Assembly: GCF_000384315.1 (NCBI RefSeq)
Contig: NZ_ARVW01000001.1
Coordinates: 567,746 to 631,745, forward strand
Direction of reading: 5' to 3'
DNA length: 64,000 nucleotides
Origin: Amycolatopsis nigrescens CSC17Ta-90
GTDB taxonomy: Bacteria > Actinomycetota > Actinomycetes > Mycobacteriales > Pseudonocardiaceae
The notes under the pieces are model-generated. The model was not told the origin of the DNA. It ran no database searches and was given only the letters and a program-made list of their open reading frames with translations. This document shows, in pieces, positions 1 through 64,000 of the stretch. Position 1 is the stretch's first letter. The number at the start of each line of letters is the position of its first letter. The position numbers and the translations under genes were made by a program.

Positions 1-63
1 GGCGGGGGCGCAGGCGGCCAGGCCGCAAAGCGCCGCGACCAGGATCGTCGTGGTCTTCTTCAT
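1..63 (-). CDS. Lipoprotein, N-terminal fragment
   Basis: This is the first 21 codons of a gene that runs off the left edge. The visible peptide begins MKKTTTILVAALCGLAACAP, which has a basic N-terminus, a hydrophobic stretch and a lipobox-like LAAC. It therefore looks like a signal-peptidase-II signal of an exported lipoprotein. The product itself cannot be identified. The 109 bases between this start and the next gene (64-172) hold no gene that I can support; they should contain its promoter and the end of the ligase transcript. Confidence 0.6.
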   Translation of the reverse strand, partial: MKKTTTILVAALCGLAACAPA

Positions 64-172
64 CGTCCCGCTTCCCGCCGCCACGTTCAGTACCCGTCCG
101 AGTATGACGAGTCACTGGCGTGGAGCGATACCCCAGCCGGGTCGAGAGCGCACTCGAAAGTGTCGGAACGGC

Positions 173-1915
173 TCAGCCGGACGGCGCGGCGTGCGTGTTC
201 CCGGCAAGATAGCTGGCCCTTCCGGCGGCCCGGGAGATCTTGCCGCTGGCGGTCCGCGGCACCCCGCCGGGCGGGAGCAGCAGGACGTCCCGCAGGGCGA
301 GGCCGTGTGCGACGGCCACGGCGCGCCGGACGACACCGGCGAACTCGCCGGTGTCCACTTCGGTCGCGTCGGCCGAGCGGGCGCGTTCGGCCAGCACGAC
401 CGCCTGTTCACCCTCCGGGGCAGGTACGACGAACACGACGACGGCGCGGCGACGGACGGCGGGATGCGCGCGCTCCACGGTCGCCTCAACGTCCTGCGGG
501 TAGTGGCGGCGGCCGTCCACGGTGATCAGGTCCTTGATTCGGCCGGTCACGTACAGCTCGTCGCCGGCAAGTACGCCGAGGTCGCCGGTGCGCAGCCACC
601 AGCGCGGTTCGGGGTCCATGCCGTGGCGCAGCTGGGCGCAGAAGGTCTCGGCCGAGTCCTCGTGCCGCTGCCAGTAGCCCCTGGCGACGTTCGGCCCGCT
701 GACCCAGATCTCGCCGACCTGCCCGTCCTCGGCGGGTTCGGCGGTGGCCGGGTCGACGATCCGAACCAGCTGGCCGACCGGGCGGCCGGCGGAGACCAGG
801 GTGATGCCGTCGGGGTCGCCGGCCGGGCAGGGCACCGCATGGCCGCGGCCGAGTTGCGCGCGGAAGAAGGTCCGACGGGCGGGGGCCGCGCCGGCCGGTG
901 TCGCGGACGTGAGCGCGGTGGCCTCGGCCAGGCCGTAGCAGGTGCGCAGGGTCTGCGGGTGCAGGCCGTGTTCGGCGAACTCCTGGCAGAACCGGTCGAT
1001 CGCCTGCGGCTGGGTGGGTTCGCCGGCGTCGATCAGGGCGGTCACCCGGCCGAGATCGAGTCCGGTCTTGTCCGCCCGGACGATCCTGGACGCGCAGTAG
1101 CCGTAGGCGGCGCTCGGCGCGGCGCTGACCGCGCCCGGATGCTCGGTGAGCGCGCGAAGCCAGCGCACCGGTTCGGACAGGAAGGCCGACGGCGTGAGCA
1201 GCACGGTGCGCAGGCCCGCCAGTACGGGCAACGCGACGCTCAGCAGGAAGCCGACGTGGTGGCACAGCGGCATCCAGTTCACGGTCACCGACCGGCCGGG
1301 GGTGACACCGTAGGCGCGGATGGCCTGTTCCACCCCGGCGGCCAGGTTCGCGTGGGTGATCATCACGCCGACCGGGGGCCGGGTCGAGCCGGAGGTGTAC
1401 TGCAGGCAGGCGACGTCCTCCGGGCCGGTGTCGACCGGCTGGGGCACCAGGTGCGCGGTCCCGGCCAGGACGTCCACGGGGAGCTGCTCCGCGGTGTCCA
1501 GGTCGTGCTCGCGCAGGAACGCCCGCACCGTCCCCGAATCCGCCGCGGTGGTGAGCACCACGGCGGGCTCGCAGTCGGTGAGCACGGCGGCCAGCCGCTC
1601 GGTGTGCCCGGCCAGTCCCGGCGGGAAGAGCGGGACCGCGACCAGCCCGGCCCTGATCGCCGCGAGCACGGCGACCAGGTAGTCCGTGGTCTGCCCGACC
1701 AGCACCGCGACCCGCTCCCCCGGCGCGGCGGCCAGCTGGAGATGCCCGGCGAGCGCGTCCACCCGGCGGTCGAGGCCGCGCCAGGTCAGCGAGGTGTGCA
1801 CCGACTCGCCGCGGGAGCGGAAGCCGGGTTCGGTGACCGCGACCTCCCCGCCTCGCCGGCGGGCCCAGCGGGTGAGAGAAGCGGACAGGGTCATCGCCGG
1901 TGTGGGCTGGTTCAT
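173..1915 (-). CDS. Fatty-acyl-AMP ligase (FAAL), ANL superfamily
   Basis: The 580-residue product is an adenylate-forming enzyme that would activate a fatty acid as the acyl-AMP. The ATP-binding motif LQYTSGST lies at residues 171-178 and continues as STRPPVGV. The usual PKG lysine is absent there, as is typical of FAALs of the FadD32 type. CYGLAEAT and TGDLG follow, and then GRIKDLITVDGRRHYPQDVE, the FAAL hinge. No carrier domain is fused and no PKS or NRPS gene is nearby, so the acceptor is unknown. The ATG at 1913-1915 overlaps the stop of the MFS gene (ATGA), so the two are translationally coupled. Confidence 0.85.
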   Translation of the reverse strand: MNQPTPAMTLSASLTRWARRRGGEVAVTEPGFRSRGESVHTSLTWRGLDRRVDALAGHLQLAAAPGERVAVLVGQTTDYLVAVLAAIRAGLVAVPLFPPGLAGHTERLAAVLTDCEPAVVLTTAADSGTVRAFLREHDLDTAEQLPVDVLAGTAHLVPQPVDTGPEDVACLQYTSGSTRPPVGVMITHANLAAGVEQAIRAYGVTPGRSVTVNWMPLCHHVGFLLSVALPVLAGLRTVLLTPSAFLSEPVRWLRALTEHPGAVSAAPSAAYGYCASRIVRADKTGLDLGRVTALIDAGEPTQPQAIDRFCQEFAEHGLHPQTLRTCYGLAEATALTSATPAGAAPARRTFFRAQLGRGHAVPCPAGDPDGITLVSAGRPVGQLVRIVDPATAEPAEDGQVGEIWVSGPNVARGYWQRHEDSAETFCAQLRHGMDPEPRWWLRTGDLGVLAGDELYVTGRIKDLITVDGRRHYPQDVEATVERAHPAVRRRAVVVFVVPAPEGEQAVVLAERARSADATEVDTGEFAGVVRRAVAVAHGLALRDVLLLPPGGVPRTASGKISRAAGRASYLAGNTHAAPSG

Positions 1916-3324
1916 CGGGCGGCACCTGGGGATCGTGCGGGCGAGAAGACCGCGAGTGCGAGCAGGGCGGCGAGCACCTGGAGCGCTCCGGCGGTGACCA
2001 GCCCGGCCGCGTACCCGCTGGCGAGCGCCGGGCCGTCGGCCGCGCCGGAGGCGGTGCTCATCGCGCGCCAGGCGGCGAGCACCGCGCCGATCACCGCGAC
2101 GCCGAGCGCGCTGGAAAGCTCGCGGGAGGCGGTCAGCAGGCCGGACGCGATGCCGGACAACCGCTCGGGCACCACCTCCAGCGAATGGGAGGTGAGCGGC
2201 ACGGTGAACGCGGATCCCGCGCCGATCAGCAGCAGGCCGGGGAACCGCGGCACCAGATCGGGCTGCTGGTTCACCACGGCGACCGCGAACAGGCCGACGC
2301 CGACGGTGAGCAGCCCGGCCGCCACGGTCCGCCGCGGGCCGAACCTGGCCACCGCGGGGGCGACGAACGGGGTGGCCAGCACGAGCGCGACGGCCACCAG
2401 GATCAGCGGGAGCCCGGCCGCGGTCGGGCCGAGACCGAGCGAGTCCTGGTGCATCAACGGGGTGAAGAAGAAGACCCCGCTCACGCCGAGGCCCCACAGC
2501 AGCTGCACCAGCAGCCCGCCGGTGAAGACTCGTTCCCGCAGCAGCGCTTTGGGCAGCAGGGGGTTCGCCGAACGCCTTTCCAGCAGCAGGAAGGCGATCG
2601 CGGCCAGTACCCCGGTGGCGCCGAGTGCGACCGGGGCGGTCCAGCCGCCGCCGGTGCCGGTGGCGAGCAGGGCGAGCGTGCAGCAGACCATCGCCACCGT
2701 GGCGGCCAGCGTGCCGGCCAGGTCCGGCGCCGGTCCCCTGGTCCGCTCGCCGGAGCCGGGCGGCACGAGGAAGAGCGCGACCACCGCGAAGGGCACGTTG
2801 CTGAAGAAGATCCAGCTCCAGTGCAACTGTTCGCTGAGCAGCCCGCCCGCCACCGGCCCGAGGGCGAGCGCGACGGCCAGTGCCGCCGTCCAGATCGCCG
2901 CGCCCACCGCGCGCCGTCGCTCGTCGAGTTCGGTGCGCAGCAGGCTGAGCGTGGCCGGTACCGCGAAGGCCGCGGCGGCGCCCTGCAGCACCCGCGCGAA
3001 AATGAGCAGTTCGGCGTTGCGCGCGCAGCCGCCGAGTATCGCGCCGGCGCCGAACACGAGCAGCCCGGCGACCAGGGTCCGGTGCTGGCCCCATCGGTCG
3101 ATCAGCGATCCCGCGACCAGCAGCAGACCCGCGAAGGGCAGCATGTAGCCGAGCGTGATCCCTTGCAGGCCGGCCAGTCCGAGGCCGAGCTCCCTGCCGA
3201 TGGAAGGGGCCGCGGCGGCCACGATGTTGTTGTCCAGTGTGGTCACGAACGCGACCAGCGCGACGACCACCAAGGGGCGTGCCGTCGTCCCGCGCCTCAC
3301 GGCCGTACGGGTGGACAAAGGCAC
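1912..3324 (-). CDS. MFS drug/metabolite exporter (DHA2, EmrB/QacA type)
   Basis: The 470-residue membrane protein has about 14 hydrophobic segments. Helix 1 contains a TTLDNNIVAAAAPSI motif, typical of the DHA2 proton-antiporter family. It probably exports a lipophilic compound, perhaps a product of the coupled acyl-AMP ligase (inference). The GTG start at 3324 has an AAGGG about 7 bases upstream. The 3325-3497 leader holds the promoter region and no other gene. Confidence 0.85.
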   Translation of the reverse strand: MPLSTRTAVRRGTTARPLVVVALVAFVTTLDNNIVAAAAPSIGRELGLGLAGLQGITLGYMLPFAGLLLVAGSLIDRWGQHRTLVAGLLVFGAGAILGGCARNAELLIFARVLQGAAAAFAVPATLSLLRTELDERRRAVGAAIWTAALAVALALGPVAGGLLSEQLHWSWIFFSNVPFAVVALFLVPPGSGERTRGPAPDLAGTLAATVAMVCCTLALLATGTGGGWTAPVALGATGVLAAIAFLLLERRSANPLLPKALLRERVFTGGLLVQLLWGLGVSGVFFFTPLMHQDSLGLGPTAAGLPLILVAVALVLATPFVAPAVARFGPRRTVAAGLLTVGVGLFAVAVVNQQPDLVPRFPGLLLIGAGSAFTVPLTSHSLEVVPERLSGIASGLLTASRELSSALGVAVIGAVLAAWRAMSTASGAADGPALASGYAAGLVTAGALQVLAALLALAVFSPARSPGAAR

Positions 3325-3497
3325 TGGGAAACCCTTTTGAGTGGTTCGAGCGTTTCATTTCGGCGAGACCGCCGAGCGCATCGTGGCATGCGCCCATTGG
3401 CACCGCAAGAAAGGGGTTAAAACACTCACCCGCATACGATAGAGCTGTCCGGAATACTGTTTCCCCGCGACAATTCCGGTCGGGGCACAAAGAAAAT

Positions 3498-3528
3498 CCC
3501 CCGCCACCGGCGCGGCCGATGGCGGGGG
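3498..3528 (-). terminator. Rho-independent terminator of the S1 protease gene
   Basis: The 9-bp arms (CCCCCGCCA at 3498-3506 and TGGCGGGGG at 3520-3528) enclose a 13-nt loop. On the minus strand the stem is followed by ATTTTCTTT, a U-rich tail. It sits 18 bases after the stop of the protease gene, so it should end that transcript. Confidence 0.75.
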
Positions 3529-3546
3529 AAGAGGGTGCGACCGAGG

Positions 3547-4683
3547 TCAGCCGGTCACCAGGGTAAGGCTGTAGGCCGAGAGGATCTCGTTCACCGGCTG
3601 GAAGAAGGTCTCGCCGCCGGAGGTGCAGTCACCCGAGCCGCCCGACGTGACGCCCTGCGCCTCGGTGCCGCTCACCCAGGAGCCGCCGGAGTCGCCGGGC
3701 TCGGCGCAGGCGTCGGTCTGGGTCAGCCCGGTCACCGTGCCCTCGGCGTAGTTCACCGTCTGGTTCTTGGCCTGCACGGTGCCGCAGTGCCAGCCCGTGG
3801 TGGAGCCGGAACGGCAGATCGACGCGCCGACGGCGGACTCGCTGGAGCCGGTCACGGTCACATCGCCCTGGTCGTAGCCGTTGACCACCGGGGTCGGCGT
3901 CCACGACGAGTTGACCTCGACGTGCGAGTAGTCGTCGCCGGGGAACGAGGAGCCGGCGAACGAGCCCATGTCGCTTTGGTCCGAACCGGTCACCGAGTCG
4001 CCCTGCGAGCCGCAGTGGCCGGCCGAGACGAACCCGCCGTTGACCGAGAACCCGATCGAGCAGCGGGCGGAGCCGCCGATGTAGTAGGCGTCGCCGCCGA
4101 CCACGTCACCGGCGAGCACCCGCGGCGCGGCCTTGGCCTGCTCGACCCGGACCGGGCCGGCGGACTTGGCGAAGTCGAGGAACTTCCCGACCTCCGCGTC
4201 CTGGGCGCCGTCGCGCACCTTGACCACCACGGAGTTGGACTTCGCGTCCACGTACCAGCCGGTGACGGCCTTGGGCGCGGTCTGCCCGGCGAACCGGTCG
4301 ATGGCGGCCTTGGCGGTGTCCAGCGCGGCCTCGGTGTTGGCCACCCGCACCGTCTCGGCGCCGGTCGCCCGTACCGCGTCGGCGGCGCTCTGGTCGGTCA
4401 GGCCGACCACGAGCTTGCCGGCGGCGGTGTCGAACCAGGCGCCACCGAAGGCGGCACCCGCCGCGGACTGCGCGGCCGGCAGTGCTCGGCTCGCCGCGGA
4501 CTCGGTGGCCAGTCTGGTCAGCACCTGGCCGGGCTCCATGCCGAGATCGCGCTGCATCGCGGTCAGCACGCCCTGGGAAAGCTGGGGTCCGGCGGCGGTT
4601 GCCGGGGACATGCTCAGCGCGACCGCAGAGCCCATCGACACACCGGCCACGGCCAACGCTCGTATCAGGTTCTTGTGCTTCAT
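3547..4683 (-). CDS. Secreted S1 serine protease, streptogrisin/alpha-lytic type, with prodomain
   Basis: This 378-residue preproenzyme has a Sec signal (about 1-31), a prodomain of about 160 residues and a mature chymotrypsin-fold domain from about residue 193 (DVVGGDAYY). The catalytic triad is visible as His223 (AGHCG), Asp251 (DDYSHV) and Ser332 (GDSGG). The prodomain should act as an intramolecular chaperone, as in the family. The ATG at 4683 was chosen because it starts the signal peptide; the open frame continues upstream without coding character. A paralogue lies at 61331-62428. Confidence 0.93.
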   Translation of the reverse strand: MKHKNLIRALAVAGVSMGSAVALSMSPATAAGPQLSQGVLTAMQRDLGMEPGQVLTRLATESAASRALPAAQSAAGAAFGGAWFDTAAGKLVVGLTDQSAADAVRATGAETVRVANTEAALDTAKAAIDRFAGQTAPKAVTGWYVDAKSNSVVVKVRDGAQDAEVGKFLDFAKSAGPVRVEQAKAAPRVLAGDVVGGDAYYIGGSARCSIGFSVNGGFVSAGHCGSQGDSVTGSDQSDMGSFAGSSFPGDDYSHVEVNSSWTPTPVVNGYDQGDVTVTGSSESAVGASICRSGSTTGWHCGTVQAKNQTVNYAEGTVTGLTQTDACAEPGDSGGSWVSGTEAQGVTSGGSGDCTSGGETFFQPVNEILSAYSLTLVTG

Positions 4684-4846
4684 AGGGCGCCCTTTCCACT
4701 CTCCGACTCCGGACAGTCCGTGCGAAAAGTCTGTGCGGCCCCTGGTACCGTCGGAACCCGCCAAAAGTAGGTTTGGTGAGCAATTTCCCGACAAAGCCCG
4801 CTGACGGTTACTTACCGTGTAGCTGCCCGGGAGAAACGGGACCGGC

Positions 4847-5506
4847 TCAGGGCGCGACCGGCGGACACGTGCCGAGCATTTGGCGCAGCGCGTCGTACTC
4901 CGCTTGGTCGGCACTGAGCCCGTAGCGGAGCTTGATGGTCAGGTAGCCGGTGGCGTAGCCGCACCAGTAGCCCCTGGCCGGCGGGCGCCAGTGCGCGGGG
5001 TCGGAGTCGCCCTTGCCGCGGTTCGACGAGGCGGTCACCGCGACCAGGTTGTCGAGGTCGTTGTAGAAGGTCACCCGCTGCTCCCGCGTCCAGTTCCGCG
5101 CGCCGGAGCGGTTGGCCTCCTTGACCGGGACGAGGTGGTCGATGTCGAGCTGCCTGGCGTTGTCCACCCCGGTGTCGTCGTAGCGGCTGGTCCAGCTGCC
5201 CGCGGTGACCGAACAGCCCGAGCCGGTGCGCACGCCGGTGCCCTGCCGCTGCAGGACCAGCTCCCGGGTGTCGCACGAGTTGCCCTGGCTGGCCCAGTCG
5301 CCCCAGTCCTCGCGCCGGTAGTGCGCCCCGGTGTCCTCCACCGCGACGGTCAGCCGGTCGAGCTGCGCCGCCGAAGGCCCGGCGGCGCCGGGCGGGACGG
5401 GCTGGGCCGGATCGCCGGTCCGCTGCGCCAGCCAGACCCCACCCGCGATCACCACCGCCAGCGTGAAAACCGCCACCGGCACGCTCTTTGCGCCACGTCT
5501 GCTCAT
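4847..5506 (-). CDS. Exported HNH nuclease-like protein (DUF1524 / GmrSD C-terminal type)
   Basis: The 219-residue product has one N-terminal hydrophobic segment (about 9-27), so it is secreted or membrane-anchored. The HNH/beta-beta-alpha-metal signature is DIDHLVP (121-127, His124), then FYNDLDNL and SNRGKG. Four cysteines (about 78, 98 and two in the last 50 residues) could form disulfides outside the cell. Such actinomycete proteins are generally regarded as extracellular nucleases. It lies divergent from the LysR gene. Confidence 0.85.
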   Translation of the reverse strand: MSRRGAKSVPVAVFTLAVVIAGGVWLAQRTGDPAQPVPPGAAGPSAAQLDRLTVAVEDTGAHYRREDWGDWASQGNSCDTRELVLQRQGTGVRTGSGCSVTAGSWTSRYDDTGVDNARQLDIDHLVPVKEANRSGARNWTREQRVTFYNDLDNLVAVTASSNRGKGDSDPAHWRPPARGYWCGYATGYLTIKLRYGLSADQAEYDALRQMLGTCPPVAP

Positions 5507-5630
5507 CAGGGGAGTTTTCTACCGGAGCAGGCCGGTTCCGCCTGCCTCGACACGACGGGCGCGGACGTGCTCCCGGTCACCGCGCCGGTCTGCCGGGCGA
5601 GCATGGCGTGGGTACGGTGAGCCGGTGGAG

Positions 5631-6536
5631 ATGCTGCACCTTCGCTATTTCGTTGCCGTCGCCGAGGAACTGAACTTCTCGCAGGCCGCGCGCAGGCTGC
5701 ACATGGCGGCGTCGCCGCTGAGCCAGCGGATCAAGGATCTGGAGGGCGAGCTGGGTCAGCAGTTGTTCGAGCGCAGCACGCACCGAGTGGCGCTCACCAA
5801 GGCCGGCACCGCCTTGCTGCCACTGGCCCGTGACGTGCTGGAGCGGGTCAACGCGATCCCGTGGAAGCTGCGGGACGCGGCCACCGCGGCACGGCGCACG
5901 GTTTTCGTCGGGATGCCCGCGGGCGTGCATCCCGGCCTGCGCGAGCGCGTGCGAGAGCTGGCGCAGCGGTGCCAGGACTCCTACGAGCTGAAACGCTGGC
6001 CAGGGGCCTCGGCGGACCTGGTGGCCGCCGTGCACGACGGCAGGCTGGCGCTGACCCTGGCCCGGCTGCCCGTTTCCGACCCGGCGCTGGAGGTGCTGGA
6101 GGTGATGACCGAGCGGCTCGGCGCCGCGGTGCCCGCCGACCGGTTCGCCGGGCGGGACTCGGTGCGGCTGGCCGACCTTGCCGAGCTGTCGTACATCCCG
6201 TCCCCGTCGGACGCCACCCCGACCTATTTCGAACAGCTCGACGCCAGGCTCGACGCGGCCGGGGTCAAGAAACGCATCCGACTGCCCGGCACCGGTTATT
6301 CCGGAATCGCCGAACTGGTCTCCAGCGGGATCGCCTTTTCCATCACCATGCTGGACCCGGACAGCCCGATGCACCTGTACCGGCTGGACAACGTCACCGT
6401 GCTGCCGTTCACCGAGTTCGCCCCGGAGCTGCGCACCGGCCTGCTCTGGCACCGGGAGCGGGCCGAGCGGGGTGCCGACCTGGCCCCGCTGATCGCCGCG
6501 GCGCAGGAGATCTTCGCCGAGGAATTATTTGCCTGA
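5631..6536 (+). CDS. LysR-family transcriptional regulator
   Basis: The 301-residue protein has a LysR winged helix at the N-terminus (FVAVAEELNFSQAARRLHMA, then QRIKDLEGELG) followed by a two-subdomain periplasmic-binding-protein-like effector domain. The ATG at 5631 lies 9 bases after GGTGAG; an in-frame GTG at 5625 is an alternative start. It is oriented toward the acyl-CoA operon 130 bases downstream, so it may control that operon, although LysR regulators more often act divergently. Confidence 0.88.
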   Translation: MLHLRYFVAVAEELNFSQAARRLHMAASPLSQRIKDLEGELGQQLFERSTHRVALTKAGTALLPLARDVLERVNAIPWKLRDAATAARRTVFVGMPAGVHPGLRERVRELAQRCQDSYELKRWPGASADLVAAVHDGRLALTLARLPVSDPALEVLEVMTERLGAAVPADRFAGRDSVRLADLAELSYIPSPSDATPTYFEQLDARLDAAGVKKRIRLPGTGYSGIAELVSSGIAFSITMLDPDSPMHLYRLDNVTVLPFTEFAPELRTGLLWHRERAERGADLAPLIAAAQEIFAEELFA

Positions 6537-6546
6537 ATTGTCCCGC

Positions 6547-6581
6547 AAGAATGGTATGACCGCTGCGGTCATACCATTCTT
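6547..6581. promoter_or_regulatory. 35-bp perfect palindrome (operator or terminator)
   Basis: AAGAATGGTATGACCGC (6547-6563) and its exact reverse complement (6565-6581) are separated by one base. It starts 11 bases after the LysR stop and ends 85 bases before the CaiB start. There is no clear U-tract, so a protein-binding operator for the downstream operon is at least as likely as a terminator. Confidence 0.55.
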
Positions 6582-6616
6582 CGCCCATTGATCATTCCCT
6601 TTCAGCGCATTCGAGC

Positions 6617-6632
6617 CTAACTTCGAAGGTAG
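6617..6632. promoter_or_regulatory. 16-bp near-perfect palindrome upstream of the acyl-CoA operon
   Basis: CTAACTTCGAAGGTAG is symmetric except for one base pair. It lies 34 bases before the CaiB start codon, where a repressor (TetR- or GntR-like) could block transcription. No such regulator gene is adjacent, so the binding protein is unknown. Confidence 0.45.
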
Positions 6633-6666
6633 ATCGAAGAGTGGCCGAAAACGTGAGGAGAGTGGC

Positions 6667-7833
6667 ATGGAAACCGTCGCACCGGAGGGTTCGGGACCGC
6701 TGGCCGGCGTCCGGGTCATCGACCTGTCGACCGTGGTGATGGGCCCCTACGCCGCGCAGATCCTGGGCGACCTCGGCGCGGACGTGGTCAAGATCGAGTC
6801 GCCATCGGACACCGTGCGCCACGGCGAGTACCGGCACACCCCGGGGATGACCGCGCTGAGCCTCAACGTCAACCGCAACAAGCGCAGTGTGGCCCTCAAC
6901 CTCAAGGACGACGCCGGCCGCGAGCGGGCGCTGCGGCTGATCGACTCCGCCGACGTGCTGATCACCAACATGCGCCCCGGCGCGCTGGCCAGGCTCGGCC
7001 TGGACCACGAGCAGCTGGCCGGGCGCAACGAAAAGCTCATCTACGCGCACGCACAGGGTTTCCGCGCGGATTCCGACCGGGCCGGCAATGCCGCCTACGA
7101 CGAGACAGTGCAGGCATCCTCCGGGCTGGTCGACGTGGCGAACCGGGCCATCGGCAGGCCGGTGTACCTGCCCACGATCCTCGGCGACAAGGTGTCCGCG
7201 CTGACCATCGTCTACTCCGTGCTGGCCGCGCTGGTGCACCAGCGGGCGACCGGTGCCGGCCAGTACATCGAGGTGCCGATGACCGACACCATGATCGCCT
7301 TCAACCTGGTCGAGCACCTGGCCGGGCACACCTTCGAGCCGGCGACCGGGCCGACCGGGTTCCGCCTCTCGATGTCCGAAGGCCACCAGGCGGTGCCCAC
7401 CAAGGACGGGCTGGCCTGCGTGATCCCCTACAACCCGCAGAACTTCCGCGACTTCTTCACCGCCGCCGGCCGGCCGGACCTTGCCGAGGACCCGAGGGTC
7501 GCCGGGGACAGCCTTGACAACGCCGACACCGGCGACCTGGCCGCGCTGATCGCGGAGTGCTCCCCGGCGCTGACCACCGACGAGTGGGCCGAGGTCTGCG
7601 CCAAGCACAGCATCCCGATGGCGCCGGTGCTGGAGCTCGACCGCGCCGCCGAGGACCCCTACGTCGCCGACGGTCACCTGCTGGACCTGGTCGAGCACCC
7701 GACCGAGGGCCCGATCCGCTCGATCGGCCTGCCGGTGCGGTTCTCCGCCACCCCCGGCTCGATCCGCCGTCCCGCGCCGGTGCCCGGCGAGCACACCGAC
7801 GAGGTCTTCGCCGAGCTGTCCACACAGGACTGA
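6667..7833 (+). CDS. CaiB/BaiF family (class III) CoA-transferase
   Basis: The 388-residue enzyme moves CoA from a donor thioester to a carboxylic acid. Family landmarks are MGPYAAQILGDLGADVVKIE (25-44), the presumed nucleophile Asp145 in YDETVQASSG, and the C-terminal region that packs around the partner in the interlocked dimer. It is the first gene of a five-gene operon with enoyl-CoA hydratase, a decarboxylase-like protein, 3-hydroxyacyl-CoA dehydrogenase and acyl-CoA dehydrogenase. Its job is probably to activate the starting acid. The substrate is not evident. GAGGAG precedes the ATG. Confidence 0.9.
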   Translation: METVAPEGSGPLAGVRVIDLSTVVMGPYAAQILGDLGADVVKIESPSDTVRHGEYRHTPGMTALSLNVNRNKRSVALNLKDDAGRERALRLIDSADVLITNMRPGALARLGLDHEQLAGRNEKLIYAHAQGFRADSDRAGNAAYDETVQASSGLVDVANRAIGRPVYLPTILGDKVSALTIVYSVLAALVHQRATGAGQYIEVPMTDTMIAFNLVEHLAGHTFEPATGPTGFRLSMSEGHQAVPTKDGLACVIPYNPQNFRDFFTAAGRPDLAEDPRVAGDSLDNADTGDLAALIAECSPALTTDEWAEVCAKHSIPMAPVLELDRAAEDPYVADGHLLDLVEHPTEGPIRSIGLPVRFSATPGSIRRPAPVPGEHTDEVFAELSTQD

Positions 7834-7846
7834 CAGGAGAATCCTC

Positions 7847-8614
7847 ATGAGCACCAACGAAGTACGCACCGAAGTGATCGGCCGGACGCTTCTCATCACC
7901 ATCGACAGGGCAGCCGCCCGCAACGCGGTGAACGCAGCCGTGGCCACCGGGCTCGCCGCCGCCCTTGACCGGCTGGAGGCCGAGCCCGCACTGCGGGCCG
8001 CGGTGCTCACCGGCGCCGACGGCACGTTCAGCGCCGGGATGGATCTCAAGGCCGCGCTCGCCGGCGAGTCGCCCGAGCTGCCCGGCCGCGGGTTCGGCGG
8101 GCTGACCAGGGCCGAGACCTCGAAGCCGCTGATCGCCGCGGTGGAGGGCTGGGCCATGGGCGGCGGCTTCGAGCTGGCGCTGGGCTGCGACCTGATCGTG
8201 GCGGCCGAAGACGCGAAGTTCGGCCTGCCCGAGGTCAAGCGCGGACTGGTGGCCGCCGGTGGCGGGGCGATCCGGCTGCCGCACCGGATTCCGCACCACC
8301 TGGCGATGGAGCTGCTGCTCACCGGCGAGCCGATCACCGGCGCGCGGGCCGGCGAGCTCGGGATCGCCAACCGGGTGGTGCCCGCCGGCGACACCGCCGC
8401 GGTGGCGCTGCAGCTGGCCGAACAGCTCGCGGCGAACGCCCCGCTGGCGCTCGCCGCGGTGAAGAAGATCGTCCGTGCCGCCGACGGCGTGCCGGAGAAC
8501 GAGGCCTTCGCCGCACAGGCGAGGGAAATGGCCGGGTTGATGAGCTCGCAGGACGTGCGGGAGGGCATGCGCGCCTTCACCGAACGCCGCGCTCCGGCCT
8601 GGCAGGGAAAGTGA
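7847..8614 (+). CDS. Enoyl-CoA hydratase/isomerase (crotonase family)
   Basis: The 255-residue crotonase-fold protein has the oxyanion-hole region FSAGMDLKAAL and both hydratase glutamates: Glu109 in GGGFELAL and Glu129 in GLPEVKRG. This supports genuine hydratase chemistry on a 2-enoyl-CoA. AGGAGAATCCTC precedes the ATG, 13 bases after the CoA-transferase stop, so the genes are cotranscribed. Confidence 0.9.
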   Translation: MSTNEVRTEVIGRTLLITIDRAAARNAVNAAVATGLAAALDRLEAEPALRAAVLTGADGTFSAGMDLKAALAGESPELPGRGFGGLTRAETSKPLIAAVEGWAMGGGFELALGCDLIVAAEDAKFGLPEVKRGLVAAGGGAIRLPHRIPHHLAMELLLTGEPITGARAGELGIANRVVPAGDTAAVALQLAEQLAANAPLALAAVKKIVRAADGVPENEAFAAQAREMAGLMSSQDVREGMRAFTERRAPAWQGK

Positions 8615-8621
8615 GGCAGCG

Positions 8622-9365
8622 ATGAAGCTGGAAGAAGTCGCACGGCACGTGAGCACTCCGCTGGCCAGTCCGGCGTACGCGCCGGTCGTGCCGCGGTTCA
8701 CCAGCCGCGAGTATCTGAACATCGTGTACCGCACCGACGCCGACGCGTTGCGCGCCGTGGTGCCGGAACCGCTCGAACTCGACGAGCCGCTGGTGCGGTT
8801 CGAGGTGATGCGGATGGGCGACGTCACCGGCTACGGCCCGTACGTCGAGGCCGGGCAGGCGATCCCGGTGCGGTTCGACGGCGAGCGGGGCGAATACCTG
8901 CACGCCATGTACCTGGACAACTTCCCGGCGACCGCGTCCGGCCGCGAGGTGAGCGCATACCCGAAGACGATCGGTGCGCCGGACCTCTACCTGGACCACG
9001 GCGCGCTCGTCGGCACCCTGGACTACGGCTCGCTGCGGGTGGCCACCGCGACCATGGGCTACAAGCACCACCCGCTGGACCTCGCCGAGGCCAAGGCCCA
9101 GGTCACCGTGCCCACCTTCATGGTCAAACTGATCCCCGACTACGACGGCGCGCCGCGGGTGGCGGAGCTGGTCCGCACCGAGATCACCGACGTGGTGGTC
9201 CGTGAAGCGTGGACCGGCCCGGCACGGCTGCAGCTGTTCGAGCACGTACTGGCCCCGCTGGCCGACCTGCCGGTGCGCGAGGTCGTCTCGGCCAGCCATC
9301 TGCTGACCGATCTCACCCTGGCACCGGTCCGCCCGGTGCACGACTACCTGGGAGGTTCGCGATGA
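8622..9365 (+). CDS. Acetoacetate decarboxylase-like protein
   Basis: The 247-residue protein belongs to the ADC family. Arg29, Glu61, Glu76 and Lys115 (AYPKTIGAP) fall at the same numbers as the functional residues I recall for the Clostridium enzyme. Lys115 would be the Schiff-base lysine. Residue 116 is Thr, whereas classical ADC has a second lysine there, so the pKa tuning and perhaps the reaction may differ. Some ADC-fold proteins do aldol or hydratase chemistry instead. It starts 7 bases after the hydratase gene, within the operon. Confidence 0.85.
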   Translation: MKLEEVARHVSTPLASPAYAPVVPRFTSREYLNIVYRTDADALRAVVPEPLELDEPLVRFEVMRMGDVTGYGPYVEAGQAIPVRFDGERGEYLHAMYLDNFPATASGREVSAYPKTIGAPDLYLDHGALVGTLDYGSLRVATATMGYKHHPLDLAEAKAQVTVPTFMVKLIPDYDGAPRVAELVRTEITDVVVREAWTGPARLQLFEHVLAPLADLPVREVVSASHLLTDLTLAPVRPVHDYLGGSR

Positions 9366-10309
9366 GCGAGCGATTCCGCACGGCGGCGGTACTCGGCGCC
9401 GGCACCATCGGACTGTCCTGGACCGCGCTGTTCGCCGGGCACGGCCTGCGGGTCCGGGTCAGCGACCCCCGGCCCGACCTGGCCGAGGCGGTGGCGGGCG
9501 CGCTGGCCGCGTTCGCCCCGCACCTGGCCGCGCAGGGCCTGGACGTGACCGACCTGGCGGCGCGGGTGGAGATCGCCACCGACACCACCGACGCGGTGCG
9601 CGACGCGGACGTGGTCCAGGAGAACGGCCCCGAGAACGTCGAGTTCAAGCGGGAACTCTTTGCGACGCTGGTCCGCGAGGCCCCGGCGGACGCCCTGCTG
9701 CTCAGCTCTTCCTCGGCCATCCCGTCCAGCGAGTTCGCCGGTGAAGGTGACGGCGCCGGGCGGGTGCTGATCGGGCACCCGTTCAACCCGCCGCACCTGG
9801 TCCCGCTGGTCGAAGTGGTGCCAGGCAGGCAAACCACCGAGGAGTCGGCGGCACGAGCGGTGGAGTTCTACCGGTTCCTCGGCCGCGTCCCTGTGGTGGA
9901 ACGCAAGGAGATTCCCGGTTTCGTCGGCAACCGGCTGCAGAACGCGCTGCAGCGGGAGGCCATCTACCTCGTCGAGCAGGGCGTGGTCTCCCCCGCCGAG
10001 CTGGACACCGTGCTGGTGAACTCGCTCGGCCTGCGCTGGTCCACCGTCGGGCCGTTCCTCGGCTCGCACCTGGGCGGCGGCCCCGGCGGGTACCGGCACA
10101 TGGCCGAGCACATCGGCAAGTCGATGCACCGGATGTGGGACTCCCTCGGCAAGCCCGAGCAGGGACCCGAACAACGGGAACGGCTCATCGAAGCCGTGGA
10201 AAACGCTTACGGCGCGCAGAGCTACGCCGAGCTCACCGAAGAACGTGACCGCAGGCAGCTCGCCGTGCTGTCTGCTTTGGACAGTGCGAACAAGGAGGTT
10301 CAGTCATGA
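9362..10309 (+). CDS. 3-hydroxyacyl-CoA dehydrogenase family, NAD-dependent
   Basis: The 315-residue protein has an N-terminal Rossmann fold (GAGTIG at 12-17) and the family His139 in GHPFNPPHLVPLVEV. A helical C-terminal dimerisation domain follows, with GFVGNRLQNAL. Its length fits stand-alone 3-hydroxyacyl-CoA or L-gulonate/carnitine-type dehydrogenases. The ATG overlaps the previous stop (ATGA), and its own stop overlaps the next start, so the operon is tightly coupled. Confidence 0.9.
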   Translation: MSERFRTAAVLGAGTIGLSWTALFAGHGLRVRVSDPRPDLAEAVAGALAAFAPHLAAQGLDVTDLAARVEIATDTTDAVRDADVVQENGPENVEFKRELFATLVREAPADALLLSSSSAIPSSEFAGEGDGAGRVLIGHPFNPPHLVPLVEVVPGRQTTEESAARAVEFYRFLGRVPVVERKEIPGFVGNRLQNALQREAIYLVEQGVVSPAELDTVLVNSLGLRWSTVGPFLGSHLGGGPGGYRHMAEHIGKSMHRMWDSLGKPEQGPEQRERLIEAVENAYGAQSYAELTEERDRRQLAVLSALDSANKEVQS

Positions 10310-11487
10310 CCGGCCCACTCACCGCCGACTTCTACGGCTACGAGGATCTGCTTCCCGAAGAAGAGCGCAAGATGCTGCTGAAGGCACGCGACTTCATGCG
10401 CACCGAGGTGAAGCCACTGGTCAACGAGTACTGGGCGAAGGGCGAGTTCCCGCACGAGCTGATCGGCAAGTTCCGCGAGCTGGGCCTGACCGGGCTGGCC
10501 TACGAGGGCTACGGCGACCCGCTGCCCGCGGCGAGCCACCTGCTGGTCGGCATGCTCGCCATGGAGTACAGCCGCACCGACGCCTCGGTGGCCACCTTCT
10601 ACGGTGTCCACAACGGACTCGCGATGTACAGCGTGTACCGCGGCGGCGACCAGGAGCAGCGCGACCGCTAGCTGCCCGCGATGGCCGCCATGGACAAGAT
10701 CGGCGCCTTCGCGATGACCGAGCCGCTGGGCGGCTCCGACGTCGCGGGCGGCATGCGCACCACCGCCAGGCGCGAGGGCGACACCTGGATCCTCGACGGC
10801 GCCAAGAAGTGGATCGGCAACGCCACCTTCGCCGACCTGGTCGTGGTCTGGGCGCGGGACGTGGCCGACGACAAGGTCAAGGGCTTCGTGGTGGATAAGG
10901 GCACTCCCGGCTTCGAGGCGGTCAAGATCGAGCACAAGATCGCGTTCCGGATCGTGGAGAACGCGGAGATCACGCTGACCGGCGTGCGGGTGCCCGAGGC
11001 GAACCGTCTGCAGCGGATCGGCTCGTTCCGCGACGTGGCCGAGGTCCTGCGCGCCACCCGCGGCGGGGTGGCCTGGCAGGCGCTGGGCGTGATGATCGGC
11101 GCCTACGAGCTGGCGCTGGACTACGCCAAGCAGCGCGAGCAGTTCGGCCGCCCGATCGCGCGGTTCCAGCTGGTGCAGGACCTGCTGGTGAAAAGCCTCG
11201 GCAACATCACCGCGTCCTGGGGCATGCTGGTGCAGCTGGCCAGGCTGCAGGACGCCGGGATCTTCCGCGACGAGCACTCCTCGCTGGCCAAGGCATTCGT
11301 CACGGCCAGGATGCGCGAGGTGGTGGCCTGGAGCCGGGAGATCTTCGGCGGCAACGGAATCGTACTGGACCACGACATCGCCCGGTTCTTCGCGGACGCC
11401 GAGGCGATCTACTCCTTCGAAGGCACCAGGGAGATGAACACCCTGATCGTCGGCAAGGCGATCACCGGCCAGAGCGCCTTCGTCTGA
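10306..11487 (+). pseudogene. Acyl-CoA dehydrogenase (glutaryl-CoA dehydrogenase-like) with in-frame TAG
   Basis: The reading frame spans 394 codons of an acyl-CoA dehydrogenase and is broken by a single TAG at 10669-10671. The first 121 residues carry the helical N-domain. After the stop the same frame resumes ([20 protein letters not shown], an ATG at 10681) through the beta domain to the base-bearing EGTREMN and the C-terminus [11 protein letters not shown] typical of GcdH-like enzymes. The context reads DR-stop-LPA, where the family has an aromatic residue, so TGG to TAG (base 10670) is the simplest lesion. It is either a recent nonsense mutation or a sequence error; nothing else in the gene has decayed. 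Confidence 0.85.
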
Positions 11488-11503
11488 GCGGTTCCCCGCA
11501 ATC

Positions 11504-11552
11504 CGTGAAGGTGCCCTTGCCTACCTTGGAAGTAGGCAAGGGCACCTTCACG
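11504..11552. terminator. Bidirectional hairpin, 21-bp perfect stem
   Basis: The arms at 11504-11524 and 11532-11552 are exact complements with a 7-nt loop (CTTGGAA). The hairpin lies between the convergent acyl-CoA dehydrogenase and peptidase genes, where it should end both transcripts. No long U-tract is present. Confidence 0.75.
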
Positions 11553-11565
11553 ACATCAGGGAGGG

Positions 11566-13059
11566 TTAACGGTCGCCGGTGGAGGGGCAGGTGACGTCCT
11601 TGGCTGGCAGCTCGCCGCTCAGGAGGTACCTGGTGACGGTGGCGTCGGCGCAGTTGCCCGGATAGGCGCCGTGCCGCCAGGAACCCTCCACCAGTGCCAT
11701 TCGCGAGTTGTCCGGCAGCAGCTCGCGGAGGTTGCGGGCACCCTCGATCGGGGTCTGGGTGTCGTGCGAGTTCTGCACCAGCAGCACGCTTTCCGCCCGG
11801 TTGTCCCGGATCTGGGTGCGCGGCTCCTTCGGGTCCGGCCAGAAGGCGCACGGCGCGATGTTCGAGGTCTGCCCGCCCATCAGCGGGAAGCGCCGGGTGT
11901 CGCGCAGCGCGTCGCGCCGGTACTGCTCCACATCGGTGGGCCAGCGCGCGTCTCCGCAGACCACGGCGAGGAAGGCGGCGGCGCTGTTGTCGGGCGGCGG
12001 GGACTGCCAGCGCGCCGGCCGGGCCGGGAACAGCGGCTCGGCCGGCGGGGCGGCTTCGGTCCTGGCAGCACCGGCGCCCGGCGCGTCCAGCAGTTTCCGC
12101 AGCAGTTCGGCCAGTGCCTTGCTGTTCTCCTCGTGCTGCCCGGCGCCCAGCGCGGACCTGCGCACCGTGTTGCCGTCGTAGCTGCGCCCGTCCACCACCA
12201 CCGGTTCCTTGTCTAGCTGGTTCAGCAGCCGCCGGAACCCGCTCGACACCCGCGCGGCGGTGTCGCCGAGATGATAGGTCGCGTCCCGTTCCGCGGCCCA
12301 GTCCGCGAACAGGTCGAACGCGCGTTCCGCCGGCAGCGACCAGATCTGCACCATGCCGCGCCAGGCGCGTTCCGGGTCCACGCTGCTGTCCAGCAGGATC
12401 CGGTCGGACCGCTCGGGGAACAGCTGGGTGTAGACCGCGCCGAGGTAGGTGCCGTAGGAGATGCCGAAGTAGGAGATCTTCGGCTCGCCCAGCGCGGCCC
12501 TGATGACGTCCATGTCCCTGGCGGTGTTGCGGGTGGTGATGTATGGCAGCAGGTCGGGCTGGTTCGCCCAGCACTTCTCGGCGATCTCCTTGGTCTGCGC
12601 GACGGCGTCGGCGAACTTCGCATTGTCGAACGGGATCGGCGACCAGCCACCGCCCTCGCCGAGGCCGCAGCCGACCGGCGTGCTCGCTCCGACCCCGCGC
12701 GGGTCGAAGCCGATCAGGTCGTACCGATCGCTGACCTCCTTCGGCGTCAGGCCGCTGACCGGCAGGTCCAGCCCGGACCCGCCGGGCCCGCCCGGGTTCA
12801 TCAGCAGCACGCCGCGGCGCGCACCCGGATCGCCCGCTTTCACCCGGGAGATGGCGATGTCGATCTGCCTGCCGCCGGGCTGCTGGTAGTCCAGCGGCAC
12901 CCGCACCGTCGCGCATTCGAAGTTCGCCGGCCGGTCCGGTGCACAGCGGTGCCAGTCCGGCCCCTCGGCGGCCATGACCGGCACAGCCGACACTGCGGGC
13001 ACGACCAGCACGCTGAGCAGGGTGCCGACGAGCGCCGACAGCCCCAGTTTCTTCCCCAT
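11566..13059 (-). CDS. Secreted alpha/beta-hydrolase, tripeptidyl aminopeptidase (TAP/SlpD-E) type
   Basis: The 497-residue product has a Sec signal (about 1-31). Its oxyanion loop is NPGGPGGSG and its nucleophile is Ser201 in YFGISYGTYLG. Asp in VLLVQNSHDTQTPIEGA and His in EGSWRHGAYPGN lie in the C-terminal TAP domain and complete the triad. Homologues cleave tripeptides from extracellular peptides, which would complement the S1 proteases in this window. The ATG at 13059 begins the signal peptide. Confidence 0.9.
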   Translation of the reverse strand: MGKKLGLSALVGTLLSVLVVPAVSAVPVMAAEGPDWHRCAPDRPANFECATVRVPLDYQQPGGRQIDIAISRVKAGDPGARRGVLLMNPGGPGGSGLDLPVSGLTPKEVSDRYDLIGFDPRGVGASTPVGCGLGEGGGWSPIPFDNAKFADAVAQTKEIAEKCWANQPDLLPYITTRNTARDMDVIRAALGEPKISYFGISYGTYLGAVYTQLFPERSDRILLDSSVDPERAWRGMVQIWSLPAERAFDLFADWAAERDATYHLGDTAARVSSGFRRLLNQLDKEPVVVDGRSYDGNTVRRSALGAGQHEENSKALAELLRKLLDAPGAGAARTEAAPPAEPLFPARPARWQSPPPDNSAAAFLAVVCGDARWPTDVEQYRRDALRDTRRFPLMGGQTSNIAPCAFWPDPKEPRTQIRDNRAESVLLVQNSHDTQTPIEGARNLRELLPDNSRMALVEGSWRHGAYPGNCADATVTRYLLSGELPAKDVTCPSTGDR

Positions 13060-13133
13060 GGAACCCCTTCCTTCGTGCCCGGCAGGCTAGCAACGAAGGA
13101 GACGTCCCGCTCGGATCCGCGGCGGCGGGCCGG

Positions 13134-14954
13134 CTATTCGAGCTCCAAAGTGGAGAGTACGAGTCCGGCGAGCGCGGCGGGGTCGCCGTCCGCGTGGCGC
13201 AGCACCAGGTCCGGCTGCAACGGGGCCTCGTAGGGATCGTCGACCCCGGTGAAACCGGTGATCTCCCCGGCCATCGCCTTGGCGTACAAGCCCTTGGGGT
13301 CGCGCTCGGCGCAGACCTCCAGCGGCGTGTCCACGAACACCTCGGTGAACGACAGGCCCGCCGCCTGGTGCGCGGCCCGCACCCGTTCCCGGTCGGCCCG
13401 GTACGGACTGATCAACGAGACCACCGTGACCATGCCCGCGTCCGCGAACAGCTGCGCCACTTCACCGACCCGACGCACGTTTTCCGCCCGGTCGGCCGCG
13501 GCGAACCCGAGGTCCGCGTTCAGCCCGTGCCGGAGGTTGTCCCCGTCCAGCAGGTACGCGGGGGTCCCGGCGGCGACCAGCCGCCGCTCCAGCTCCACCG
13601 CGATCGAGGACTTGCCGGACGCGGAAAGCCCGGTGAGCCAGATCGTGCGCCCGCGCGTGGCGCGGTCGTCCCGGCCGACTGCCGCGGAATGCCACACCAC
13701 GTTCGTGCTCTGCCGCCGCGGCCCGGCGATCATGCCGGCGGCGACCGTGTTGTTGGTGGCCTCGTCGATCAGGATGAAACTGCCGGTGGTGCGGTTGCGG
13801 CGGTAGGGGTCGAACTGCAGCGGCCGCTGCGTGCGCAGCCGGATCCGGCCGATCTCGTTGAGCTGCAACGATTCCACCGACTCGTCGCGGTGCAGGGTCT
13901 GCACGTCGAGCCGGTAGTCCAGTTCCTTCACCTCGGCGCGGGTGTCGCGGGTGGTGTGCCGGACGACGTACTTCGCGCCCGGGGTGAGCGCGGACCTTTC
14001 GGTGAGCCAGCAGACCATCGCGTCGATGTCGTGCCCCGACTCCGGCCGGTTTCCCGGGCGGCAGAGCAGATCGCCCCGGCTGATGTCCAGCTCGTCGGCG
14101 AGCTGCAGGGTGACCGCCTGCGGCGCGAACGCCTCGGCCACCGGCACCCCGCCAGGCCCCCGGATCGCGGTGATCCTGGTGGTGAACCCGGACGGCAGCG
14201 CGACCACCTCGTCGCCGGGTTTGAGCACCCCGCCCGCCACCGTGCCGGCGTAGCCCCGGTAGTCCGTCGAGCGGATCACGTACTGCACCGGGAATCGCGC
14301 GTCGATCAGGTTGCGGTCCGAGGCGATGTGCACCTCTTCCAGCTGATGCAGCAGTGAAGTGCCCTCGTACCACGGCATGCTGGCGCTGCGGTGCACGATG
14401 TTGTCCCCGAGCAGCGCGGACATCGGCACGAAGGTCAGGTCGGAGATGTCCAGTTTCATCGCGAACCGGCTGAACTCCTCGCGGATCTCCTCGAACCGCT
14501 CCTGCGACCAGTCGACCAGGTCCATCTTGTTCACGCACAGCACCAGGTGCGGAATGCCGAGCAGGCTGGCCAGGAACGCATGCCGCCGCGACTGCTCGAG
14601 CACCCCGTGCCTGGCGTCGATCAGCACCAGCGCCAGGTCCGCTGTGGACGCACCGGTGACCATGTTCCTGGTGTACTGCGGATGTCCCGGGGTGTCCGCG
14701 ATGATGAACCGGCGCCTCGGGGTGGCGAAGTAGCGGTGTGCCACGTCGATCGTGATGCCCTGTTCCCGTTCGGCGCGCAGGCCGTCGGTGAGCAGCGCGA
14801 GGTCGGGGTAGTCGCTCCCGCGCTCGCGGCTGGTGCGCTCCACCGCGGCGAGCTGGTCGGTGAACACGGTCTTGGAGTCGAACAGCAGCCTGCCGATCAG
14901 GGTGGACTTCCCGTCGTCGACGCTGCCCGCGGTGGCCAGGCGAAGAAGTTGCAT
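13134..14954 (-). CDS. cysNC: Bifunctional sulfate adenylyltransferase subunit 1 / APS kinase
   Basis: The 606-residue fusion has an N-terminal CysN GTPase and a C-terminal CysC kinase. CysN shows GSVDDGKS (10-17), DTPGHPQYTRNM and NKMD. CysC starts near residue 430 with the P-loop GLSASGKSS and includes DGDNLRHGLN. With CysD it makes APS from sulfate and ATP using GTP hydrolysis, and then phosphorylates APS to PAPS. Its ATG overlaps the cysD stop (TGATG). No PAPS/APS reductase is seen nearby, so the PAPS may serve the sulfotransferase at 19038. Confidence 0.95.
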   Translation of the reverse strand: MQLLRLATAGSVDDGKSTLIGRLLFDSKTVFTDQLAAVERTSRERGSDYPDLALLTDGLRAEREQGITIDVAHRYFATPRRRFIIADTPGHPQYTRNMVTGASTADLALVLIDARHGVLEQSRRHAFLASLLGIPHLVLCVNKMDLVDWSQERFEEIREEFSRFAMKLDISDLTFVPMSALLGDNIVHRSASMPWYEGTSLLHQLEEVHIASDRNLIDARFPVQYVIRSTDYRGYAGTVAGGVLKPGDEVVALPSGFTTRITAIRGPGGVPVAEAFAPQAVTLQLADELDISRGDLLCRPGNRPESGHDIDAMVCWLTERSALTPGAKYVVRHTTRDTRAEVKELDYRLDVQTLHRDESVESLQLNEIGRIRLRTQRPLQFDPYRRNRTTGSFILIDEATNNTVAAGMIAGPRRQSTNVVWHSAAVGRDDRATRGRTIWLTGLSASGKSSIAVELERRLVAAGTPAYLLDGDNLRHGLNADLGFAAADRAENVRRVGEVAQLFADAGMVTVVSLISPYRADRERVRAAHQAAGLSFTEVFVDTPLEVCAERDPKGLYAKAMAGEITGFTGVDDPYEAPLQPDLVLRHADGDPAALAGLVLSTLELE

Positions 14955-15910
14955 CAGAAGTAACCTTCCTTCTTCCTGTCCTCCATACCGGCTTCGGAGA
15001 TCCGGTCGTCGGCACGAGTGGCACCGCGTTCGGTGATCCTGGTCGCGGCCACCTCGGTGAGCACCGCGTCGGGACTGGCGGCGCTCGACTCCACGCAACC
15101 GGTGCAGGTGGCGTCGCCGATGGTGCGGAAGCGCACCAGTGCGTCGAAGGGCTCTTCGCCTTCTTCGGGGGTGACGAACCTGGTGAGCGCGATCAGCATG
15201 CCGTCGCGCGGGAAGACGGTGCGGCGGTGCGCGTAGTAGAGCGAGGGCAGGTCGATCCGATCCGCCTCGATGTAGGACCAGATGTCCAGCTCGGTCCAGT
15301 TGGACAGCGGGAAGACCCGGATGTGCTCGCCCTTGCGGTGCCGTCCGTTGTAGAGGTTCCACAGCTCCGGCCGCTGGTTGCGGGGATCCCACTGGCCGAA
15401 CTCGTCGCGGAAGCTGAACACCCTTTCCTTGGCACGCGCCTTTTCCTCGTCCCGGCGGGCACCGCCGAACACCGCGTCGAACCGGTTCTCCGTGATGGTC
15501 CGCAGCAGGGTGGTGGTCTGCAGCCGGTTCCGGCTCGCCCTCGGCCCGGTCTCGGCCACCACCCGGCCGGCATCCAGGTCGTCCTGCACGCTGGCCACCA
15601 GCAGCCGCGCGCCGTAGTCGGCGGCGGCGCGGTCCCGGAACTCGATCACCTCGTCGAAGTTGTGCCCGGTGTCCACGTGCACCACCGGGAACGGCAGCGG
15701 CGCCGGCCAGAATGCCTTGGCCGCCAGGTGCAGCATGACCATCGAGTCCTTGCCGCCGGAGAACAGCAGCGCCGGCCGCTCGAAGGTGGCCGCGACCTCG
15801 CGGAAGATGTGCACCGCCTCGGCTTCCAGCGCGTGCAGGTGGGACAGCTCGTAGGTCGCGGGTGTTGCAGACCCGGCCGAGTTAGCGGTGTTCGAGGAGA
15901 GCACAGTCAC
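14954..15910 (-). CDS. cysD: Sulfate adenylyltransferase subunit 2
   Basis: The 318-residue ATP-pyrophosphatase-type subunit has the PP-loop SGGKDS (51-56), HVDTGHNF and a C-terminal region with YYAHRRTVF. It adenylates sulfate in complex with CysN. I chose the GTG at 15908-15910 because GGGGG lies 7 bases upstream; a TTG 21 bases earlier would add seven residues. The 86 bases upstream contain two TTGACC direct repeats on the minus strand that may be part of the promoter. Confidence 0.94.
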   Translation of the reverse strand: MTVLSSNTANSAGSATPATYELSHLHALEAEAVHIFREVAATFERPALLFSGGKDSMVMLHLAAKAFWPAPLPFPVVHVDTGHNFDEVIEFRDRAAADYGARLLVASVQDDLDAGRVVAETGPRASRNRLQTTTLLRTITENRFDAVFGGARRDEEKARAKERVFSFRDEFGQWDPRNQRPELWNLYNGRHRKGEHIRVFPLSNWTELDIWSYIEADRIDLPSLYYAHRRTVFPRDGMLIALTRFVTPEEGEEPFDALVRFRTIGDATCTGCVESSAASPDAVLTEVAATRITERGATRADDRISEAGMEDRKKEGYF

Positions 15911-15996
15911 GGTGAAACCCCCATCAGCCAAAATAAAGCTTGGTCAAGTTTTCGGGACCGGTCAACAAGGGTGAAAGCAGGCAGACAAGATTAGTT

Positions 15997-16977
15997 TCAG
16001 CTTGAGATAAATCCATCAAGTCGGGCATCCCCCCTTTCGCCGCCGGAGTACCCTGTCCACGCCTCGGGTTTCTTGCCGCCCGCCGCCTCGGTGACCGCGT
16101 TCGCGGCGGCGGCCAGCGCGGCGCCGCGGCGGGCGATCTCGGCGCCGGAGATCGTGTCCCCGACGTACAGCGTGAGCACGAGCTCCTGGCGGCCGTCCGC
16201 GCCGAAGGTGGGCGCCGCGAGCAGGCTCACCGGGAGTTGGCCGCGCGGCGACAGCTCCGCGTCGAGGTACACCCGCTCCCCCAGGCTGGACACCAGCTCA
16301 CCGACCAGTTCGCGCAGTTCGTCGGGCAGGTCGTAGGCCGCGACCCCGGACATCAGTTTGTGCAGCCGCTGCCCGGCCGCGGTCAGGCTCTCCGCCAGGT
16401 AGCCGCGGGCGCGGCATTCGGTGACCACCCGCCGGAGCAGCTTCCGGTCCAGGCTCATCGGCAAGATGGGCGGCTTCGCCAGCCAGTCCGTCAGCCCGGA
16501 GTCGGGGCCCCAGAGCACGTACATCAGCCCGACCGGCGGCGCGAAGGGGTAGCGCTGGCCGACCTGGACGGCGGTCTTTCCCCGCGGGCCGGCGCTTTCC
16601 AGCACCACGATCTGCCCGCCGGTGACCGCCGACGCGGTGCAGGTGGTGCCGTAGCGTTCGCTCAGCTCGGCCAGCCGCGGCCCGGCCAGCGCGGCGGCCG
16701 CGAACTCGTCCTGGGCCAGCCTGCCCGCGGCGATCAGCCCGGGGCCGAGCCGGTAGGTCTTGTGCACCGGGTCTCGCACCAGGTAGCCGCCCGCCGACAG
16801 CTCGGTCACGATGCCGAGGCAGGTGGGCTTGCTCAGGCCCAGTTCCCGTGCCAGCTCGGACAGCCCGAACCCGGCGCCGCCGTTGGCCACGAAGAAGTCG
16901 AGCAGCCGCACGACCCGCTCGGTCGGCGGGGAACGCCGGGCCGGCGCCTTCGAGACTTCCGAAATCTCCGAAGTCAT
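15997..16977 (-). CDS. IclR-family transcriptional regulator
   Basis: The 326-residue protein has an IclR winged helix (about 18-80, with LSELARELGLSKPTCLGIVTEL split across the recognition helix) and a C-terminal effector-binding domain. The ATG at 16977 has AGGAG six bases upstream; a TTG at 16983 is too close to that site. It is divergent from the DUF1214/SDR/sulfotransferase genes and followed by cysD on the same strand, so it could control both arms. Confidence 0.88.
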   Translation of the reverse strand: MTSEISEVSKAPARRSPPTERVVRLLDFFVANGGAGFGLSELARELGLSKPTCLGIVTELSAGGYLVRDPVHKTYRLGPGLIAAGRLAQDEFAAAALAGPRLAELSERYGTTCTASAVTGGQIVVLESAGPRGKTAVQVGQRYPFAPPVGLMYVLWGPDSGLTDWLAKPPILPMSLDRKLLRRVVTECRARGYLAESLTAAGQRLHKLMSGVAAYDLPDELRELVGELVSSLGERVYLDAELSPRGQLPVSLLAAPTFGADGRQELVLTLYVGDTISGAEIARRGAALAAAANAVTEAAGGKKPEAWTGYSGGERGDARLDGFISS

Positions 16978-16987
16978 TGCCAACTCC

Positions 16988-17001
16988 TAGAACACGTTCT
17001 A
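16988..17001. promoter_or_regulatory. KstR-like operator
   Basis: TAGAACACGTTCTA fits the mycobacterial KstR consensus TnnAACnnGTTnnA as I recall it, and is symmetric apart from the two central bases. It lies 10 bases before the IclR start and 63 bases before the DUF1214 gene, so it could control both directions. KstR represses sterol catabolism genes. No KstR gene is in the window. Confidence 0.6.
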
Positions 17002-17018
17002 ATCTGACCGAACTGAAA

Positions 17019-17035
17019 TGTACCAGGCCGGTACA
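17019..17035. promoter_or_regulatory. Inverted repeat, possible IclR site
   Basis: TGTACC and GGTACA are separated by 5 bases, 28 bases upstream of the DUF1214 start codon. The position suits autoregulation by the divergent IclR protein or control of the DUF1214 operon. No experimental consensus is available. Confidence 0.4.
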
Positions 17036-17063
17036 GATTTGGACCAGCCCGAGGAGGCCGTGG

Positions 17064-18233
17064 ATGCTCACTCAGTCCTTCGCCGATGCCATCACCGAGG
17101 CGGAGAAGGTCATCACCGAGGCGCCCCATGTGCGGTCGGAGCGGGATCTGGTGGAGGGCTACGACTATCTGGCCGGCAGCATCCGCGCCGCGGTGCAGTC
17201 GGCATGGGGGTACGAGCGCGACTTCCCGTACTTCACCCAGTCCGCCACGCCTTACACGAAGGTCGGCCTGGACAACCCGGACACGCTCTACTACAACGCC
17301 CGAATCCGGGACGACGTCGAGTACATCGTCTCCGGCACCAGGGGCAGCACCAGCGATCTCAGCTTCCAGATCCTCAACGGCGCCTACTCCCCGGTGGACG
17401 TCCCGGACAGCCTCTCCGCCTTCGACGACCGGGAAATCACCATCGACGAGGACGGCCGCTTCGAGCTGCGGTTCGGCCCGGCGAAGGCGGACGCCGGGCC
17501 GAACTACTTCACCCTCGGCCCCGGCGCGGCCATGCTGCTGGTGCGCGAGGTGTACAGCGACTGGGACACCGAACGCCGCGGCAACATCCGCATCCAGCGC
17601 GCGGACCGGGTCGGCATGGCGCCGGCGCCGTTGTCGAAGGACCTGCTGGCCAAGCGCTACGGCGCCGCGGGCAAGATCCTGCTCACCCAGCTCAAGACGT
17701 TCCTCGCCTTCCCGGAGTGGTTCTACCTCAAGCTGCCGGTCAACACGATGACCGAACCGCGCAGCACCCCCGGCGGGCTGAGCACCCAGTACTCGTCGGT
17801 GGGCCACTACGACCTCACCGACGAGCAGGCCATGGTGCTCACCGTGCCGGCCTCCGAAGCGCCGTATCAAGGCATCCAGCTCGGCACCATGTGGTACATC
17901 TCGCTGGACTTCGTCAACCACCAGACCAGCCTCACCGCGGACCAGGCCAGGGTGGACCCGGACGGCCGGATCCGGTTCGTGATCAGCGAACGCGACCCCG
18001 GGGTGGCGAACTGGCTGGAACGCACCGGGCACGACCGGGGCTACATCCAGATTCGCTGGCAGCGGCTGTCCCGCGAGCTCACCGCGGCGGACGGGCCCGA
18101 AGTGGAGATCGTCGACGTCGGGGACTTGCCGCAACGGCTGCCGTACTACCGGGAAGCGCGGGTGACGCCGGCGGAATGGGCCGCGCGGATCGCCGCCCGC
18201 CAGGCCGCGGTCGCGACCAGGATGCTGGGGTGA
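17064..18233 (+). CDS. DUF1214-type conserved protein
   Basis: The 389-residue cytosolic protein has no signal. Its second half (GTMWYISLDFVNHQTSLT, DPDGRIRFVIS, DPGVANWL) resembles DUF1214-containing proteins that occur in actinobacterial lipid and steroid gene clusters. No catalytic motif is obvious and the function is unknown. GAGGAGG lies 6 bases before the ATG. The stop overlaps the start of the SDR gene, so the two are coupled. The KstR-like box upstream supports a lipid/steroid role (inference). Confidence 0.75.
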   Translation: MLTQSFADAITEAEKVITEAPHVRSERDLVEGYDYLAGSIRAAVQSAWGYERDFPYFTQSATPYTKVGLDNPDTLYYNARIRDDVEYIVSGTRGSTSDLSFQILNGAYSPVDVPDSLSAFDDREITIDEDGRFELRFGPAKADAGPNYFTLGPGAAMLLVREVYSDWDTERRGNIRIQRADRVGMAPAPLSKDLLAKRYGAAGKILLTQLKTFLAFPEWFYLKLPVNTMTEPRSTPGGLSTQYSSVGHYDLTDEQAMVLTVPASEAPYQGIQLGTMWYISLDFVNHQTSLTADQARVDPDGRIRFVISERDPGVANWLERTGHDRGYIQIRWQRLSRELTAADGPEVEIVDVGDLPQRLPYYREARVTPAEWAARIAARQAAVATRMLG

Positions 18234-19012
18234 GCCCGGTGCTGACCGGCAAGGTGGTGGTCGTGTCCGGGGTCGGCCCCGGTCTCGGGCAGGCGATCGC
18301 GCTCCAGTGCGCGAAGGCCGGTGCCGACGTGGTGCTGGCCGCCCGCACCGAATCCCGGCTCGCCGAGGTGGCCGAGCAGGTCACCGCGCTGGGCCGTCGC
18401 GCGCTGGCGGTGCGCACCGACATCACCGACGACGAGTCGGCCCGGCGGCTGGCCGAAACCGCGACGGAGACCTTCGGCCGGGTGGACACGCTGGTGCACA
18501 ACGCTTTCGCCATCCCGCCGCTGGCCGACCTCGGGGGGACCGAACTGGCCGATATCCGGCGGGCGCACGAGACGAACGTGCTCGCCGCGCTGCGGCTGAC
18601 CCAGTTGTGCACCCCGGCGCTGACCGAGTCCGGCGGCTCGGTGGTGATGATCAACTCCGCGGTGCTGCGGCATTCCAGGCGCAGCTTCGGCGCGTACAAG
18701 ATGAGCAAGGCCGGCCTGCTCGCGCTCGCGCAGAGCCTGGCCAGCGAGCTCGGGCCGCAGGGCGTGCGGGTGAACTCGGTGGCACCGGGCTACATCTGGG
18801 CCGACTCGCTCAAGTGGTACTTCGGCTATCTGGCCGAGCAACGCGGGATCAGCGCGGACGAGGTCTACCGCGAGACGGCCGAAACCCTGGACCTGCGCAA
18901 GCTGCCGGAGCCGGCGGAGATCGCCGACGCGGTGGTCTTCCTGGCCTCCCCGATGGCCCGCGCGATCACCGGGCAGTGCCTCGACGTCAACGGCGGCGAG
19001 TTCCACCACTGA
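18230..19012 (+). CDS. Short-chain dehydrogenase/reductase
   Basis: The 260-residue classical SDR has the nucleotide-binding SGVGPGLG (13-20), Ser143 and YKMSK (Tyr156, Lys160). The C-terminus has the family LDVNGGEFHH-type end. It begins with GTG at 18230 inside the stop of the DUF1214 gene (GTGA). Between DUF1214 and a sulfotransferase it may create or oxidise the hydroxyl that is later sulfated (inference). Confidence 0.9.
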   Translation: MSPVLTGKVVVVSGVGPGLGQAIALQCAKAGADVVLAARTESRLAEVAEQVTALGRRALAVRTDITDDESARRLAETATETFGRVDTLVHNAFAIPPLADLGGTELADIRRAHETNVLAALRLTQLCTPALTESGGSVVMINSAVLRHSRRSFGAYKMSKAGLLALAQSLASELGPQGVRVNSVAPGYIWADSLKWYFGYLAEQRGISADEVYRETAETLDLRKLPEPAEIADAVVFLASPMARAITGQCLDVNGGEFHH

Positions 19013-19037
19013 ACTCTTACCGGAAGGGAGGGCACGG

Positions 19038-20195
19038 ATGAGCGCGGGACGCGAAAACGTGGGCACGGTCGAGGATCTGCACGCCTCGGCCACCAGGATC
19101 ACCGGGCTGGACGACTTCGGCCACGGCGAATACCGCGAAGGGCTCGAGGTCCTGCTCGAGTCCTATGCCCGCGACGCGGCGCTGACCCCGTTCGGCAACA
19201 AGGTGAAACGGGCGTTCCTGCGTGGCGCGCTGGTGGCCAGGCTGCTCAGCGAAGCGGCGTGGCGGCGGTTCCCCGAACATGCCGAGGTGCCGATCGAGCG
19301 GCCGATCTTCGTCACCGGCCTGCCCCGCACCGGCACCACCGCGCTGCACCGGCTGCTCGTGGAGGACCCGGCGCACCAGGGGCTCGAACTGTGGCTCACC
19401 GAGGTCCCGCAACCCCGGCCACCCCGCGAAACCTGGGCCGATGACCCGGTGTTCGAGCGGATCCAGCAGGGCTTCCGGCAGCACCACGTGGAGCATCCGG
19501 AGTTCATGGGCGCGCACTACATGTCCGCCGACATGGTCGAGGAGTGCTGGCAACTGCTGCGCCAGTCGATGATGTCGGTGTCCTACGAATGCCTGGCCCA
19601 CCTGCCCGGCTACTCGCGCTGGCTGGCCGGGCGGGACTGGGTGCCCGCCTACCGCCGGCACCGGCGCAACCTGCAGCTGATCGGCCTGCCCGACCGCGGC
19701 CGGCGCTGGGTGCTGAAGAACCCCAGTCACCTGTTCGCGCTGGACGCGCTGTTCGAGGTCTACCCGGACGCGCTGGTGATCCAGACGCACCGGGACCCCG
19801 CTCCGGTGATCGCGTCGGTCAGCAGCCTGAACGCGCAGGCCACCGCGGGCTGGTCGACCGGTTTCACCCCCGACGTCATCGGCCGCGACCAGCTCGACCT
19901 GTGGACGCGAGGACTCGAGCGGTTCACCGCGGACCGGGCGAAGCACGATCCGGCGCGGTTCTTCGACGTGCAGTTCGAGGACTTCACCGCCGACCCGCTC
20001 GGCACCGTCGAGTCCGTGTACCGGCGTTTCGGCATCCCGCTGGGCACCGACGCACGCGAGCGGATGGCGGCGATCCAGGCCGAGAGCACTTCGGGCGAGC
20101 GTCGCCCGGCGCACCGCTACCGGCTCGCCGACTTCGGCCTCACCGAAGCCGAGGTCTCAGCACGCTTCGCCGGCAGTTCCACCGCTGATCGCTGA
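19038..20195 (+). CDS. PAPS-dependent sulfotransferase (Sulfotransfer_3 type)
   Basis: The 385-residue protein has the 5'-phosphosulfate loop FVTGLPRTGTTAL (PSB loop, 94-101), LKNPSH (226-231) and the 3'-phosphate motif THRDPAPVIAS (Arg252 to Ser260). It should transfer sulfuryl from PAPS to a small-molecule alcohol or lipid. It is the third gene of the DUF1214-SDR group, and PAPS synthesis genes lie 3 kb away. Its last 56 bases overlap the convergent MauE-like gene. Confidence 0.88.
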   Translation: MSAGRENVGTVEDLHASATRITGLDDFGHGEYREGLEVLLESYARDAALTPFGNKVKRAFLRGALVARLLSEAAWRRFPEHAEVPIERPIFVTGLPRTGTTALHRLLVEDPAHQGLELWLTEVPQPRPPRETWADDPVFERIQQGFRQHHVEHPEFMGAHYMSADMVEECWQLLRQSMMSVSYECLAHLPGYSRWLAGRDWVPAYRRHRRNLQLIGLPDRGRRWVLKNPSHLFALDALFEVYPDALVIQTHRDPAPVIASVSSLNAQATAGWSTGFTPDVIGRDQLDLWTRGLERFTADRAKHDPARFFDVQFEDFTADPLGTVESVYRRFGIPLGTDARERMAAIQAESTSGERRPAHRYRLADFGLTEAEVSARFAGSSTADR

Positions 20196-20583
20196 ACACC
20201 ACCAGCAGCAGACCCGCCACGGCTACGGCCAGCCCCAGCGCCGCCTCCGCCGGGTGGACCGGCGCGACCCGGCCGGTGGCGAAGGCCAGCAGCAGACCGG
20301 CCGCGCCCACCCCAGCCAGCGTCAGGCTGCGGACCACTTCGGCCACCACGCGAGCACCGGGCAGATCCGCGGCGAACAGCAGCACGGCTAGCACGAAACC
20401 GGCGAACGTCACCGCCGGCACGGCCAGCAGCACGGCCGTGCCCGCCTCGGCGCCGGCCAGCACCGGCAGCGGTCTCCCCGTCGACGGCTGCGCCCATCCG
20501 CCCCGGTCGCGGGCCGTGCCCGCTACACCCAGCAGGAGCACGCCGAACAGCAACGCCCGGCAGGCAAGTACCAGAAAGGACAT
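20140..20583 (-). CDS. Small MauE/DoxX-like membrane protein
   Basis: The 147-residue product is mostly hydrophobic, with four predicted membrane spans (about 5-22, 42-70, 85-103 and 110-130). The overall pattern, with a charged loop after helix 1 and a PVLAGAEAG-like segment, resembles MauE/DoxX membrane proteins. No CxxC pair is visible. GGGGGCGG precedes the ATG. Because it overlaps the 3' end of the sulfotransferase on the opposite strand, I am only moderately sure that it is expressed. Confidence 0.55.
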   Translation of the reverse strand: MSFLVLACRALLFGVLLLGVAGTARDRGGWAQPSTGRPLPVLAGAEAGTAVLLAVPAVTFAGFVLAVLLFAADLPGARVVAEVVRSLTLAGVGAAGLLLAFATGRVAPVHPAEAALGLAVAVAGLLLVVFSDQRWNCRRSVLRPRLR

Positions 20584-20756
20584 TCGGCCGCCGCCCCCAA
20601 GCCGCGTTGATAGTTTTCCGAGTTTCGCCGACTATCGGACCGGGGTCAAGCGAGCGGCGTCTCATGGCGGCGTCCCCTGCCGCTGATCTAGGGTGGTGCC
20701 AAGGGTGCATCCGGCGAACGACCGGTTTTTCTTGCCCTGAAAGAAAAGGATCTTTC

Positions 20757-21182
20757 ATGTCCGAGGCGGGACCGGCTAACTTCAACGAGCGCGTCATCAC
20801 GGAGTTCCGGGCGAACGGCGGCAAGGTCGGCCCGCCGTTCGAGGGGATGCCCATGGTGCTGCTGACCACCGTCGGCGCCAAGTCCGGCAAGTCCCGCACC
20901 ACGCCGCTGGTCTACCTGCCCGACGGCGAGCGGATCGTGATCATCGCGTCCAAGGGCGGCGCGCCGACCAACCCGGACTGGTTCCACAACGTGCTGGCCG
21001 ACCCCGAGGTCACGGTGGAGGTCGGCACCGAGTCCTACCAGGCGACCGCGGTCCGGATCGAAGGCGCCGAGCGCGACGAGGTCTACGCGCGCGTCGTGGA
21101 GATGGCCCCGGGTTTCGGCGAGTACCAGGAGAAGACCAGCCGGGTGATCCCGCTGTTCGCGCTCTACCGCAAGCAGGACTGA
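20757..21182 (+). CDS. Deazaflavin (F420)-dependent nitroreductase-family protein (Ddn-like)
   Basis: The 141-residue split-barrel protein has TVGAKSGKSRTTPLVYL and SKGGAPTNPDWFHNVLADPEVTVEVG, the signature of the Ddn/FDOR-B group that uses F420H2. Physiological substrates are usually quinones or are unknown. The ATG follows AAAGGA with 6-base spacing. The frame is open further upstream but without coding character. A GATAGT/ACTATC inverted repeat (20609-20636) lies in the leader. Confidence 0.9.
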   Translation: MSEAGPANFNERVITEFRANGGKVGPPFEGMPMVLLTTVGAKSGKSRTTPLVYLPDGERIVIIASKGGAPTNPDWFHNVLADPEVTVEVGTESYQATAVRIEGAERDEVYARVVEMAPGFGEYQEKTSRVIPLFALYRKQD

Positions 21183-21231
21183 GCACCGAGGCGGTTTGAG
21201 CCGGGCGCGCCGCGCCGTAAGATCGGCCGTT

Positions 21232-22911
21232 GTGTCAGCCGGGTCAGTGCAGCCGTGGACCAGCGTGCCGGTCCGGGCGGACGCGGCGAAATGGACCACC
21301 GGGGTCGCCGAGCGCACGATCCTGGCCGTGGTGCACAACGTCACCGCCGCCACCCGGCTGTTCGACGTGCTGCCCCTGCTGGCCACCGACCGGCGGCTCC
21401 AGCTGATCTTCACCTCCCCCGGCTCCTCCGCGTTCTCCGCCGGCACGGCGAAGCACCTGGTGGACCGCGGCATCGACGCCATGCCGTGGGACGAGGCCCT
21501 GCGCACCCGCTTCGACCTGGCCATCTCCAGCAGCTACGGCGGTGACCTGCACCGGCTGCAAGCGCCGATCCTGACCCTGCCGCACGGGATGGGCTACAAC
21601 AAGTACCTGACCGCCGGCGACGGCAACCCGGTGTTCGGGCTGTCCCCGGAATGGCTGGAGCACGACGGCGTGCTGGTGCCCACCGTGATCGGCCTTTCCC
21701 ACACCGAGCAGCTGACCCGCCTGCGGGACGCCTGCCCGGAGGCCGCCGCGGTGGCCGAGGTGGTCGGCGACCCGTGCTTCGACCGGATGCTGGCCAGCCG
21801 GCCGCTGCGCGCGCTCTACCGCGACGCGCTCGGGGTGCGGGCCGGCCAGCGGCTGGTCGTGGTCTCCTCCACCTGGGGCAACGAATCGCTGTACGGCAGC
21901 AACAACGAGCTTGTGCGGCGGCTGGCCGCCCGGCTCCCGCTCGACGAGTACCGGATCGTCTACGCGGTGCACCCGAATGTCTGGTTTGGACACTCGAGCT
22001 GGCAGTTGCACCTGTGGGAGAAGGAGAACTCCGACTCGGGTGTGCTGGTGCTGCCGCCGGAGGAGGGCTGGCGGGCGGCGCTGGTGGCCGCGGACCTGAC
22101 CATCGGCGACCACGGCTCGGTGACCTTCTACTCGGCCGCGCTTGGCACCCCGGTGCTGCTGGCCGCCGCGCCGGAGCACACCGTGGACCCGCGTTCGGCG
22201 ATCGGCCGTTTCCTCGTCGCCGCACCGAAACTCGACCCGCGGGAGGATCTGCACGAGCAGGTCGACCTGGCGATCCGCACGCACCGTCCGGCCGACCTGG
22301 CCGCGGTCACCAGCCTCGCCACGTCGGTGCCGGGCGAGTCGGCGCGACGGCTGCGCGGCACCGTTTACCGCGCACTGCGGCTGAGCGAACCGGACACCGA
22401 ATGCGCCACCGACGCGGTGCCCATTCCGTCGGTGCCCTCCTCAGCACTGGGCACCCATCTGGTGCACACCAAGGTGGAGGCGACCGGGCCTGGCCTGCTG
22501 CACGTCACGCTTACCCGCCATCCAGCAGAGCCGTTGCACTCCCCCAGCCCGCCGGAGGACACCTATCTGGTGGTGAGCACCGCGGAGCCGCGCCGCCGCT
22601 GGCTGGAACTGGCCGAGATCCTGGTGCACGACGGCGGCCCGGTGGAGCCGCGCACGCTGACCGAGTTGCTGGCCGCCCTGCCCGGCTGCCTGCTCGCGGT
22701 CGGCCGGGACAACCAGGGCGACTGGCTGGTCGGCAGCCGGGGCGACACCACCATGGTGCGGTTCTCCCCCGGCGACGCCGAAGGCCCTATCTGCGCGTCC
22801 GCCTTGCACGCCTGGCTGAGCGAGGGCCACGACCTGCACGCACTTCCGGACCAGCTGGTGGTACGACTCGGCCCCCGGGAGACCACCCTGCACCCGAAGC
22901 TCATCCGCTGA
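21232..22911 (+). CDS. GT-B-like protein resembling CDP-glycerol glycerophosphotransferases
   Basis: The 559-residue protein has an N-terminal part TILAVVHNVTAATRLFDVLP and LTLPHGMGYNKY. A second Rossmann-like part (RLVVVSSTWGNESLYGSNN and DLTIGDHGSVTFYSAALGTP) recalls nucleotide-sugar or CDP-glycerol binding in GT-B enzymes. A further 150-residue C-terminal region matches nothing I know. Relatives in actinomycetes are, to my memory, sometimes mislabelled as translation initiation factors. GTG 21232 was chosen over TTG 21196. Its stop overlaps that of the convergent NB-ARC gene by 11 bases. Confidence 0.65.
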   Translation: MSAGSVQPWTSVPVRADAAKWTTGVAERTILAVVHNVTAATRLFDVLPLLATDRRLQLIFTSPGSSAFSAGTAKHLVDRGIDAMPWDEALRTRFDLAISSSYGGDLHRLQAPILTLPHGMGYNKYLTAGDGNPVFGLSPEWLEHDGVLVPTVIGLSHTEQLTRLRDACPEAAAVAEVVGDPCFDRMLASRPLRALYRDALGVRAGQRLVVVSSTWGNESLYGSNNELVRRLAARLPLDEYRIVYAVHPNVWFGHSSWQLHLWEKENSDSGVLVLPPEEGWRAALVAADLTIGDHGSVTFYSAALGTPVLLAAAPEHTVDPRSAIGRFLVAAPKLDPREDLHEQVDLAIRTHRPADLAAVTSLATSVPGESARRLRGTVYRALRLSEPDTECATDAVPIPSVPSSALGTHLVHTKVEATGPGLLHVTLTRHPAEPLHSPSPPEDTYLVVSTAEPRRRWLELAEILVHDGGPVEPRTLTELLAALPGCLLAVGRDNQGDWLVGSRGDTTMVRFSPGDAEGPICASALHAWLSEGHDLHALPDQLVVRLGPRETTLHPKLIR

Positions 22912-25015
22912 GCCGGCTCCGCAGCTGGCCTGCCTGCACGCTGAACCCGTAGGTCAGGTAGACGGTCAGCGCCTCATCGTGCCGTTTCGCCGCCGATGCG
23001 GGGTCGCCGATCCCGGTCGCGAGGTCGCCGAGGATCTCCAGGATCTGGGCGCGGTCGAACGGCCTGCTCTCGCGCGTCATCGTGGTCAGCGCCTCGGTCA
23101 GTGCTTCGGCCGCCTCCTCGAACCGCCCGGCGTCGACCAACTTGCGGCCGCGCCAAAGCGCGATCTTCGCCAGATTGGCTTCCTCGCGCTTCTGCAAGCC
23201 GAGGAATCCTTCGCGGGCTTGGACGAGCAGTTCGAGCGCACGCTCCGGCCGCTCCGCCCTGGCCAGGTGGAACCGGGCCAGCGCGGTCCGCCGCGGATCG
23301 CCGATCTTCCCGGCCAGCGCGAGGTTCTCGGTGAGCAGCTCGCGTGCCTCGGCCGAGCGCTGCTCGGCCAACCTGGCCAGCCCCATGCCTTCGATCGCGG
23401 TCGCTTCCAGCTCGGCGTACCCGGCTTCGCGGGCCGGCGCGAGCCCCGCCTCGAACACCTCGAACGCACGGCCGGGCTCCCCGTTGAACTGATGGCCGAA
23501 ACCCTGCTGGCTGAGCAGCAGGCTCTCCCAGTCCCGCCGCCCGAGCCGCCGCGCGGCGTCCGCCCCGAGCCCGTTCACCGCGATCAGGTCCTCGACGTGC
23601 TTGCCCTTTTCGTGCAACGGCCACAGCGCGACCGCGAGCAGGCAGACCAGGTCCAGCTCCTCGCGCCCGTACGCGAACTCGGCCAGGTCACGGAGATTGC
23701 CCCGCTCGCGCTCGGCCCAGTCACTGGCTTCCTCAGGTGACGCGAACACGTCAGGCGCAGTGCTCTCTCGGCTCTCTCGGCTCTTTCGGCTCTCTCGGAA
23801 CAGCCGCTCCAACCAGCCGCGCTGGGGCATCATCAGCGCACCGGCGGCCACCGCGCGGTCGCGGTAGTAGGCCAGCATCCTGGCCAGTGCCTCCTCGTGC
23901 CACCCGGCCTCATCCCGGCGTTCGCGCACGACCTCCTGGGCGTGCAGCCGGACCAGGTCGTGCACCTCGTACCGTTCCTCGGCCGTTTCCCGGACCAGGC
24001 TGGTCGTGACCAGCTCCCCCATCGCGTCCTCGACCTCGCCGTCCGGCAGGTCCAACGCGGCGACCAGCGCGCCGAGGCCGACCTCGCCGCCGCCGGGATG
24101 CAGCCCGAGCACCTGGTAGGCGGACTTCGCGGAGTTCGCGAGCCGCTGGTAGGCGGTGGTGAACACGGCCCGCACGGACAGCTCGTCGTCCTTGGAGAGC
24201 AGCCGCATCCGCTGCCGCTCGTCCCCGAGGTCGCGGGCCAGCCTGGCGATCCGGCGGCCCGGGTACACGGTGAGCAGCGCGCCGGCGACGCAGACCGCGA
24301 TCGGCAGCCGCCCGCAGAACCCGAGCACCTCCGCCACCGCGGCCGGTTCGGCGTCCACGCGTTCCGGTCCGACGATCCGGCCGAGCAGGTTCCGCGCCTC
24401 GCCGAGCGGCAGCGGCTCCAGGTCGATCAGCTCCACCGCGCCGGCGGTGGCCAGCGAGCCGAGCCTGCTCGCCGCGGTGACCAGCACCAGCGAGCCGGTC
24501 CCGCCCGGCGAGAGCATCCGGACCTGGGTGGCGGTCAGCGCGTGATCGGCCAGCACCATCACGCGCAGGTCGTGGGTCTCGGTCCGGAACCGCGCGGCCC
24601 GGCCCTCCAGGCTGTCCGGTATCTCGGACGGTGGGACCCCGAGCTGTTGCAGGAACTCCTTGAGGATCTCGCTCTCCAGCCCGGACCGTTCCGCGCTGCC
24701 GGCCAGATTGGCGTAGAAGTGCCCGTCCGGATAGTTGCCCTGGTTGAGCTTCACGCACTGACGGGCGAGCTCGGACTTACCGACTCCGGGCTGCCCGATG
24801 ATCAGCACGATCTTCAGCGCGTCGAGCTCGCGCGCCACGAAAGCGCCGACCCTGGCGATGGCGTCCGCCTGGTTGGTGAAGTACGCGCCTGGCGACGGCA
24901 CCTGCTTGGGTACCTTCGTCTCACGGGACTGGTGCAAGTGGAAGTCGCGCAGCTGGACCACGTTCGCGGCCAGGCCGCTGACCGTGTTGTGCGTGCCGGC
25001 GCCTGGCGGCTCCAT
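22901..25015 (-). CDS. STAND ATPase: NB-ARC domain with TPR repeats
   Basis: The 704-residue protein starts with a short motif, VSGLAANVVQLRDFHLH (12-28), like the adaptor peptides found at the N-terminus of many actinomycete STAND proteins. It continues with an NB-ARC NTPase (Walker A GQPGVGKS, 74-81; Walker B-like LRVMVLADHA), a winged-helix region (LHPGGGEVGLGALVAAL, then VHDLVRLHAQE) and about six TPR-like helical pairs. There is no DNA-binding domain of the SARP type. Such proteins act as regulated switches, several of them in conflict or signalling systems; the partner here is unknown. Confidence 0.85.
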   Translation of the reverse strand: MEPPGAGTHNTVSGLAANVVQLRDFHLHQSRETKVPKQVPSPGAYFTNQADAIARVGAFVARELDALKIVLIIGQPGVGKSELARQCVKLNQGNYPDGHFYANLAGSAERSGLESEILKEFLQQLGVPPSEIPDSLEGRAARFRTETHDLRVMVLADHALTATQVRMLSPGGTGSLVLVTAASRLGSLATAGAVELIDLEPLPLGEARNLLGRIVGPERVDAEPAAVAEVLGFCGRLPIAVCVAGALLTVYPGRRIARLARDLGDERQRMRLLSKDDELSVRAVFTTAYQRLANSAKSAYQVLGLHPGGGEVGLGALVAALDLPDGEVEDAMGELVTTSLVRETAEERYEVHDLVRLHAQEVVRERRDEAGWHEEALARMLAYYRDRAVAAGALMMPQRGWLERLFRESRKSRESRESTAPDVFASPEEASDWAERERGNLRDLAEFAYGREELDLVCLLAVALWPLHEKGKHVEDLIAVNGLGADAARRLGRRDWESLLLSQQGFGHQFNGEPGRAFEVFEAGLAPAREAGYAELEATAIEGMGLARLAEQRSAEARELLTENLALAGKIGDPRRTALARFHLARAERPERALELLVQAREGFLGLQKREEANLAKIALWRGRKLVDAGRFEEAAEALTEALTTMTRESRPFDRAQILEILGDLATGIGDPASAAKRHDEALTVYLTYGFSVQAGQLRSRLSG
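23763..23798. repeat. Four tandem 9-bp units in the NB-ARC/TPR gene
   Basis: Units of CTCTCTCGG (one reads CTCTTTCGG) repeat four times with exact 9-base period. On the coding (minus) strand they encode ESR/KSR triplets in the linker between the winged-helix and TPR parts (RESRKSRESREST). This is an in-frame minisatellite that could expand or contract without a frameshift. Confidence 0.85.
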
Positions 25016-25071
25016 TCGCTCCCCTGCTCCTGACGTGCCGATTCTGCTCCGCCGAGCCTACCGGCGCGGGG

Positions 25072-25824
25072 TCACCAGGTGGAACCGGCCGAGGTGCCGC
25101 CGTCCACGATCAGCTCCTGCCCGGTGACCCAGGAGCTGGCCGGGGACACCAGGAACAGGCAGGCGTCCGCGATGTCGGACGGGCGGCCGAGCCGGTGCAG
25201 CGGGTTGTCCGACTCCCACTGCCGCACGCCTTCCGGCCATTCCTGCTCGATGCCGGGACGCCAGGTCAGGCCGGGGGAAACCAGGTTCACCCGCACCCCG
25301 CGGGCGGCGTACTCCACCGCGGCCGCGCGCACGAGCATGTGCACCGCGGCCTTCGAGACCGCGTAGTGCGCGTGCCCCGGCTTCGGACCGCTGCCGGTGA
25401 TCGAGCCGATGGCCACCACCGCGCCGCCGTCGCCCTGTGCGGCGAACCGGCGGTACGCGGCCTGCAGGACGAGGAAGGTGGCGTCCAGGTTGACCTCCAG
25501 CACCGCGCGCCACTCGGTCAGCGTCATCTCGGGCAGCGGCGTCATCGGCTGCACCCCGGCGTTCGCGACCACCGCGTCCAGCCTGCCGTAGGCCCGCACC
25601 GTCCGTTCGACCAGGTCTTCGGCCCCTTCGCGCAGGTCGGCCTGCTCGGCGCGGGCCACCCCACCGGCCGACTCGATCGCCTCGACCACCGCACCGGCGC
25701 CGTCCGCGTCGGTGCGGTAGTGCACGACGACCCGCGCCCCGGCTTCGGCGAACCGCTTCGCGATCCCGCCGCCGATACCACCGCTGGCGCCGGTCACCAG
25801 CGCCACCCTGCCTTCCAGCTCCAC
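25072..25824 (-). CDS. SDR-family oxidoreductase (FabG-like)
   Basis: The 250-residue classical SDR has TGASGGIGGG (11-20), NAG, Ser141, YAVSK (Tyr154, Lys158) and a C-terminal LIVDGG. It starts with GTG five bases after the P450 stop on the same strand, so it is cotranscribed with the P450. It may oxidise the P450 product alcohol (inference). Confidence 0.9.
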   Translation of the reverse strand: MELEGRVALVTGASGGIGGGIAKRFAEAGARVVVHYRTDADGAGAVVEAIESAGGVARAEQADLREGAEDLVERTVRAYGRLDAVVANAGVQPMTPLPEMTLTEWRAVLEVNLDATFLVLQAAYRRFAAQGDGGAVVAIGSITGSGPKPGHAHYAVSKAAVHMLVRAAAVEYAARGVRVNLVSPGLTWRPGIEQEWPEGVRQWESDNPLHRLGRPSDIADACLFLVSPASSWVTGQELIVDGGTSAGSTW

Positions 25825-25829
25825 GTGAA

Positions 25830-27104
25830 CTACTTCATCAGCACGGGGAGGGACTCGACACCGTAGACGATGGAGACCTTCCGGTAGGACAGCTCTTCCG
25901 GCTGCACCGCCAGGCGCATCTCCGGGAAGCGGCGCACGAGTGCGGGATAGGCCGCCCGGAGCTCCATCTTGGCCAGTTCCGCGCCGATGCAGCGGTGCAC
26001 GCCGTAGCCGAAGGCCAGGTGCGAGGTGGCGGGCCGGGTGCCGTCGAAGCCCTCCATGTGCTCGCCGAGGCCGGCGTCGCGGTTCGCCGCGCTCAGCGAC
26101 GGCAGCACGATGTCCCCCTTGGCGATCTTCGCGCCGGCGACCTCGATGTCCTCCCTGGCGAACCGCGGGAAGGCCATCTGCACCACGGTCAGGTAGCGCA
26201 GCAGCTCCTCGACGAAGTCGTTGATCGCGTCATCGTCGTCGTGCACCAGCTTGAACGCGTCCGGGTCCTTGAGCAGCACGATCGTGCCCAGCGCCAGCAT
26301 GCTCGCGGTGGTCTCCAGTCCACCGGTCAGCAGCCCGTCGGCCAGCCCGGCCAGCTCGCGGTCGTCGATCTCGTCGCCGTGCTCCTTGACCAGCATGCCG
26401 AGCAGCCCGTCACCGGGTGCCTCGCGCTGCTTCTTCACGACTTCGAGCAGGTAGGTCAGCGACTCGGAGATCGCCCCCAGCGAAGCGCCGGCGCCACCGA
26501 ACAAATCGAAACGCGCGGTGCTCAGCCGCTGGAATTCGTCCCGGTCCTCATAGGGCACGCCGAGCAATTCGCAGATGGTGAGCGAAGGAATGGGCAGCGC
26601 AAAGGCTTCCCACATATCGACCGGCCCGTCGACCTTCGCCATTGCATCCAACTGCTCTTCCACAATCGACTGAATACGCGGAGTGAGCCGATTCAGCCGC
26701 CGCATGGTGAATTCCGGGGTCAGCAGCTTGCGCAGTCGGGTGTGCACCGGCGGATCCGCGAAACCGAGGCCGCCGGGGTTCTGCTCCTCGGTCACCCCTG
26801 CGCTGCCGACCAGGTTGGTGAAGTCGTTGCTGAACCCCTTGACGTTGGCGAGCACCGCCTTGGTCTCCTCGTACCCGGTGACCAGCCAGGCGGTCATGCC
26901 GAACGGCAGGGAGAGCTTGCTGATCGGCTCCTCCTCGCGCTTGCGACCCAGCTCACCCACCGGGTCGAGGCCGTCCCGCTTCAACGGCATCAAAGCCGCG
27001 TCCGGCAGCAGGGAGATCTTCGACAGGTCGAAGCCCTTTTTCTGTGTGCGCGCAAGATACTTGCGCCCAAGCCAAGCAAGGAAACGCGAACGGAGACCAC
27101 CCAT
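25830..27104 (-). CDS. Cytochrome P450
   Basis: The 424-residue soluble bacterial P450 has the I-helix oxygen motif GGLETT, the K-helix EELLR and the heme loop FGYGVHRCIG with the thiolate ligand Cys372. The N-terminal 25 residues are basic and partly amphipathic. No ferredoxin or reductase gene is adjacent. It forms a two-gene operon with the following SDR. CYP family and substrate cannot be assigned from sequence alone. Confidence 0.94.
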   Translation of the reverse strand: MGGLRSRFLAWLGRKYLARTQKKGFDLSKISLLPDAALMPLKRDGLDPVGELGRKREEEPISKLSLPFGMTAWLVTGYEETKAVLANVKGFSNDFTNLVGSAGVTEEQNPGGLGFADPPVHTRLRKLLTPEFTMRRLNRLTPRIQSIVEEQLDAMAKVDGPVDMWEAFALPIPSLTICELLGVPYEDRDEFQRLSTARFDLFGGAGASLGAISESLTYLLEVVKKQREAPGDGLLGMLVKEHGDEIDDRELAGLADGLLTGGLETTASMLALGTIVLLKDPDAFKLVHDDDDAINDFVEELLRYLTVVQMAFPRFAREDIEVAGAKIAKGDIVLPSLSAANRDAGLGEHMEGFDGTRPATSHLAFGYGVHRCIGAELAKMELRAAYPALVRRFPEMRLAVQPEELSYRKVSIVYGVESLPVLMK

Positions 27105-27268
27105 GACGAAATTTTACCGCAGGCGTCGGGTACGTCCTCCGCGTCCCCGGTGGCGGGCGGGGAATTCACCTTCCGGTCACCGCGGGTACCGAGCCGGTCC
27201 GGGTGGGCACTGGGTGGACTCAAAGCCGCCCGCTATGCTCGCCCTCGCCGCCGCACGGAGGAAAGTCG

Positions 27269-28315
27269 TTGGCCAGGAACCGGAATCCCATCCCCGTCAT
27301 CATCGTCGCCGGCTTCCTCGGCTCCGGGAAGACCACGCTGCTCAACCACCTGCTGAACACCAGCACCGGCACCCGGATCGGGGTGGTGGTCAACGACTTC
27401 GGCAGCATCAACATCGACGCGATGACGGTGGCCGGCCAGGTCGACTCGATGATCTCGCTGAGCAACGGCTGCCTCTGCTGCGCCGTGGACGCCACCGGCA
27501 TGGACAAGCTGCTCGCCCGGCTCGCGAAGCCGCGGGCACGGATCGACGTGATCGTGATCGAGGCCAGCGGGCTGGCCGAACCGCGCGACCTGATCCGGCT
27601 GGTGCTCGCCGGCAGCGACCCGAACCTGGTCTACGGCGGACTGGTCGAGGTGGTGGACGCCGCGGAGTTCGAGCACAGCCGGGCCCGCCACCCCGAGCTC
27701 GACCAGCACCTGCGCTTCGCCGATCTGGTGCTGCTGAACAAAATCGACCGCCTGGACGAGCCGGCACGGCGAAGCCTGACCGAAACGGTCGAACGGCTCG
27801 CCGCCGGCACCCCGGTGCTGACCAGCACGCACGGCCGGGTCGACCCGGAGCTGCTCTTCGAACGCCGGGAGACCAAGCCGGCGACCGGGCAGCTGTCCTT
27901 CGACGACCTGCGCCACGACCACGACGAACACGACCACTGTGCCCAACAACACCCTGACCATCTGCACTCGGCCTACCAGAGCGTGGAGTTCAGCACGGAC
28001 CACCCGCTCGACCCGCGCCGCTTCATGGCGTTCCTGGACGACCGGCCGGCCGGGTTGTACCGGATCAAGGGGTTCGTCTACTTCGGAGTGACCGGCCACC
28101 AGCAGCGGTTCGGCATGCAGACCGTCGGCGCCCATCTCCGCTTCACCAGGTCGAACTGGGCATCCGGGGAGAAACGCGGCACCCGGCTGGTGCTGATCGG
28201 CGCCGGCATCGACGCCGGCGCCCTGCGCGAACGGCTGGCCGGCTGCGTGGCGGACGACCCGCAGCAAGCCGACGAACAAAGCATGCTGCGAGTCCTCCGC
28301 TTCGCCGACGACTAG
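27269..28315 (+). CDS. CobW/COG0523-family GTPase (putative metal chaperone)
   Basis: The 348-residue G3E GTPase has Walker A GFLGSGKT (15-22), the CxCC metal motif GCLCC (Cys68, Cys70, Cys71), NKID and a C-terminal CobW_C domain. The histidine-rich linker HDHDEHDHCAQQHPDHLH suggests zinc or cobalt handling. I chose the TTG at 27269 because GGAGG lies six bases upstream and the CobW fold starts directly after it. No Zur-like box was recognised in the divergent region shared with the P450. Confidence 0.88.
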   Translation: MARNRNPIPVIIVAGFLGSGKTTLLNHLLNTSTGTRIGVVVNDFGSINIDAMTVAGQVDSMISLSNGCLCCAVDATGMDKLLARLAKPRARIDVIVIEASGLAEPRDLIRLVLAGSDPNLVYGGLVEVVDAAEFEHSRARHPELDQHLRFADLVLLNKIDRLDEPARRSLTETVERLAAGTPVLTSTHGRVDPELLFERRETKPATGQLSFDDLRHDHDEHDHCAQQHPDHLHSAYQSVEFSTDHPLDPRRFMAFLDDRPAGLYRIKGFVYFGVTGHQQRFGMQTVGAHLRFTRSNWASGEKRGTRLVLIGAGIDAGALRERLAGCVADDPQQADEQSMLRVLRFADD

Positions 28316-28345
28316 CCCCCGAGCGCCGGTACCGCCACCCACCGG

Positions 28346-28392
28346 CCCAACGTGACGTTCGGCTCGCTCTATTGGCCAAACGTCACATTGGG
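28346..28392. repeat. Head-to-head pair of 17-bp repeats (pair 1)
   Basis: CCCAACGTGACGTTCGG (28346-28362) and an inverted copy (28376-28392) flank a 13-base spacer. The consensus with pair 2 is CCCAAYGTGACRTTYGG. The pair can form an imperfect hairpin just after the CobW stop, so it may also terminate that transcript. Confidence 0.8.
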
Positions 28393-28436
28393 TCGTCTCC
28401 GCCAGACCGCACGAAAGCGCCCTTTACCTCCAACCC

Positions 28437-28497
28437 GTACGAGCCCAATGTGACGTTTGGTGTGTTCTAGGGACCGAATGTCACGTTGGGCTCGTAC
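28437..28497. repeat. Head-to-head pair of 17-bp repeats (pair 2), 24-bp arms
   Basis: A second direct copy (28444-28460) and inverted copy (28474-28490) of CCCAAYGTGACRTTYGG are again 13 bases apart. Here the arms extend outward through GTACGAG/CTCGTAC to make a 24-base stem. It ends 11 bases before the fumarylacetoacetase stop, so a terminator role in the convergent region is likely. The remainder of 28316-28507 holds no gene. Confidence 0.8.
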
Positions 28498-28507
28498 CGG
28501 GGTGAAG

Positions 28508-29701
28508 CTAGTCGCCGAGTGCGGGTGTCACGCGGCCGGTGACCTCGCCGAACCCGATGAAGTCACCGTCCGGTCCCGGCGCGATCGCGGTGATGCGCAC
28601 CTCGTCGCCGTCCTCCAGGAAGGTCCTGGTCTCCCCGTCGGGCAGCTCGACCGGGGTCTTGCCGCCCCAGGACAGCTCGATGAACGAACCGTATTCGTCC
28701 CGTTCGGTGCCGCTGACCGTGCCGGAGGCGTAGAGGTCGCCGGTGCGCGCCGACGCGCCGTTCACGGTCAGGTGCGCGAGCATCTGCGCCGGGGTCCAGT
28801 ACATCGAGGAGAACGGCGGCCTGGACACGAGGTGCCCGTTCAGCCGTACCTCCAGCCGCAGGTCCAGGCCCCATTTCTCGTCGTCGGCCAGATACGGCAG
28901 CGGTTCCGGGTCGCGCTCGGGCGGGGCGACCCGCGCGTGCTGGAGCGCCTCCAGCGGCACGATCCACGGCGACACCGACGTGGCGAAGGACTTGCCGAGG
29001 AACGGGCCGAGCGGGACGTACTCCCATGCCTGCAGGTCACGCGCGGACCAGTCGTTGACCAGGCAGACGCCGAACACGTGCTCGGCGAAACCGCCGACCG
29101 GGATCGGCGTGCCGAGCGCCGAGCCGGTGCCGACCACGAAACCGACCTCGGCCTCGATGTCGAGCCGCCGGGACGCGCCGAAGGTGGGCGCGGCCTCGTC
29201 GGGGGCCTTGCGCTGGCCGCGCGGGCGGACGATCTCCGTGCCGGACGCGACCACCGTGCCGGACCGGCCGTGGTAGCCGATCGGCAGGTGCTTCCAGTTC
29301 GGCGTCAGCGGCGCCGAGTCCGGCCGGAACATCCGGCCGAGGTTGGTGGCGTGGTTTTCGCTGGCGTAGAAGTCCACGTAGTCGGCTACTTCGAACGGCA
29401 GCCGCAGCCGCACCTGGTCCAGCGGGTACAGCAGCGGCTCGATCCGCGGCCGGTGCCCAGGGTCGGTGAGCAGGTCGCGCACGCTCGCGCGGACCTCGCT
29501 CCAGCGGGCCCTGCCCTGCGCCAGGAACCCGTTGAGGTCCGGGCGGTCGAACACCGGGTCCGCCAGCGCCGCGGCGAGGTCGAGCACCAGGTCACCGATC
29601 CGCACCCCGGCGCGCGGGGTCCCGCCCTCGGGTTCGAACACGCCGTAGGGCAGGTTCGCCACCCCGAACAGCGAGTCCTCCGGCAGGTCCAGCCAGCTCA
29701 T
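28508..29701 (-). CDS. Fumarylacetoacetase
   Basis: The 397-residue enzyme would split fumarylacetoacetate to fumarate and acetoacetate in tyrosine/homogentisate breakdown. It has the N-terminal FAA domain and the catalytic FAH domain, with DFYASENHATN, GYHGRSGTVVASGT, LDIEAEVGFVVG and VNDWSARDLQAWEY. Length and motifs are complete. Its ATG lies one base after the stop of the upstream gene. The other enzymes of the pathway are not in this window. Confidence 0.94.
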   Translation of the reverse strand: MSWLDLPEDSLFGVANLPYGVFEPEGGTPRAGVRIGDLVLDLAAALADPVFDRPDLNGFLAQGRARWSEVRASVRDLLTDPGHRPRIEPLLYPLDQVRLRLPFEVADYVDFYASENHATNLGRMFRPDSAPLTPNWKHLPIGYHGRSGTVVASGTEIVRPRGQRKAPDEAAPTFGASRRLDIEAEVGFVVGTGSALGTPIPVGGFAEHVFGVCLVNDWSARDLQAWEYVPLGPFLGKSFATSVSPWIVPLEALQHARVAPPERDPEPLPYLADDEKWGLDLRLEVRLNGHLVSRPPFSSMYWTPAQMLAHLTVNGASARTGDLYASGTVSGTERDEYGSFIELSWGGKTPVELPDGETRTFLEDGDEVRITAIAPGPDGDFIGFGEVTGRVTPALGD

Positions 29702-29702
29702 C

Positions 29703-30554
29703 TCAGTCCTTTCCCTCGGTGTCGGGTTCGTCCAGCAAGCCCAGTGCGGCCAGGTCGTCGAGCGGCTCGGTGACACTGCACGAGCCGAGCGAGCGGAAGC
29801 TCCGGCGGACCTCGGCGATCCGCGGGCCGCCGAGCGCGGCCACGGCCGCCGCGAGCCGTTCGCCGGAACGCTCGGCCAGTATCCGGGCCAGGCCGCGGTC
29901 GCCGTCCAGCGCGGCCGCGGTGGCCAGCAGCACGTTGAGGAAGCCGTGGTGCTCGAACCCGGTGTCGGGCGCGGTGTGCCGGACCGCGTGGTGCAGCCCG
30001 GCCGTGCACTTGAACGGCAGCTCCCGGTCCACGCAGCCGAGGATCGCGGCGGCCAGTTCGGGCTCGCCGGGGAACGCGCGGGCCACCGTGCCGCCGGTGC
30101 GGAACTTCGCCAGGTAGCGGGTGCCGGCCAGCGCGTCCAGCACGGCCTCGGACTCCTCGCCCCTTGGCACTTCCACGAAGCCGAGCACCTCGTCGGGGAG
30201 GCGTTCGTCGAGCGTGCGCAGCAGGTCGGTGATCGGAAGGTCTGCCGGCACCGCGACCTCCACGGCGACCGGCCGGATCGGCGTGCCGGGCAGCTCGCCC
30301 CAGGCGGCCGACAGCTGGGCGGGACCGCCGGGCGCGGTGATGCTGACGTCCAACGGGCGGTCGTCCAGCGTCCGGGTCAGCTCGCCCAGTTTGGCGGCGG
30401 CGACCACGAACGGCCCGACCAGTTCCGCGTACCAGGCCTCCCGGTGCGCGCGGTGGGCCGGCACCGCCTCGGCCATCGGCGCGTCACCGGGCGGGAAGAG
30501 CGCGGCGTCGTCGACCAGCCCGGCCCAGGCCGTACTTCCTTGCGTGGAACCCAT
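29703..30554 (-). CDS. Conserved protein coupled to fumarylacetoacetase
   Basis: I do not recognise a characterised family in this 283-residue soluble protein. Distinct stretches are DDAALFPPGDAPM near the start, VEVPRG, LAKFRTGG, PFKCTAGLHHAVRH and HGFLNVLLA. The alternation of beta-like and helical segments ending in KFRTGG and KCTAGLHH suggests a TIM-barrel-like enzyme. The ATG at 30554 has GGAGG four bases upstream. It is translationally coupled to fumarylacetoacetase, so a role in aromatic amino acid catabolism is likely. Confidence 0.7.
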   Translation of the reverse strand: MGSTQGSTAWAGLVDDAALFPPGDAPMAEAVPAHRAHREAWYAELVGPFVVAAAKLGELTRTLDDRPLDVSITAPGGPAQLSAAWGELPGTPIRPVAVEVAVPADLPITDLLRTLDERLPDEVLGFVEVPRGEESEAVLDALAGTRYLAKFRTGGTVARAFPGEPELAAAILGCVDRELPFKCTAGLHHAVRHTAPDTGFEHHGFLNVLLATAAALDGDRGLARILAERSGERLAAAVAALGGPRIAEVRRSFRSLGSCSVTEPLDDLAALGLLDEPDTEGKD

Positions 30555-30675
30555 TACACCTCCCGTGCGGGCGACCCCGCAGGCGACGATAGCGGACCAA
30601 CGTGTACGGAGAACGTACTGCGTGCCCCTATTTCCGGACACCGGTCACGGGACACGCCCGAAAACTTGCTCGAAA

Positions 30676-30687
30676 GTTTGCGCAAAC
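30676..30687. promoter_or_regulatory. LacI-type operator upstream of the LacI gene
   Basis: GTTTGCGCAAAC is a perfect 12-bp palindrome with the central CG typical of LacI-family sites. It lies 19 bases before the LacI start codon, so autoregulation is likely. It is not repeated before the binding-protein gene. Confidence 0.6.
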
Positions 30688-30706
30688 CTGTTCCATACTT
30701 GCGGCT

Positions 30707-31711
30707 ATGAAGCGTCGACTTACCGAGGTGGCCAAGAAGGTCGGGGTCAGCGAGGCCACCGTCAGCCGGGTGCTCAACGGGCGGCCCGGTGTCTCCGCGT
30801 CCACCCGCACCGCGGTGCTGACCGCACTGGACGTGCTCGGCTACGAGCGTCCCACCCAATTGCGCGGCGAGCGCGCCAGGCTGGTCGGGCTGGTGCTGCC
30901 CGAACTGCAGAACCCGATCTTCCCCGCGTTCGCCGAGATCATCGGCAACGCACTGGCCCAGCAGGGGTTCACCCCGGTGCTGTGCACCCGCACCGCGGGC
31001 GGGGTGACCGAAAGCGAGTACGTGGACCTGTTGCTCCAGCAGCAGGTTTCCGGGGTGCTCTTCGCCGGCGGGCTCTACGCGCAGGCGGACGCGCCGCACA
31101 CGCACTACCAGCACCTGACCGACCGCAGGCTGCCCGCGGTGCTGATCAACGCCGCGGTCGAGCGGCTCGGCCTGCCCAGGGTCAGCTGCGACGACGCGGC
31201 CGCCGTGGAGCAGGCCCTGGACCACCTGATTTCCCTTGGCCACGAACGGATCGGGCTGCTGCTCGGCACCCCGGACCACGTACCGTCCCAGCGCAAGCGC
31301 GCCGCCTTCGAACGGCACCTCGGGGCGGGCCGCGCGGAGTTCGTGGAGCACGGCATGTTCTCCCTGGAGGGCGGCCAGGCGGCGGCCACCCGGCTGCTGC
31401 GCCACGACGTCACCGCGGTGCTGTGCGCCAGCGACCCGCTGGCACTGGGCGCGATCAGGGCGGCGCGCCGGCTCGGCCGGTCCGTGCCGGGCGAGGTTTC
31501 GGTGGTCGGCTACGACGACTCGGCGCTGATGAAGTGCGTGGACCCGCCGCTGACCACGATCAGGCAGCCGATCGAGGCGATGGCGCAGGCCGCGGTGGAG
31601 ATCCTGGTCCGGGGCATCGACGGCGGGCAGGTGCAGGCCGAGGAGCTGCTGTTCGCGCCCGAGCTGGTGGTGCGCGGCTCGACCGCGCGGGCGACCGGGG
31701 GCAACTCATAG
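30707..31711 (+). CDS. LacI-family transcriptional regulator
   Basis: The 334-residue protein has the LacI helix-turn-helix and hinge (LTEVAKKVGVSEATVSRVLN, then RPGVSASTR) and a sugar-binding core ending in PLTTIRQPIEAM. It precedes the ABC-transporter/glycosidase operon on the same strand and should be its sugar-responsive repressor. The open frame continues upstream, but the ATG at 30707 is where homology begins. Confidence 0.9.
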   Translation: MKRRLTEVAKKVGVSEATVSRVLNGRPGVSASTRTAVLTALDVLGYERPTQLRGERARLVGLVLPELQNPIFPAFAEIIGNALAQQGFTPVLCTRTAGGVTESEYVDLLLQQQVSGVLFAGGLYAQADAPHTHYQHLTDRRLPAVLINAAVERLGLPRVSCDDAAAVEQALDHLISLGHERIGLLLGTPDHVPSQRKRAAFERHLGAGRAEFVEHGMFSLEGGQAAATRLLRHDVTAVLCASDPLALGAIRAARRLGRSVPGEVSVVGYDDSALMKCVDPPLTTIRQPIEAMAQAAVEILVRGIDGGQVQAEELLFAPELVVRGSTARATGGNS

Positions 31712-31740
31712 TCTGGATCTTTCAGATTTTCATTCAGTTA

Positions 31741-31771
31741 TTGCACTAGTCTGCTTCACACTTTAGAGTGA
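31741..31771 (+). promoter_or_regulatory. Promoter and overlapping operator of the carbohydrate operon
   Basis: TTGCAC (31741-31746) and TAGAGT (31764-31769) are 17 bases apart and could be -35 and -10 boxes. A palindrome, TCACACTTTAGAGTGA (31756-31771, one mismatch), covers the -10. A repressor bound there would block polymerase. It differs from the GTTTGCGCAAAC site of the LacI gene, so a second regulator is possible. Confidence 0.45.
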
Positions 31772-31816
31772 TGCTGCTCACGTTCCCGTCGCTGCGTTCG
31801 TGAAAGAGGCATCCCC

Positions 31817-33187
31817 ATGAAGAGACTCGGTGTCCGACGGCTGGTCAGTTCCCTCACCACAGCCGCTGTCGTCCTCGGCCTGGTGGCCTGCGGCAGCGGC
31901 GACGCAGGCGACGGGCAGGGGCCGGGCGGCAAGGTGACGATCACCGTCTCCGGCCAGCCGCCGCAGACCCAGCCCTTCGAGCGCACGATCTTCGACCAGG
32001 ACGTGGCCGAGTTCGAGGCGTCCCACCCGGACATCGACATCGAGCCGCACGAGGGGTTCATGGACCCCAAGGTGTTCTCCTCGAAGCTGGCGGGTGGCCA
32101 GTTGGAGGACGTCTTCTACGTCTACTTCACCGACCCGGCGCAGATCATCGCCCGCCGCCAGGCCGCCGACATCACCGACGAGGTCGCCGCGCTGCCGCAG
32201 GTCGCGAACCTGCAGCCGCAGCTGCTGGACAACTTCAAGGACGCCAAGGGCCGCGTCTACGGCCTGCCCACCGCCAACTATTCGATGGGCCTGCTCTACA
32301 ACCGTGCGCTGTTCAGCAAGGCGGGGCTCGACCCGGACCGCCCGCCGAAGACCTGGGACGAGGTGCGCGCCGCGGCCAAGCGGATCGCCGCGCTCGGTGA
32401 CGGCACCGTCGGTTACGCCGACCTCAGCAAGAACAACCAGGGCGGCTGGCATCTGACCGGGTGGCTGTACTCGCTCGGCGGCCAGGTCGCCCGCAAGGAA
32501 GGCGACACCTGGAAGGCGGACTTCAACAACGACAAGGGCCGGGCCGCCCTGGAGCAGCTGCGGAAGATGCGCTGGGAAGACGACTCGATGGGCAGCAAGC
32601 AGTTGCTCGAAGCCACCGACGTGCAGCGCATGATGGGCGCCGGGCAGCTCGGCATGTACCTGGCCGCACCGGAGAACGTGCCGGTGCTGGTCAAGCAGTT
32701 CAACGGGCGGTACGAGGACTACGGGCTGGCCGGGATGCCGGAAGGGCGGGGCACCCTGCTCGGCGGCGAGGGCTACATGCTCAATCCCAAGGCCACCCCG
32801 GAAAAGATCAAGGCCGGACTCGCCTGGCTCCAGTGGAAGTACCTGAACCCGGACCGCTTCGACTCCTTCACCCGGCGTTTCGCCGAGGGCGAGCAGCCGG
32901 TGGGCCTGCCAGCGCAGCCGACCCCGGACATCTGGCAGGGCCAGGTACGCGAGCAGATGGAACAGGTGAAGGCCAAGTACGCCAACGTGCCCGCCGGGAA
33001 CTACCGGTCCTATATGGACACCGCGAACAGCATCAGGGGCAGCGTCGAACCGCCTGCCGCGCAACAGGTCTACGCCGCGCTGGACGGGGTCATGCAGGCC
33101 GTGCTGACCGATCGCGACGCGGACGCCGGCCAGTTGCTGACCGCGGCCGAGTCCAAGGTCAACAGCGTGCTGGCACAGGTCAAGTGA
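31817..33187 (+). CDS. Sugar ABC transporter substrate-binding lipoprotein
   Basis: The 456-residue family-1 extracellular binding protein has a lipobox LVAC with lipidated Cys25. Typical elements are VTITVSGQ near the start, FEASHPDIDIE, NYSMGLLYNRALFSKAGLDP and PKTWDEV. It feeds the two permeases that follow. The overlap of its stop with the first permease start (GTGA) shows coupling. Given the GH87 gene in the operon, alpha-glucan oligosaccharides are the likely ligand (inference). Confidence 0.92.
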   Translation: MKRLGVRRLVSSLTTAAVVLGLVACGSGDAGDGQGPGGKVTITVSGQPPQTQPFERTIFDQDVAEFEASHPDIDIEPHEGFMDPKVFSSKLAGGQLEDVFYVYFTDPAQIIARRQAADITDEVAALPQVANLQPQLLDNFKDAKGRVYGLPTANYSMGLLYNRALFSKAGLDPDRPPKTWDEVRAAAKRIAALGDGTVGYADLSKNNQGGWHLTGWLYSLGGQVARKEGDTWKADFNNDKGRAALEQLRKMRWEDDSMGSKQLLEATDVQRMMGAGQLGMYLAAPENVPVLVKQFNGRYEDYGLAGMPEGRGTLLGGEGYMLNPKATPEKIKAGLAWLQWKYLNPDRFDSFTRRFAEGEQPVGLPAQPTPDIWQGQVREQMEQVKAKYANVPAGNYRSYMDTANSIRGSVEPPAAQQVYAALDGVMQAVLTDRDADAGQLLTAAESKVNSVLAQVK

Positions 33188-34041
33188 TCCGGCGCCAGCT
33201 CACCGCCTATGGCCTGCTGGCCGCCGCGCTCGTCTGCTTCGCGTTGTTCTCCTGGTATCCGATCGTGCGCGGGGTGCTGCTCAGCTTCCAGCAGGTGGAC
33301 TTCGTGCACGCGCCGGACTGGGTCGGCCTTGACAATTTCTCCCGGCTGTTCGCGGACCCGCTGTTCGGCGTGGCCTGGCGCAACACCCTGCTGTTCACCG
33401 GGCTCGCGCTGCTGCTCGGCTTCGCGGTGCCGTTCGCGACCGCGGTGCTGCTCAACGAGATGCGGCACGCCCGCGGCTACTTCCGGCTGATGGTGTACCT
33501 GCCGGTGATGCTGCCGCCGGTGGTCACCGCGCTGCTCTGGAAGTGGTTCTACGACCCGGGTCCCGGCCTGTTCAACGAGGTGCTGGACCGGTTCGGGCTG
33601 CCCGGCCTGAGCTGGCTGGACTCCGGCGACACCGCGATGCTGTCCCTGGTGCTGGTGTCCACCTGGGCCAATATGGGCACCACCACGCTGATCTACCTCG
33701 CCGCGCTGCAGACCATTCCCGGCGAGCTGTACGAGGCGGCCGAGCTGGACGGCGCCGGGATCTGGCGGCGGCTGTGGCATGTCACGGTGCCGCAGACCAG
33801 GTTCGTGCTGCTGGTGCTGTTGCTGCTGCAGATCGTCGCGACCATGCAGGTGTTCACCGAGCCGTACGTGATGACCGGCGGCGGGCCCGATGACTCGACC
33901 GTGACGATCCTGCTGCTGCTCTACCGCTATGCCTTCGTCTACAACGACTTCGGCTCGGCCAGCGCGATGAGCCTGCTGCTGTTCGTCGCGCTCGGCGTGT
34001 TCTCCGCGACCTATGTCCGGCTGACCAGGTCGGCGAACTGA
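33184..34041 (+). CDS. Sugar ABC transporter permease (MalF type)
   Basis: The 285-residue protein has six membrane spans. The EAA loop, EAAELDGAGIWRRLWHVTVPQ, contacts the ATPase. It starts with GTG inside the stop of the binding protein. No ATPase gene is in the operon, so a shared MsiK-type ATPase encoded elsewhere is expected, as is common in actinomycetes. Confidence 0.92.
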   Translation: MIRRQLTAYGLLAAALVCFALFSWYPIVRGVLLSFQQVDFVHAPDWVGLDNFSRLFADPLFGVAWRNTLLFTGLALLLGFAVPFATAVLLNEMRHARGYFRLMVYLPVMLPPVVTALLWKWFYDPGPGLFNEVLDRFGLPGLSWLDSGDTAMLSLVLVSTWANMGTTTLIYLAALQTIPGELYEAAELDGAGIWRRLWHVTVPQTRFVLLVLLLLQIVATMQVFTEPYVMTGGGPDDSTVTILLLLYRYAFVYNDFGSASAMSLLLFVALGVFSATYVRLTRSAN

Positions 34042-34052
34042 AGGGGGTGCCG

Positions 34053-34946
34053 ATGTCCGGCTCACGCGGTTCCGGGGCACGCACCCTGGTCTCCCCCGCG
34101 CAGCTGCGCCGCACCAGGGGCAAGGTGCTCTACTGGACGGTCTTCGCCGTGACCCTGCTGGTGTTCACCCTGGCGTTCCTGTTCCCGCTCGCCTGGGCGG
34201 TGCTCGGCGCGATGAAGTCACCGGCCGAGCTGGCCCAGGTGCCGCCGACCCTGCTGCCGGAGCAGTGGCATCCGGAGCACTACGCCCAGTCCTGGCAGGA
34301 AATGGAGCTGGGCAAGTACTTCCTCAACACGGTGGTGATCGCCGGTGGCGCACTGGCGATCCAGCTCGCGGTGGACGTGCCGGCGGCCTACGCGCTGTCG
34401 AAGCTGCGACCGAAGCTGGGCAACGCGGTGCTCGGGCTGATGCTGCTCACCCTGATGCTGCCGGCGTCGGCGCTGCTCGTGCCCACCTACCTGACCGTCG
34501 CCGATGTGCCGCTGCTTGGCGTGAACCTGCTCAACACCCCGGCCGCGATCTGGCTGCCCGCGGCCGCCAACGCCTTCAACATCTATGTGCTGAAACGGTT
34601 CTTCGACCAGATCCCGGACGAGCTGATGGACGCGGCGAGCATCGACGGCGCCGGCCCGGTGCGGGTGCTGTGGCAGATCGTGCTGCCGATGTCGCGGCCG
34701 ATCCTCGCGGTGGTGTCGATCTTCGCCATCGTCACCGCGTGGAAGGACTTCATCTGGCCGCTGCTGGTGCTGTCCGATCCGGCAAAGCAGACGCTGAGCG
34801 TGCTGCTGCAGCGGGTGGCCATCGACATGCGGCTGGACCTGCTGGTTGGCGGGCTGGTGCTGGCCAGCCTGCCGATGGTGGCGATCTTCCTGGTGTTCCA
34901 GAAACAGATACTCGCCGGTCTCACCGCCGGCGGCCTGAAGGGCTGA
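34053..34946 (+). CDS. Sugar ABC transporter permease (MalG type)
   Basis: The 297-residue second permease has six spans and the EAA loop MDAASIDGAGPVRVLWQIVL. The ATG at 34053 is preceded by AAGGGGG at suitable spacing; a GTG at 34047 overlaps that site and is less likely. It is paired with the upstream permease to form the import channel. Confidence 0.92.
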   Translation: MSGSRGSGARTLVSPAQLRRTRGKVLYWTVFAVTLLVFTLAFLFPLAWAVLGAMKSPAELAQVPPTLLPEQWHPEHYAQSWQEMELGKYFLNTVVIAGGALAIQLAVDVPAAYALSKLRPKLGNAVLGLMLLTLMLPASALLVPTYLTVADVPLLGVNLLNTPAAIWLPAAANAFNIYVLKRFFDQIPDELMDAASIDGAGPVRVLWQIVLPMSRPILAVVSIFAIVTAWKDFIWPLLVLSDPAKQTLSVLLQRVAIDMRLDLLVGGLVLASLPMVAIFLVFQKQILAGLTAGGLKG

Positions 34947-34977
34947 ACCCGCACCAAGACCCGAGGAGGACACCGAA

Positions 34978-36621
34978 GTGACCGCTTCCGAGCGACCGTC
35001 CGCCGGCTCGAAATCCGACTGGTGGCGCAACGCCGCCATCTACCAGGTCTACATCCGCAGCTTCGCCGACGGGAACGGCGACGGCACCGGCGATCTCGCC
35101 GGCGTCCGGGCCAGGCTGCCGCAGCTGGCCGCGCTGGGCGTGGACGCGATCTGGTTCAACCCCTGGTATCCGTCCCCGATGGACGACGGTGGCTACGACG
35201 TCACCGATTTCCGTGACATAGAGCCGAGTTTCGGCACGCTGGCCGAGGCGGAGCAGCTCATCGCCGAGGCGCACGCGCTCGGCCTCAGAGTGATCATCGA
35301 CATCGTGCCGAACCACTGCTCGGACGCGCACCGCTGGTTCACCGAGGCGCTGGCCGCCGGGCCCGGCTCGGCCGAGCGCACTCGGTTCTGGTTCCGTCCC
35401 GGCCGCGGTGAGGGCGGCGGCGAACCGCCGAACGACTGGCCTTCCCGGTTCGGCGGCCCGGCGTGGACCAGGGTCACCGAACCGGACGGCACCCCTGGCG
35501 AGTGGTACCTGCACCTGTACAGCTCCCGCCAGCCCGACTTCAACTGGGAGAACCAGGAGATCCGCGCGGAGTTCGAGGACGTGCTGCGGTTCTGGTTCAA
35601 CCGCGGGGTGGACGGGTTCCGGATCGACGTTGCCGACGCGCTGGTGAAGGACCCAGCGCTGCCGGACCTCGGCCCGGCAGGCGGGGAGGCGCCGTTCTCC
35701 AACCAGGAAGGCGTGCACGACATCTACCGGTCCTGGCGCCGCCTCACCGAAAGCTACCCGGGGGAACGCACGCTGGTCGGCGAGATGTGGCTGCCCGAGC
35801 CTTCGATGACGGCGCGCTACCTCGGCCGGGACGAGCTGCACTCCGCGTTCAACTTCGACTTCCTGGTCTGCCCGTGGGACGCGGCGCGGTTCCGGGAGGT
35901 CATCGAGCGGACCCTGGACTCGCACGGCGCGGTCGGCGCTCCGGCGTCCTGGGTGCTGTCCAACCACGACGTCACCCGCCCGGTCACCCGGTACGGCCGC
36001 GCCGGCGACACCGGGTTCACCTTCGCCGACCGACGGCACGGCACCCCGGTGGACCGCGAACTCGGCACCAGGCGGGCCCGCGCGGCCGCGCTGCTGACCA
36101 TGGCGCTGCCCGGCTGCCTCTATGTGTACCAAGGAGAAGAGCTCGGCCTGTGGGAGATCGAGGACCTGCCGGACGAGCTGCGCCAGGACCCGGTGTGGAA
36201 ACGCACCGGTGGCGCGGATCCCGGCCGGGACGGCTGCCGGGTACCGCTGCCGTGGTCGGGCTCCGCGCCGCCGTTCGGCTTCGGCCGGGACGGCAGCACT
36301 CCCTGGCTGCCGCAGCCCGCCGGCTGGGCCAGCTACACCTACCAAGCGCAGTCCGGTGTCGAAAGGTCGATGCTCGAGCTGTACCGCGCCGGACTGCGGC
36401 TGCGCGCCGCCGAGGAGGCGCTCGGGGACGGCGAGCTGCGCTGGCAGGTCCATCTGGCCGACGTGCTCAGCTTCACCCGCGACCCCGGGTTCGGCTGCGT
36501 GGTCAACCTCTCCGCCGAGCCCGTTCCCTTGCCACGTCACGAAAAGGTGCTACTCACCAGCGGAGAGCTGGTGGACGGGCTGCTGCCGCCGGACACCACC
36601 GCCTGGCTTCGCACCGGCTGA
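34978..36621 (+). CDS. GH13 alpha-glucosidase / alpha-amylase family enzyme
   Basis: The 547-residue cytosolic enzyme has no signal. The GH13 residues are Asp217 (GFRIDVAD, nucleophile), Glu269 (VGEMW, acid/base) and Asp331 (LSNHD). The QVYIRSFADGNGDGTGDL opening and overall length suggest the oligosaccharide-hydrolase / alpha-glucosidase branch (GH13_30-like). It would split imported oligosaccharides to glucose. The GTG start is preceded by GAGGAGG. Confidence 0.9.
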   Translation: MTASERPSAGSKSDWWRNAAIYQVYIRSFADGNGDGTGDLAGVRARLPQLAALGVDAIWFNPWYPSPMDDGGYDVTDFRDIEPSFGTLAEAEQLIAEAHALGLRVIIDIVPNHCSDAHRWFTEALAAGPGSAERTRFWFRPGRGEGGGEPPNDWPSRFGGPAWTRVTEPDGTPGEWYLHLYSSRQPDFNWENQEIRAEFEDVLRFWFNRGVDGFRIDVADALVKDPALPDLGPAGGEAPFSNQEGVHDIYRSWRRLTESYPGERTLVGEMWLPEPSMTARYLGRDELHSAFNFDFLVCPWDAARFREVIERTLDSHGAVGAPASWVLSNHDVTRPVTRYGRAGDTGFTFADRRHGTPVDRELGTRRARAAALLTMALPGCLYVYQGEELGLWEIEDLPDELRQDPVWKRTGGADPGRDGCRVPLPWSGSAPPFGFGRDGSTPWLPQPAGWASYTYQAQSGVERSMLELYRAGLRLRAAEEALGDGELRWQVHLADVLSFTRDPGFGCVVNLSAEPVPLPRHEKVLLTSGELVDGLLPPDTTAWLRTG

Positions 36622-36635
36622 CGGAAAGGAACGCC

Positions 36636-37658
36636 ATGCTGCACCTGCTTCTCGCCCTGGTACTGACCGCCGTCGTCCCCGCGCTGTCCCCGCAGGCCGA
36701 GGGAGCCGCGCTTTCCACCAAGACGCACGTCTTCTACTACCCGTGGTACGGAAACCCTTCGGTGGCGGGCGGTTACCGGCACTGGCAGCAGGGCGGGCAC
36801 ACCCCGCCGGAGGACGTCGGCGCCGACTTCTACCCCGTGCTCGGCGCCTACGACTCGGGCTCGGCGTCCACAGTGGACCATCATCTGGCGTGGCTGCGAC
36901 GCGCCGGTACTGGCACCCTGGTCTACAGCTGGTGGGGCCAGGGGTCCTATGAGGACGGTCTGGTACCGGTGGTGCTCGCCGCTGCCGAGCGGCACGGGAT
37001 CAAGGTGGCCTGGCACATCGAGCCGTACCAGGGCCGTACCGCCGCTTCGGTGGTTCAGGACATCTCCTACCTCACCGGAAAGTACGGCGGCAGTCCCGCC
37101 TTCTACCGGGACGCGGCGCACGGAAACCGCGCCGCGTACTACGTCTTCGAGAGCCTGCGCATCGCCGACTGGGGCGCGCTGGACCAGGTCAAGGCCACCA
37201 GCATCGTGCTGGCGCAGACCACCGACGTCAGCAAGGTCGCGCACTTCGGCGGGATGTACACCTACGACGTGCTGGCATCGATGAACCCCGGCGGCTGGCG
37301 GGGCATCTCGGACTTCTGCCGGGCCAACGGGCTGGTCTGGGCACCCTCGATCGGTCCCGGCTATCTCGACGACCGCGCGGTGCCTGGCAACGGCACGCCC
37401 ACCCTCGGCCGCGATGACGGTGCCACCTACGACACCCAGTGGCGCAACGCGCTGGATCCCGCGAACGGCGGAAAACCGGACTGGGTGTCGATCACCTCGT
37501 TCAACGAGTGGCACGAGGGCTCCTCCCTCGAGCCCGCCCGTTCCGCACCGCCGACGAGACACGGCTATCTCACCTTCTCCGGCGCGTACGGGAAGACCGG
37601 CGCGGCCGCCGAAACCGCGTACCTGGACCGGACCGCCTACTGGACCGCCCAGTTCTGA
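36636..37658 (+). CDS. Secreted GH99-family glycosidase (endo-alpha-mannosidase type)
   Basis: The 340-residue enzyme has a signal peptide (about 1-24) followed by THVFYYPWYGNP. The GH99 motifs are WHIEPYQGR (127-134), WAPSIGPGYLDDR and ITSFNEWHEGSS. Glu291 and Glu294 are three residues apart, matching the catalytic pair I recall for GH99. Known members act within alpha-mannans, including fungal mannan. AAAGGA precedes the ATG, 14 bases after the GH13 stop, so it belongs to the operon. Confidence 0.88.
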   Translation: MLHLLLALVLTAVVPALSPQAEGAALSTKTHVFYYPWYGNPSVAGGYRHWQQGGHTPPEDVGADFYPVLGAYDSGSASTVDHHLAWLRRAGTGTLVYSWWGQGSYEDGLVPVVLAAAERHGIKVAWHIEPYQGRTAASVVQDISYLTGKYGGSPAFYRDAAHGNRAAYYVFESLRIADWGALDQVKATSIVLAQTTDVSKVAHFGGMYTYDVLASMNPGGWRGISDFCRANGLVWAPSIGPGYLDDRAVPGNGTPTLGRDDGATYDTQWRNALDPANGGKPDWVSITSFNEWHEGSSLEPARSAPPTRHGYLTFSGAYGKTGAAAETAYLDRTAYWTAQF

Positions 37659-37687
37659 ACGGCCCCCGCACAGAAAGGTGTCCCACC

Positions 37688-39934
37688 ATGTCCCCCACCG
37701 TGGCCAATGCTGCCCACCGACAGCCGCGACGCAAGGGAAGTCCAAGACCGGGGCAGGTGATCCTGGCGGCCGCCGTGCTGGTGTCCGGCCTGGTCACCAC
37801 GGGCGCCGCCAGCGCCGCCCCGGCCACAACCGCCGCCTGCCCGACCACCGTCGCCGGCGGGGCGACCGTCCCGTTCACCGAATACGAGGCGGAGTGCGCG
37901 GCCACCAACGGCGCCGCGATCGGACCGGACCTCACCCAGGGCAGCCTGCCCGCGGAGGCCTCCGGGCGGCAAGCCGTCCAGCTTTCCGCCCAGGGCCAGT
38001 ACGTCGAGTTCTCCCCGTCGAAGGCGGCCAACTCGATCAACGTCCGGTACAGCGTGCCGGACGGCAGGTCGGGCACGCTGGCGATCTACGTCAACGGCGG
38101 CAAACTGGACAGGGCGCTGCCGGTCACCTCGAAGTACAGCTACCTGGACACACCGTGGATCCAGGGCTCCAAGACGCACAAGCTCTACGACGAAAGCCGG
38201 CTCCTGCTCGGCCGCACGGTGAACCCCGGCGACAAGGTCCGCCTCCAGGTGGACGCCGGGAACACCGCCACCCCGTACACGATCGACCTGGCCGGCTTCG
38301 AGCAGGTCGGCCCGGCCGGCACGGCACCGGCGGGCGCGCTGCCGGTCACCGCGCACGGTGCCACCCCGGACGACGGCTCGGACGACTCGGCCGCGTTCCG
38401 GGCCGCGATCGCCGCGGCGAAGGCGCAGGCCAAGGAGGTCTGGGTGCCGCCGGGCACCTTCGAGATCGGGTCCGCCCTGCAGGTGGACCAGGTCACCATC
38501 CGCGGCGCCGGCCAGTGGTACTCGGTGCTGCACGGCAACAACGTGTTCAACAACAACAGCGCCACCGGCAACATCGGGCTGCACGACTTCGCGGTCTTCG
38601 GTGAGGTGACCGAACGCAATGACGGCAGTCCGGACAACGCCTTCCACGGGGTGCTCGGTGCCGGGTCGGTGGTGTCGGGGCTGTGGATCCAGCACACCAA
38701 GTGCGGGCTGTGGCTGATGAACGGCGCGACCAGCGGGTTGACCATCGAGAACAACCGGATCATCGACACCACCGCGGACGGGATCAACTTCGACGGCAAC
38801 GTGAAGAACTCCGCCATCCGCAACAACTTCCTGCGCAACAACGGGGACGACGCGATCGCGCTGTGGTCGAACGGGGTCTCCGACAGCGGCGACACCATCG
38901 CGAACAACACCGTGGTGCAGCCGAACCTGGCCAACGGCATCGCGCTCTACGGCGGCTCGGACAACACCGTGACCGGCAACCTGGTCCGGGACACCAACCC
39001 GCTCGGCGGCGGGATCACGGTGGCGAACCGGTTCAACTCGACCCCGTTGTCCGGCACGATCACCGTGTCGGACAACATCACCCTGCGGGCCGGCGCGCTG
39101 GACCCGAACTGGCAGTTCGGCGTCGGCGCGCTCTGGTTCGACGCGCGGGACCAGGCGATCTCCGGCGCCACCATCAGGGTGACCAACCTGCGCACCATCG
39201 AGAACCCGTACGAGGCGCTGCAGTTCCTCGACGGCAACGGGCAGGGCAAGCCGATCCAGGGCGTCACCATCGACGGGGTCAGCGTCGAACGCACCGGCAC
39301 CTTCGTCGCGCAGGCGCAGACCCAGGGCACGGTGTCGATCAGCAACCTGACCGCCACCGGGGTCGGCGTGGTCGGTACATACAACTGCCCCTACCCGGCG
39401 AACACCCCGAAGATGACCTTCACCGGCTCGGGCAACACCGGCTGGACCGGCACCTGGACCGACTGCTCGACCTGGCCGCCGCCGAACTCCGGCCCGCCGG
39501 TGCCACCGGGACCGGGCAGCAACGTGGCCAAGGGCAAGCCGATCACGGCCAGCGGCTCGCAGGGCGGTTTCCCGCCGGGCAACGCGAACGACGGCGACAC
39601 CGGCACCTACTGGGAAAGCACGAACAACGCGCTCCCGCAGACGCTGACCGTCGATCTCGGCGAGGCCACCGGGATCGACAAGGTGACGCTCAAGCTGCCG
39701 CCGTCGCCGGCCTGGGGCGCCCGCACCCAGACGCTGTCCGTGCAGGGCAGCGGGAACGGCACCGACTACGGCACGATCGTCGCGTCGCGGGGTCACACCT
39801 TCGACCCGGCGACCGGGAACACCGCGACGATCACCTTCCCGGCCACCACCCAACGCTTCGTGCGGCTGGCCATCACCGCCAACACCGGCTGGCCGGCCGG
39901 CCAGGTCGCCGAACTGGAGGTCACCCGCACCTGA
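37688..39934 (+). CDS. Secreted GH87-type alpha-1,3-glucanase (mycodextranase-like)
   Basis: The 748-residue exported protein has a signal (about 1-43) and a CBM35/6-like domain (about 50-205). A right-handed beta-helix of many NN/GN-rich turns (about 210-590) and a Pro-rich linker follow, and then a discoidin F5/8 domain (612-748). Asp364 (ADGINFDG) and Asp387/Asp388 (NNGDDAIALWS) show the 23/24 spacing I recall for catalytic Asp residues of GH87. It would attack fungal wall alpha-1,3-glucan. The assignment rests on memory of the family, not on a search. Confidence 0.78.
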   Translation: MSPTVANAAHRQPRRKGSPRPGQVILAAAVLVSGLVTTGAASAAPATTAACPTTVAGGATVPFTEYEAECAATNGAAIGPDLTQGSLPAEASGRQAVQLSAQGQYVEFSPSKAANSINVRYSVPDGRSGTLAIYVNGGKLDRALPVTSKYSYLDTPWIQGSKTHKLYDESRLLLGRTVNPGDKVRLQVDAGNTATPYTIDLAGFEQVGPAGTAPAGALPVTAHGATPDDGSDDSAAFRAAIAAAKAQAKEVWVPPGTFEIGSALQVDQVTIRGAGQWYSVLHGNNVFNNNSATGNIGLHDFAVFGEVTERNDGSPDNAFHGVLGAGSVVSGLWIQHTKCGLWLMNGATSGLTIENNRIIDTTADGINFDGNVKNSAIRNNFLRNNGDDAIALWSNGVSDSGDTIANNTVVQPNLANGIALYGGSDNTVTGNLVRDTNPLGGGITVANRFNSTPLSGTITVSDNITLRAGALDPNWQFGVGALWFDARDQAISGATIRVTNLRTIENPYEALQFLDGNGQGKPIQGVTIDGVSVERTGTFVAQAQTQGTVSISNLTATGVGVVGTYNCPYPANTPKMTFTGSGNTGWTGTWTDCSTWPPPNSGPPVPPGPGSNVAKGKPITASGSQGGFPPGNANDGDTGTYWESTNNALPQTLTVDLGEATGIDKVTLKLPPSPAWGARTQTLSVQGSGNGTDYGTIVASRGHTFDPATGNTATITFPATTQRFVRLAITANTGWPAGQVAELEVTRT

Positions 39935-39980
39935 TGCCGGACGGTGTGACCGGCACAGCGGGCCGTGATCAGATAGTCCG

Positions 39981-40466
39981 ATGAAGGTCCGCATCGGAAT
40001 CACCGGCCACTCGAACCTGACCGACGCCGCCGTGCCGCTGGTCGCAGACGGCCTCCGTGCCGCGCTGGCCGAGCACGTGGGCGCCGAGCTGATCGGCGTG
40101 ACCTGCCTGGCACGTGGCGCCGATCAGGTGTTCGCCCGCATCGTGCTGGGCCTCGGCGGCGCGGTCGAGGTGGTGCTGCCCGCCGCCGACTACCGGGACC
40201 GCAAGGTGAAGCCGGACAGCGCCGCCGACTTCGACGCCTTGATCGGCAAGTCCACGACCGTGCACACCATGCCGTTCACCAAGTCCAACCGCGAGGCGTA
40301 CCTGGCCGCCAGCGAGCGCGTGCTGGACACCGTGGACGCGATGGTGGCGGTCTGGGACGGCGGCCCTTCCGGCGGGCATGGCGGCACCGCCGATGTGGTG
40401 CACGCGGCCCGCGAACGTGGTCTGCCGGTCACGGTGGTGTGGCCGGACGGCGCCGAGCGGGACTAG
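39981..40466 (+). CDS. SLOG-fold (Rossmann-like) protein of unknown function
   Basis: The 161-residue protein starts RIGITGHSNLTD, has TCLARGADQVFA, VLPAADYRDRK and ends in GGTADVVHAARERGLPV. This resembles the SLOG superfamily (LOG/DprA/TIR-associated nucleotide-binding folds). Such proteins are thought to bind or process nucleotide derivatives, sometimes in immunity or stress signalling. It stands alone after the GH87 gene. A weak TGCCGG/CCGGCA hairpin (39935-39955) separates them. Confidence 0.7.
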   Translation: MKVRIGITGHSNLTDAAVPLVADGLRAALAEHVGAELIGVTCLARGADQVFARIVLGLGGAVEVVLPAADYRDRKVKPDSAADFDALIGKSTTVHTMPFTKSNREAYLAASERVLDTVDAMVAVWDGGPSGGHGGTADVVHAARERGLPVTVVWPDGAERD

Positions 40467-40630
40467 GTTCGAGCGGACGGTTACGCCGCTTTTCTGGATC
40501 GATTCGCGGCCGAGCTGATGGCGCTGCAGGCGTGATCCGGGGTCCCGGTTCGGCCGGCGCACCGCCCCCTTCCAGGGACTTCAAGGTTTGTTGCAGGAAC
40601 TCACACGACGGCTCGGGCACAGTAGAGGTA

Positions 40631-40657
40631 GACGGCCCGACCTGGGGGCGGGCCGTC
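40631..40657. terminator. Hairpin between convergent SLOG and LysR genes
   Basis: GACGGCCCG and CGGGCCGTC pair around a 9-base loop. It is GC-rich, with no U-tract. It is the only structured element in the gap 40467-40680, in which I see no gene. Confidence 0.5.
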
Positions 40658-40680
40658 GCAGCCTGAAGCCCGCGCGCCGT

Positions 40681-41568
40681 TCAGCTCCCCGCCAGCACGG
40701 CTCGCGCATGTCCGAGGAAAGCGGTGGCCGCCGGGCTGACCGGACCGTCGGTCCGCCAGGCGAGCTCCAGCCTCCCGCGCAACCGCGGACGGTCGATGGT
40801 CACCGCGTGGAGCTCGCCGGGGCGGGACCGGGCCAGCGACTCCGGCAGCACCGCCACCCCGAGTCCGCGGGCGGCGAGGTCCGCGAGGACGTTGGGGTCG
40901 CTCGCCTCGAAGGCGATGGTGGGCCGCAGGCCCGCGGCGGCGCAGCCGGCGTCCAGGCTGGCGCGCACGCCGGTGCCGCGCGGCAGCGTCATCAGCGCCC
41001 GCTCCCCGAGCGCCGCGAGGGACACCACCTGCCGGCCGGCGAGCGGGTCATCGGGCCCGACCGCGGCAGCCAGCGGCTCGTCCACCAGCACCTGGGTGCC
41101 GATGCCGGGTGGGGCGGCACCGGCCAGCCCGACCACGGCCACGTCCAGCCCGCCCGAGCGCAGGCCGGCCAGCAGCTCGTCGGAGTTGCCCTCGGACAGC
41201 GTGATCTCCACGCCGGGGTGGCGCTGGTGGAAACCGGCGAGTACACCGGGCATGCCGAGCGAGGCGCAGGAGCTCACCATGCCCACCGCGACCCGGCCGC
41301 GGGTCAGCCCGGTCAGCTCGTCCACGGTCAGCCTGGCACCGCTGACCGCGGCGATCGCGGCGCGGGCGTAGGGCAGCACGGCGGCACCCGCCTCGGTGAG
41401 CCGCACGGCGCGCCCGGAGCGGTCGAGCAGCGGCTGGCCGAGTTCGCGTTCCAGCCTGCGGATCTGGGCACTCACCCCGGGCTGCGCCACGTGCACCTTG
41501 GCCGCCGCCCTGGTGAAGTTCGCTTCTTCGGCGACCGCCACGAAGTACTCAAGCTGCCTCAGTTCCAT
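40681..41568 (-). CDS. LysR-family transcriptional regulator
   Basis: The 295-residue LysR protein has MELRQLEYFVAVAEEANFTR at the N-terminus, the recognition helix around VAQPGVSAQIRRLE, and a full effector domain. The ATG at 41568 was chosen over a TTG three codons earlier. It is divergent from the FAD oxidoreductase gene, 101 bases away, and very probably controls it through the T-N11-A site between them. Confidence 0.9.
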   Translation of the reverse strand: MELRQLEYFVAVAEEANFTRAAAKVHVAQPGVSAQIRRLERELGQPLLDRSGRAVRLTEAGAAVLPYARAAIAAVSGARLTVDELTGLTRGRVAVGMVSSCASLGMPGVLAGFHQRHPGVEITLSEGNSDELLAGLRSGGLDVAVVGLAGAAPPGIGTQVLVDEPLAAAVGPDDPLAGRQVVSLAALGERALMTLPRGTGVRASLDAGCAAAGLRPTIAFEASDPNVLADLAARGLGVAVLPESLARSRPGELHAVTIDRPRLRGRLELAWRTDGPVSPAATAFLGHARAVLAGS

Positions 41569-41594
41569 AACTGACAATGCTAACAGCGAGATGA

Positions 41595-41607
41595 TCCAGA
41601 TCTTGGA
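41595..41607. promoter_or_regulatory. T-N11-A LysR-type box
   Basis: TCCAGATCTTGGA has inverted TCCA/TGGA ends and fits the T-N11-A rule for LysR sites. It sits between the divergent LysR gene and the FAD oxidoreductase. Confidence 0.5.
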
Positions 41608-41669
41608 CTTCTAGACGCCGCACGGGCACGGTGGTGCTGGGAGAGGTTTTCGAGAGCGAAGGAAGTGGC

Positions 41670-43055
41670 ATGAACCGCGCCGACATAGAGGCACCCGCGC
41701 TGGACGCACTGAGGGACCGGGTCAAGGGCCCGGTGTTCCGGCCCGCGGACGAGGGCTACGACGAGGAACGGTCGGGCTACCAGACCGCGGACCGGCACCG
41801 GCCGGACGTGGTTGTCGGCGCGGTCGACGCCGAGGACGTGCGCGTGGCGGTGGAGTTCGCCGGCGAGCACGGGCTTCCGGTGGCGGTGCAGGCCACCGGG
41901 CACGGCCTGCCGCTGGCCGCGGACGGCGGCCTGCTGGTCTCCACCCGCCGGATGACCGAGGTCCAGGTGGACCCGGACCGCGCCACCGCGTGGCTGGCCG
42001 CCGGGGTGCGCTGGGCGCAGGTGGTCCAGGAGACCGCGAAGCACGAGCTGGCACCGCTTTCCGGCAGCGCGCCGCACGTGGGCGCGGTGTCGTACACGCT
42101 CGGCGGCGGCATCGGCCTGCTCGCCCGCAAGTACGGCTACGCGGTGGACCGGGTGCGGGCCATCGAGGTGGTCACCGCCGACGCGCGGCTGCGGCTGGTC
42201 ACCCCGGACAGCGACCCGGACCTGTTCTGGGCGTTGTGCGGCGGCCGTGCCAACTTCGGCGTGGTGACCAGGTTGGAGATCGGCCTGGTGCCGGTCACCC
42301 GACTGTACGGCGGCGGCATGTACTTCGACGCCGAGCACATCCCGGCGCTGCTGGAGACCTACCGGCAATGGGTCACCACCGTGCCGGACGAGCTGACCTC
42401 GTCGGTGGCGATGGTCCCGATGCCCGACGTGCCGGCGCTGCCCGAGCCGCTGCGCGGACGGCACATCGCGCACGTCCGGATCGCCTACCTCGGCGACGCC
42501 GCCGAGGGCGAACGGCTGGTCGCGCCGCTGCGCGAGGTCGGCCCCCGGCTGATCGACGCGATCGGCGAGCTGCCCTACACCGAGTCCGGCACCATCCACA
42601 ACGAGCCGGACCGGCCGGCGCCGTACCACTCGACGCACGCCCTGCTGCGTGAACTCGACCCGGCCACGATCCGGTCCGTGCTGGAGCTGGCCGGCCCCGG
42701 CGCGCCGGACGCGTGCGTGCTCGAAATCCGCCACCTCGGCGGCGCGCTCGCGGAGCCACCCGCGGTGCCCAACTCCGTCGGGCACCGGGAAGCGACGTTC
42801 GTGCTGGCGATGCTGTCGATCCTGGACGACGCCGGGGCCGACCCGGTGCTGCCGGCGCACCGGCGGTTCGCCGACCTGGTCGCACCGTGGAGCGTCGGCA
42901 CCTCGGTGAACTTCCTCTACGGCCGCAACGCCGCCGACGAGGAAGTCCGCACCGCCTACCGGCCCGCAGACCTCCGGCGGCTGACCGAGCTGAAGGCCCG
43001 CTACGACCCGGCGAACCTGTTCCGCCTCAACCACAACATCCCGCCCGCCGGATAG
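41670..43055 (+). CDS. FAD-binding oxidoreductase, BBE/PCMH type
   Basis: The 461-residue flavoprotein has a PCMH FAD domain with VAVQATGHGLP, whose His is placed like the covalent-FAD histidine of the family. SGSAPHVGAVSYTLGGGIG binds the cofactor pyrophosphate. The C-terminal BBE segment is LKARYDPANLFRLNHNIPP. It would oxidise an alcohol, sugar or alkaloid-like compound with O2. The usual second covalent Cys is not evident. No signal peptide is present. Confidence 0.88.
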   Translation: MNRADIEAPALDALRDRVKGPVFRPADEGYDEERSGYQTADRHRPDVVVGAVDAEDVRVAVEFAGEHGLPVAVQATGHGLPLAADGGLLVSTRRMTEVQVDPDRATAWLAAGVRWAQVVQETAKHELAPLSGSAPHVGAVSYTLGGGIGLLARKYGYAVDRVRAIEVVTADARLRLVTPDSDPDLFWALCGGRANFGVVTRLEIGLVPVTRLYGGGMYFDAEHIPALLETYRQWVTTVPDELTSSVAMVPMPDVPALPEPLRGRHIAHVRIAYLGDAAEGERLVAPLREVGPRLIDAIGELPYTESGTIHNEPDRPAPYHSTHALLRELDPATIRSVLELAGPGAPDACVLEIRHLGGALAEPPAVPNSVGHREATFVLAMLSILDDAGADPVLPAHRRFADLVAPWSVGTSVNFLYGRNAADEEVRTAYRPADLRRLTELKARYDPANLFRLNHNIPPAG

Positions 43056-43109
43056 GTACGCGCAGTGGAGCCCCCGGCGATACGCCGCCGGGGGCTCCAC
43101 TGTGGACGG

Positions 43110-43313
43110 TCAGTTCGCGGCGCGGTCAGCGGTCCGCATCGTGAACGCCGCCCACGCGGCCGGAGATACCGCCAGGTACCCGGCCGCCCTGTTCTTGGTG
43201 TCCCGCACGGCAACGCCGCCCGGCACGAACGCGACCTCGACGCAGTTGTCGGGGTCACCGCCATTGCTGTAGCTGCTCTTGCGCCACTGGGCGCCCGGTA
43301 AGGCTCGTCTCAT
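43110..43313 (-). CDS. DUF397 protein (copy 2)
   Basis: The 67-residue product has the DUF397 core [20 protein letters not shown], then [11 protein letters not shown]. Such proteins accompany XRE/DUF5753 regulators in actinomycetes and modulate them, possibly as toxin-antitoxin-like pairs. GAGG lies five bases before the ATG; a GTG six bases upstream overlaps the previous stop. It is a near-identical duplicate of the next gene. Confidence 0.88.
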
Positions 43314-43315
43314 GG

Positions 43316-43522
43316 TCACCTCGGGTCAGTCCGCGGTGCGGTCAGCGCCGTGAACACGGACCACGCGACCGGGGATACCGCCAAATACCCGGCCGCCCTG
43401 TTCTTCGTATCTCGCACAGCGACGCCGCCCGACACGAACGCGACCTCGACGCAGTTGTCGGGGTCGCTGCCGTTGCTATAGCTGCTCTTGCGCCACTCGG
43501 CGCCCGGCAAGTCTCGATTCAT
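43316..43522 (-). CDS. DUF397 protein (copy 1)
   Basis: The 68-residue product shares [19 protein letters not shown] and [15 protein letters not shown] with copy 2. Both copies use the same GAGGTGACCATG start context. It lies directly after the XRE/DUF5753 gene, which places it in the same transcript. Confidence 0.88.
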
Positions 43523-43524
43523 GG

Positions 43525-44367
43525 TCACCTCAAGCCGTCTCTTGCCTGCTCCAACCTGGCTATTGTCTCAGCCTCACCAAGCGCGTCCGCGACCAAGGAA
43601 TCGAAGGTCAGCTGGTAAACGCGGACACGAGCCTGGTCCGAGCGGCATTCGCCACGCGTGAGATCGCTGAGGTAGACCCACCGCGTGGGCTCGCCACCGA
43701 TCTCCAGCGTCAGCAGGATGAAACCCTGTCCGAGGGAAGCATGCGCGCCACCGGAGAAGGGAAAGAGCTGCACCGTGATGTGCGGCAGCCGGGCGAGCTG
43801 CGCCAGGTGATCCAACTGTTCGGCGAGCACCGCCGGACCACCGACTTGTTGATGCAGCGCCGCTTCGCCGAGAACGAGATGCACGGCGGGCGGTTTGGTC
43901 CGATGTAGCAGTGACTGGCGCTTGATCCGCGTCTCCACCGCCTGATCGACGTCGCTTGGCGCCATCGTCTTCGACGTGCCGATCAGCGCGCGAGCGTAGT
44001 CCTTCGTCTGAAATAACCCTGGCACCAGCACGTCCTGGTGGAACGCCAACTCAGTGGCATCCTGCTCCAGCCCGTAGTAGTGCCTGCTCCAGTCAGCCAC
44101 CTTGCCGTACGAACCACGCTTGCGAGCATCGGCTGCGATGACCTTGATCCGCTCAGCGGTCGTCTTATCCGCCTTGTACAGCCGGAGAAGCTCGTCCACC
44201 TCAGTGGCTTTGAGCGTGTTCTGTCCCTGCTCGACCCGATACAGCTTCGACGCGTCCCAGCCCAGTGTCTCGGCCACCGGCCCCGGCTTAAGGTCCGCCG
44301 CGTTTCGCAGTTCTGCCAGCTCCCGGCCGAGCAGTACTCGCGCCGCGACTGGTCCGGTCTCCGTCAT
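43525..44367 (-). CDS. XRE-family regulator with DUF5753 domain
   Basis: The 280-residue protein has an N-terminal helix-turn-helix (LGRELAELRNAADLKPGPVAETLGW split over the first 45 residues) and a C-terminal DUF5753 domain with YYGLEQDATEL, QDVLVPGLFQT and ITVQLFPFSGGAH. Homologues such as Scr1/BldB-partner proteins control development or antibiotics together with DUF397 partners. Its two DUF397 genes follow immediately downstream. Confidence 0.92.
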   Translation of the reverse strand: MTETGPVAARVLLGRELAELRNAADLKPGPVAETLGWDASKLYRVEQGQNTLKATEVDELLRLYKADKTTAERIKVIAADARKRGSYGKVADWSRHYYGLEQDATELAFHQDVLVPGLFQTKDYARALIGTSKTMAPSDVDQAVETRIKRQSLLHRTKPPAVHLVLGEAALHQQVGGPAVLAEQLDHLAQLARLPHITVQLFPFSGGAHASLGQGFILLTLEIGGEPTRWVYLSDLTRGECRSDQARVRVYQLTFDSLVADALGEAETIARLEQARDGLR

Positions 44368-44480
44368 GTCCGGAAACGTACAGCTTGCCGCGATACGCTG
44401 ATGCAGCCGGGTTGCGTAAGCTACAGCCGCGACTTACAGTCGTTGCCAACAGGTAAGAGCGGCGAATGCGAGTGATGATC

Positions 44481-44633
44481 ATGAGAGTCGGATCGAAGAC
44501 GAGCGGGCGGCACCACCGGCCGGTTCGCGTACGAGTCCACCTGGCCGATCCCCACCACGAGCTGGTGCAGATCCGGACGCCCCTCGCCGTCCGGATCCGG
44601 ACCCGCTGGCGCTCCCGCGGGCCGGAACTATGA
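44481..44633 (+). CDS. Short basic ORF upstream of the small XRE operon
   Basis: This 50-residue ORF (starting MRVGSKTSGRHHRPVRVRVH) is rich in Arg and His and has no known domain. In-frame starts at 44472 and 44475 would lengthen it. Its TGA overlaps the ATG of the next gene (ATGA), the usual coupling in this genome, which is the main reason to take it as real. No strong ribosome site is visible. Confidence 0.45.
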   Translation: MRVGSKTSGRHHRPVRVRVHLADPHHELVQIRTPLAVRIRTRWRSRGPEL

Positions 44634-44854
44634 GCAGCGGCGCGGAAGAAGAGCGGTACCGCGCCTATTCCCCGGTGATCGGCGGCATGCGGCACCTGAC
44701 CTGGCTCCGGTCGAGCCCGCCGTCCGGGAACGTGGTGATCCTGCTCTGCGGTTCGCGCTACCAGGTCCGGCCCGGCGCGGACCACCGCGCGGCCGCACTG
44801 GACTGCGCCGGCTGCGCGGCGGCGTGGCGCCACCGAATGCTGGGCGCGTCATGA
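44630..44854 (+). CDS. Small conserved-looking protein, unknown
   Basis: The 74-residue product contains VIGGMRHLTWLRSS, VVILLCGSRYQVRP and a CAGC pair near the end. I do not recognise it with certainty. The three cysteines could bind a metal. Its stop overlaps the start of the XRE gene, so the three small genes form one translationally coupled unit, divergent from the DUF5753 regulator. Confidence 0.6.
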   Translation: MSSGAEEERYRAYSPVIGGMRHLTWLRSSPPSGNVVILLCGSRYQVRPGADHRAAALDCAGCAAAWRHRMLGAS

Positions 44855-45114
44855 CCCCGCCGACACAGTTACGACAGACCGCCCGGGACATGCTCCAGGT
44901 GGTCCACCTCGCAGCCGAACTCGGCCGGATCCGCCGGACCCAGGGCCTCACCCTTGCCGAAGCGGCCGAGCGAACCGGGGTCTCGGCGGCCACGATCAGC
45001 CGACTGGAACGGTGCGACCGCACCGCCGACATGCGCGTGTCCCTGCTCCAGGCGTACGCGGCGGCCCTCGGCGTCGAGCTGCGCATGTATCTCGACGCCA
45101 GAGTCCCGCTCTAG
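44851..45114 (+). CDS. Small XRE-family DNA-binding protein
   Basis: The 87-residue product is essentially one helix-turn-helix: LGRIRRTQGLTLAEAAERTG, then VSAATISRLERC and SLLQAYAAALGVEL. It has no sensory domain. It is the last gene of the small operon and precedes a strong terminator hairpin. It may form a toxin-antitoxin-like or regulatory set with the two small proteins before it (inference). Confidence 0.82.
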   Translation: MTPPTQLRQTARDMLQVVHLAAELGRIRRTQGLTLAEAAERTGVSAATISRLERCDRTADMRVSLLQAYAAALGVELRMYLDARVPL

Positions 45115-45166
45115 CTCTCCGGCAGCGCCGGTTCTCAGCGGGACCGGCGGTGGCACCGGAGAGGCC

Positions 45167-45196
45167 GGCGCCCCCACGCCCCGACGTGGGGGCGCC
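45167..45196 (+). terminator. Terminator hairpin, 12-bp perfect stem
   Basis: GGCGCCCCCACG and CGTGGGGGCGCC pair with a 6-base loop, 53 bases after the XRE stop. It probably ends the small XRE operon before the AraC gene. Confidence 0.75.
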
Positions 45197-45234
45197 GCGC
45201 CGGCGTTTCCCTCGATCTGTGGTGAGATCGGGCG

Positions 45235-45633
45235 GTGAGCCGCGAGACGGAGCAGTCCAACCGGCGGATGCTCCGTGCCCGCGACGCGATGGACCGCGCC
45301 TACGCCGAACCGCTCGACGTGCCGGCGCTGGCCAGGATCGCGCATGTGTCCGAGGGGCATTTCAGCCGGACGTTCCGGGCCACCTTCGGCGAGACCCCGC
45401 ACCGCTACCTGCAGCGCCGCCGGGTGGAGCGGTCGATGTTCCTGCTGCGCGAGAGCGGCCGCAGTATCACTGAGATCTGCTACGAGGTCGGCTTCAGCAG
45501 CCTGGGCACGTTCAGCCGGACGTTCCACGCCATCGTCGGGGAGTCACCATCCGCCTACCGCAAGCGCGGGCCGGTGGCCGCCGTACCGACCTGCTTCGCC
45601 AAGGCGTGGACCAGACCGATCAGTTCTGGATAA
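45235..45633 (+). CDS. Short AraC-family regulator
   Basis: The 132-residue protein consists almost only of the two AraC helix-turn-helix motifs: LDVPALARIAHVSEGHFSRT and ITEICYEVGFSSLGTFSRTF, ending in GESPSAYRKR. It starts with GTG. Short AraC genes of this type often sit directly before a VOC/glyoxalase-like gene, as here, and control it. Confidence 0.9.
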   Translation: MSRETEQSNRRMLRARDAMDRAYAEPLDVPALARIAHVSEGHFSRTFRATFGETPHRYLQRRRVERSMFLLRESGRSITEICYEVGFSSLGTFSRTFHAIVGESPSAYRKRGPVAAVPTCFAKAWTRPISSG

Positions 45634-45667
45634 GTTTTCGCGGCGGACCGCGGCTAACGTCTGCCGC

Positions 45668-46080
45668 ATGTTCAACGCGATCATCCAGTCCCAAGTTTTC
45701 GTACTCGACCAAGACGAGGCGCTCGACTTCTACGTCGGCAAGCTCGGCCTCGAAGTGCACACCGACACCGATCTCGGGTTCATGCGGTGGCTCACCGTGA
45801 GCGTGCCCGGCCACCCGGACCGCCAGATTCTGCTGGAAAGCCAGGCCCGCCCGCGCTGGACCCGGCCACCGCGGAACAGGTCCGCGACCTGCTCACCAAG
45901 GGCGCGGCCGGCGGCTGGCTGATGCTCACCACCGACGACTGCCGCAAGACCTACGAGGTCCTGCTCGCCAAGGGCGTCGAGTTCACCGAAGAACCCACCG
46001 AACGCCCCTACGGCATCGACTGCGGCCTCCGCGACCCCTTCGGCAACCGCATCCGCTTCGGCCAGCTCTACGCCACCTGA
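45668..46080 (+). pseudogene. VOC-family (glyoxalase/bleomycin-resistance-like) protein, frameshifted
   Basis: The first frame encodes MFNAIIQSQVFVLDQDEALD, a VOC beta-alpha-beta unit, up to RQILLES near 45840. The rest of the domain (PGPPALDPATAEQV to DPFGNRIRFGQLYAT) continues only in the +1-shifted frame and ends at 46080. Restoring one A in the AAA run at 45837-45839 would give a normal protein of about 137 residues. It is either a recent frameshift or a homopolymer sequencing error. Confidence 0.8.
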
Positions 46081-46083
46081 CCT

Positions 46084-46125
46084 CGTGAGTGAAAAGTGTT
46101 GTTGTGGCAACACTTTTCACTCACG
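46084..46125. terminator. Bidirectional hairpin, 18-bp perfect stem
   Basis: The arms at 46084-46101 and 46108-46125 are exact complements (CGTGAGTGAAAAGTGTTG) with loop TTGTGG. The hairpin fills the gap between the convergent VOC and Nudix genes. It should terminate both, with AAAAG/CTTTT in the stem rather than a tail. Confidence 0.78.
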
Positions 46126-46129
46126 ACCC

Positions 46130-46606
46130 CTAGGTGAGCAGCTCCTCCAGCCGGTCGAGGAAGATCCGCTGGCCCTTCACCAGCTTCTCCCTCGCCTGCT
46201 CCAGCCCGAACCATTCGACTCGGTCCAGCTCCGGGAACTCCCGCACCCGGCCCGAGCCCCTCGGCCATTCCAGCTCGAAAGTGCCGGGCACCACCAGCGC
46301 GGGGTCGAGGTCGGCTTCGAGCGCCCACAAGGTCACCACCTTGCCACCGGACTGCTTGGCCGCACCCAGTTCGGCCGGCTCGCCGTCGGGCACCGGCAGG
46401 CCGAGCTCCTCGGTGAACTCCCGCCGCGCGGCGGCCTCGGCGGCCTCGGTTTCCGGTTCGTACTCGCCCTTGGGCACCGACCAGCCGCCCGCGTCCTTCC
46501 GCGCCCAGAACGGCCCGCCCATGTGACCGAGCAGCACCTCCGGGTGCGGGCCCGTCCGCCGGAACAGCAAGATCCCCGCACTCTGTTTACCCGTCATCGG
46601 GCGCAT
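46130..46606 (-). CDS. Nudix hydrolase
   Basis: The 158-residue protein carries a complete Nudix box, starting GEYEPETEAAEAAARREFTE and continuing ELGL. It resembles the diadenosine-polyphosphate/mRNA-decapping-like group, with SAGILLFRR at the start and GGPFWARKDAGGWSVPKGEY. Two starts are possible (46606 or 46597). It begins 9 bases after the SRPBCC stop and so belongs to the ArsR-SRPBCC operon. Confidence 0.9.
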   Translation of the reverse strand: MRPMTGKQSAGILLFRRTGPHPEVLLGHMGGPFWARKDAGGWSVPKGEYEPETEAAEAAARREFTEELGLPVPDGEPAELGAAKQSGGKVVTLWALEADLDPALVVPGTFELEWPRGSGRVREFPELDRVEWFGLEQAREKLVKGQRIFLDRLEELLT

Positions 46607-46615
46607 TCTGCCGTG

Positions 46616-47368
46616 CTAGCTCGCGAACAGCCGCTCGAGCCAGTCCCGCCACGCCTTCGTCTCCACCTCGCGGTCCACGTCGCCGAAAACGTGATGCCCG
46701 AGGTAGAGCTGCGGGCCACCGCCCTGGAACCGGTACAGCCCTTCGCTTCCGCGCACGCCGAGCAGCTCGCGGTACCCGGGGACCGCGTAGTCCACCACGC
46801 CCTCGATCGGCGGCAGCCCCGCCGGAGCGAGCCGAACCCGGTCGCCGTTGGCGAACGGGCCGGTCAGCCCGAGGCCGGCGATGAGCACCGCCCAGGGATC
46901 GGTTCCCTCGGCCGCCGAAGGGGCTTCGGCGTAGACGAAAGTGCCAGGAAGCCCGGTGAAGTACCTGAGGTACTGGTCGAGGGTGTGCAGGTACTTGTCC
47001 CAGCCGTAGCTGGTCATGTCCTCGAACTCGGCGCCCCAGTCGTCGCTGAGCACACCGCTGTGCACGAACCGCAGCACGGTGCTGCCGCCGTCACGGCCTT
47101 GGATCAGGTACTCCATGGCGTGGAAGGAACCGTCTTCGCCGGGTTCGGTCCGATACGCCAGCCGCGTCCCCGGTTCCCAGGTGGTGATCGTGGACGCCTC
47201 GGAGAAGTCGCCGAGCTTCATCGTGATCCGCCCGCCCTCGCGTGGATCGACCTCGTGCGGCCCCATGAACCACGAGTCGATACCGGGCCCGGTGGCGATC
47301 GCGTCCCACACCTGCTCCGGGGTCCCGGCCAGCTCGACTTCCTTGCTGATCTCGAATTCCCTTGGCAT
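46616..47368 (-). CDS. SRPBCC/AHSA1-like protein (paralogue A)
   Basis: The 250-residue protein has an AHSA1/START-like domain (EVELAGTPEQVWDAIATG, EGGRITMKLGD, STVLRFVHSGVLSDDW, YLHTLDQYLRYFTG) and an extra C-terminal part of about 100 residues shared with the paralogue at 49791. SRPBCC folds bind hydrophobic ligands. Its ATG lies one base after the ArsR stop, so it is coupled to its regulator. Confidence 0.88.
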   Translation of the reverse strand: MPREFEISKEVELAGTPEQVWDAIATGPGIDSWFMGPHEVDPREGGRITMKLGDFSEASTITTWEPGTRLAYRTEPGEDGSFHAMEYLIQGRDGGSTVLRFVHSGVLSDDWGAEFEDMTSYGWDKYLHTLDQYLRYFTGLPGTFVYAEAPSAAEGTDPWAVLIAGLGLTGPFANGDRVRLAPAGLPPIEGVVDYAVPGYRELLGVRGSEGLYRFQGGGPQLYLGHHVFGDVDREVETKAWRDWLERLFAS

Positions 47369-47369
47369 T

Positions 47370-47963
47370 TCAGGAGTCCTCCGTCTTCTTGATACTCGGA
47401 TGCAGGGCGACGACGATCCGGTGCGACCGGCCGCCAGCCGCCTTCTCGTCGTGGTACTTGGCGACCAGCGTGGTGACCGCGCCGGCCAGTTCTTCGGCGA
47501 AAGCGGCCCGGTCCGCGGCGGAGGCGAAGCGCACCTCACCGTCCACCGCGAAGGTGGCCACCCGCTTTCCGGCCTTGGCGGCGCCGGTGATCAGCGCGCC
47601 AACGTCCCGCACCAGCCGGCCGGCCAGCGCCAGCAGCCAGCGCGCCGAGAGCTGGTCCGGCGAGCGGGCGGGATCGGGCTGCACCGCGGCCAGCGCGGCT
47701 GGCGAGATCACGTAGGAAGTGGCCGTCGCCCGGAGCACCCGCTCGTTGACGTTGCCCTTCCGGCGTTCCTCCACCAGCTCGATCAGCCCGTGCCGCTCCA
47801 GCGCCCGCAGGTGGTAGTTCACCTTCTGCCGCGCCAAGCCGACCCTGGCCGCCAGCATCGTGGCCGACGCCGGTTCGGCCAGTTCCGCCAGCAGCCGGGC
47901 CCGCACCGGGTCCAGCGAGACTTCGGCCGCCGCCGGGTCTTCGATCACCGCCACCTCGAACAT
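47370..47963 (-). CDS. ArsR-family winged-helix regulator
   Basis: The 197-residue protein has an ArsR-like winged helix (LDPVRARLLAELAEPASATM, LARQKVNYHLRALERHGLIE) and a C-terminal helical region with ADRAAFAEELAGAVTTLVAKYH. ArsR plus SRPBCC operons are common in actinomycetes. A TTGACA -35 (47993-47998, minus strand) and a weak -10 about 17 bases on would place transcription start at or very near the ATG, so the mRNA may be leaderless. Confidence 0.9.
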   Translation of the reverse strand: MFEVAVIEDPAAAEVSLDPVRARLLAELAEPASATMLAARVGLARQKVNYHLRALERHGLIELVEERRKGNVNERVLRATATSYVISPAALAAVQPDPARSPDQLSARWLLALAGRLVRDVGALITGAAKAGKRVATFAVDGEVRFASAADRAAFAEELAGAVTTLVAKYHDEKAAGGRSHRIVVALHPSIKKTEDS

Positions 47964-47973
47964 GCGACCACTC

Positions 47974-48000
47974 TCTCACCGACGATTTTATTTGTCAAGA
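47974..48000 (-). promoter_or_regulatory. Shared 27-bp promoter element, copy 1
   Basis: On the plus strand it runs TCTCACCGACGATTTTATTT then GTCAAGA. It differs from copy 2 (50564-50590) at only four positions. It includes TTGACA on the minus strand and an imperfect GAC/GTC dyad. It lies between the divergent ArsR and sigma-factor genes and is probably the ArsR operator. Confidence 0.65.
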
Positions 48001-48063
48001 ACTCGAAGTTGTTCGGCAGGCCGGTGTGAAATGCTGCCTCAGCGGAAGAGGGAGGGCGGACGG

Positions 48064-49092
48064 ATGGCGGACCTGGATCCCCGGCTGGAGAACCACCGGC
48101 GGGAGCTGACCGCCTACAGCTATCGGATGCTCGGCTCGGCGTTCGAGGCAGAGGACGCCGTGCAGGAGACGCTCGTCCGGGCCTGGCGGAACTTCGCCCG
48201 GTTCGACGAGGGCAAGGCGCCGCTGCGGTCGTGGCTGTACGGCATCGCGACCAACGTCTGCCTCGACATGCTGCGCAGCGCCCAGCGCCGCGCCCGCGCG
48301 ATGGACCTCGGTCCCGCTTCGGCGCTCGGCACCCCGCTGGGCGCGCCACTGCCCGAAAACCGGTGGCTGCTGCCAATCCCGGACGGCCGCGTGCTGCCGG
48401 GGGAAGGCGATCCCGCCGAGCTGGCCGTCGCCAGGGAGACGATCCGGTTCGCGTTCGTGGCCGCGTTGCAGCGGCTGGCTCCCCGGCAGCGGGCGGTGCT
48501 GATCCTGCGCGAGGTGCTGCGCTGGCGCGCGGACGAGGTCGCGGCACTGCTCGGCGGCACGGTCGCCTCGGTCAACAGCGCGCTGCAACGGGCCCGCGCC
48601 ACCCTGCGTGCCGTCGCCCCCGACCCCGCCGAGCCGTTCCGGCCGCTGGACGAGGAGCAGCGGGACCTGCTCGCCCGGTACATCGACGCCTTCGAACGCT
48701 ACGACGTCGACGAGCTCACCTCCCTGCTGCACGAAGACGCCACCATGGCCATGCCGCCGTTCGCCTGGTGGCTGCGCGGCCGGGACCAGATCGCCGCGGC
48801 GCTGCGCGGCGCGGACGGCTTCTGCCACGGCTCTCGCATGGTGGCGACCATGGCCAACGGCTTCCCCGCCTACGGCCAGTACGTGCCCGATCCGGACCGC
48901 GGCGGGCACCGGCCGTGGGCGCTGGTGGTGCTGGACGTGGCCGGCGGCCGGATCACCGGCACCACCTCGTTCCTGGAAGCCGAGCGGTTGTTCCCGTTGT
49001 TCGGACTGCCGGCGCGGCCACCGATGAGTTCCGGCCCGCCGCTCCGTATCACTGCTGAAGGCAGTCCAGCGGAAAGGGAACCAGCACCATGA
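48064..49092 (+). CDS. ECF sigma factor, SigX5-like, with SnoaL-like C-terminal domain
   Basis: The 342-residue protein has sigma region 2 (FEAEDAVQETLVRAWRNF, LRSWLYGIATNVCLDMLR) and region 4 (LQRLAPRQRAVLILREVLRW, then VASVNSALQRARATL). A C-terminal SnoaL/NTF2-like domain from about residue 205 often regulates such sigma factors. No anti-sigma gene is adjacent. It is coupled (ATGA) to the HhH-GyrI gene. Confidence 0.9.
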   Translation: MADLDPRLENHRRELTAYSYRMLGSAFEAEDAVQETLVRAWRNFARFDEGKAPLRSWLYGIATNVCLDMLRSAQRRARAMDLGPASALGTPLGAPLPENRWLLPIPDGRVLPGEGDPAELAVARETIRFAFVAALQRLAPRQRAVLILREVLRWRADEVAALLGGTVASVNSALQRARATLRAVAPDPAEPFRPLDEEQRDLLARYIDAFERYDVDELTSLLHEDATMAMPPFAWWLRGRDQIAAALRGADGFCHGSRMVATMANGFPAYGQYVPDPDRGGHRPWALVVLDVAGGRITGTTSFLEAERLFPLFGLPARPPMSSGPPLRITAEGSPAEREPAP

Positions 49093-49787
49093 GCACGAAG
49101 GACCACGATTTCCCGCCCGGCCTCGGCGGGCCGGCGACGGGCGCACTCCTCGCGGCCGGCTACGTCCGGCTGCAGCAGCTGACCGAGGTGACCGAAGCCG
49201 AACTCGGGCGGCTGCACGGGATGGGCCCCAAGGGGTTGCGGATCCTCCGGGAGACGCTCGCCGTCACCGGCCGTTCGTTCGCCGGCACCGAACGCGACCC
49301 GGTGTTGGAGACCCGCGACGAGCAGCCCTACGCCGCGATCGGAATCGAGGTCACCCTGCGGACCTGGGGCGAAGCGAACGCCCTGGTCGCGGAGGTCGCG
49401 GGCTGGCTCGGGCGGCACGGCATCGCACCGGCCGGTCCGCCGTTCTTCCGCTACCACGTGCTCGGCGGCATGGACGAGAAGTACGAGCTGGAGGTTGGTT
49501 TCCCGGTCACCGGGCCGGTGCCGCCGGACGAGCGGGTGCGCGCGGGCTCGATGCCGGCCGGCCGGTACGCGACCCTGGTGCACCACGGCCACCCGGACCA
49601 GCAGGGACATTCGCATGCCGCGCTGGACAAGTGGGCCGCGGGGCAGGGCCTCGAATGGCAGACCAGCCGCCGCGACGGGCGCGAGGTCTGGGGCTGCCGG
49701 TTCGAGTCCTACCTGACCGACCCCGCCGAGCAGCCGGACCCCGCGCGGTGGTCCATCCGGATCTCCTACCAGGTGCGCACCCGGTAG
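49089..49787 (+). CDS. Helix-hairpin-helix / GyrI-like effector domain fusion
   Basis: The 232-residue protein joins an N-terminal helix-hairpin-helix like the RNA polymerase alpha C-terminal domain (GYVRLQQLTEVTEAELGRLH, GMGPKGLRIL) to a GyrI-like effector domain from about residue 75 (PYAAIGIEVTLRTWGEANAL, LEVGFPVTGPV, PAGRYATLVHHGH). GyrI-like folds bind small hydrophobic molecules. Coupled to the sigma gene, it may sense a ligand or contact polymerase (inference). Confidence 0.8.
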   Translation: MSTKDHDFPPGLGGPATGALLAAGYVRLQQLTEVTEAELGRLHGMGPKGLRILRETLAVTGRSFAGTERDPVLETRDEQPYAAIGIEVTLRTWGEANALVAEVAGWLGRHGIAPAGPPFFRYHVLGGMDEKYELEVGFPVTGPVPPDERVRAGSMPAGRYATLVHHGHPDQQGHSHAALDKWAAGQGLEWQTSRRDGREVWGCRFESYLTDPAEQPDPARWSIRISYQVRTR

Positions 49788-49790
49788 CGG

Positions 49791-50525
49791 TCAGCCGAGC
49801 GCCCGTTCGAGCAGGTCGTGCCAGGCCGAAGGGGCGTCCGGCTCGCCGTAGAAGTGGTGCCCGACCGCGATCGGCATGCCCAGCACGGCCCTGCCGTGGA
49901 ACCGGTACATCGCGTCGGCGGCGCGTACGCCGAGGAACACCGGCTGGCCGTCCACGGGCGGCACGACGTAATCCACCACGCCTTCGATCGGGGCGAGGCC
50001 GTCCGGGGTGAGCCGCACCCGGTCGCCGAGGGCGAACTCGGTCAGCCCGAGCGCGTCCAGCAGCAGCCGGAACGCGCCGGGGTCGGCGGACGCGGCGGGC
50101 CCCTCGGCCTCGACGTAGGTGGCGGGACGGCCGGCGAAGTACTTCAGGTACTGGCCGAGGGTGTGCAGGTACATGTCCCAGCCGTGGCCGGTGAGGCTCT
50201 CGTAGTCGTCGTCCCAGTCGTCGGCGAGGACGCCGCTGTGTACGAAGCGAAGCACGGTGCTGCCGCCGTCGCGGGCTTCGATCAGGTACTCGAACGCGTC
50301 GAGCGTGCCTTCCGCCGCCCCGGGGGCCTTGATGACCAGCCGCTTGCCCGGCTCCCAGACCGCGACGACCGACGCCCCTTCCCCGGCTTGGCCGCCCGGC
50401 TCGGGTTCGATCTCCACCGGCCATAGCCAGCCCGCGGTGCCCTCGGGGGTGGCGATCGCCTGCCACACCTGTTCCGGGGTCGCGTCGAGCACGACCTCCT
50501 TGCCGATCTCGAACTCCCGCGACAT
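49791..50525 (-). CDS. SRPBCC/AHSA1-like protein (paralogue B)
   Basis: The 244-residue protein is a close relative of 46616-47368: SREFEIGKEVVLDATPEQVW, STVLRFVHSGVLADDW, YLHTLGQYLKYFAG and IEGVVDYVVP correspond one to one. The middle is WLWPVEIEPEPGGQ. Its stop is three bases from that of the convergent HhH-GyrI gene. Its promoter holds the second copy of the 27-bp element, so it is likely in the ArsR regulon. Confidence 0.88.
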   Translation of the reverse strand: MSREFEIGKEVVLDATPEQVWQAIATPEGTAGWLWPVEIEPEPGGQAGEGASVVAVWEPGKRLVIKAPGAAEGTLDAFEYLIEARDGGSTVLRFVHSGVLADDWDDDYESLTGHGWDMYLHTLGQYLKYFAGRPATYVEAEGPAASADPGAFRLLLDALGLTEFALGDRVRLTPDGLAPIEGVVDYVVPPVDGQPVFLGVRAADAMYRFHGRAVLGMPIAVGHHFYGEPDAPSAWHDLLERALG

Positions 50526-50563
50526 CACGCCCACCCTTCTCGTCTCGCTGTATGCCGCCACCG

Positions 50564-50590
50564 TCTCACCGACAACTTTAGCTGTCAAGA
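50564..50590 (-). promoter_or_regulatory. Shared 27-bp promoter element, copy 2
   Basis: On the plus strand it runs TCTCACCGACAACTTTAGCT then GTCAAGA, with the dyad GACAACTTTAGCTGTC. It starts 39 bases before (upstream of) the ATG of SRPBCC paralogue B and contains TTGACA on the minus strand. Its likeness to copy 1 indicates common control, most simply by the ArsR protein. Confidence 0.65.
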
Positions 50591-50624
50591 CATGACAACT
50601 CGTCGGTGGCCGGACGGGAAGAAG

Positions 50625-50695
50625 CCCGCGAGTGTGGAACTCGCGGGCGTCGAATGTGGGACTCGGGGGGGCTCGAGTGTGGGACTCGCGCGGGG
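50625..50695. repeat. Three tandem copies of a 22-23-bp repeat, first copy a hairpin
   Basis: CGAGTGTGGAACTCGCGGG-like units begin at 50629, 50651 and 50674. The first is a clean hairpin (CCCGCGAGT 50625-50633, ACTCGCGGG 50639-50647, loop GTGGA). The array directly follows the hydrogenase-protease-like gene on the minus strand, so it may be its terminator. Confidence 0.7.
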
Positions 50696-50696
50696 G

Positions 50697-51182
50697 TCAG
50701 GCTTCGGCGGTCAGGGCCAGCGGGTTTTCCGGGGCGCAGCCCCAGGCGAGGTCGGCGACCAGGCGGACCGCCTCGTCCACCGCCGCGGCCACCGGCGGGC
50801 TCAGCTCGGCGCCCTGGCCGATGTGGCCCGGTTCGCAGCCGACCACCAGCACCTCGCCCGCGTCGCCGCCGAGCAGCTCCAGCATCCGGAACACCGCGTC
50901 CGGCCGCATCCCGTGCGCGTCCACCGAGCCGCCGCTGCGGCCGGCCTCGATCAGCGAGACCGTGCCCGGTTTCCCGCCACGGGGCACCACGTCGATCAGG
51001 ATCGTGGTGTCGTAGCCGCCGAGCAGGTCGCAGGCCAGCCGCATCCCGCCGATGCCGTAGTCGGCGATCTGCACCCAGGCCGGTACCGCTGCCTCCGCGA
51101 GCCGCCTGGCCACCTCGACGCCGAACGCGTCGTCACCGAGGAAGGCGTTGCCAAGACCGGCGATCAGCACACGGGGCTTCAT
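50697..51182 (-). CDS. Hydrogenase maturation protease-like protein (HycI/HyaD family)
   Basis: The 161-residue protein has VLIAGLGNAFLGDDAFGVEV, with the family Ni-binding acid, then QIADYGIGGMRLA and GCEPGHIGQGAELSP. It would trim the C-terminus of a NiFe-hydrogenase large subunit. No hydrogenase subunit is within the window. GGAGGTCGCGGC precedes the ATG. The same fold is used in other metalloenzyme systems. Confidence 0.85.
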   Translation of the reverse strand: MKPRVLIAGLGNAFLGDDAFGVEVARRLAEAAVPAWVQIADYGIGGMRLACDLLGGYDTTILIDVVPRGGKPGTVSLIEAGRSGGSVDAHGMRPDAVFRMLELLGGDAGEVLVVGCEPGHIGQGAELSPPVAAAVDEAVRLVADLAWGCAPENPLALTAEA

Positions 51183-51507
51183 GCCGCGACCTCCGGAACA
51201 CTCACCGGCTCCAGCACTTCGGTCTCCGCCGGAGCCGAAGCCGAACGACAGATAGCGGACCTTCAAGGTATGACCGCTGCCCGGATCGCACAACCGCTGC
51301 GGGGTGTCCCCCCAATACCTTCGTCTGTTGACCATCCCCCAGCACCCGCCCTATGGTCTAGACCACACCCGTGAGGGTTATGGACCACCTGCCGAAGAGG
51401 ATCCCGCGCTCCCCGCACGGCACCGGATGCACCAGCTCCCTGCGGCACCGGTGCGCTTCACCCCACCTGGGACCCGCGGATGCGCGTGCTCGGAGAAGGA
51501 GCCTGAC
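51183..51507. other. Divergent non-coding region between maturation protease and LPMO
   Basis: These 325 bases carry no gene that I can support. They hold the start region of the leftward protease gene and the LPMO promoter with a DasR-like box (51352-51367). A TAAGGT-like AT-poor leader and the ribosome site AGAAGGAG lie just before the LPMO ATG. Confidence 0.6.
51352..51367. promoter_or_regulatory. DasR-like operator (dre) of the LPMO gene
   Basis: TATGGTCTAGACCACA has the perfect core TGGTCTAGACCA and fits the DasR-responsive element A-TGGTCTAGACCA-T known from Streptomyces, except at the edges. DasR is a GntR repressor relieved by glucosamine-6-phosphate. It lies 140 bases before the LPMO ATG. 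Confidence 0.75.
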
Positions 51508-52227
51508 ATGAACGTGAAACGAAAGCTCATCGCGGCGGCAGCCGGTGCCGGCATCGCTCCGCTGATCGTGCTGGGCATGCCGGCCGTCTCGGCCAGCGCA
51601 CACGGCTACATCTCCTCGCCGCCGAGCAGACAGGCTCTGTGCGCGCAGAACAAGGTGCCGGACTGCGGCGCGATCAAGTGGGAACCGCAGAGCGTCGAAG
51701 GGCCGAAGGGGCTGCGCAGCTGCAGCGGCGGCAACTCCCAGTTCGCCGTGCTCGACCAGGAGAACCGGGGCTGGCCGGCCACCTCGGTCGGCAGCACGGT
51801 GAACTTCAACTGGGTGATCACCGCGCGGCACGCCACCAGCACCTGGGAGTACTACCTCGGCGGCACCCGGGTCGCGTTGTTCGACGACGGCGGCAAGCAG
51901 CCGGGCTCCACCGTGTCGCACTCGGTCAACCTCGGCAACGCCAGCGGACGGCAGAAGCTGCTCGCGATCTGGAACATCGCGGACACCCCGAACGCGTTCT
52001 ACTCCTGCGTCGACCTGCAGATCGGCGGGGGCAGCACGCCGGGCACGCCGCCAAGCACTCCCCCGCCCAGCACCCCGCCGACCACCGGCACCTGGGCCAC
52101 CGGCACCGCGTACTCCGCCGGCAGCCAGGTGACCTACAACGGCACCGGGTATCGCTGCCTGCAGTCGCACACCGCGCTGGCCGGCTGGGACCCGGGCGCC
52201 ACGCCCGCGCTCTGGGAGCGCAGCTGA
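51508..52227 (+). CDS. AA10 lytic polysaccharide monooxygenase with chitin-binding module
   Basis: The 239-residue secreted copper enzyme has a signal cleaved before His32 (SASA then HGYISSPPSR). His32 and His108 (ITARHATST) form the histidine brace. A Pro/Thr-rich linker leads to a CBM5/12 module (ATGTAYSAGSQVTYNGTGYR). It should oxidatively cleave chitin (or cellulose). The DasR-like box upstream fits a chitin-induced gene. Confidence 0.93.
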   Translation: MNVKRKLIAAAAGAGIAPLIVLGMPAVSASAHGYISSPPSRQALCAQNKVPDCGAIKWEPQSVEGPKGLRSCSGGNSQFAVLDQENRGWPATSVGSTVNFNWVITARHATSTWEYYLGGTRVALFDDGGKQPGSTVSHSVNLGNASGRQKLLAIWNIADTPNAFYSCVDLQIGGGSTPGTPPSTPPPSTPPTTGTWATGTAYSAGSQVTYNGTGYRCLQSHTALAGWDPGATPALWERS

Positions 52228-52296
52228 CCCATCGGTGAGCGGCTCGCGCTCCGGCCGGAGCGCGAGCCGCGGCCCCGTCCCCGGGAGACGACGCCC

Positions 52297-52908
52297 ATGA
52301 AGCGCTACTCGCTCGTCCTGCTCACCGCCGGCCTGTTGCTGGCCGGCTGCGGAAGCGGCCAGCACTCGGCCCACCATCCGCCCGGTCATGGCGCCCATCC
52401 CGAGCCCGCGCCCGCCGCGGCGTCCGCTCCCGGAGCCGCCGGGGAGTTCAACCCCGCGGACGTGATGTTCCTGCAGATGGCCATCATCCACCACAACCAG
52501 GGCGTGGAGATCGCCAAGCTGGCGAAGAGCCACGACACCCGCAAAGAGGTCAGCGAGCTCGCCGCGGCCATCGAGGTCACCCAGCTGTCCGAAGTCGGCA
52601 CCATGACCGACTGGCTCCGCCGCTGGAACCAGCCGGTCGAGACGAGCATGGATCCGAACAGCCACGCCGAGCACGGCGGCCTCCCGCTGACCAGCCCGGA
52701 CCAGATCGCCGAGCTGGCCGCCACCACCGGCGCCGAGTTCGAGACCAGGTTCCTGAGCATGCTGACCGGGCACCAGCACGGCGCGGTCGAAATGGCTCAG
52801 CACGAGGCCAAGGACGGGGCAAGCCCGGACGCGAAAGGCCTGGCGAACCGGATCGTCGAGTCCCGCACCGCCCAGATCCAACAAATGCTCACCCTCATGG
52901 ACCGATAG
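52297..52908 (+). CDS. DUF305 lipoprotein
   Basis: The 203-residue exported protein has a lipobox LAGC (lipidated Cys18) and a His/Pro-rich spacer (HSAHHPPGHGAH). A four-helix DUF305 domain follows, with DVMFLQMAIIHHNQGVEIAK and MLTGHQHGAVEMAQHE. DUF305 proteins are linked to copper or other metal handling. It lies 69 bases after the LPMO gene, in the same direction. Confidence 0.9.
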   Translation: MKRYSLVLLTAGLLLAGCGSGQHSAHHPPGHGAHPEPAPAAASAPGAAGEFNPADVMFLQMAIIHHNQGVEIAKLAKSHDTRKEVSELAAAIEVTQLSEVGTMTDWLRRWNQPVETSMDPNSHAEHGGLPLTSPDQIAELAATTGAEFETRFLSMLTGHQHGAVEMAQHEAKDGASPDAKGLANRIVESRTAQIQQMLTLMDR

Positions 52909-52922
52909 CCCTTCCCCTCAAG

Positions 52923-52979
52923 GGCAAATAGCCGGCTTTTCGCCCCCCTGCCATCAGGGCAAAAAGCCGGCTATTTGCC
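52923..52979. terminator. Bidirectional hairpin, 23-bp stem with one mismatch
   Basis: The arms at 52923-52945 and 52957-52979 pair except for one base, around an 11-base loop. It separates the convergent DUF305 and hydrolase genes and overlaps the last codons of the hydrolase. Confidence 0.78.
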
Positions 52980-53867
52980 TGGGTGGAGCGGGGTGAAGAA
53001 GGTGCGGAGGGCGGCCGCGGTGCGATCGGGCTGTTCTTCGGGAAGGTAGTGGTCGCAAGGAAGGGCTTCGCCGCGGACGTCGGTGGCGTACTCGCGCCAC
53101 GCGGCGGGCACGTCATAGCTGCGGCCGACGAAGCTGTGCTCACCCCACAGCGCGAGGGTGGGACAGCCGACCTTCCTCCCGGCGGCGGCGTCCACGTCGT
53201 CGTCCGCCAGGTCGGCCGACGCCGCCGCGCGGTAGTCCGAGCAGGACGCCCTGATCGCGGCGGGGTCGCTGAAGCAGCGCACGTACTCGGCCATCGCCGC
53301 CGGGTCGAACGGGGTGCCGCCGTGATGGCGGGCGGACATCCTGGCGCTGACCCAGAACTCCGGGTCGGCGCCGATCAGGCGCTCCGGGATGCCGTTGCCG
53401 GCGGCGAGGAAGAACCAGTGGTAGTAGCCGAGCCCGAACTCCTTGTCCGCGTGCGCGAAGGTGTACCGGGTGGGCACGATGTCCAGCACCGCCAGCGCGG
53501 CCACCGCCGCCGGGAAGTCCAGCGCCAGGCGGTGCCCTACCCGGCCGCCGCGGTCGTGCCCGGCGACCCCGAACCGCTCGAAGCCCAGCGCCCGCATCAG
53601 CAGCAGCTGGTCTCTGGCTATCGCCCGTTTCGCGTACTCGGCGTCACCCGGCCCGGGCTCGGGCTTGTCGCTGTCGCCGTAGCCGCGCAGATCGGCCAGC
53701 ACGACCGTGTACTCGGCCGCCAGCACCGGCGCCACCCGGTGCCAGATCAGGTGGGTCTGCGGATAACCGTGCAGCAGCAGCAAAGGCGGCCCGTCCCCGC
53801 CGACCGCGCAGTGAATGCCGACCCCTTCCACTTCGACCCTGCGGTACTCGAAACCCGGCACCCTCAC
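52971..53867 (-). CDS. Alpha/beta-hydrolase, haloacetate dehalogenase/epoxide hydrolase type
   Basis: The 298-residue hydrolase has HGYPQTHLIWH (oxyanion loop), nucleophile Asp105 in VAGHDRGGRVGHR, and CDHYLPEEQPD with the catalytic His. An aspartate nucleophile with this context is typical of fluoroacetate dehalogenase-like enzymes. The GTG start overlaps the dctA stop (GTGA) and has GGAGG seven bases upstream. Confidence 0.88.
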   Translation of the reverse strand: MRVPGFEYRRVEVEGVGIHCAVGGDGPPLLLLHGYPQTHLIWHRVAPVLAAEYTVVLADLRGYGDSDKPEPGPGDAEYAKRAIARDQLLLMRALGFERFGVAGHDRGGRVGHRLALDFPAAVAALAVLDIVPTRYTFAHADKEFGLGYYHWFFLAAGNGIPERLIGADPEFWVSARMSARHHGGTPFDPAAMAEYVRCFSDPAAIRASCSDYRAAASADLADDDVDAAAGRKVGCPTLALWGEHSFVGRSYDVPAAWREYATDVRGEALPCDHYLPEEQPDRTAAALRTFFTPLHPGK

Positions 53868-55189
53868 CTGTTGACCTCCACTGGTTCGACCCTTGCCACC
53901 GTCTCATCCGGCGACCCGTCGAGCCTCCGGCGTACGCGGGCGACGTCGAGTACACCCTCCCACCGGGCGATCACCAGTGACGCGAGCGCGTTGCCGCAGA
54001 AGTTCACCAGTGCCCGGCACTCGGACATGAACTTGTCGATGCCGAAGATCAGCATGATCCCGGCGGCGGGCACGGTGCCCGTGGTGGACAGGGTCGCCGC
54101 CAGGATCACGAACCCGGCACCGGTCACCCCGGCCGAGCCCTTCGAGGTCAGGATCATCACGCCCACCAGCGCCAGCTGCATGCCCAGCGAGAGCGGGGTG
54201 TCGGTGGCCTGCGCGATGAACACCGCGGCCAGCGAAAGGTACATCGCGATCCCGTCCATGTTGAACGAGTACCCGGTGGGCACGGTCAGCCCGACGATGT
54301 CCCGCGGCACGCCGAGGCGTTCCAGCTTGGTCATCAGCCTCGGCAGCACCGCGTCCGAGGACGAAGTGCCGAGCACCAGCAGCAGCTCCTCGCGGAAATA
54401 GCGCAGCAGCTTGAAGATGTTGACGCGGATCAGCGCGCCCACTCCCCCGAGCACCACGATGACGAAGAAGGCGGCGCTGCCGTAGAAGACCAGGATCAGC
54501 TTGCCGAGACCGGCCAGCGTGCCGGTGCCGAACTTGCCGACGCTGTAGGCCATCGCGCCGAACGCGCCCACCGGCGCCGCGTACATCACGTAGCCGAGCA
54601 TCTTGAAGATCACCGCGCTGACCCGGCGCAGCCCGTCCACCACCGGCTCGCCGACCTCACCCACCGCGTTCAGCGCGATCCCGGCCATGATCGCGATGAA
54701 CACCACCTGCAGCACCTTGCCCTCGGCGAACGGGGCGACCATGCTCGAAGGCACGATGTCGGTGAGGAAGTGCCACCAGCTCTCGTGCTCGCCCTTGTCG
54801 ATCAGGCCCGCGACCGAGTCGCTCACCTCGATCCGCGACGGATCGGCGTGCACCCCGTCGCCGGGACGGAAAACGTTGATCGCGACCAGCCCGAGCAGCA
54901 TCGCCGTCAACGTCGCGCCCTGGAAGTACAGCAGCGTCTTCACGCCCAGCCTGCCCACCCGGCGCAGGCTGTCCACGCTCGCGATGCCGGTGACCACGGT
55001 GACGAACACGATCGGCGCGATCACCATCTTGATCGCGGCGATGAAGGTGTTGCCGAGCGGTTCGAGCGACGCGCCGAAGGACGGCCACAGCAAGCCGACC
55101 CCGACGCCGAGCGCGATGGCGGCGAGCACCCAGACGTAAAGCTGGCGGTACCAGGGTTTCCGGGCGGCCCCGGGCTCCGGTGCGACCAT
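53864..55189 (-). CDS. dctA: C4-dicarboxylate transporter, DctA family
   Basis: The 441-residue DAACS symporter has about 8 spans and two hairpins. It carries the serine-rich GTSSSDAVLPRLM, PTGYSFNMDG and GSAGVTGAGFV motifs that form the substrate and cation sites. It should import malate, succinate or tartrate. It is cotranscribed with the dehydrogenase that follows the LysR gene. Confidence 0.94.
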   Translation of the reverse strand: MVAPEPGAARKPWYRQLYVWVLAAIALGVGVGLLWPSFGASLEPLGNTFIAAIKMVIAPIVFVTVVTGIASVDSLRRVGRLGVKTLLYFQGATLTAMLLGLVAINVFRPGDGVHADPSRIEVSDSVAGLIDKGEHESWWHFLTDIVPSSMVAPFAEGKVLQVVFIAIMAGIALNAVGEVGEPVVDGLRRVSAVIFKMLGYVMYAAPVGAFGAMAYSVGKFGTGTLAGLGKLILVFYGSAAFFVIVVLGGVGALIRVNIFKLLRYFREELLLVLGTSSSDAVLPRLMTKLERLGVPRDIVGLTVPTGYSFNMDGIAMYLSLAAVFIAQATDTPLSLGMQLALVGVMILTSKGSAGVTGAGFVILAATLSTTGTVPAAGIMLIFGIDKFMSECRALVNFCGNALASLVIARWEGVLDVARVRRRLDGSPDETVARVEPVEVNR

Positions 55190-55227
55190 GATCGTTCCTC
55201 CTCGTCGAGCAACGTGCGGTCCGGGCT

Positions 55228-56289
55228 TCACGCCCCGGCGTACTCCAGAACGGCCTTGGTGAACTCCTCGGTGCCGGCAGTGCCACCGAGGTCGGGGGTC
55301 CGGATCCCGGTTTCCGCCAGCACTGCGGCGATCGCGTGCTCCACCTCGGCGGCGGCTTCGGCGTGGCCGAGGTGGTCCAGCAGCAGCGCGGCGGTCCAGA
55401 TCGCGCCGAGCGGGTTGGCGATCCCCCTGCCGGCGATGTCCGGCGCGGAACCGTGCACCGGCTCGAACATCGACGGGAAGTCCCGTTCCGGGTTGATGTT
55501 CGCGGCCGGCGCGATGCCGATGCTGCCCGCGACGGCGGCGGCGAGATCGCTGAGAATGTCGCCGAACAGGTTGGAACCGGCGATCACGTCGAACCGGGCC
55601 GGATCGAGCACCAGCTTGGCGCACAACGCGTCGATGTGCTCCTGCTCCCAGCCCACGTCCGGAAAGGACGGTGCCAGCCCGGCGACCAGCTCGTCCCAGA
55701 ACGGCATCGTGTGCACGATCCCGTTGGACTTGGTCGCCGAAGTGAGCCGTCCTCGCCGCCGCCGGGCAAGGGCGAACGCGTAGTCGAGCACCCTGGTCAC
55801 CCCGGCGCGGGTAAACACCGCCTCCTGCACCGCCAGCTCCTCCGGGAACCCGCGGTTGAGCCTGCCGCCGATCTCGCTGTACTCGCCTTCCACGTTCTCC
55901 CGGACCACCACGAAGTCCACCTGTCCCGCGACGGCGTTCCGGACCGGGCTCCGCACGCCTTCGAACACCTTGACCGGGCGCAGGTTCACGTACTGCCGGA
56001 AACCGCGGCGGATCGGGATCAGCAGGCCCCACAGGGAAACGTGGTCGGGCACCGCGGGATCGCCCACCGCGCCGAGGAAAATGCCGTCGTGGTGGCGGAT
56101 CAGGTCGAGACCGTCGTCGGGCATCATGGCGCCTTCGCGGCGAAAGCGCGCACAGGACCAGTCGAACTCGTCGTAGTCGAACTTCACCCCGTGGCGGGCG
56201 CCCACCGTGTCCAGTACCGCACGGGCGGCCGGAGTCACCTCACGGCCGATGCCGTCACCCGGGATGAGCGCGATTCGGTGCGTAACCAT
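55228..56289 (-). CDS. Tartrate / D-malate dehydrogenase (decarboxylating)
   Basis: The 353-residue enzyme belongs to the isocitrate/isopropylmalate dehydrogenase family. It has IPGDGIGREVTP, NLRPVKVFEG, VVVRENVEGEYSEIGGR, GSNLFGDILSDLAA and EPVHGSAPDIAGRGIANPLG. The combination of EGEYSEIGG with a C4-dicarboxylate transporter and LysR regulator favours tartrate/D-malate over leucine biosynthesis. It converts D-malate to pyruvate and CO2, or acts on tartrate, with NAD. Confidence 0.88.
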   Translation of the reverse strand: MVTHRIALIPGDGIGREVTPAARAVLDTVGARHGVKFDYDEFDWSCARFRREGAMMPDDGLDLIRHHDGIFLGAVGDPAVPDHVSLWGLLIPIRRGFRQYVNLRPVKVFEGVRSPVRNAVAGQVDFVVVRENVEGEYSEIGGRLNRGFPEELAVQEAVFTRAGVTRVLDYAFALARRRRGRLTSATKSNGIVHTMPFWDELVAGLAPSFPDVGWEQEHIDALCAKLVLDPARFDVIAGSNLFGDILSDLAAAVAGSIGIAPAANINPERDFPSMFEPVHGSAPDIAGRGIANPLGAIWTAALLLDHLGHAEAAAEVEHAIAAVLAETGIRTPDLGGTAGTEEFTKAVLEYAGA

Positions 56290-56348
56290 GCCGGAGATCG
56301 CACCACCGGCGGCGCGTCCGCGTCCAAGACGCGTTCCCGGCCAGTGTT

Positions 56349-56363
56349 ATAGGCCCGGCCTAT
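56349..56363. promoter_or_regulatory. LysR-type T-N11-A operator before the D-malate/tartrate operon
   Basis: ATAGGCCCGGCCTAT is a perfect 7-bp dyad with T-N11-A spacing. It sits between the LysR stop (overlapping its last base) and the dehydrogenase start 60 bases further, as expected for activation of the operon by the LysR protein. Confidence 0.65.
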
Positions 56364-57256
56364 CAGCGCTTGTTGATACCGGCGAATTCGCGGGCGGCGG
56401 CCAGGAACGCGGTCGCGGCCGGGGTGCGCGGCGGTTTCCGGCTGACCAGCGCGAGATGCAGGTACGCGGGCGGCTGGAGGTCGAGCACCAGCGCACCGGC
56501 CCGCCTGGCCAGCGGAGCCCACGAATCGGCCAGCACGGCCACCCCGACCCCGCCGAGCACCAGCGGCAGGATCGCCTCCCGGTGCTCGGACTCGACCACC
56601 TCGGTCAGTTCCACCCCGCCGGCACGGATCTCCTCCACCAGCCGCCGCATCCCGGTGCCGGGCTGACCCACGATCAGCCGCCGCCCGGCGAGCTGCTCGT
56701 GCCGGACCACGGCGCCGTCGGCGAACGGACCGGAGGCGGGCGCGATCAGCACGAACCGCTGAGTGCCGATCAGATCGAGGTCCACCCCGGCCGCGGCTGG
56801 CCGGTCGCTGCTGGCGAGCAGGCCCAGCTCGGTGACCCCGCCGCGGACCATCTCGATCACCCCGGTGGCGGTGAACGCGGCCCGGATCGTCACGGTCAGG
56901 CCCGGGTGACGTTCGGTGAAGGTCCGGATCATGCCGCCCAGCGGTTCCACCGCCTGCGACGGCATCGCGGCGATCTCCACCTGCCCGGCCTCCAGCCCGG
57001 CCACCGACCGCACGCTGGCCCGCGCGGCAGCGAGCCCGCGGACCACCTGCCGGGCCGGTTCCACCAGCGCCCGCCCGGCGTCGGTGAGCACCAGGCGGCG
57101 GCCGACCCGGTCGAACAGGTCCTGCCCGAGATCCCGTTCGAGCACCCGGATCGCCTGGGACAGCGAAGGCTGCGAAAGGTACAGCGCCGTCGCGGCCCGG
57201 TTCACCCCGCCGTGATCGACGACCGCGAGAAAGTACTCCAGCTGCCGGGCGTCCAC
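56363..57256 (-). CDS. LysR-family regulator of the D-malate/tartrate genes
   Basis: The 297-residue LysR protein has RQLEYFLAVVDHGGVNRAAT, LYLSQPSLSQAIRVLERDLG and a complete effector domain. The GTG at 57256 has AAGGGG five bases upstream; an ATG at 57298 would add 14 residues. It lies just upstream of the dehydrogenase and dctA on the same strand. By context it is a DmlR-like activator. Confidence 0.9.
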   Translation of the reverse strand: MDARQLEYFLAVVDHGGVNRAATALYLSQPSLSQAIRVLERDLGQDLFDRVGRRLVLTDAGRALVEPARQVVRGLAAARASVRSVAGLEAGQVEIAAMPSQAVEPLGGMIRTFTERHPGLTVTIRAAFTATGVIEMVRGGVTELGLLASSDRPAAAGVDLDLIGTQRFVLIAPASGPFADGAVVRHEQLAGRRLIVGQPGTGMRRLVEEIRAGGVELTEVVESEHREAILPLVLGGVGVAVLADSWAPLARRAGALVLDLQPPAYLHLALVSRKPPRTPAATAFLAAAREFAGINKR

Positions 57257-57281
57257 CTCGACCCCTTCCGGTCCTTCCCGG

Positions 57282-57307
57282 ACATTCCACAGTGACATTC
57301 CACAGTG
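57282..57307. repeat. 13-bp tandem direct repeat
   Basis: ACATTCCACAGTG occurs twice, back to back, in the leader of the LysR gene. It may be a regulatory site or a slippage product. Confidence 0.7.
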
Positions 57308-57333
57308 GAGCTTACGAGCACCGGCCTGGAAGG

Positions 57334-57735
57334 CTAGCCGCGCTTGGCCTCGTCGTAGCGGGCCTGCGCGGCCGTCACCTCCGGCATCTGGCTTTCCACC
57401 AGCTCCAGCAGCTCGCGCAGCTTGTCCGCGGTCCGCCGTCCCAACGGGGTGAGGCTGTACTCGACCTTGGGCGGGATGACGGGCTGCGCCTCGCGGTTCA
57501 CGAACCCGTCGCGCTCCAGCGCGTGCAAGGTCTGGGCGAGCATCTTCTCGCTGACGCCGTCCACGCGGCGGCGCAACGCGTTGAAGCGCAGGGTGCCCTC
57601 CTGCAGCGCGGTCATGGCCAGGATGCCCCAGCGGCCGGTGACGTGCTCCAGCGTGGTCCTGGAGGTGCAGGCCTTGGCGAACACGTCGTAAATGAGCTGC
57701 CCGTGCTCGTCCACCCACTGCGGTGCCTCGGTCAT
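57334..57735 (-). CDS. HxlR-family winged-helix regulator
   Basis: The 133-residue protein has ACTSRTTLEHVTGRWGILAM, FNALRRRVDGVSEKMLAQTL and VEYSLTPLGR, the HxlR signature. The conserved N-terminal Cys of redox-sensing members (QorR/HypR) may be the Cys in KACTSR. It is divergent from the QorB-like gene, the same arrangement as in many bacteria, and should repress it. Confidence 0.92.
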   Translation of the reverse strand: MTEAPQWVDEHGQLIYDVFAKACTSRTTLEHVTGRWGILAMTALQEGTLRFNALRRRVDGVSEKMLAQTLHALERDGFVNREAQPVIPPKVEYSLTPLGRRTADKLRELLELVESQMPEVTAAQARYDEAKRG

Positions 57736-57769
57736 ACCACCCACGATACCAGTGACTGTACTCACCCAA

Positions 57770-57800
57770 AGTTTGCACTTTCTCAGAGTTAGTGCAAACT
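57770..57800. promoter_or_regulatory. HxlR-type operator
   Basis: AGTTTGCACT and AGTGCAAACT form perfect 10-bp arms around an 11-base spacer, between the divergent HxlR and QorB-like genes. It ends 32 bases before the QorB-like ATG. Confidence 0.65.
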
Positions 57801-57832
57801 GTCGGTAAGTACTCGACCCGAGGAGAACCGAA

Positions 57833-58687
57833 ATGATCGTTGTCACCGGCGCGACCGGACAACTCGGCAGGCTGGTCGTGGAAAGCCTGCTGGAGAAGAT
57901 CCCGGCCACCGAGCTGGCGGTGGCCGTGCGCACCCCGGCCAAGGCCGCCGACCTGGCCGAGCGCGGAGTGGACGTGCGGGCCGCCGATTACGGCGACCCG
58001 GCGGCACTGGCCGCGGCCGTCAAGGGCGCGGACAAGGTGCTGCTGATCTCCAGCAGCGAGGTCGGCGGGCGGGTGCCGCAGCACACCGCCGTGGTGAACG
58101 CGGCAAAGGAGGCCGGCGTCGGCCATCTCGTCTACACCAGCATCCTGCGGGCCGAGACGAGCACGCTGGGCCTGGCACCCGAGCACAAGGCGACCGAGGA
58201 GCTGATCCGCGGCTCCGGCGTGCCCTTCACCTTCCTGCGCAACGGCTGGTACACCGAGAACTACCTGCAGCCGATCGCGCAGGCCGCCGAATCCGGCTCC
58301 TTCGCCGGCAGCGCCGGTGACGGCCGCATTTCCAGCGCCACTCGCGCCGACTACGCCGAGGCCGCCGCGGTGGTGCTGACCGGCGACGGCCATCGGGGCA
58401 AGGTCTACGAGCTGGCCGGGGACACCTCGTGGAGCTATCCCGAGCTCGCCGCCGAACTGAGCCGGGCCGTCGGCAGGCCGGTCGAGTACCAGGACGTGCC
58501 CGCCGAGCGGCACCGCGAGATCCTGCTCGGCGCCGGCCTGCCCGAGCCGTACGCCGACCTGCTGGTGGACTCCGACCGCGGGATCCGCGGTGGCGAACTG
58601 GCCGACGACTCCGGCGAGCTGCGCGCGCTCATCGGCCGTCCGACCACCCCGCTCACCGACACCGTCGCGACGGCACTCCGGGACTGA
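57833..58687 (+). CDS. NmrA/QorB-like NAD(P)-dependent quinone oxidoreductase
   Basis: The 284-residue atypical SDR begins with IVVTGATGQLGRLVVE and shows VYTSILRAETSTLGL, FLRNGWYTENY and an extended C-terminal domain. It resembles QorB/YtfG, which reduces quinones with NADPH. The divergent HxlR partner supports this. GAGGAGAACCGAA precedes the ATG. Confidence 0.9.
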   Translation: MIVVTGATGQLGRLVVESLLEKIPATELAVAVRTPAKAADLAERGVDVRAADYGDPAALAAAVKGADKVLLISSSEVGGRVPQHTAVVNAAKEAGVGHLVYTSILRAETSTLGLAPEHKATEELIRGSGVPFTFLRNGWYTENYLQPIAQAAESGSFAGSAGDGRISSATRADYAEAAAVVLTGDGHRGKVYELAGDTSWSYPELAAELSRAVGRPVEYQDVPAERHREILLGAGLPEPYADLLVDSDRGIRGGELADDSGELRALIGRPTTPLTDTVATALRD

Positions 58688-58692
58688 CCCGT

Positions 58693-58733
58693 CCCGGCCG
58701 TGAAGTGTCCAGTGTGGACACTTCACGGCCGGG
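58693..58733. terminator. Bidirectional hairpin, 19-bp perfect stem, 3-nt loop
   Basis: The arms CCCGGCCGTGAAGTGTCCA (58693-58711) and its complement (58715-58733) enclose GTG. It lies 5 bases after the QorB stop and 11 bases from the convergent DinB stop. Confidence 0.8.
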
Positions 58734-58744
58734 AAACCGGGGCG

Positions 58745-59284
58745 CTAGCCCATGCTCTTGGCGCCGTCGAGGGACTCCCGGATGATGTCGGCGTGCCCGG
58801 AGTGCTGGGCGATCTCCGCGATCAGGTGCAGCAGCACCCGGCGAGCCGACCAGCGCGCGCCGGGCTCGAACCAGGGCGCCTTCGGCAGTTCGCGGCTGAC
58901 GTCGAGGTCCGGCAGGCTCGCCACGATCTCGTCGGTCTGCTTGGCGACCTCTTCGTAGTGCTCCAGCGCTCCGGCCAGGGTCTCGCCGTCCACCAGCCGG
59001 AACCCGTTCGCCCAATCCGCCTCCGCCTGACCGGCCTCCATCGCTTCGGCCCCGCCGAGCACGAACCGCATCCAGGCCTGCTCCACCGCAGCGACGTGCT
59101 TGATCAGGCCGGCCAGGTTCAGCTCGCTCACCGTGGTGCGCTGCGACGCCTGCTCTTCGGTCAGGTCGCGCAGCGTGTTGCGCAGGAAGAAGCGGTGCTT
59201 CGCGAGTACGGCCAGCAGGTCCGCACGCTCGCCGGTCGGGTTGGTCGCCGCAGTGGTCTCGGTGCGGGTCTGGGTGGTGGTCAC
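58745..59284 (-). CDS. DinB-superfamily (DUF664-like) protein
   Basis: The 179-residue four-helix protein has ERADLLAVLAKHRFFLRNTL, LNLAGLIKHVAAVEQAWM and SARRVLLHLIAEIAQHSGHA. His residues in these three helices (LIKH, LLH, QHSGH) fit the DinB metal triad. Members include thiol-dependent S-transferases that use mycothiol. GTG 59284 has GAAGGAAGG eight bases upstream. Confidence 0.9.
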   Translation of the reverse strand: MTTTQTRTETTAATNPTGERADLLAVLAKHRFFLRNTLRDLTEEQASQRTTVSELNLAGLIKHVAAVEQAWMRFVLGGAEAMEAGQAEADWANGFRLVDGETLAGALEHYEEVAKQTDEIVASLPDLDVSRELPKAPWFEPGARWSARRVLLHLIAEIAQHSGHADIIRESLDGAKSMG

Positions 59285-59388
59285 GGTGTTCGCCTTCCTT
59301 CGTTGTCTGTTGAGGACCACATTAGAAGGCGTTCCGGCCAGGTTCTGTCCTAAAGCGGAGAAGATCTTCAGAAGTTTCTTGGACCGGT

Positions 59389-60099
59389 CTAGAGCCGGTT
59401 CAGGCCGTCGAGCACCCGCCGCATCAGGGCCAGTGTCGGGCCGCCGTCCTCCCCCGCCCGTTCCGCGTCGTGGATGTGGAGCAGGTCGAGTTCGGCCATG
59501 TCGCTCAGCAGCACCCTGGCCACCCCGAGCGGCATCGCCAGCGTCGCGGCGACCTCGGCCAGCGACAGCGGCGCGCGCTGCAGCAGTGCCCGCACCGGCT
59601 GGAACTCGGTGCTGTCGGCCACGCCCGCCCAACGGGCATCCGCGCGCAGCGACACGAGCGTCTCGATCGCCAGGCTGCGCGAAGAACGCGTACGCCCCCT
59701 GGTGATCACATAAGGCCGGACGCGCTGACCGGCGAGCTCGTCCGGCGGGTCCCCGGCTTCCCAGAACTCTTCGCGGACCTCAGGCCGGGGAAACTCGCGC
59801 GGCACCGGGGACGGTTTGAACACGGCCTCGGCCGGCGGTTCCGAGACGGTTTCGGGTTCCGGCACGGGTGCAAGTTCAGATTCGGGTTCCGGCTCGGCAT
59901 AGCGTTCCAACTGCTTCGCGGAGGGAAAACGCGCACCTGAAGGCCGCAGGCGACCACGCATCCGACGGACCTTCGGCTCGCCGTCCTCCTGACCGTCCTC
60001 GCGGGCGGCCAGCTTTTCGAGCTGTTTCGCGGACGGGAACCGCGCGCCGGCCCTGGCGACCGGCTCGTCGCCCGAACCGGTCCCGGCTGCTGCTCCCAT
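59389..60099 (-). CDS. DUF742 protein with duplicated FPSAKQLE motif
   Basis: The 236-residue protein ends in a DUF742 domain (VRPYVITRGRTRSSRSLAIE, RALLQRAPLSLAEVAATLAM, LLHIHD), a winged-helix-like partner of actinomycete conservons. The first 110 residues are acidic/Pro-rich and contain GARFPSAKQLEKLA and GARFPSAKQLERYA, two copies of one motif. The usual conservon genes (kinase, roadblock, GTPase) are not adjacent, so it is an orphan. Confidence 0.85.
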   Translation of the reverse strand: MGAAAGTGSGDEPVARAGARFPSAKQLEKLAAREDGQEDGEPKVRRMRGRLRPSGARFPSAKQLERYAEPEPESELAPVPEPETVSEPPAEAVFKPSPVPREFPRPEVREEFWEAGDPPDELAGQRVRPYVITRGRTRSSRSLAIETLVSLRADARWAGVADSTEFQPVRALLQRAPLSLAEVAATLAMPLGVARVLLSDMAELDLLHIHDAERAGEDGGPTLALMRRVLDGLNRL

Positions 60100-60307
60100 G
60101 TGTGGCCCCGTTTCGCGCGCAGGTCGGTATGCGTCGCGGACGGCACCGGCAGCGAGGGCTCTCAGGGTAACGAGAATTCCGCCGCCGTCCAGCCCTGTGC
60201 CGGCGGTGAACAAAATGAACACAACCTCCGCTCCCGCCCGCCGCCGTCCGCATACTCTGCCGAGACCGCACCGCCCCACGAGTGCGCACGTTCCACTGGA
60301 GGCAACG

Positions 60308-61282
60308 ATGCCTACCTTTTCGCCGACGGCGCGGCGCCGTCCACACCGGCTTCGCCCGGCGCAGGCCGCACTGTCCGCACTGGCCGCCGCGCTGCTGACC
60401 GTGGCCAGCACCCCGGCCGCCACGGCCGCCCCGCAGACCGAAGACCACGGAAGACCGTCCACCGGTTGCGGCCGGGCACCCGGCATCGCTCCCGGCCGGA
60501 CCGTGCCCGGCGAGATCGAGGTCGGCGGGCTGCGCCGGAGCTATCTGATCCACCTGCCGCCGGACTACCACGCCTGGCGCCCGCAGTCGCTGACGCTTTC
60601 CTTCCACGGCCAGGGCCGGACCTCCGCCTACCAAGAGGAACTGTCGGGCGTCTCGGCCTACCGCACGATCGCGGTCTACCCGCAGGGCGTGGTCGGCGGC
60701 GAGGAGAAGACCGCCTGGCAGGGCGCGCCCTACTCGGCGCCGGTCGACGACGTGCTGTTCACCGGCAAGTTGCTGGACCGGCTCCAGCGCGACCTCTGCG
60801 TGGACACCCGCCGGATCTACGCGACCGGGAAGTCCAACGGCGGTGGCTTCACCGGCCTGCTCGCCTGCCGGATGGGTGACCGGATCGCCGCCTTCGCCCC
60901 GGTTTCCGGCGCCTTCTACCCGCAGGCTGGCGTCTGCCATCCGGACCGCCCGGTGCCGATCCTGGACTTCCACGGCGGCGCCGACCGCACCATTCCCTAT
61001 GCCGGAGACCCGGTGAAAGGACTGCCGCCGCTGCCGGACTGGCTGAGCGCCTGGGCCGAACGCGACGGCTGCGCACCGCGGCCGCGGGTCCACACGCCAC
61101 TCGATGGGGTGGAGTTTCAGCGCTGGCACGGCTGCCGCGCCCGCGGCGCGTTGGAGCACTACCGGCTCGACGACCTCGCGCACGACTGGCCGAGCACTTC
61201 ACCGAACCCCGATTCCGACGAGCCCGCCGCGCTGGACGCGACACCGATCATCATGCGGTTCTTCGCCGCGCATTCACGCTGA
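60308..61282 (+). CDS. Secreted PHB-depolymerase/feruloyl-esterase-like (CE1, LpqC type) enzyme
   Basis: The 324-residue esterase has a signal (about 1-41). Nucleophile Ser176 is in ATGKSNGGGF, Asp in DFHGGADRTIPY and His in DDLAHDWP. SFHGQGRTS is the oxyanion loop. It probably hydrolyses ester links in plant or polyester material outside the cell. Confidence 0.87.
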   Translation: MPTFSPTARRRPHRLRPAQAALSALAAALLTVASTPAATAAPQTEDHGRPSTGCGRAPGIAPGRTVPGEIEVGGLRRSYLIHLPPDYHAWRPQSLTLSFHGQGRTSAYQEELSGVSAYRTIAVYPQGVVGGEEKTAWQGAPYSAPVDDVLFTGKLLDRLQRDLCVDTRRIYATGKSNGGGFTGLLACRMGDRIAAFAPVSGAFYPQAGVCHPDRPVPILDFHGGADRTIPYAGDPVKGLPPLPDWLSAWAERDGCAPRPRVHTPLDGVEFQRWHGCRARGALEHYRLDDLAHDWPSTSPNPDSDEPAALDATPIIMRFFAAHSR

Positions 61283-61292
61283 TTCCCGCCGA

Positions 61293-61322
61293 GGCGAGCG
61301 CGCGCCGGGACGCGCGCTCGCC
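61293..61322. terminator. Hairpin, 12-bp perfect stem
   Basis: GGCGAGCGCGCG and CGCGCGCTCGCC pair around CCGGGA between the convergent esterase and protease genes. Confidence 0.72.
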
Positions 61323-61330
61323 GAAGGGGA

Positions 61331-62428
61331 TCAGTCGGTTTCCAGCTTCAGGTCGTAGCGGTTGAGCACTTCCCGCACGGGCTGGAAGAAGGTGATGCCG
61401 CCGGAACCGCAGTTGCCGGAGCCACCGGAGGTCATGCCCTGCGCCTGCACCTGGTTGCTGTCCGAGTCGGGACGGCTGACGAAGGAGCCACCGGAGTCGC
61501 CCGGCTCGGCGCAGGCGTCGGTCTGGGTGAGACCGTGCACGATGTCGCCGTTGCCGTAGTTCACGGTCTGGTCGTAGGCCCGCACCCGGCCGCAGTGCCA
61601 GCCCGTGGTGGACCCGGACCGGCAGACCCGGCCGTTGATCTCGACCACGTCGTCATCTTGGATCCGCACGTCCGAGCCTTCGTCGTACCGGTCCACCCGC
61701 GGCGGGGTGTCCACGTCGTTCTCTCGCACCCGGATCGTGCCGTAGTCGTTGCCGGGGAAGGAAGACCTTGCCACCGGGCCGACGGTGCCGCCGGTGCCCC
61801 GTACCGTGCCGCCCAGTTCGGTGCAGTGCCCGGCGGTGATCACGAATCGGTCATCGTCGTCGTCCTCGTTGTAGGCGTTGAACCCCACCGAGCACCGGCC
61901 GCCGCCGAAGTAGATCGCCTGCCCGCCGATGACATTCCACAGTGGACGCGGCGCCTCGGCGACCCGCTCCACCCGCAGCGGCCCGGTCCCGGCGGAACGC
62001 GCCCAGGCCAGCCCGGCCGCGTCCTCGTTCACCACGCTGACCACCACCTCGTTGGCGGGCGCGTCGACGTACCAGCCCGCCACCGTGTCCGGCACCGTGC
62101 CGGCTCTTCGATCCAGGGTGGACTGGATCTCCTTCAACTGGGCGGCGCTGCGCGGCAGCACCTTCGCGACCGCGCCCGCCGCGTGGACCTCGGCCACCAT
62201 GGCGGAGTCCGTGACACCTACGACAAGTCGGCCGGTCGCGATGTCCAGCCAGGAGTTCGCGAAGGTCCCGCCGAGCCGCTGGCTGAGCGAGTCGTGCGCG
62301 GCGGCCAGCGCCGCCGGGCCCGCGGACTCGCCCAGTGCCGGCGTTGCCGCCGCCGGAGTGGCCAGTGCGGCCGCGGTGACCGCGGCACCGGAAAAGGCAA
62401 CGATTGCATGCAGAGAACGTCGACTCAT
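61331..62428 (-). CDS. Secreted S1 serine protease, streptogrisin type (second copy)
   Basis: This 365-residue preproenzyme has a signal (about 1-29), a prodomain, and a mature part starting near residue 165. The triad is His201 (ITAGHC), Asp228 (GNDYGTI) and Ser312 (EPGDSGGS). RSGSTTGWHCG and QTVNYG recur as in the paralogue at 3547. The acidic insert YNEDDDDDRF (186-195) just before the His strand is absent from the other copy and could bind calcium or shape specificity. Confidence 0.93.
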   Translation of the reverse strand: MSRRSLHAIVAFSGAAVTAAALATPAAATPALGESAGPAALAAAHDSLSQRLGGTFANSWLDIATGRLVVGVTDSAMVAEVHAAGAVAKVLPRSAAQLKEIQSTLDRRAGTVPDTVAGWYVDAPANEVVVSVVNEDAAGLAWARSAGTGPLRVERVAEAPRPLWNVIGGQAIYFGGGRCSVGFNAYNEDDDDDRFVITAGHCTELGGTVRGTGGTVGPVARSSFPGNDYGTIRVRENDVDTPPRVDRYDEGSDVRIQDDDVVEINGRVCRSGSTTGWHCGRVRAYDQTVNYGNGDIVHGLTQTDACAEPGDSGGSFVSRPDSDSNQVQAQGMTSGGSGNCGSGGITFFQPVREVLNRYDLKLETD

Positions 62429-62736
62429 GAACAGCCTCCAAGGACAACGGAAATACGATGGAAAATGGGGTGCACGCCCGACGGGAAACGCTACGGCAGC
62501 GCACCGGCAGCGGATAGCGGCTATTTGAGCGCTCCGAGCAGCCCCGACTGCGGAGTTAACCGGTCACCATTAGTCGCCTCGCTCCGGCATCCGGGTGGCC
62601 GGATCTCCGCACGGCTGCCCGCTTGCCGTATTAAACACAATCGAGCGACCCGACCATTCCACGAGGGCACGAATAGTCGTTTAATTGAAACAATAGTAAT
62701 AGTCACCCGTTCGAGTACACCTGAAACTCCCGCATC
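62429..62736. other. Leader of the S1 protease gene, no gene seen
   Basis: These 308 bases contain the promoter region of the protease gene. An AT-richer stretch (about 62630-62710, with TTTAATTGAAAC) is unlike its surroundings. I see no convincing ORF or RNA gene. The minus-strand open frame 62521-62946 has no coding character that I trust. Confidence 0.5.
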
Positions 62737-62905
62737 GTGTTGGCCATTCCCGTCGGCGTGTTGGTCGCTCCCGTCAGTGAGTTGGCCGTTCGCGGCGGCC
62801 ACTGGGAAGCGACCGACTATCCGAGCCGGCCAACCCGGCGTCGCAGACGGCCAACTCGGCGTCGCGGACAGCCAACACAGCGACCGGAGCGGCAAACACG
62901 GGGAG
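62737..62905. repeat. Inverted array of 21-bp tandem repeats
   Basis: GTGTTGGCC-like cores occur at 62737, 62758 and 62779, and the complementary GGCCAAC-like cores at 62828, 62849, 62870 and 62891. The period is exactly 21 within each set. The two sets face each other and could fold into a long imperfect hairpin. It lies after the FHA gene stop (minus strand) and may terminate it. The 21-base period equals seven codons. Confidence 0.85.
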
Positions 62906-63544
62906 CTAGGTGCGGCTGGACCGGATCGTGATGACGGTCCAGGCACCGAGATAGATGCGGTCGCCGTCGCCGAGCACCACCGGCTGGTTGGGCTTGATCG
63001 CGGTGGTCCGGTCGTTCACCTGGGTCCGATTCACCGAGCCGAGGTCGACCACCGCCCAGGAGCCGTCTTCCTGCGCCACCAGCATCGCGTGCGCCCTGCC
63101 TATCGCGCGGTCCTCCGGCGGGCCGCCGAGGTCGATCTCCGGTGCGATGCCGCGGGCCGGGTCCGCCCTGCCGATCAGCATGGACTCGCCGCGCAGGTCG
63201 AACCGGCGCGGCGGCAGGAAGCGCGGGAAGTCGACTTCGAGCTCGCCCGCTTCGGCGCGGATCAGGTCGTAGTACTCGCGGTCCGCGCTGACCACCGCGG
63301 TCCAGGACGCACTGGACGGTGCGGTCCGGGTCTGTTCCGGCGCGTCCGGCGGCAGCTGCGTGTCGTAACCGCAGTCCTCGCAGAACTGCCCGGTCTGCCC
63401 GGGATGCCCGTTCGGGCAGTCCCATTCCGGCGCGGGCTCCGGCTCCGGCTCGCGGACGGGCGGCGGCGGTTCGTTGAAGTCGGTGCCGCAGACTTCGCAC
63501 ACCGCGGGATCACCCGAAAAGTGCCCCTTACGACAGGTCGGCAT
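62906..63544 (-). CDS. Zinc-ribbon and FHA-domain protein
   Basis: The 212-residue protein has two zinc-ribbon units (CRKGHFSGDPAVCEVCG, and DCPNGHPGQTGQFCEDCG) joined by a Pro/Glu linker. A C-terminal FHA domain follows from about residue 110 (LIGRADPARG, AIGRAHAMLV, NRTQVND, GDRIYLGAWTVI). FHA domains bind phosphothreonine. The ATG at 63544 has GGAGG five bases upstream and overlaps the VWA gene by 17 bases. Confidence 0.9.
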   Translation of the reverse strand: MPTCRKGHFSGDPAVCEVCGTDFNEPPPPVREPEPEPAPEWDCPNGHPGQTGQFCEDCGYDTQLPPDAPEQTRTAPSSASWTAVVSADREYYDLIRAEAGELEVDFPRFLPPRRFDLRGESMLIGRADPARGIAPEIDLGGPPEDRAIGRAHAMLVAQEDGSWAVVDLGSVNRTQVNDRTTAIKPNQPVVLGDGDRIYLGAWTVITIRSSRT

Positions 63545-64000
63545 CTTCACCTCCGGTGCTCTTCTTGACCCGGATCGTCCGCTTCGACTCGAGCTTGGCC
63601 ATTTCCTCGATCACCGCGGCCATGTCCGAACGCACCTTCACCGTCCCCCGGTCCAGCTCCACCAACTGGTCGAGGTGCTGCAGGGCCTCGGTGTTGCCGT
63701 GCTCCTCGGCCAGCTCGCGCGCGCGGCCGAGCCGGGCGGTGGCCCTTGGCAGGTCGCCGGCGGCCTTGGCGGCCAGCCCGTCCCGCAGCAGATCGGCCAT
63801 CTCGGCCTGCCCGGTGAAATGCGCGACCTGCGGGCTGATCTGGGTGGACAGCCTCGGGTCCTCGGTCCACTGCACCCGAACCCGCTGCTCGGCGGACTCC
63901 TGCCCGCCGGCGGCCATCCGCACCCTGGCCGCGACCAGCGCCTCCCCCACCTTGCCAGCCTCGACCTCGATCGACAGGTGGAAGTCGCGGGTCTCCGCGC
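63528..64000 (-). CDS. VWA-domain protein, C-terminal part (runs off the window)
   Basis: The visible 157 residues, ETRDFHLSIEVEAGKVGEAL through VRVQWTEDPRLST, GQAEMADLLRDGLAAKAAGD and VKVRSDMAAVIEEMAKLE, match the C-terminal region of actinomycete VWA proteins that are encoded before zinc-ribbon/FHA genes. The start lies beyond position 64000. The overlap with the FHA gene indicates coupling in a Ser/Thr-phosphorylation-type signalling operon (inference). Confidence 0.8.
   Translation of the reverse strand, partial: AETRDFHLSIEVEAGKVGEALVAARVRMAAGGQESAEQRVRVQWTEDPRLSTQISPQVAHFTGQAEMADLLRDGLAAKAAGDLPRATARLGRARELAEEHGNTEALQHLDQLVELDRGTVKVRSDMAAVIEEMAKLESKRTIRVKKSTGGEDADLS

What the first reader, a model, noticed from the sequence alone, without database searches (positions are those of the whole stretch)
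13134..20195. PAPS synthesis next to a sulfotransferase: a possible sulfonation island
cysD and cysNC make PAPS. No PAPS reductase is nearby, but a PAPS-type sulfotransferase lies 3 kb away with an SDR and a DUF1214-type protein. The two arms flank an IclR gene. A dedicated PAPS supply for sulfating a lipid or steroid-like compound would be a new pathway.
Basis: partly seen in the sequence, partly recalled or inferred. Interest (0 to 1): 0.75.

Follow-up and report, generated by a model that had tools for sequence, protein, structure and literature searches.

The report
Steroid-linked sulfonation island in actinobacteria
A soil actinomycete keeps genes that make the cell's "active sulfate" right beside a sulfotransferase, under a DNA switch that matches the cholesterol-breakdown switch, which suggests that these bacteria attach sulfate to steroid-like molecules.

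Summary
The window (very likely Amycolatopsis) has cysNC, cysD and an IclR gene divergent from DUF1214-like, SDR and Sulfotransfer_3 genes. A separate cysH-cysD-cysN set exists; its CysN lacks a kinase and its CysH has APS-reductase cysteines, so cysteine synthesis should not need PAPS. The arms are adjacent in relatives: in 58 of 80 named loci (Amycolatopsis, Nocardia, Rhodococcus and others), but in 0 of 43 loci of the Mycobacterium-like genus g31. New here: the promoter between the arms holds a perfect KstR box (TAGAACACGTTCTA, 16988-17001), one of four in the 9.1-Mb genome (0.03 expected). A KstR-motif match lies upstream of the triad in 111 of 138 loci (reversed-pattern control 0). Three deeply diverged cysD-cysNC-DUF1214-ST-SDR loci also carry a perfect box, and in one genome with split arms both arms have it. 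The genome encodes KstR, KshA, KstD and HsaC. KstR evidence is published for M. tuberculosis Rv3531c, neighbour of the sulfotransferase Rv3529c (Stf1). Best reading: a KstR-controlled PAPS supply plus sulfotransferase acting on steroid-derived alcohols. Substrate and product are unproven.

The parts
13134..14954 (-). cysNC: ATP-sulfurylase GTPase subunit fused to APS kinase (606 aa)
   Evidence: NF004035 957.9 bits (cut-off 715), APS_kinase 224.4 bits; start set at the ATG overlapping the cysD stop
14954..15931 (-). cysD: ATP-sulfurylase catalytic subunit, PP-loop SGGKDS intact
   Evidence: NF003587 460.8 bits (cut-off 195); sequence
15997..16983 (-). IclR-family regulator, 65 bp upstream of cysD on the same strand
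   Evidence: HTH_IclR 33.8 bits (cut-off 22); present beside many but not all triads
16988..17001 (.). KstR box TAGAACACGTTCTA in the only intergenic region between the two arms
   Evidence: none in 100 shuffles; 4 sites in the genome, reversed-pattern control 0; consensus from PMC1995591
17030..17045 (.). second inverted repeat GGTACAGATTTGGACC, possible IclR operator (inferred)
17064..18233 (+). DUF1254/DUF1214-fold protein (389 aa)
18230..19012 (+). short-chain dehydrogenase/reductase (260 aa), overlaps the gene before it
   Evidence: adh_short_C2 176 bits; NF005909 388.9 bits on the longer ORF
19038..20195 (+). PAPS-type sulfotransferase, Sulfotransfer_3 (385 aa)
   Evidence: 204.1 bits; PDB 2zq5_A E 2.7e-157; GLPRTGTT in 15 of 17 aligned rows, GLPRSGTT in the other two

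Best explanation
This is a dedicated sulfonation island of the KstR (cholesterol/steroid) regulon. CysD and CysN make APS, the fused CysC makes PAPS, and the Sulfotransfer_3 enzyme moves the sulfo group to a hydroxyl of a steroid-derived compound; in some relatives a CysQ-like gene beside the island would remove PAP. The SDR would make or choose the acceptor hydroxyl, and the DUF1214 protein would be a partner in substrate handling or a neighbouring step. Both arms start at one 80-bp promoter that KstR would repress until a steroid CoA-thioester appears (ligand type recalled); IclR adds a second signal. Shown: genes, order, conservation, operator sequence, KstR and steroid-ring genes in the genome, a separate cysH set with a kinase-less CysN. 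Inferred: KstR binding here, steroid as substrate, roles of SDR, DUF1214 and IclR, fate of the product.
For: (1) Separate cysH-cysD-cysN without a kinase; its CysH has CC...CxxC. (2) Two APS kinases and two Sulfotransfer_3 genes in the genome, paired. (3) cysD and cysNC beside the triad in 58 of 80 named loci. In the order sample an APS kinase lies within 10 kb in 42 of 59 non-g31 sulfotransferase loci by the tables; reading the DNA adds three and one more with cysD and the start of cysN at a contig end. (4) Diverged version (DUF1214, ST, SDR 29-37% identical; CysD/CysN 48-50%): cysQ-cysD-cysNC-DUF1214-ST-SDR in L179 and L207, the same without a detected cysQ in L208. (5) A CysQ-like gene beside the triad in 24 of 140 loci, 8 of them without cysDNC. 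(6) KstR box within 260 bp upstream of DUF1214: loose match in 111 and strict in 97 of 138 loci, reversed pattern 0 of 138; strict box also in 3 of 3 diverged loci; split genome G330 has it on both arms (L044; L190), while 25 other cysD loci not linked to the triad have none near cysD. (7) Own genome: repressor at E 4.8e-73 to 3mnl and 5.3e-73 to 5ua2, named KstR, beside a loose KstR-motif match; KshA 63% identity; KstD and HsaC above cut-off. (8) KstR motif at Rv3531c/Rv3532 marked +ve in PMC1995591.
Against: No substrate, product or enzyme activity is known. 27 of 138 loci lack even a loose KstR match in the stretch tested: 16 of 46 SnoaL-type loci without IclR, 5 of 49 IclR-type, 3 of 11 g31, 3 of 10 others. 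cysDNC is absent beside the triad in 14 of 14 Actinomadura loci (at least four of these end within 6.3 kb on that side) and in 43 of 43 g31 loci, so adjacency is not obligatory. KstR's authors propose that it controls use of diverse lipids (PMC1995591), so a steroid acceptor does not follow from the box. For M. tuberculosis a quite different role of Rv3529c (Stf1), blocking host MyD88-IRAK1 signalling, is reported (PMC8882603, passage). The window lacks the SnoaL and CysQ neighbours that some relatives have. Many loci are close relatives and several genomes are in both locus sets, so counts are not independent events. The paralogous DUF1214-ST loci L173, L175 and L176 have no KstR box and L174 has one weak match away from the genes.
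Confidence: 0.6

Rival explanations
1. Dedicated sulfonation island, but the acceptor is a cell lipid, quinone or fatty alcohol rather than a steroid; KstR control only reports lipid-derived CoA.
For: M. tuberculosis Stf3 is hypothesised to sulfonate a menaquinone (PMC6469627, passage); Stf0 acts on trehalose (recalled). KstR's authors propose control of diverse lipid use. kshA was found beside the triad only in g31 and g61 loci.
Against: kshA sits by the triad in 10 of 11 g31 loci fetched, the own genome carries steroid-ring genes, and the KstR box is widely conserved.
Confidence: 0.26
2. PAPS here simply feeds sulfate assimilation or general sulfation; the neighbourhood is inherited by chance.
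For: One cysDNC operon serves both branches in M. tuberculosis (PMC3141025, passages), and many cysDNC loci have no triad beside them.
Against: A separate cysH set with a kinase-less CysN exists here. The two arms share one promoter region with one KstR box. Diverged loci keep the association and the box, and a split genome keeps the box.
Confidence: 0.06
3. A detoxification or export route for xenobiotic phenols and alcohols sensed by IclR; the KstR box is secondary.
For: IclR is conserved beside many triads; an SDR and a sulfotransferase would suit detoxification (inference).
Against: 46 of 68 loci with SnoaL just upstream of DUF1214 have no IclR, and 30 of those 46 still have a KstR-motif match.
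Confidence: 0.08

Closest known systems
Bacteroides BT_0411-BT_0416 cholesterol sulfotransferase cluster (PMC9417993, passages read)
   Same: Putative PAPS synthesis genes adjacent to a sulfotransferase; Bt_0412 and Bt_0416 are induced by cholesterol; cholesterol sulfotransferase activity shown for BT_0416.
   Different: Another phylum (recalled); no DUF1214 or SDR partner and no KstR control mentioned in the passages read; there cholesterol is the acceptor, here the acceptor is unknown. The two sulfotransferases were not compared.
Rhizobial NodP-NodQ with NodH (recalled, not tested)
   Same: Extra CysD and CysNC copies supply PAPS to one sulfotransferase.
   Different: Acceptor is a lipochitooligosaccharide; different regulation and sulfotransferase.
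M. tuberculosis Rv3529c-Rv3530c-Rv3531c (PMC1995591, PMC6429209 and PMC8882603, passages read)
   Same: Sulfotransferase Stf1 (Rv3529c), possible oxidoreductase and hypothetical gene in the same order; KstR motif at Rv3531c/Rv3532.
   Different: Its H37Rv neighbourhood was not examined here; in g31, which looks like Mycobacterium, 0 of 43 loci have cysDNC beside the triad. A host-signalling role is reported for Rv3529c.
Mycobacterial Stf0 and Stf3 (Stf3: PMC6469627 passage; Stf0 recalled)
   Same: PAPS-dependent sulfotransferases of actinobacteria.
   Different: Other acceptors and partners (Stf3 with a P450); no DUF1214 partner recalled.

Membership tests
Dedicated PAPS-supply plus sulfotransferase cluster | cysD and an APS kinase next to a PAPS sulfotransferase | tested here: met
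Dedicated PAPS-supply plus sulfotransferase cluster | A second set can serve cysteine synthesis without PAPS | tested here: met
   cysH (CC...CxxC), cysD, kinase-less cysN at about 375-378 kb; sequence evidence only
Dedicated PAPS-supply plus sulfotransferase cluster | A sulfated product depends on both arms | not testable with these tools
   needs mutants and mass spectrometry
KstR regulon | TnnAACnnGTTnnA palindrome in the promoter | tested here: met
   16988-17001; strict form rare in the genome; conserved upstream of DUF1214
KstR regulon | Genome encodes KstR and steroid-ring catabolism | tested here: met
KstR regulon | KstR binds and represses this promoter | not testable with these tools
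   published +ve evidence is for Rv3531c/Rv3532
Rv3529c-Rv3531c orthologue group | Reciprocal orthology with the H37Rv genes | tested here: inconclusive
   2zq5_A matches at 526.9 bits (its identity as Rv3529c is recalled) and order and lengths agree with g31 loci, but no named M. tuberculosis record was compared
DUF1254/DUF1214 proteins | Family fold | tested here: met
DUF1254/DUF1214 proteins | Pfam PF06742 above its cut-off | tested here: not met
   21.3 against 25 bits for the window protein; diverged relatives L179 and L174 score 28.9 and 29.1

The most novel reading that the evidence does not exclude
Sulfonation is a catabolic step, not a storage or export step: the sulfotransferase turns a hydroxyl of a steroid or bile-acid intermediate into a sulfate leaving group, and the SDR with the SnoaL or DUF1214 partner then drives elimination (dehydroxylation) before ring opening. 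KstR therefore pays for PAPS within the cholesterol programme, which would also give Rv3529c-type enzymes a metabolic role.
Probability: 0.12. Interest if true: 0.9.

Novelty: new variant of a known kind. Interest (0 to 1): 0.74.

Why it matters
It links a PAPS factory to the cholesterol regulon in many actinobacteria and gives a testable metabolic role (steroid sulfonation) to the Rv3529c-type sulfotransferase with its DUF1214 and SDR partners, for which no acceptor was found in my searches. It predicts sulfated steroid intermediates in organisms thought to burn steroids, and offers candidate steroid sulfotransferases with a built-in PAPS supply.
Full report
What is there. The window lies at 567,746-631,745 of a 9.11-Mb one-contig genome. 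Its genus (g1) contains a contig of exactly the length of Amycolatopsis regifaucium NZ_LQCI01000052 (520,529 bases), so the organism is very likely Amycolatopsis. The coordinates of the finding are right. cysNC (13134-14954), cysD (14954-15931) and an IclR gene (15997-16983) lie on the minus strand; DUF1214-like (17064-18233), SDR (18230-19012) and Sulfotransfer_3 (19038-20195) on the plus strand. Genes in each arm overlap or lie within 65 bp, so the main regulatory gap is 80 bp, 16984-17063.

Is PAPS dedicated? It exists at about 375.6-378.4 kb: cysH, cysD and a 420-aa cysN without a kinase. That CysH has the CC...CxxC cysteines of [4Fe-4S] APS reductases (the motif's meaning is recalled), so cysteine synthesis should go through APS. 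The genome has two APS-kinase domains and two Sulfotransfer_3 genes, each kinase about 6 or 7-8 kb from a sulfotransferase. The second pair, at 7.70 Mb, sits beside polyketide-synthase-like ORFs (by eye), where the cysD is short with an altered PP-loop (SGDADS).

Is the neighbourhood conserved? In 397 genomes sampled from the order, 102 have a match. Of the 102 loci of 432 bits or more (15 weaker rows dropped), an APS kinase lies within 10 kb in 42 of 59 loci outside genus g31 and 0 of 43 in g31 (unchanged by the 37 further table rows). Reading the DNA adds three loci whose kinase the table had cut off (L032, L037, L040) and one with cysD and the start of cysN at a contig end (L218). Among the best 80 named loci, 58 have cysD and cysNC: Amycolatopsis 20 of 21, Nocardia 29 of 29, Rhodococcus 3 of 4, Saccharopolyspora 2 of 2, Prauserella 2 of 4, Haloechinothrix and Prescottella 1 of 1 each; Actinomadura 0 of 14 and four single-locus genera 0 of 4. 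The named and G sets overlap, and the scan kept only the 80 best of 472 matches. DUF1214-SDR-ST itself is nearly invariant: 78 of 80 named loci hold DUF1214 (the two misses start at contig ends) and 80 of 80 the SDR. A CysQ-like gene (PAP phosphatase; TIGR01331 82.6 bits, below its cut-off of 228.8; Inositol_P 101.7 bits, above cut-off) lies beside 24 of 140 loci, in eight of them without cysDNC. A SnoaL_4 protein lies just upstream of DUF1214 in 68 of 138 loci, 46 of them without IclR.

Diverged versions. In genus g11, L179 and L207 hold cysQ-cysD-cysNC-DUF1214-ST-SDR and L208 the same without a detected cysQ, with DUF1214, ST and SDR at 29-37% and CysD/CysN at 48-50% identity to the window. 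The CysN tree puts the L179 CysN in another supported group (100/99). Either the association is very old or it was built twice; both speak for a functional link. In four g31 loci fetched for it (L173-L176), a paralogous DUF1214-ST pair has an SDR 0.6-0.8 kb beyond ST; a TetR-like ORF was called between them in L173 and L176, not in L174, and L175 was not listed. These paralogous loci lack a KstR box at the genes.

The switch. The 80-bp gap holds TAGAACACGTTCTA at 16988-17001. PMC1995591 (abstract and passages read) defines the KstR motif as TnnAACnnGTTnnA and lists a +ve site between Rv3531c and Rv3532. The strict form TAGAACnnGTTCTA occurs at four places in the whole genome, with none for the reversed pattern and 0.03 expected from the window's base composition. 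The loose form alone is weak evidence genome-wide: 52 sites against 32 in the control. Within 260 bp upstream of DUF1214, 97 of 138 loci have a strict and 111 a loose match, against 0 of 138 for the reversed loose pattern; 27 have none. The three diverged loci each have a strict box just before DUF1214. In genome G330 of the same genus, triad and cysDNC are 1.1 Mb apart, yet the triad (L044) and the cysD start (L190) each carry a strict box, whereas 25 other cysD loci not linked to the triad have none from 300 bp upstream to 90 bp inside cysD (26 such loci, 1 with a box). In most linked loci the box is near the triad, not separately before cysD (9 of 93), as expected if IclR-cysD-cysNC read from the shared gap; this is less clear where SnoaL stands between. 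A second inverted repeat at 17030-17045 may be the IclR site (inferred).

Steroid context. The genome has one PF17925 regulator, closest in the PDB to chains named KstR (5ua2, 5cw8, 5aqc) and 3mnl, beside a loose KstR-motif match and an ORF that looks by eye like an acyl-CoA dehydrogenase, as PMC1995591 describes for kstR/fadE34. KshA (63% identity), KstD and HsaC (both above curated cut-offs) are present; ORFs that look by eye like yrbE and mce genes follow another strict box. In g31 the triad lies by kshA in 10 of the 11 loci fetched, and in the PMC6429209 and PMC1995591 tables the Rv3529c-Rv3531c genes stand near the KstR-linked Rv3525c/Rv3526 (Rv3526 as kshA is recalled).

Noticed in passing
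L010 11664-18851 and L011 2257-13785 (G000:C1 about 7.696-7.714 Mb): A second sulfotransferase, SDR, short altered cysD and cysNC beside polyketide-synthase-like ORFs: a separate sulfonation cluster in the same genome, without a KstR box.
   Followed up: partly
L173-L176: Paralogous DUF1214-sulfotransferase pair with an SDR beyond it in g31 genomes (TetR-like ORF between in L173 and L176); no cysD, CysN or CysC match in these stretches.
   Followed up: partly
L185, L186, L188: The main cysNC of g31 genomes groups with the triad-linked cysNC, not with the kinase-less CysN of this genome, in the CysN tree; placement is unsure.
   Followed up: partly
window 6667-11487: CoA-transferase-like, enoyl-CoA-hydratase-like (both by eye), 3-hydroxyacyl-CoA and acyl-CoA dehydrogenase genes in a row next to the island.
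   Followed up: no
window 10306-10671 and 10681-11487: The acyl-CoA dehydrogenase appears split over two ORFs (first part by eye); whether this is a frameshift or real was not examined.
   Followed up: no
window 20607-21182: F420H2-dependent quinone reductase family gene downstream of the sulfotransferase, not found there in the 139 related loci compared.
   Followed up: partly
L031 (G231): Only the APS-kinase part is found beside the triad, without a cysD or CysN match.
   Followed up: no
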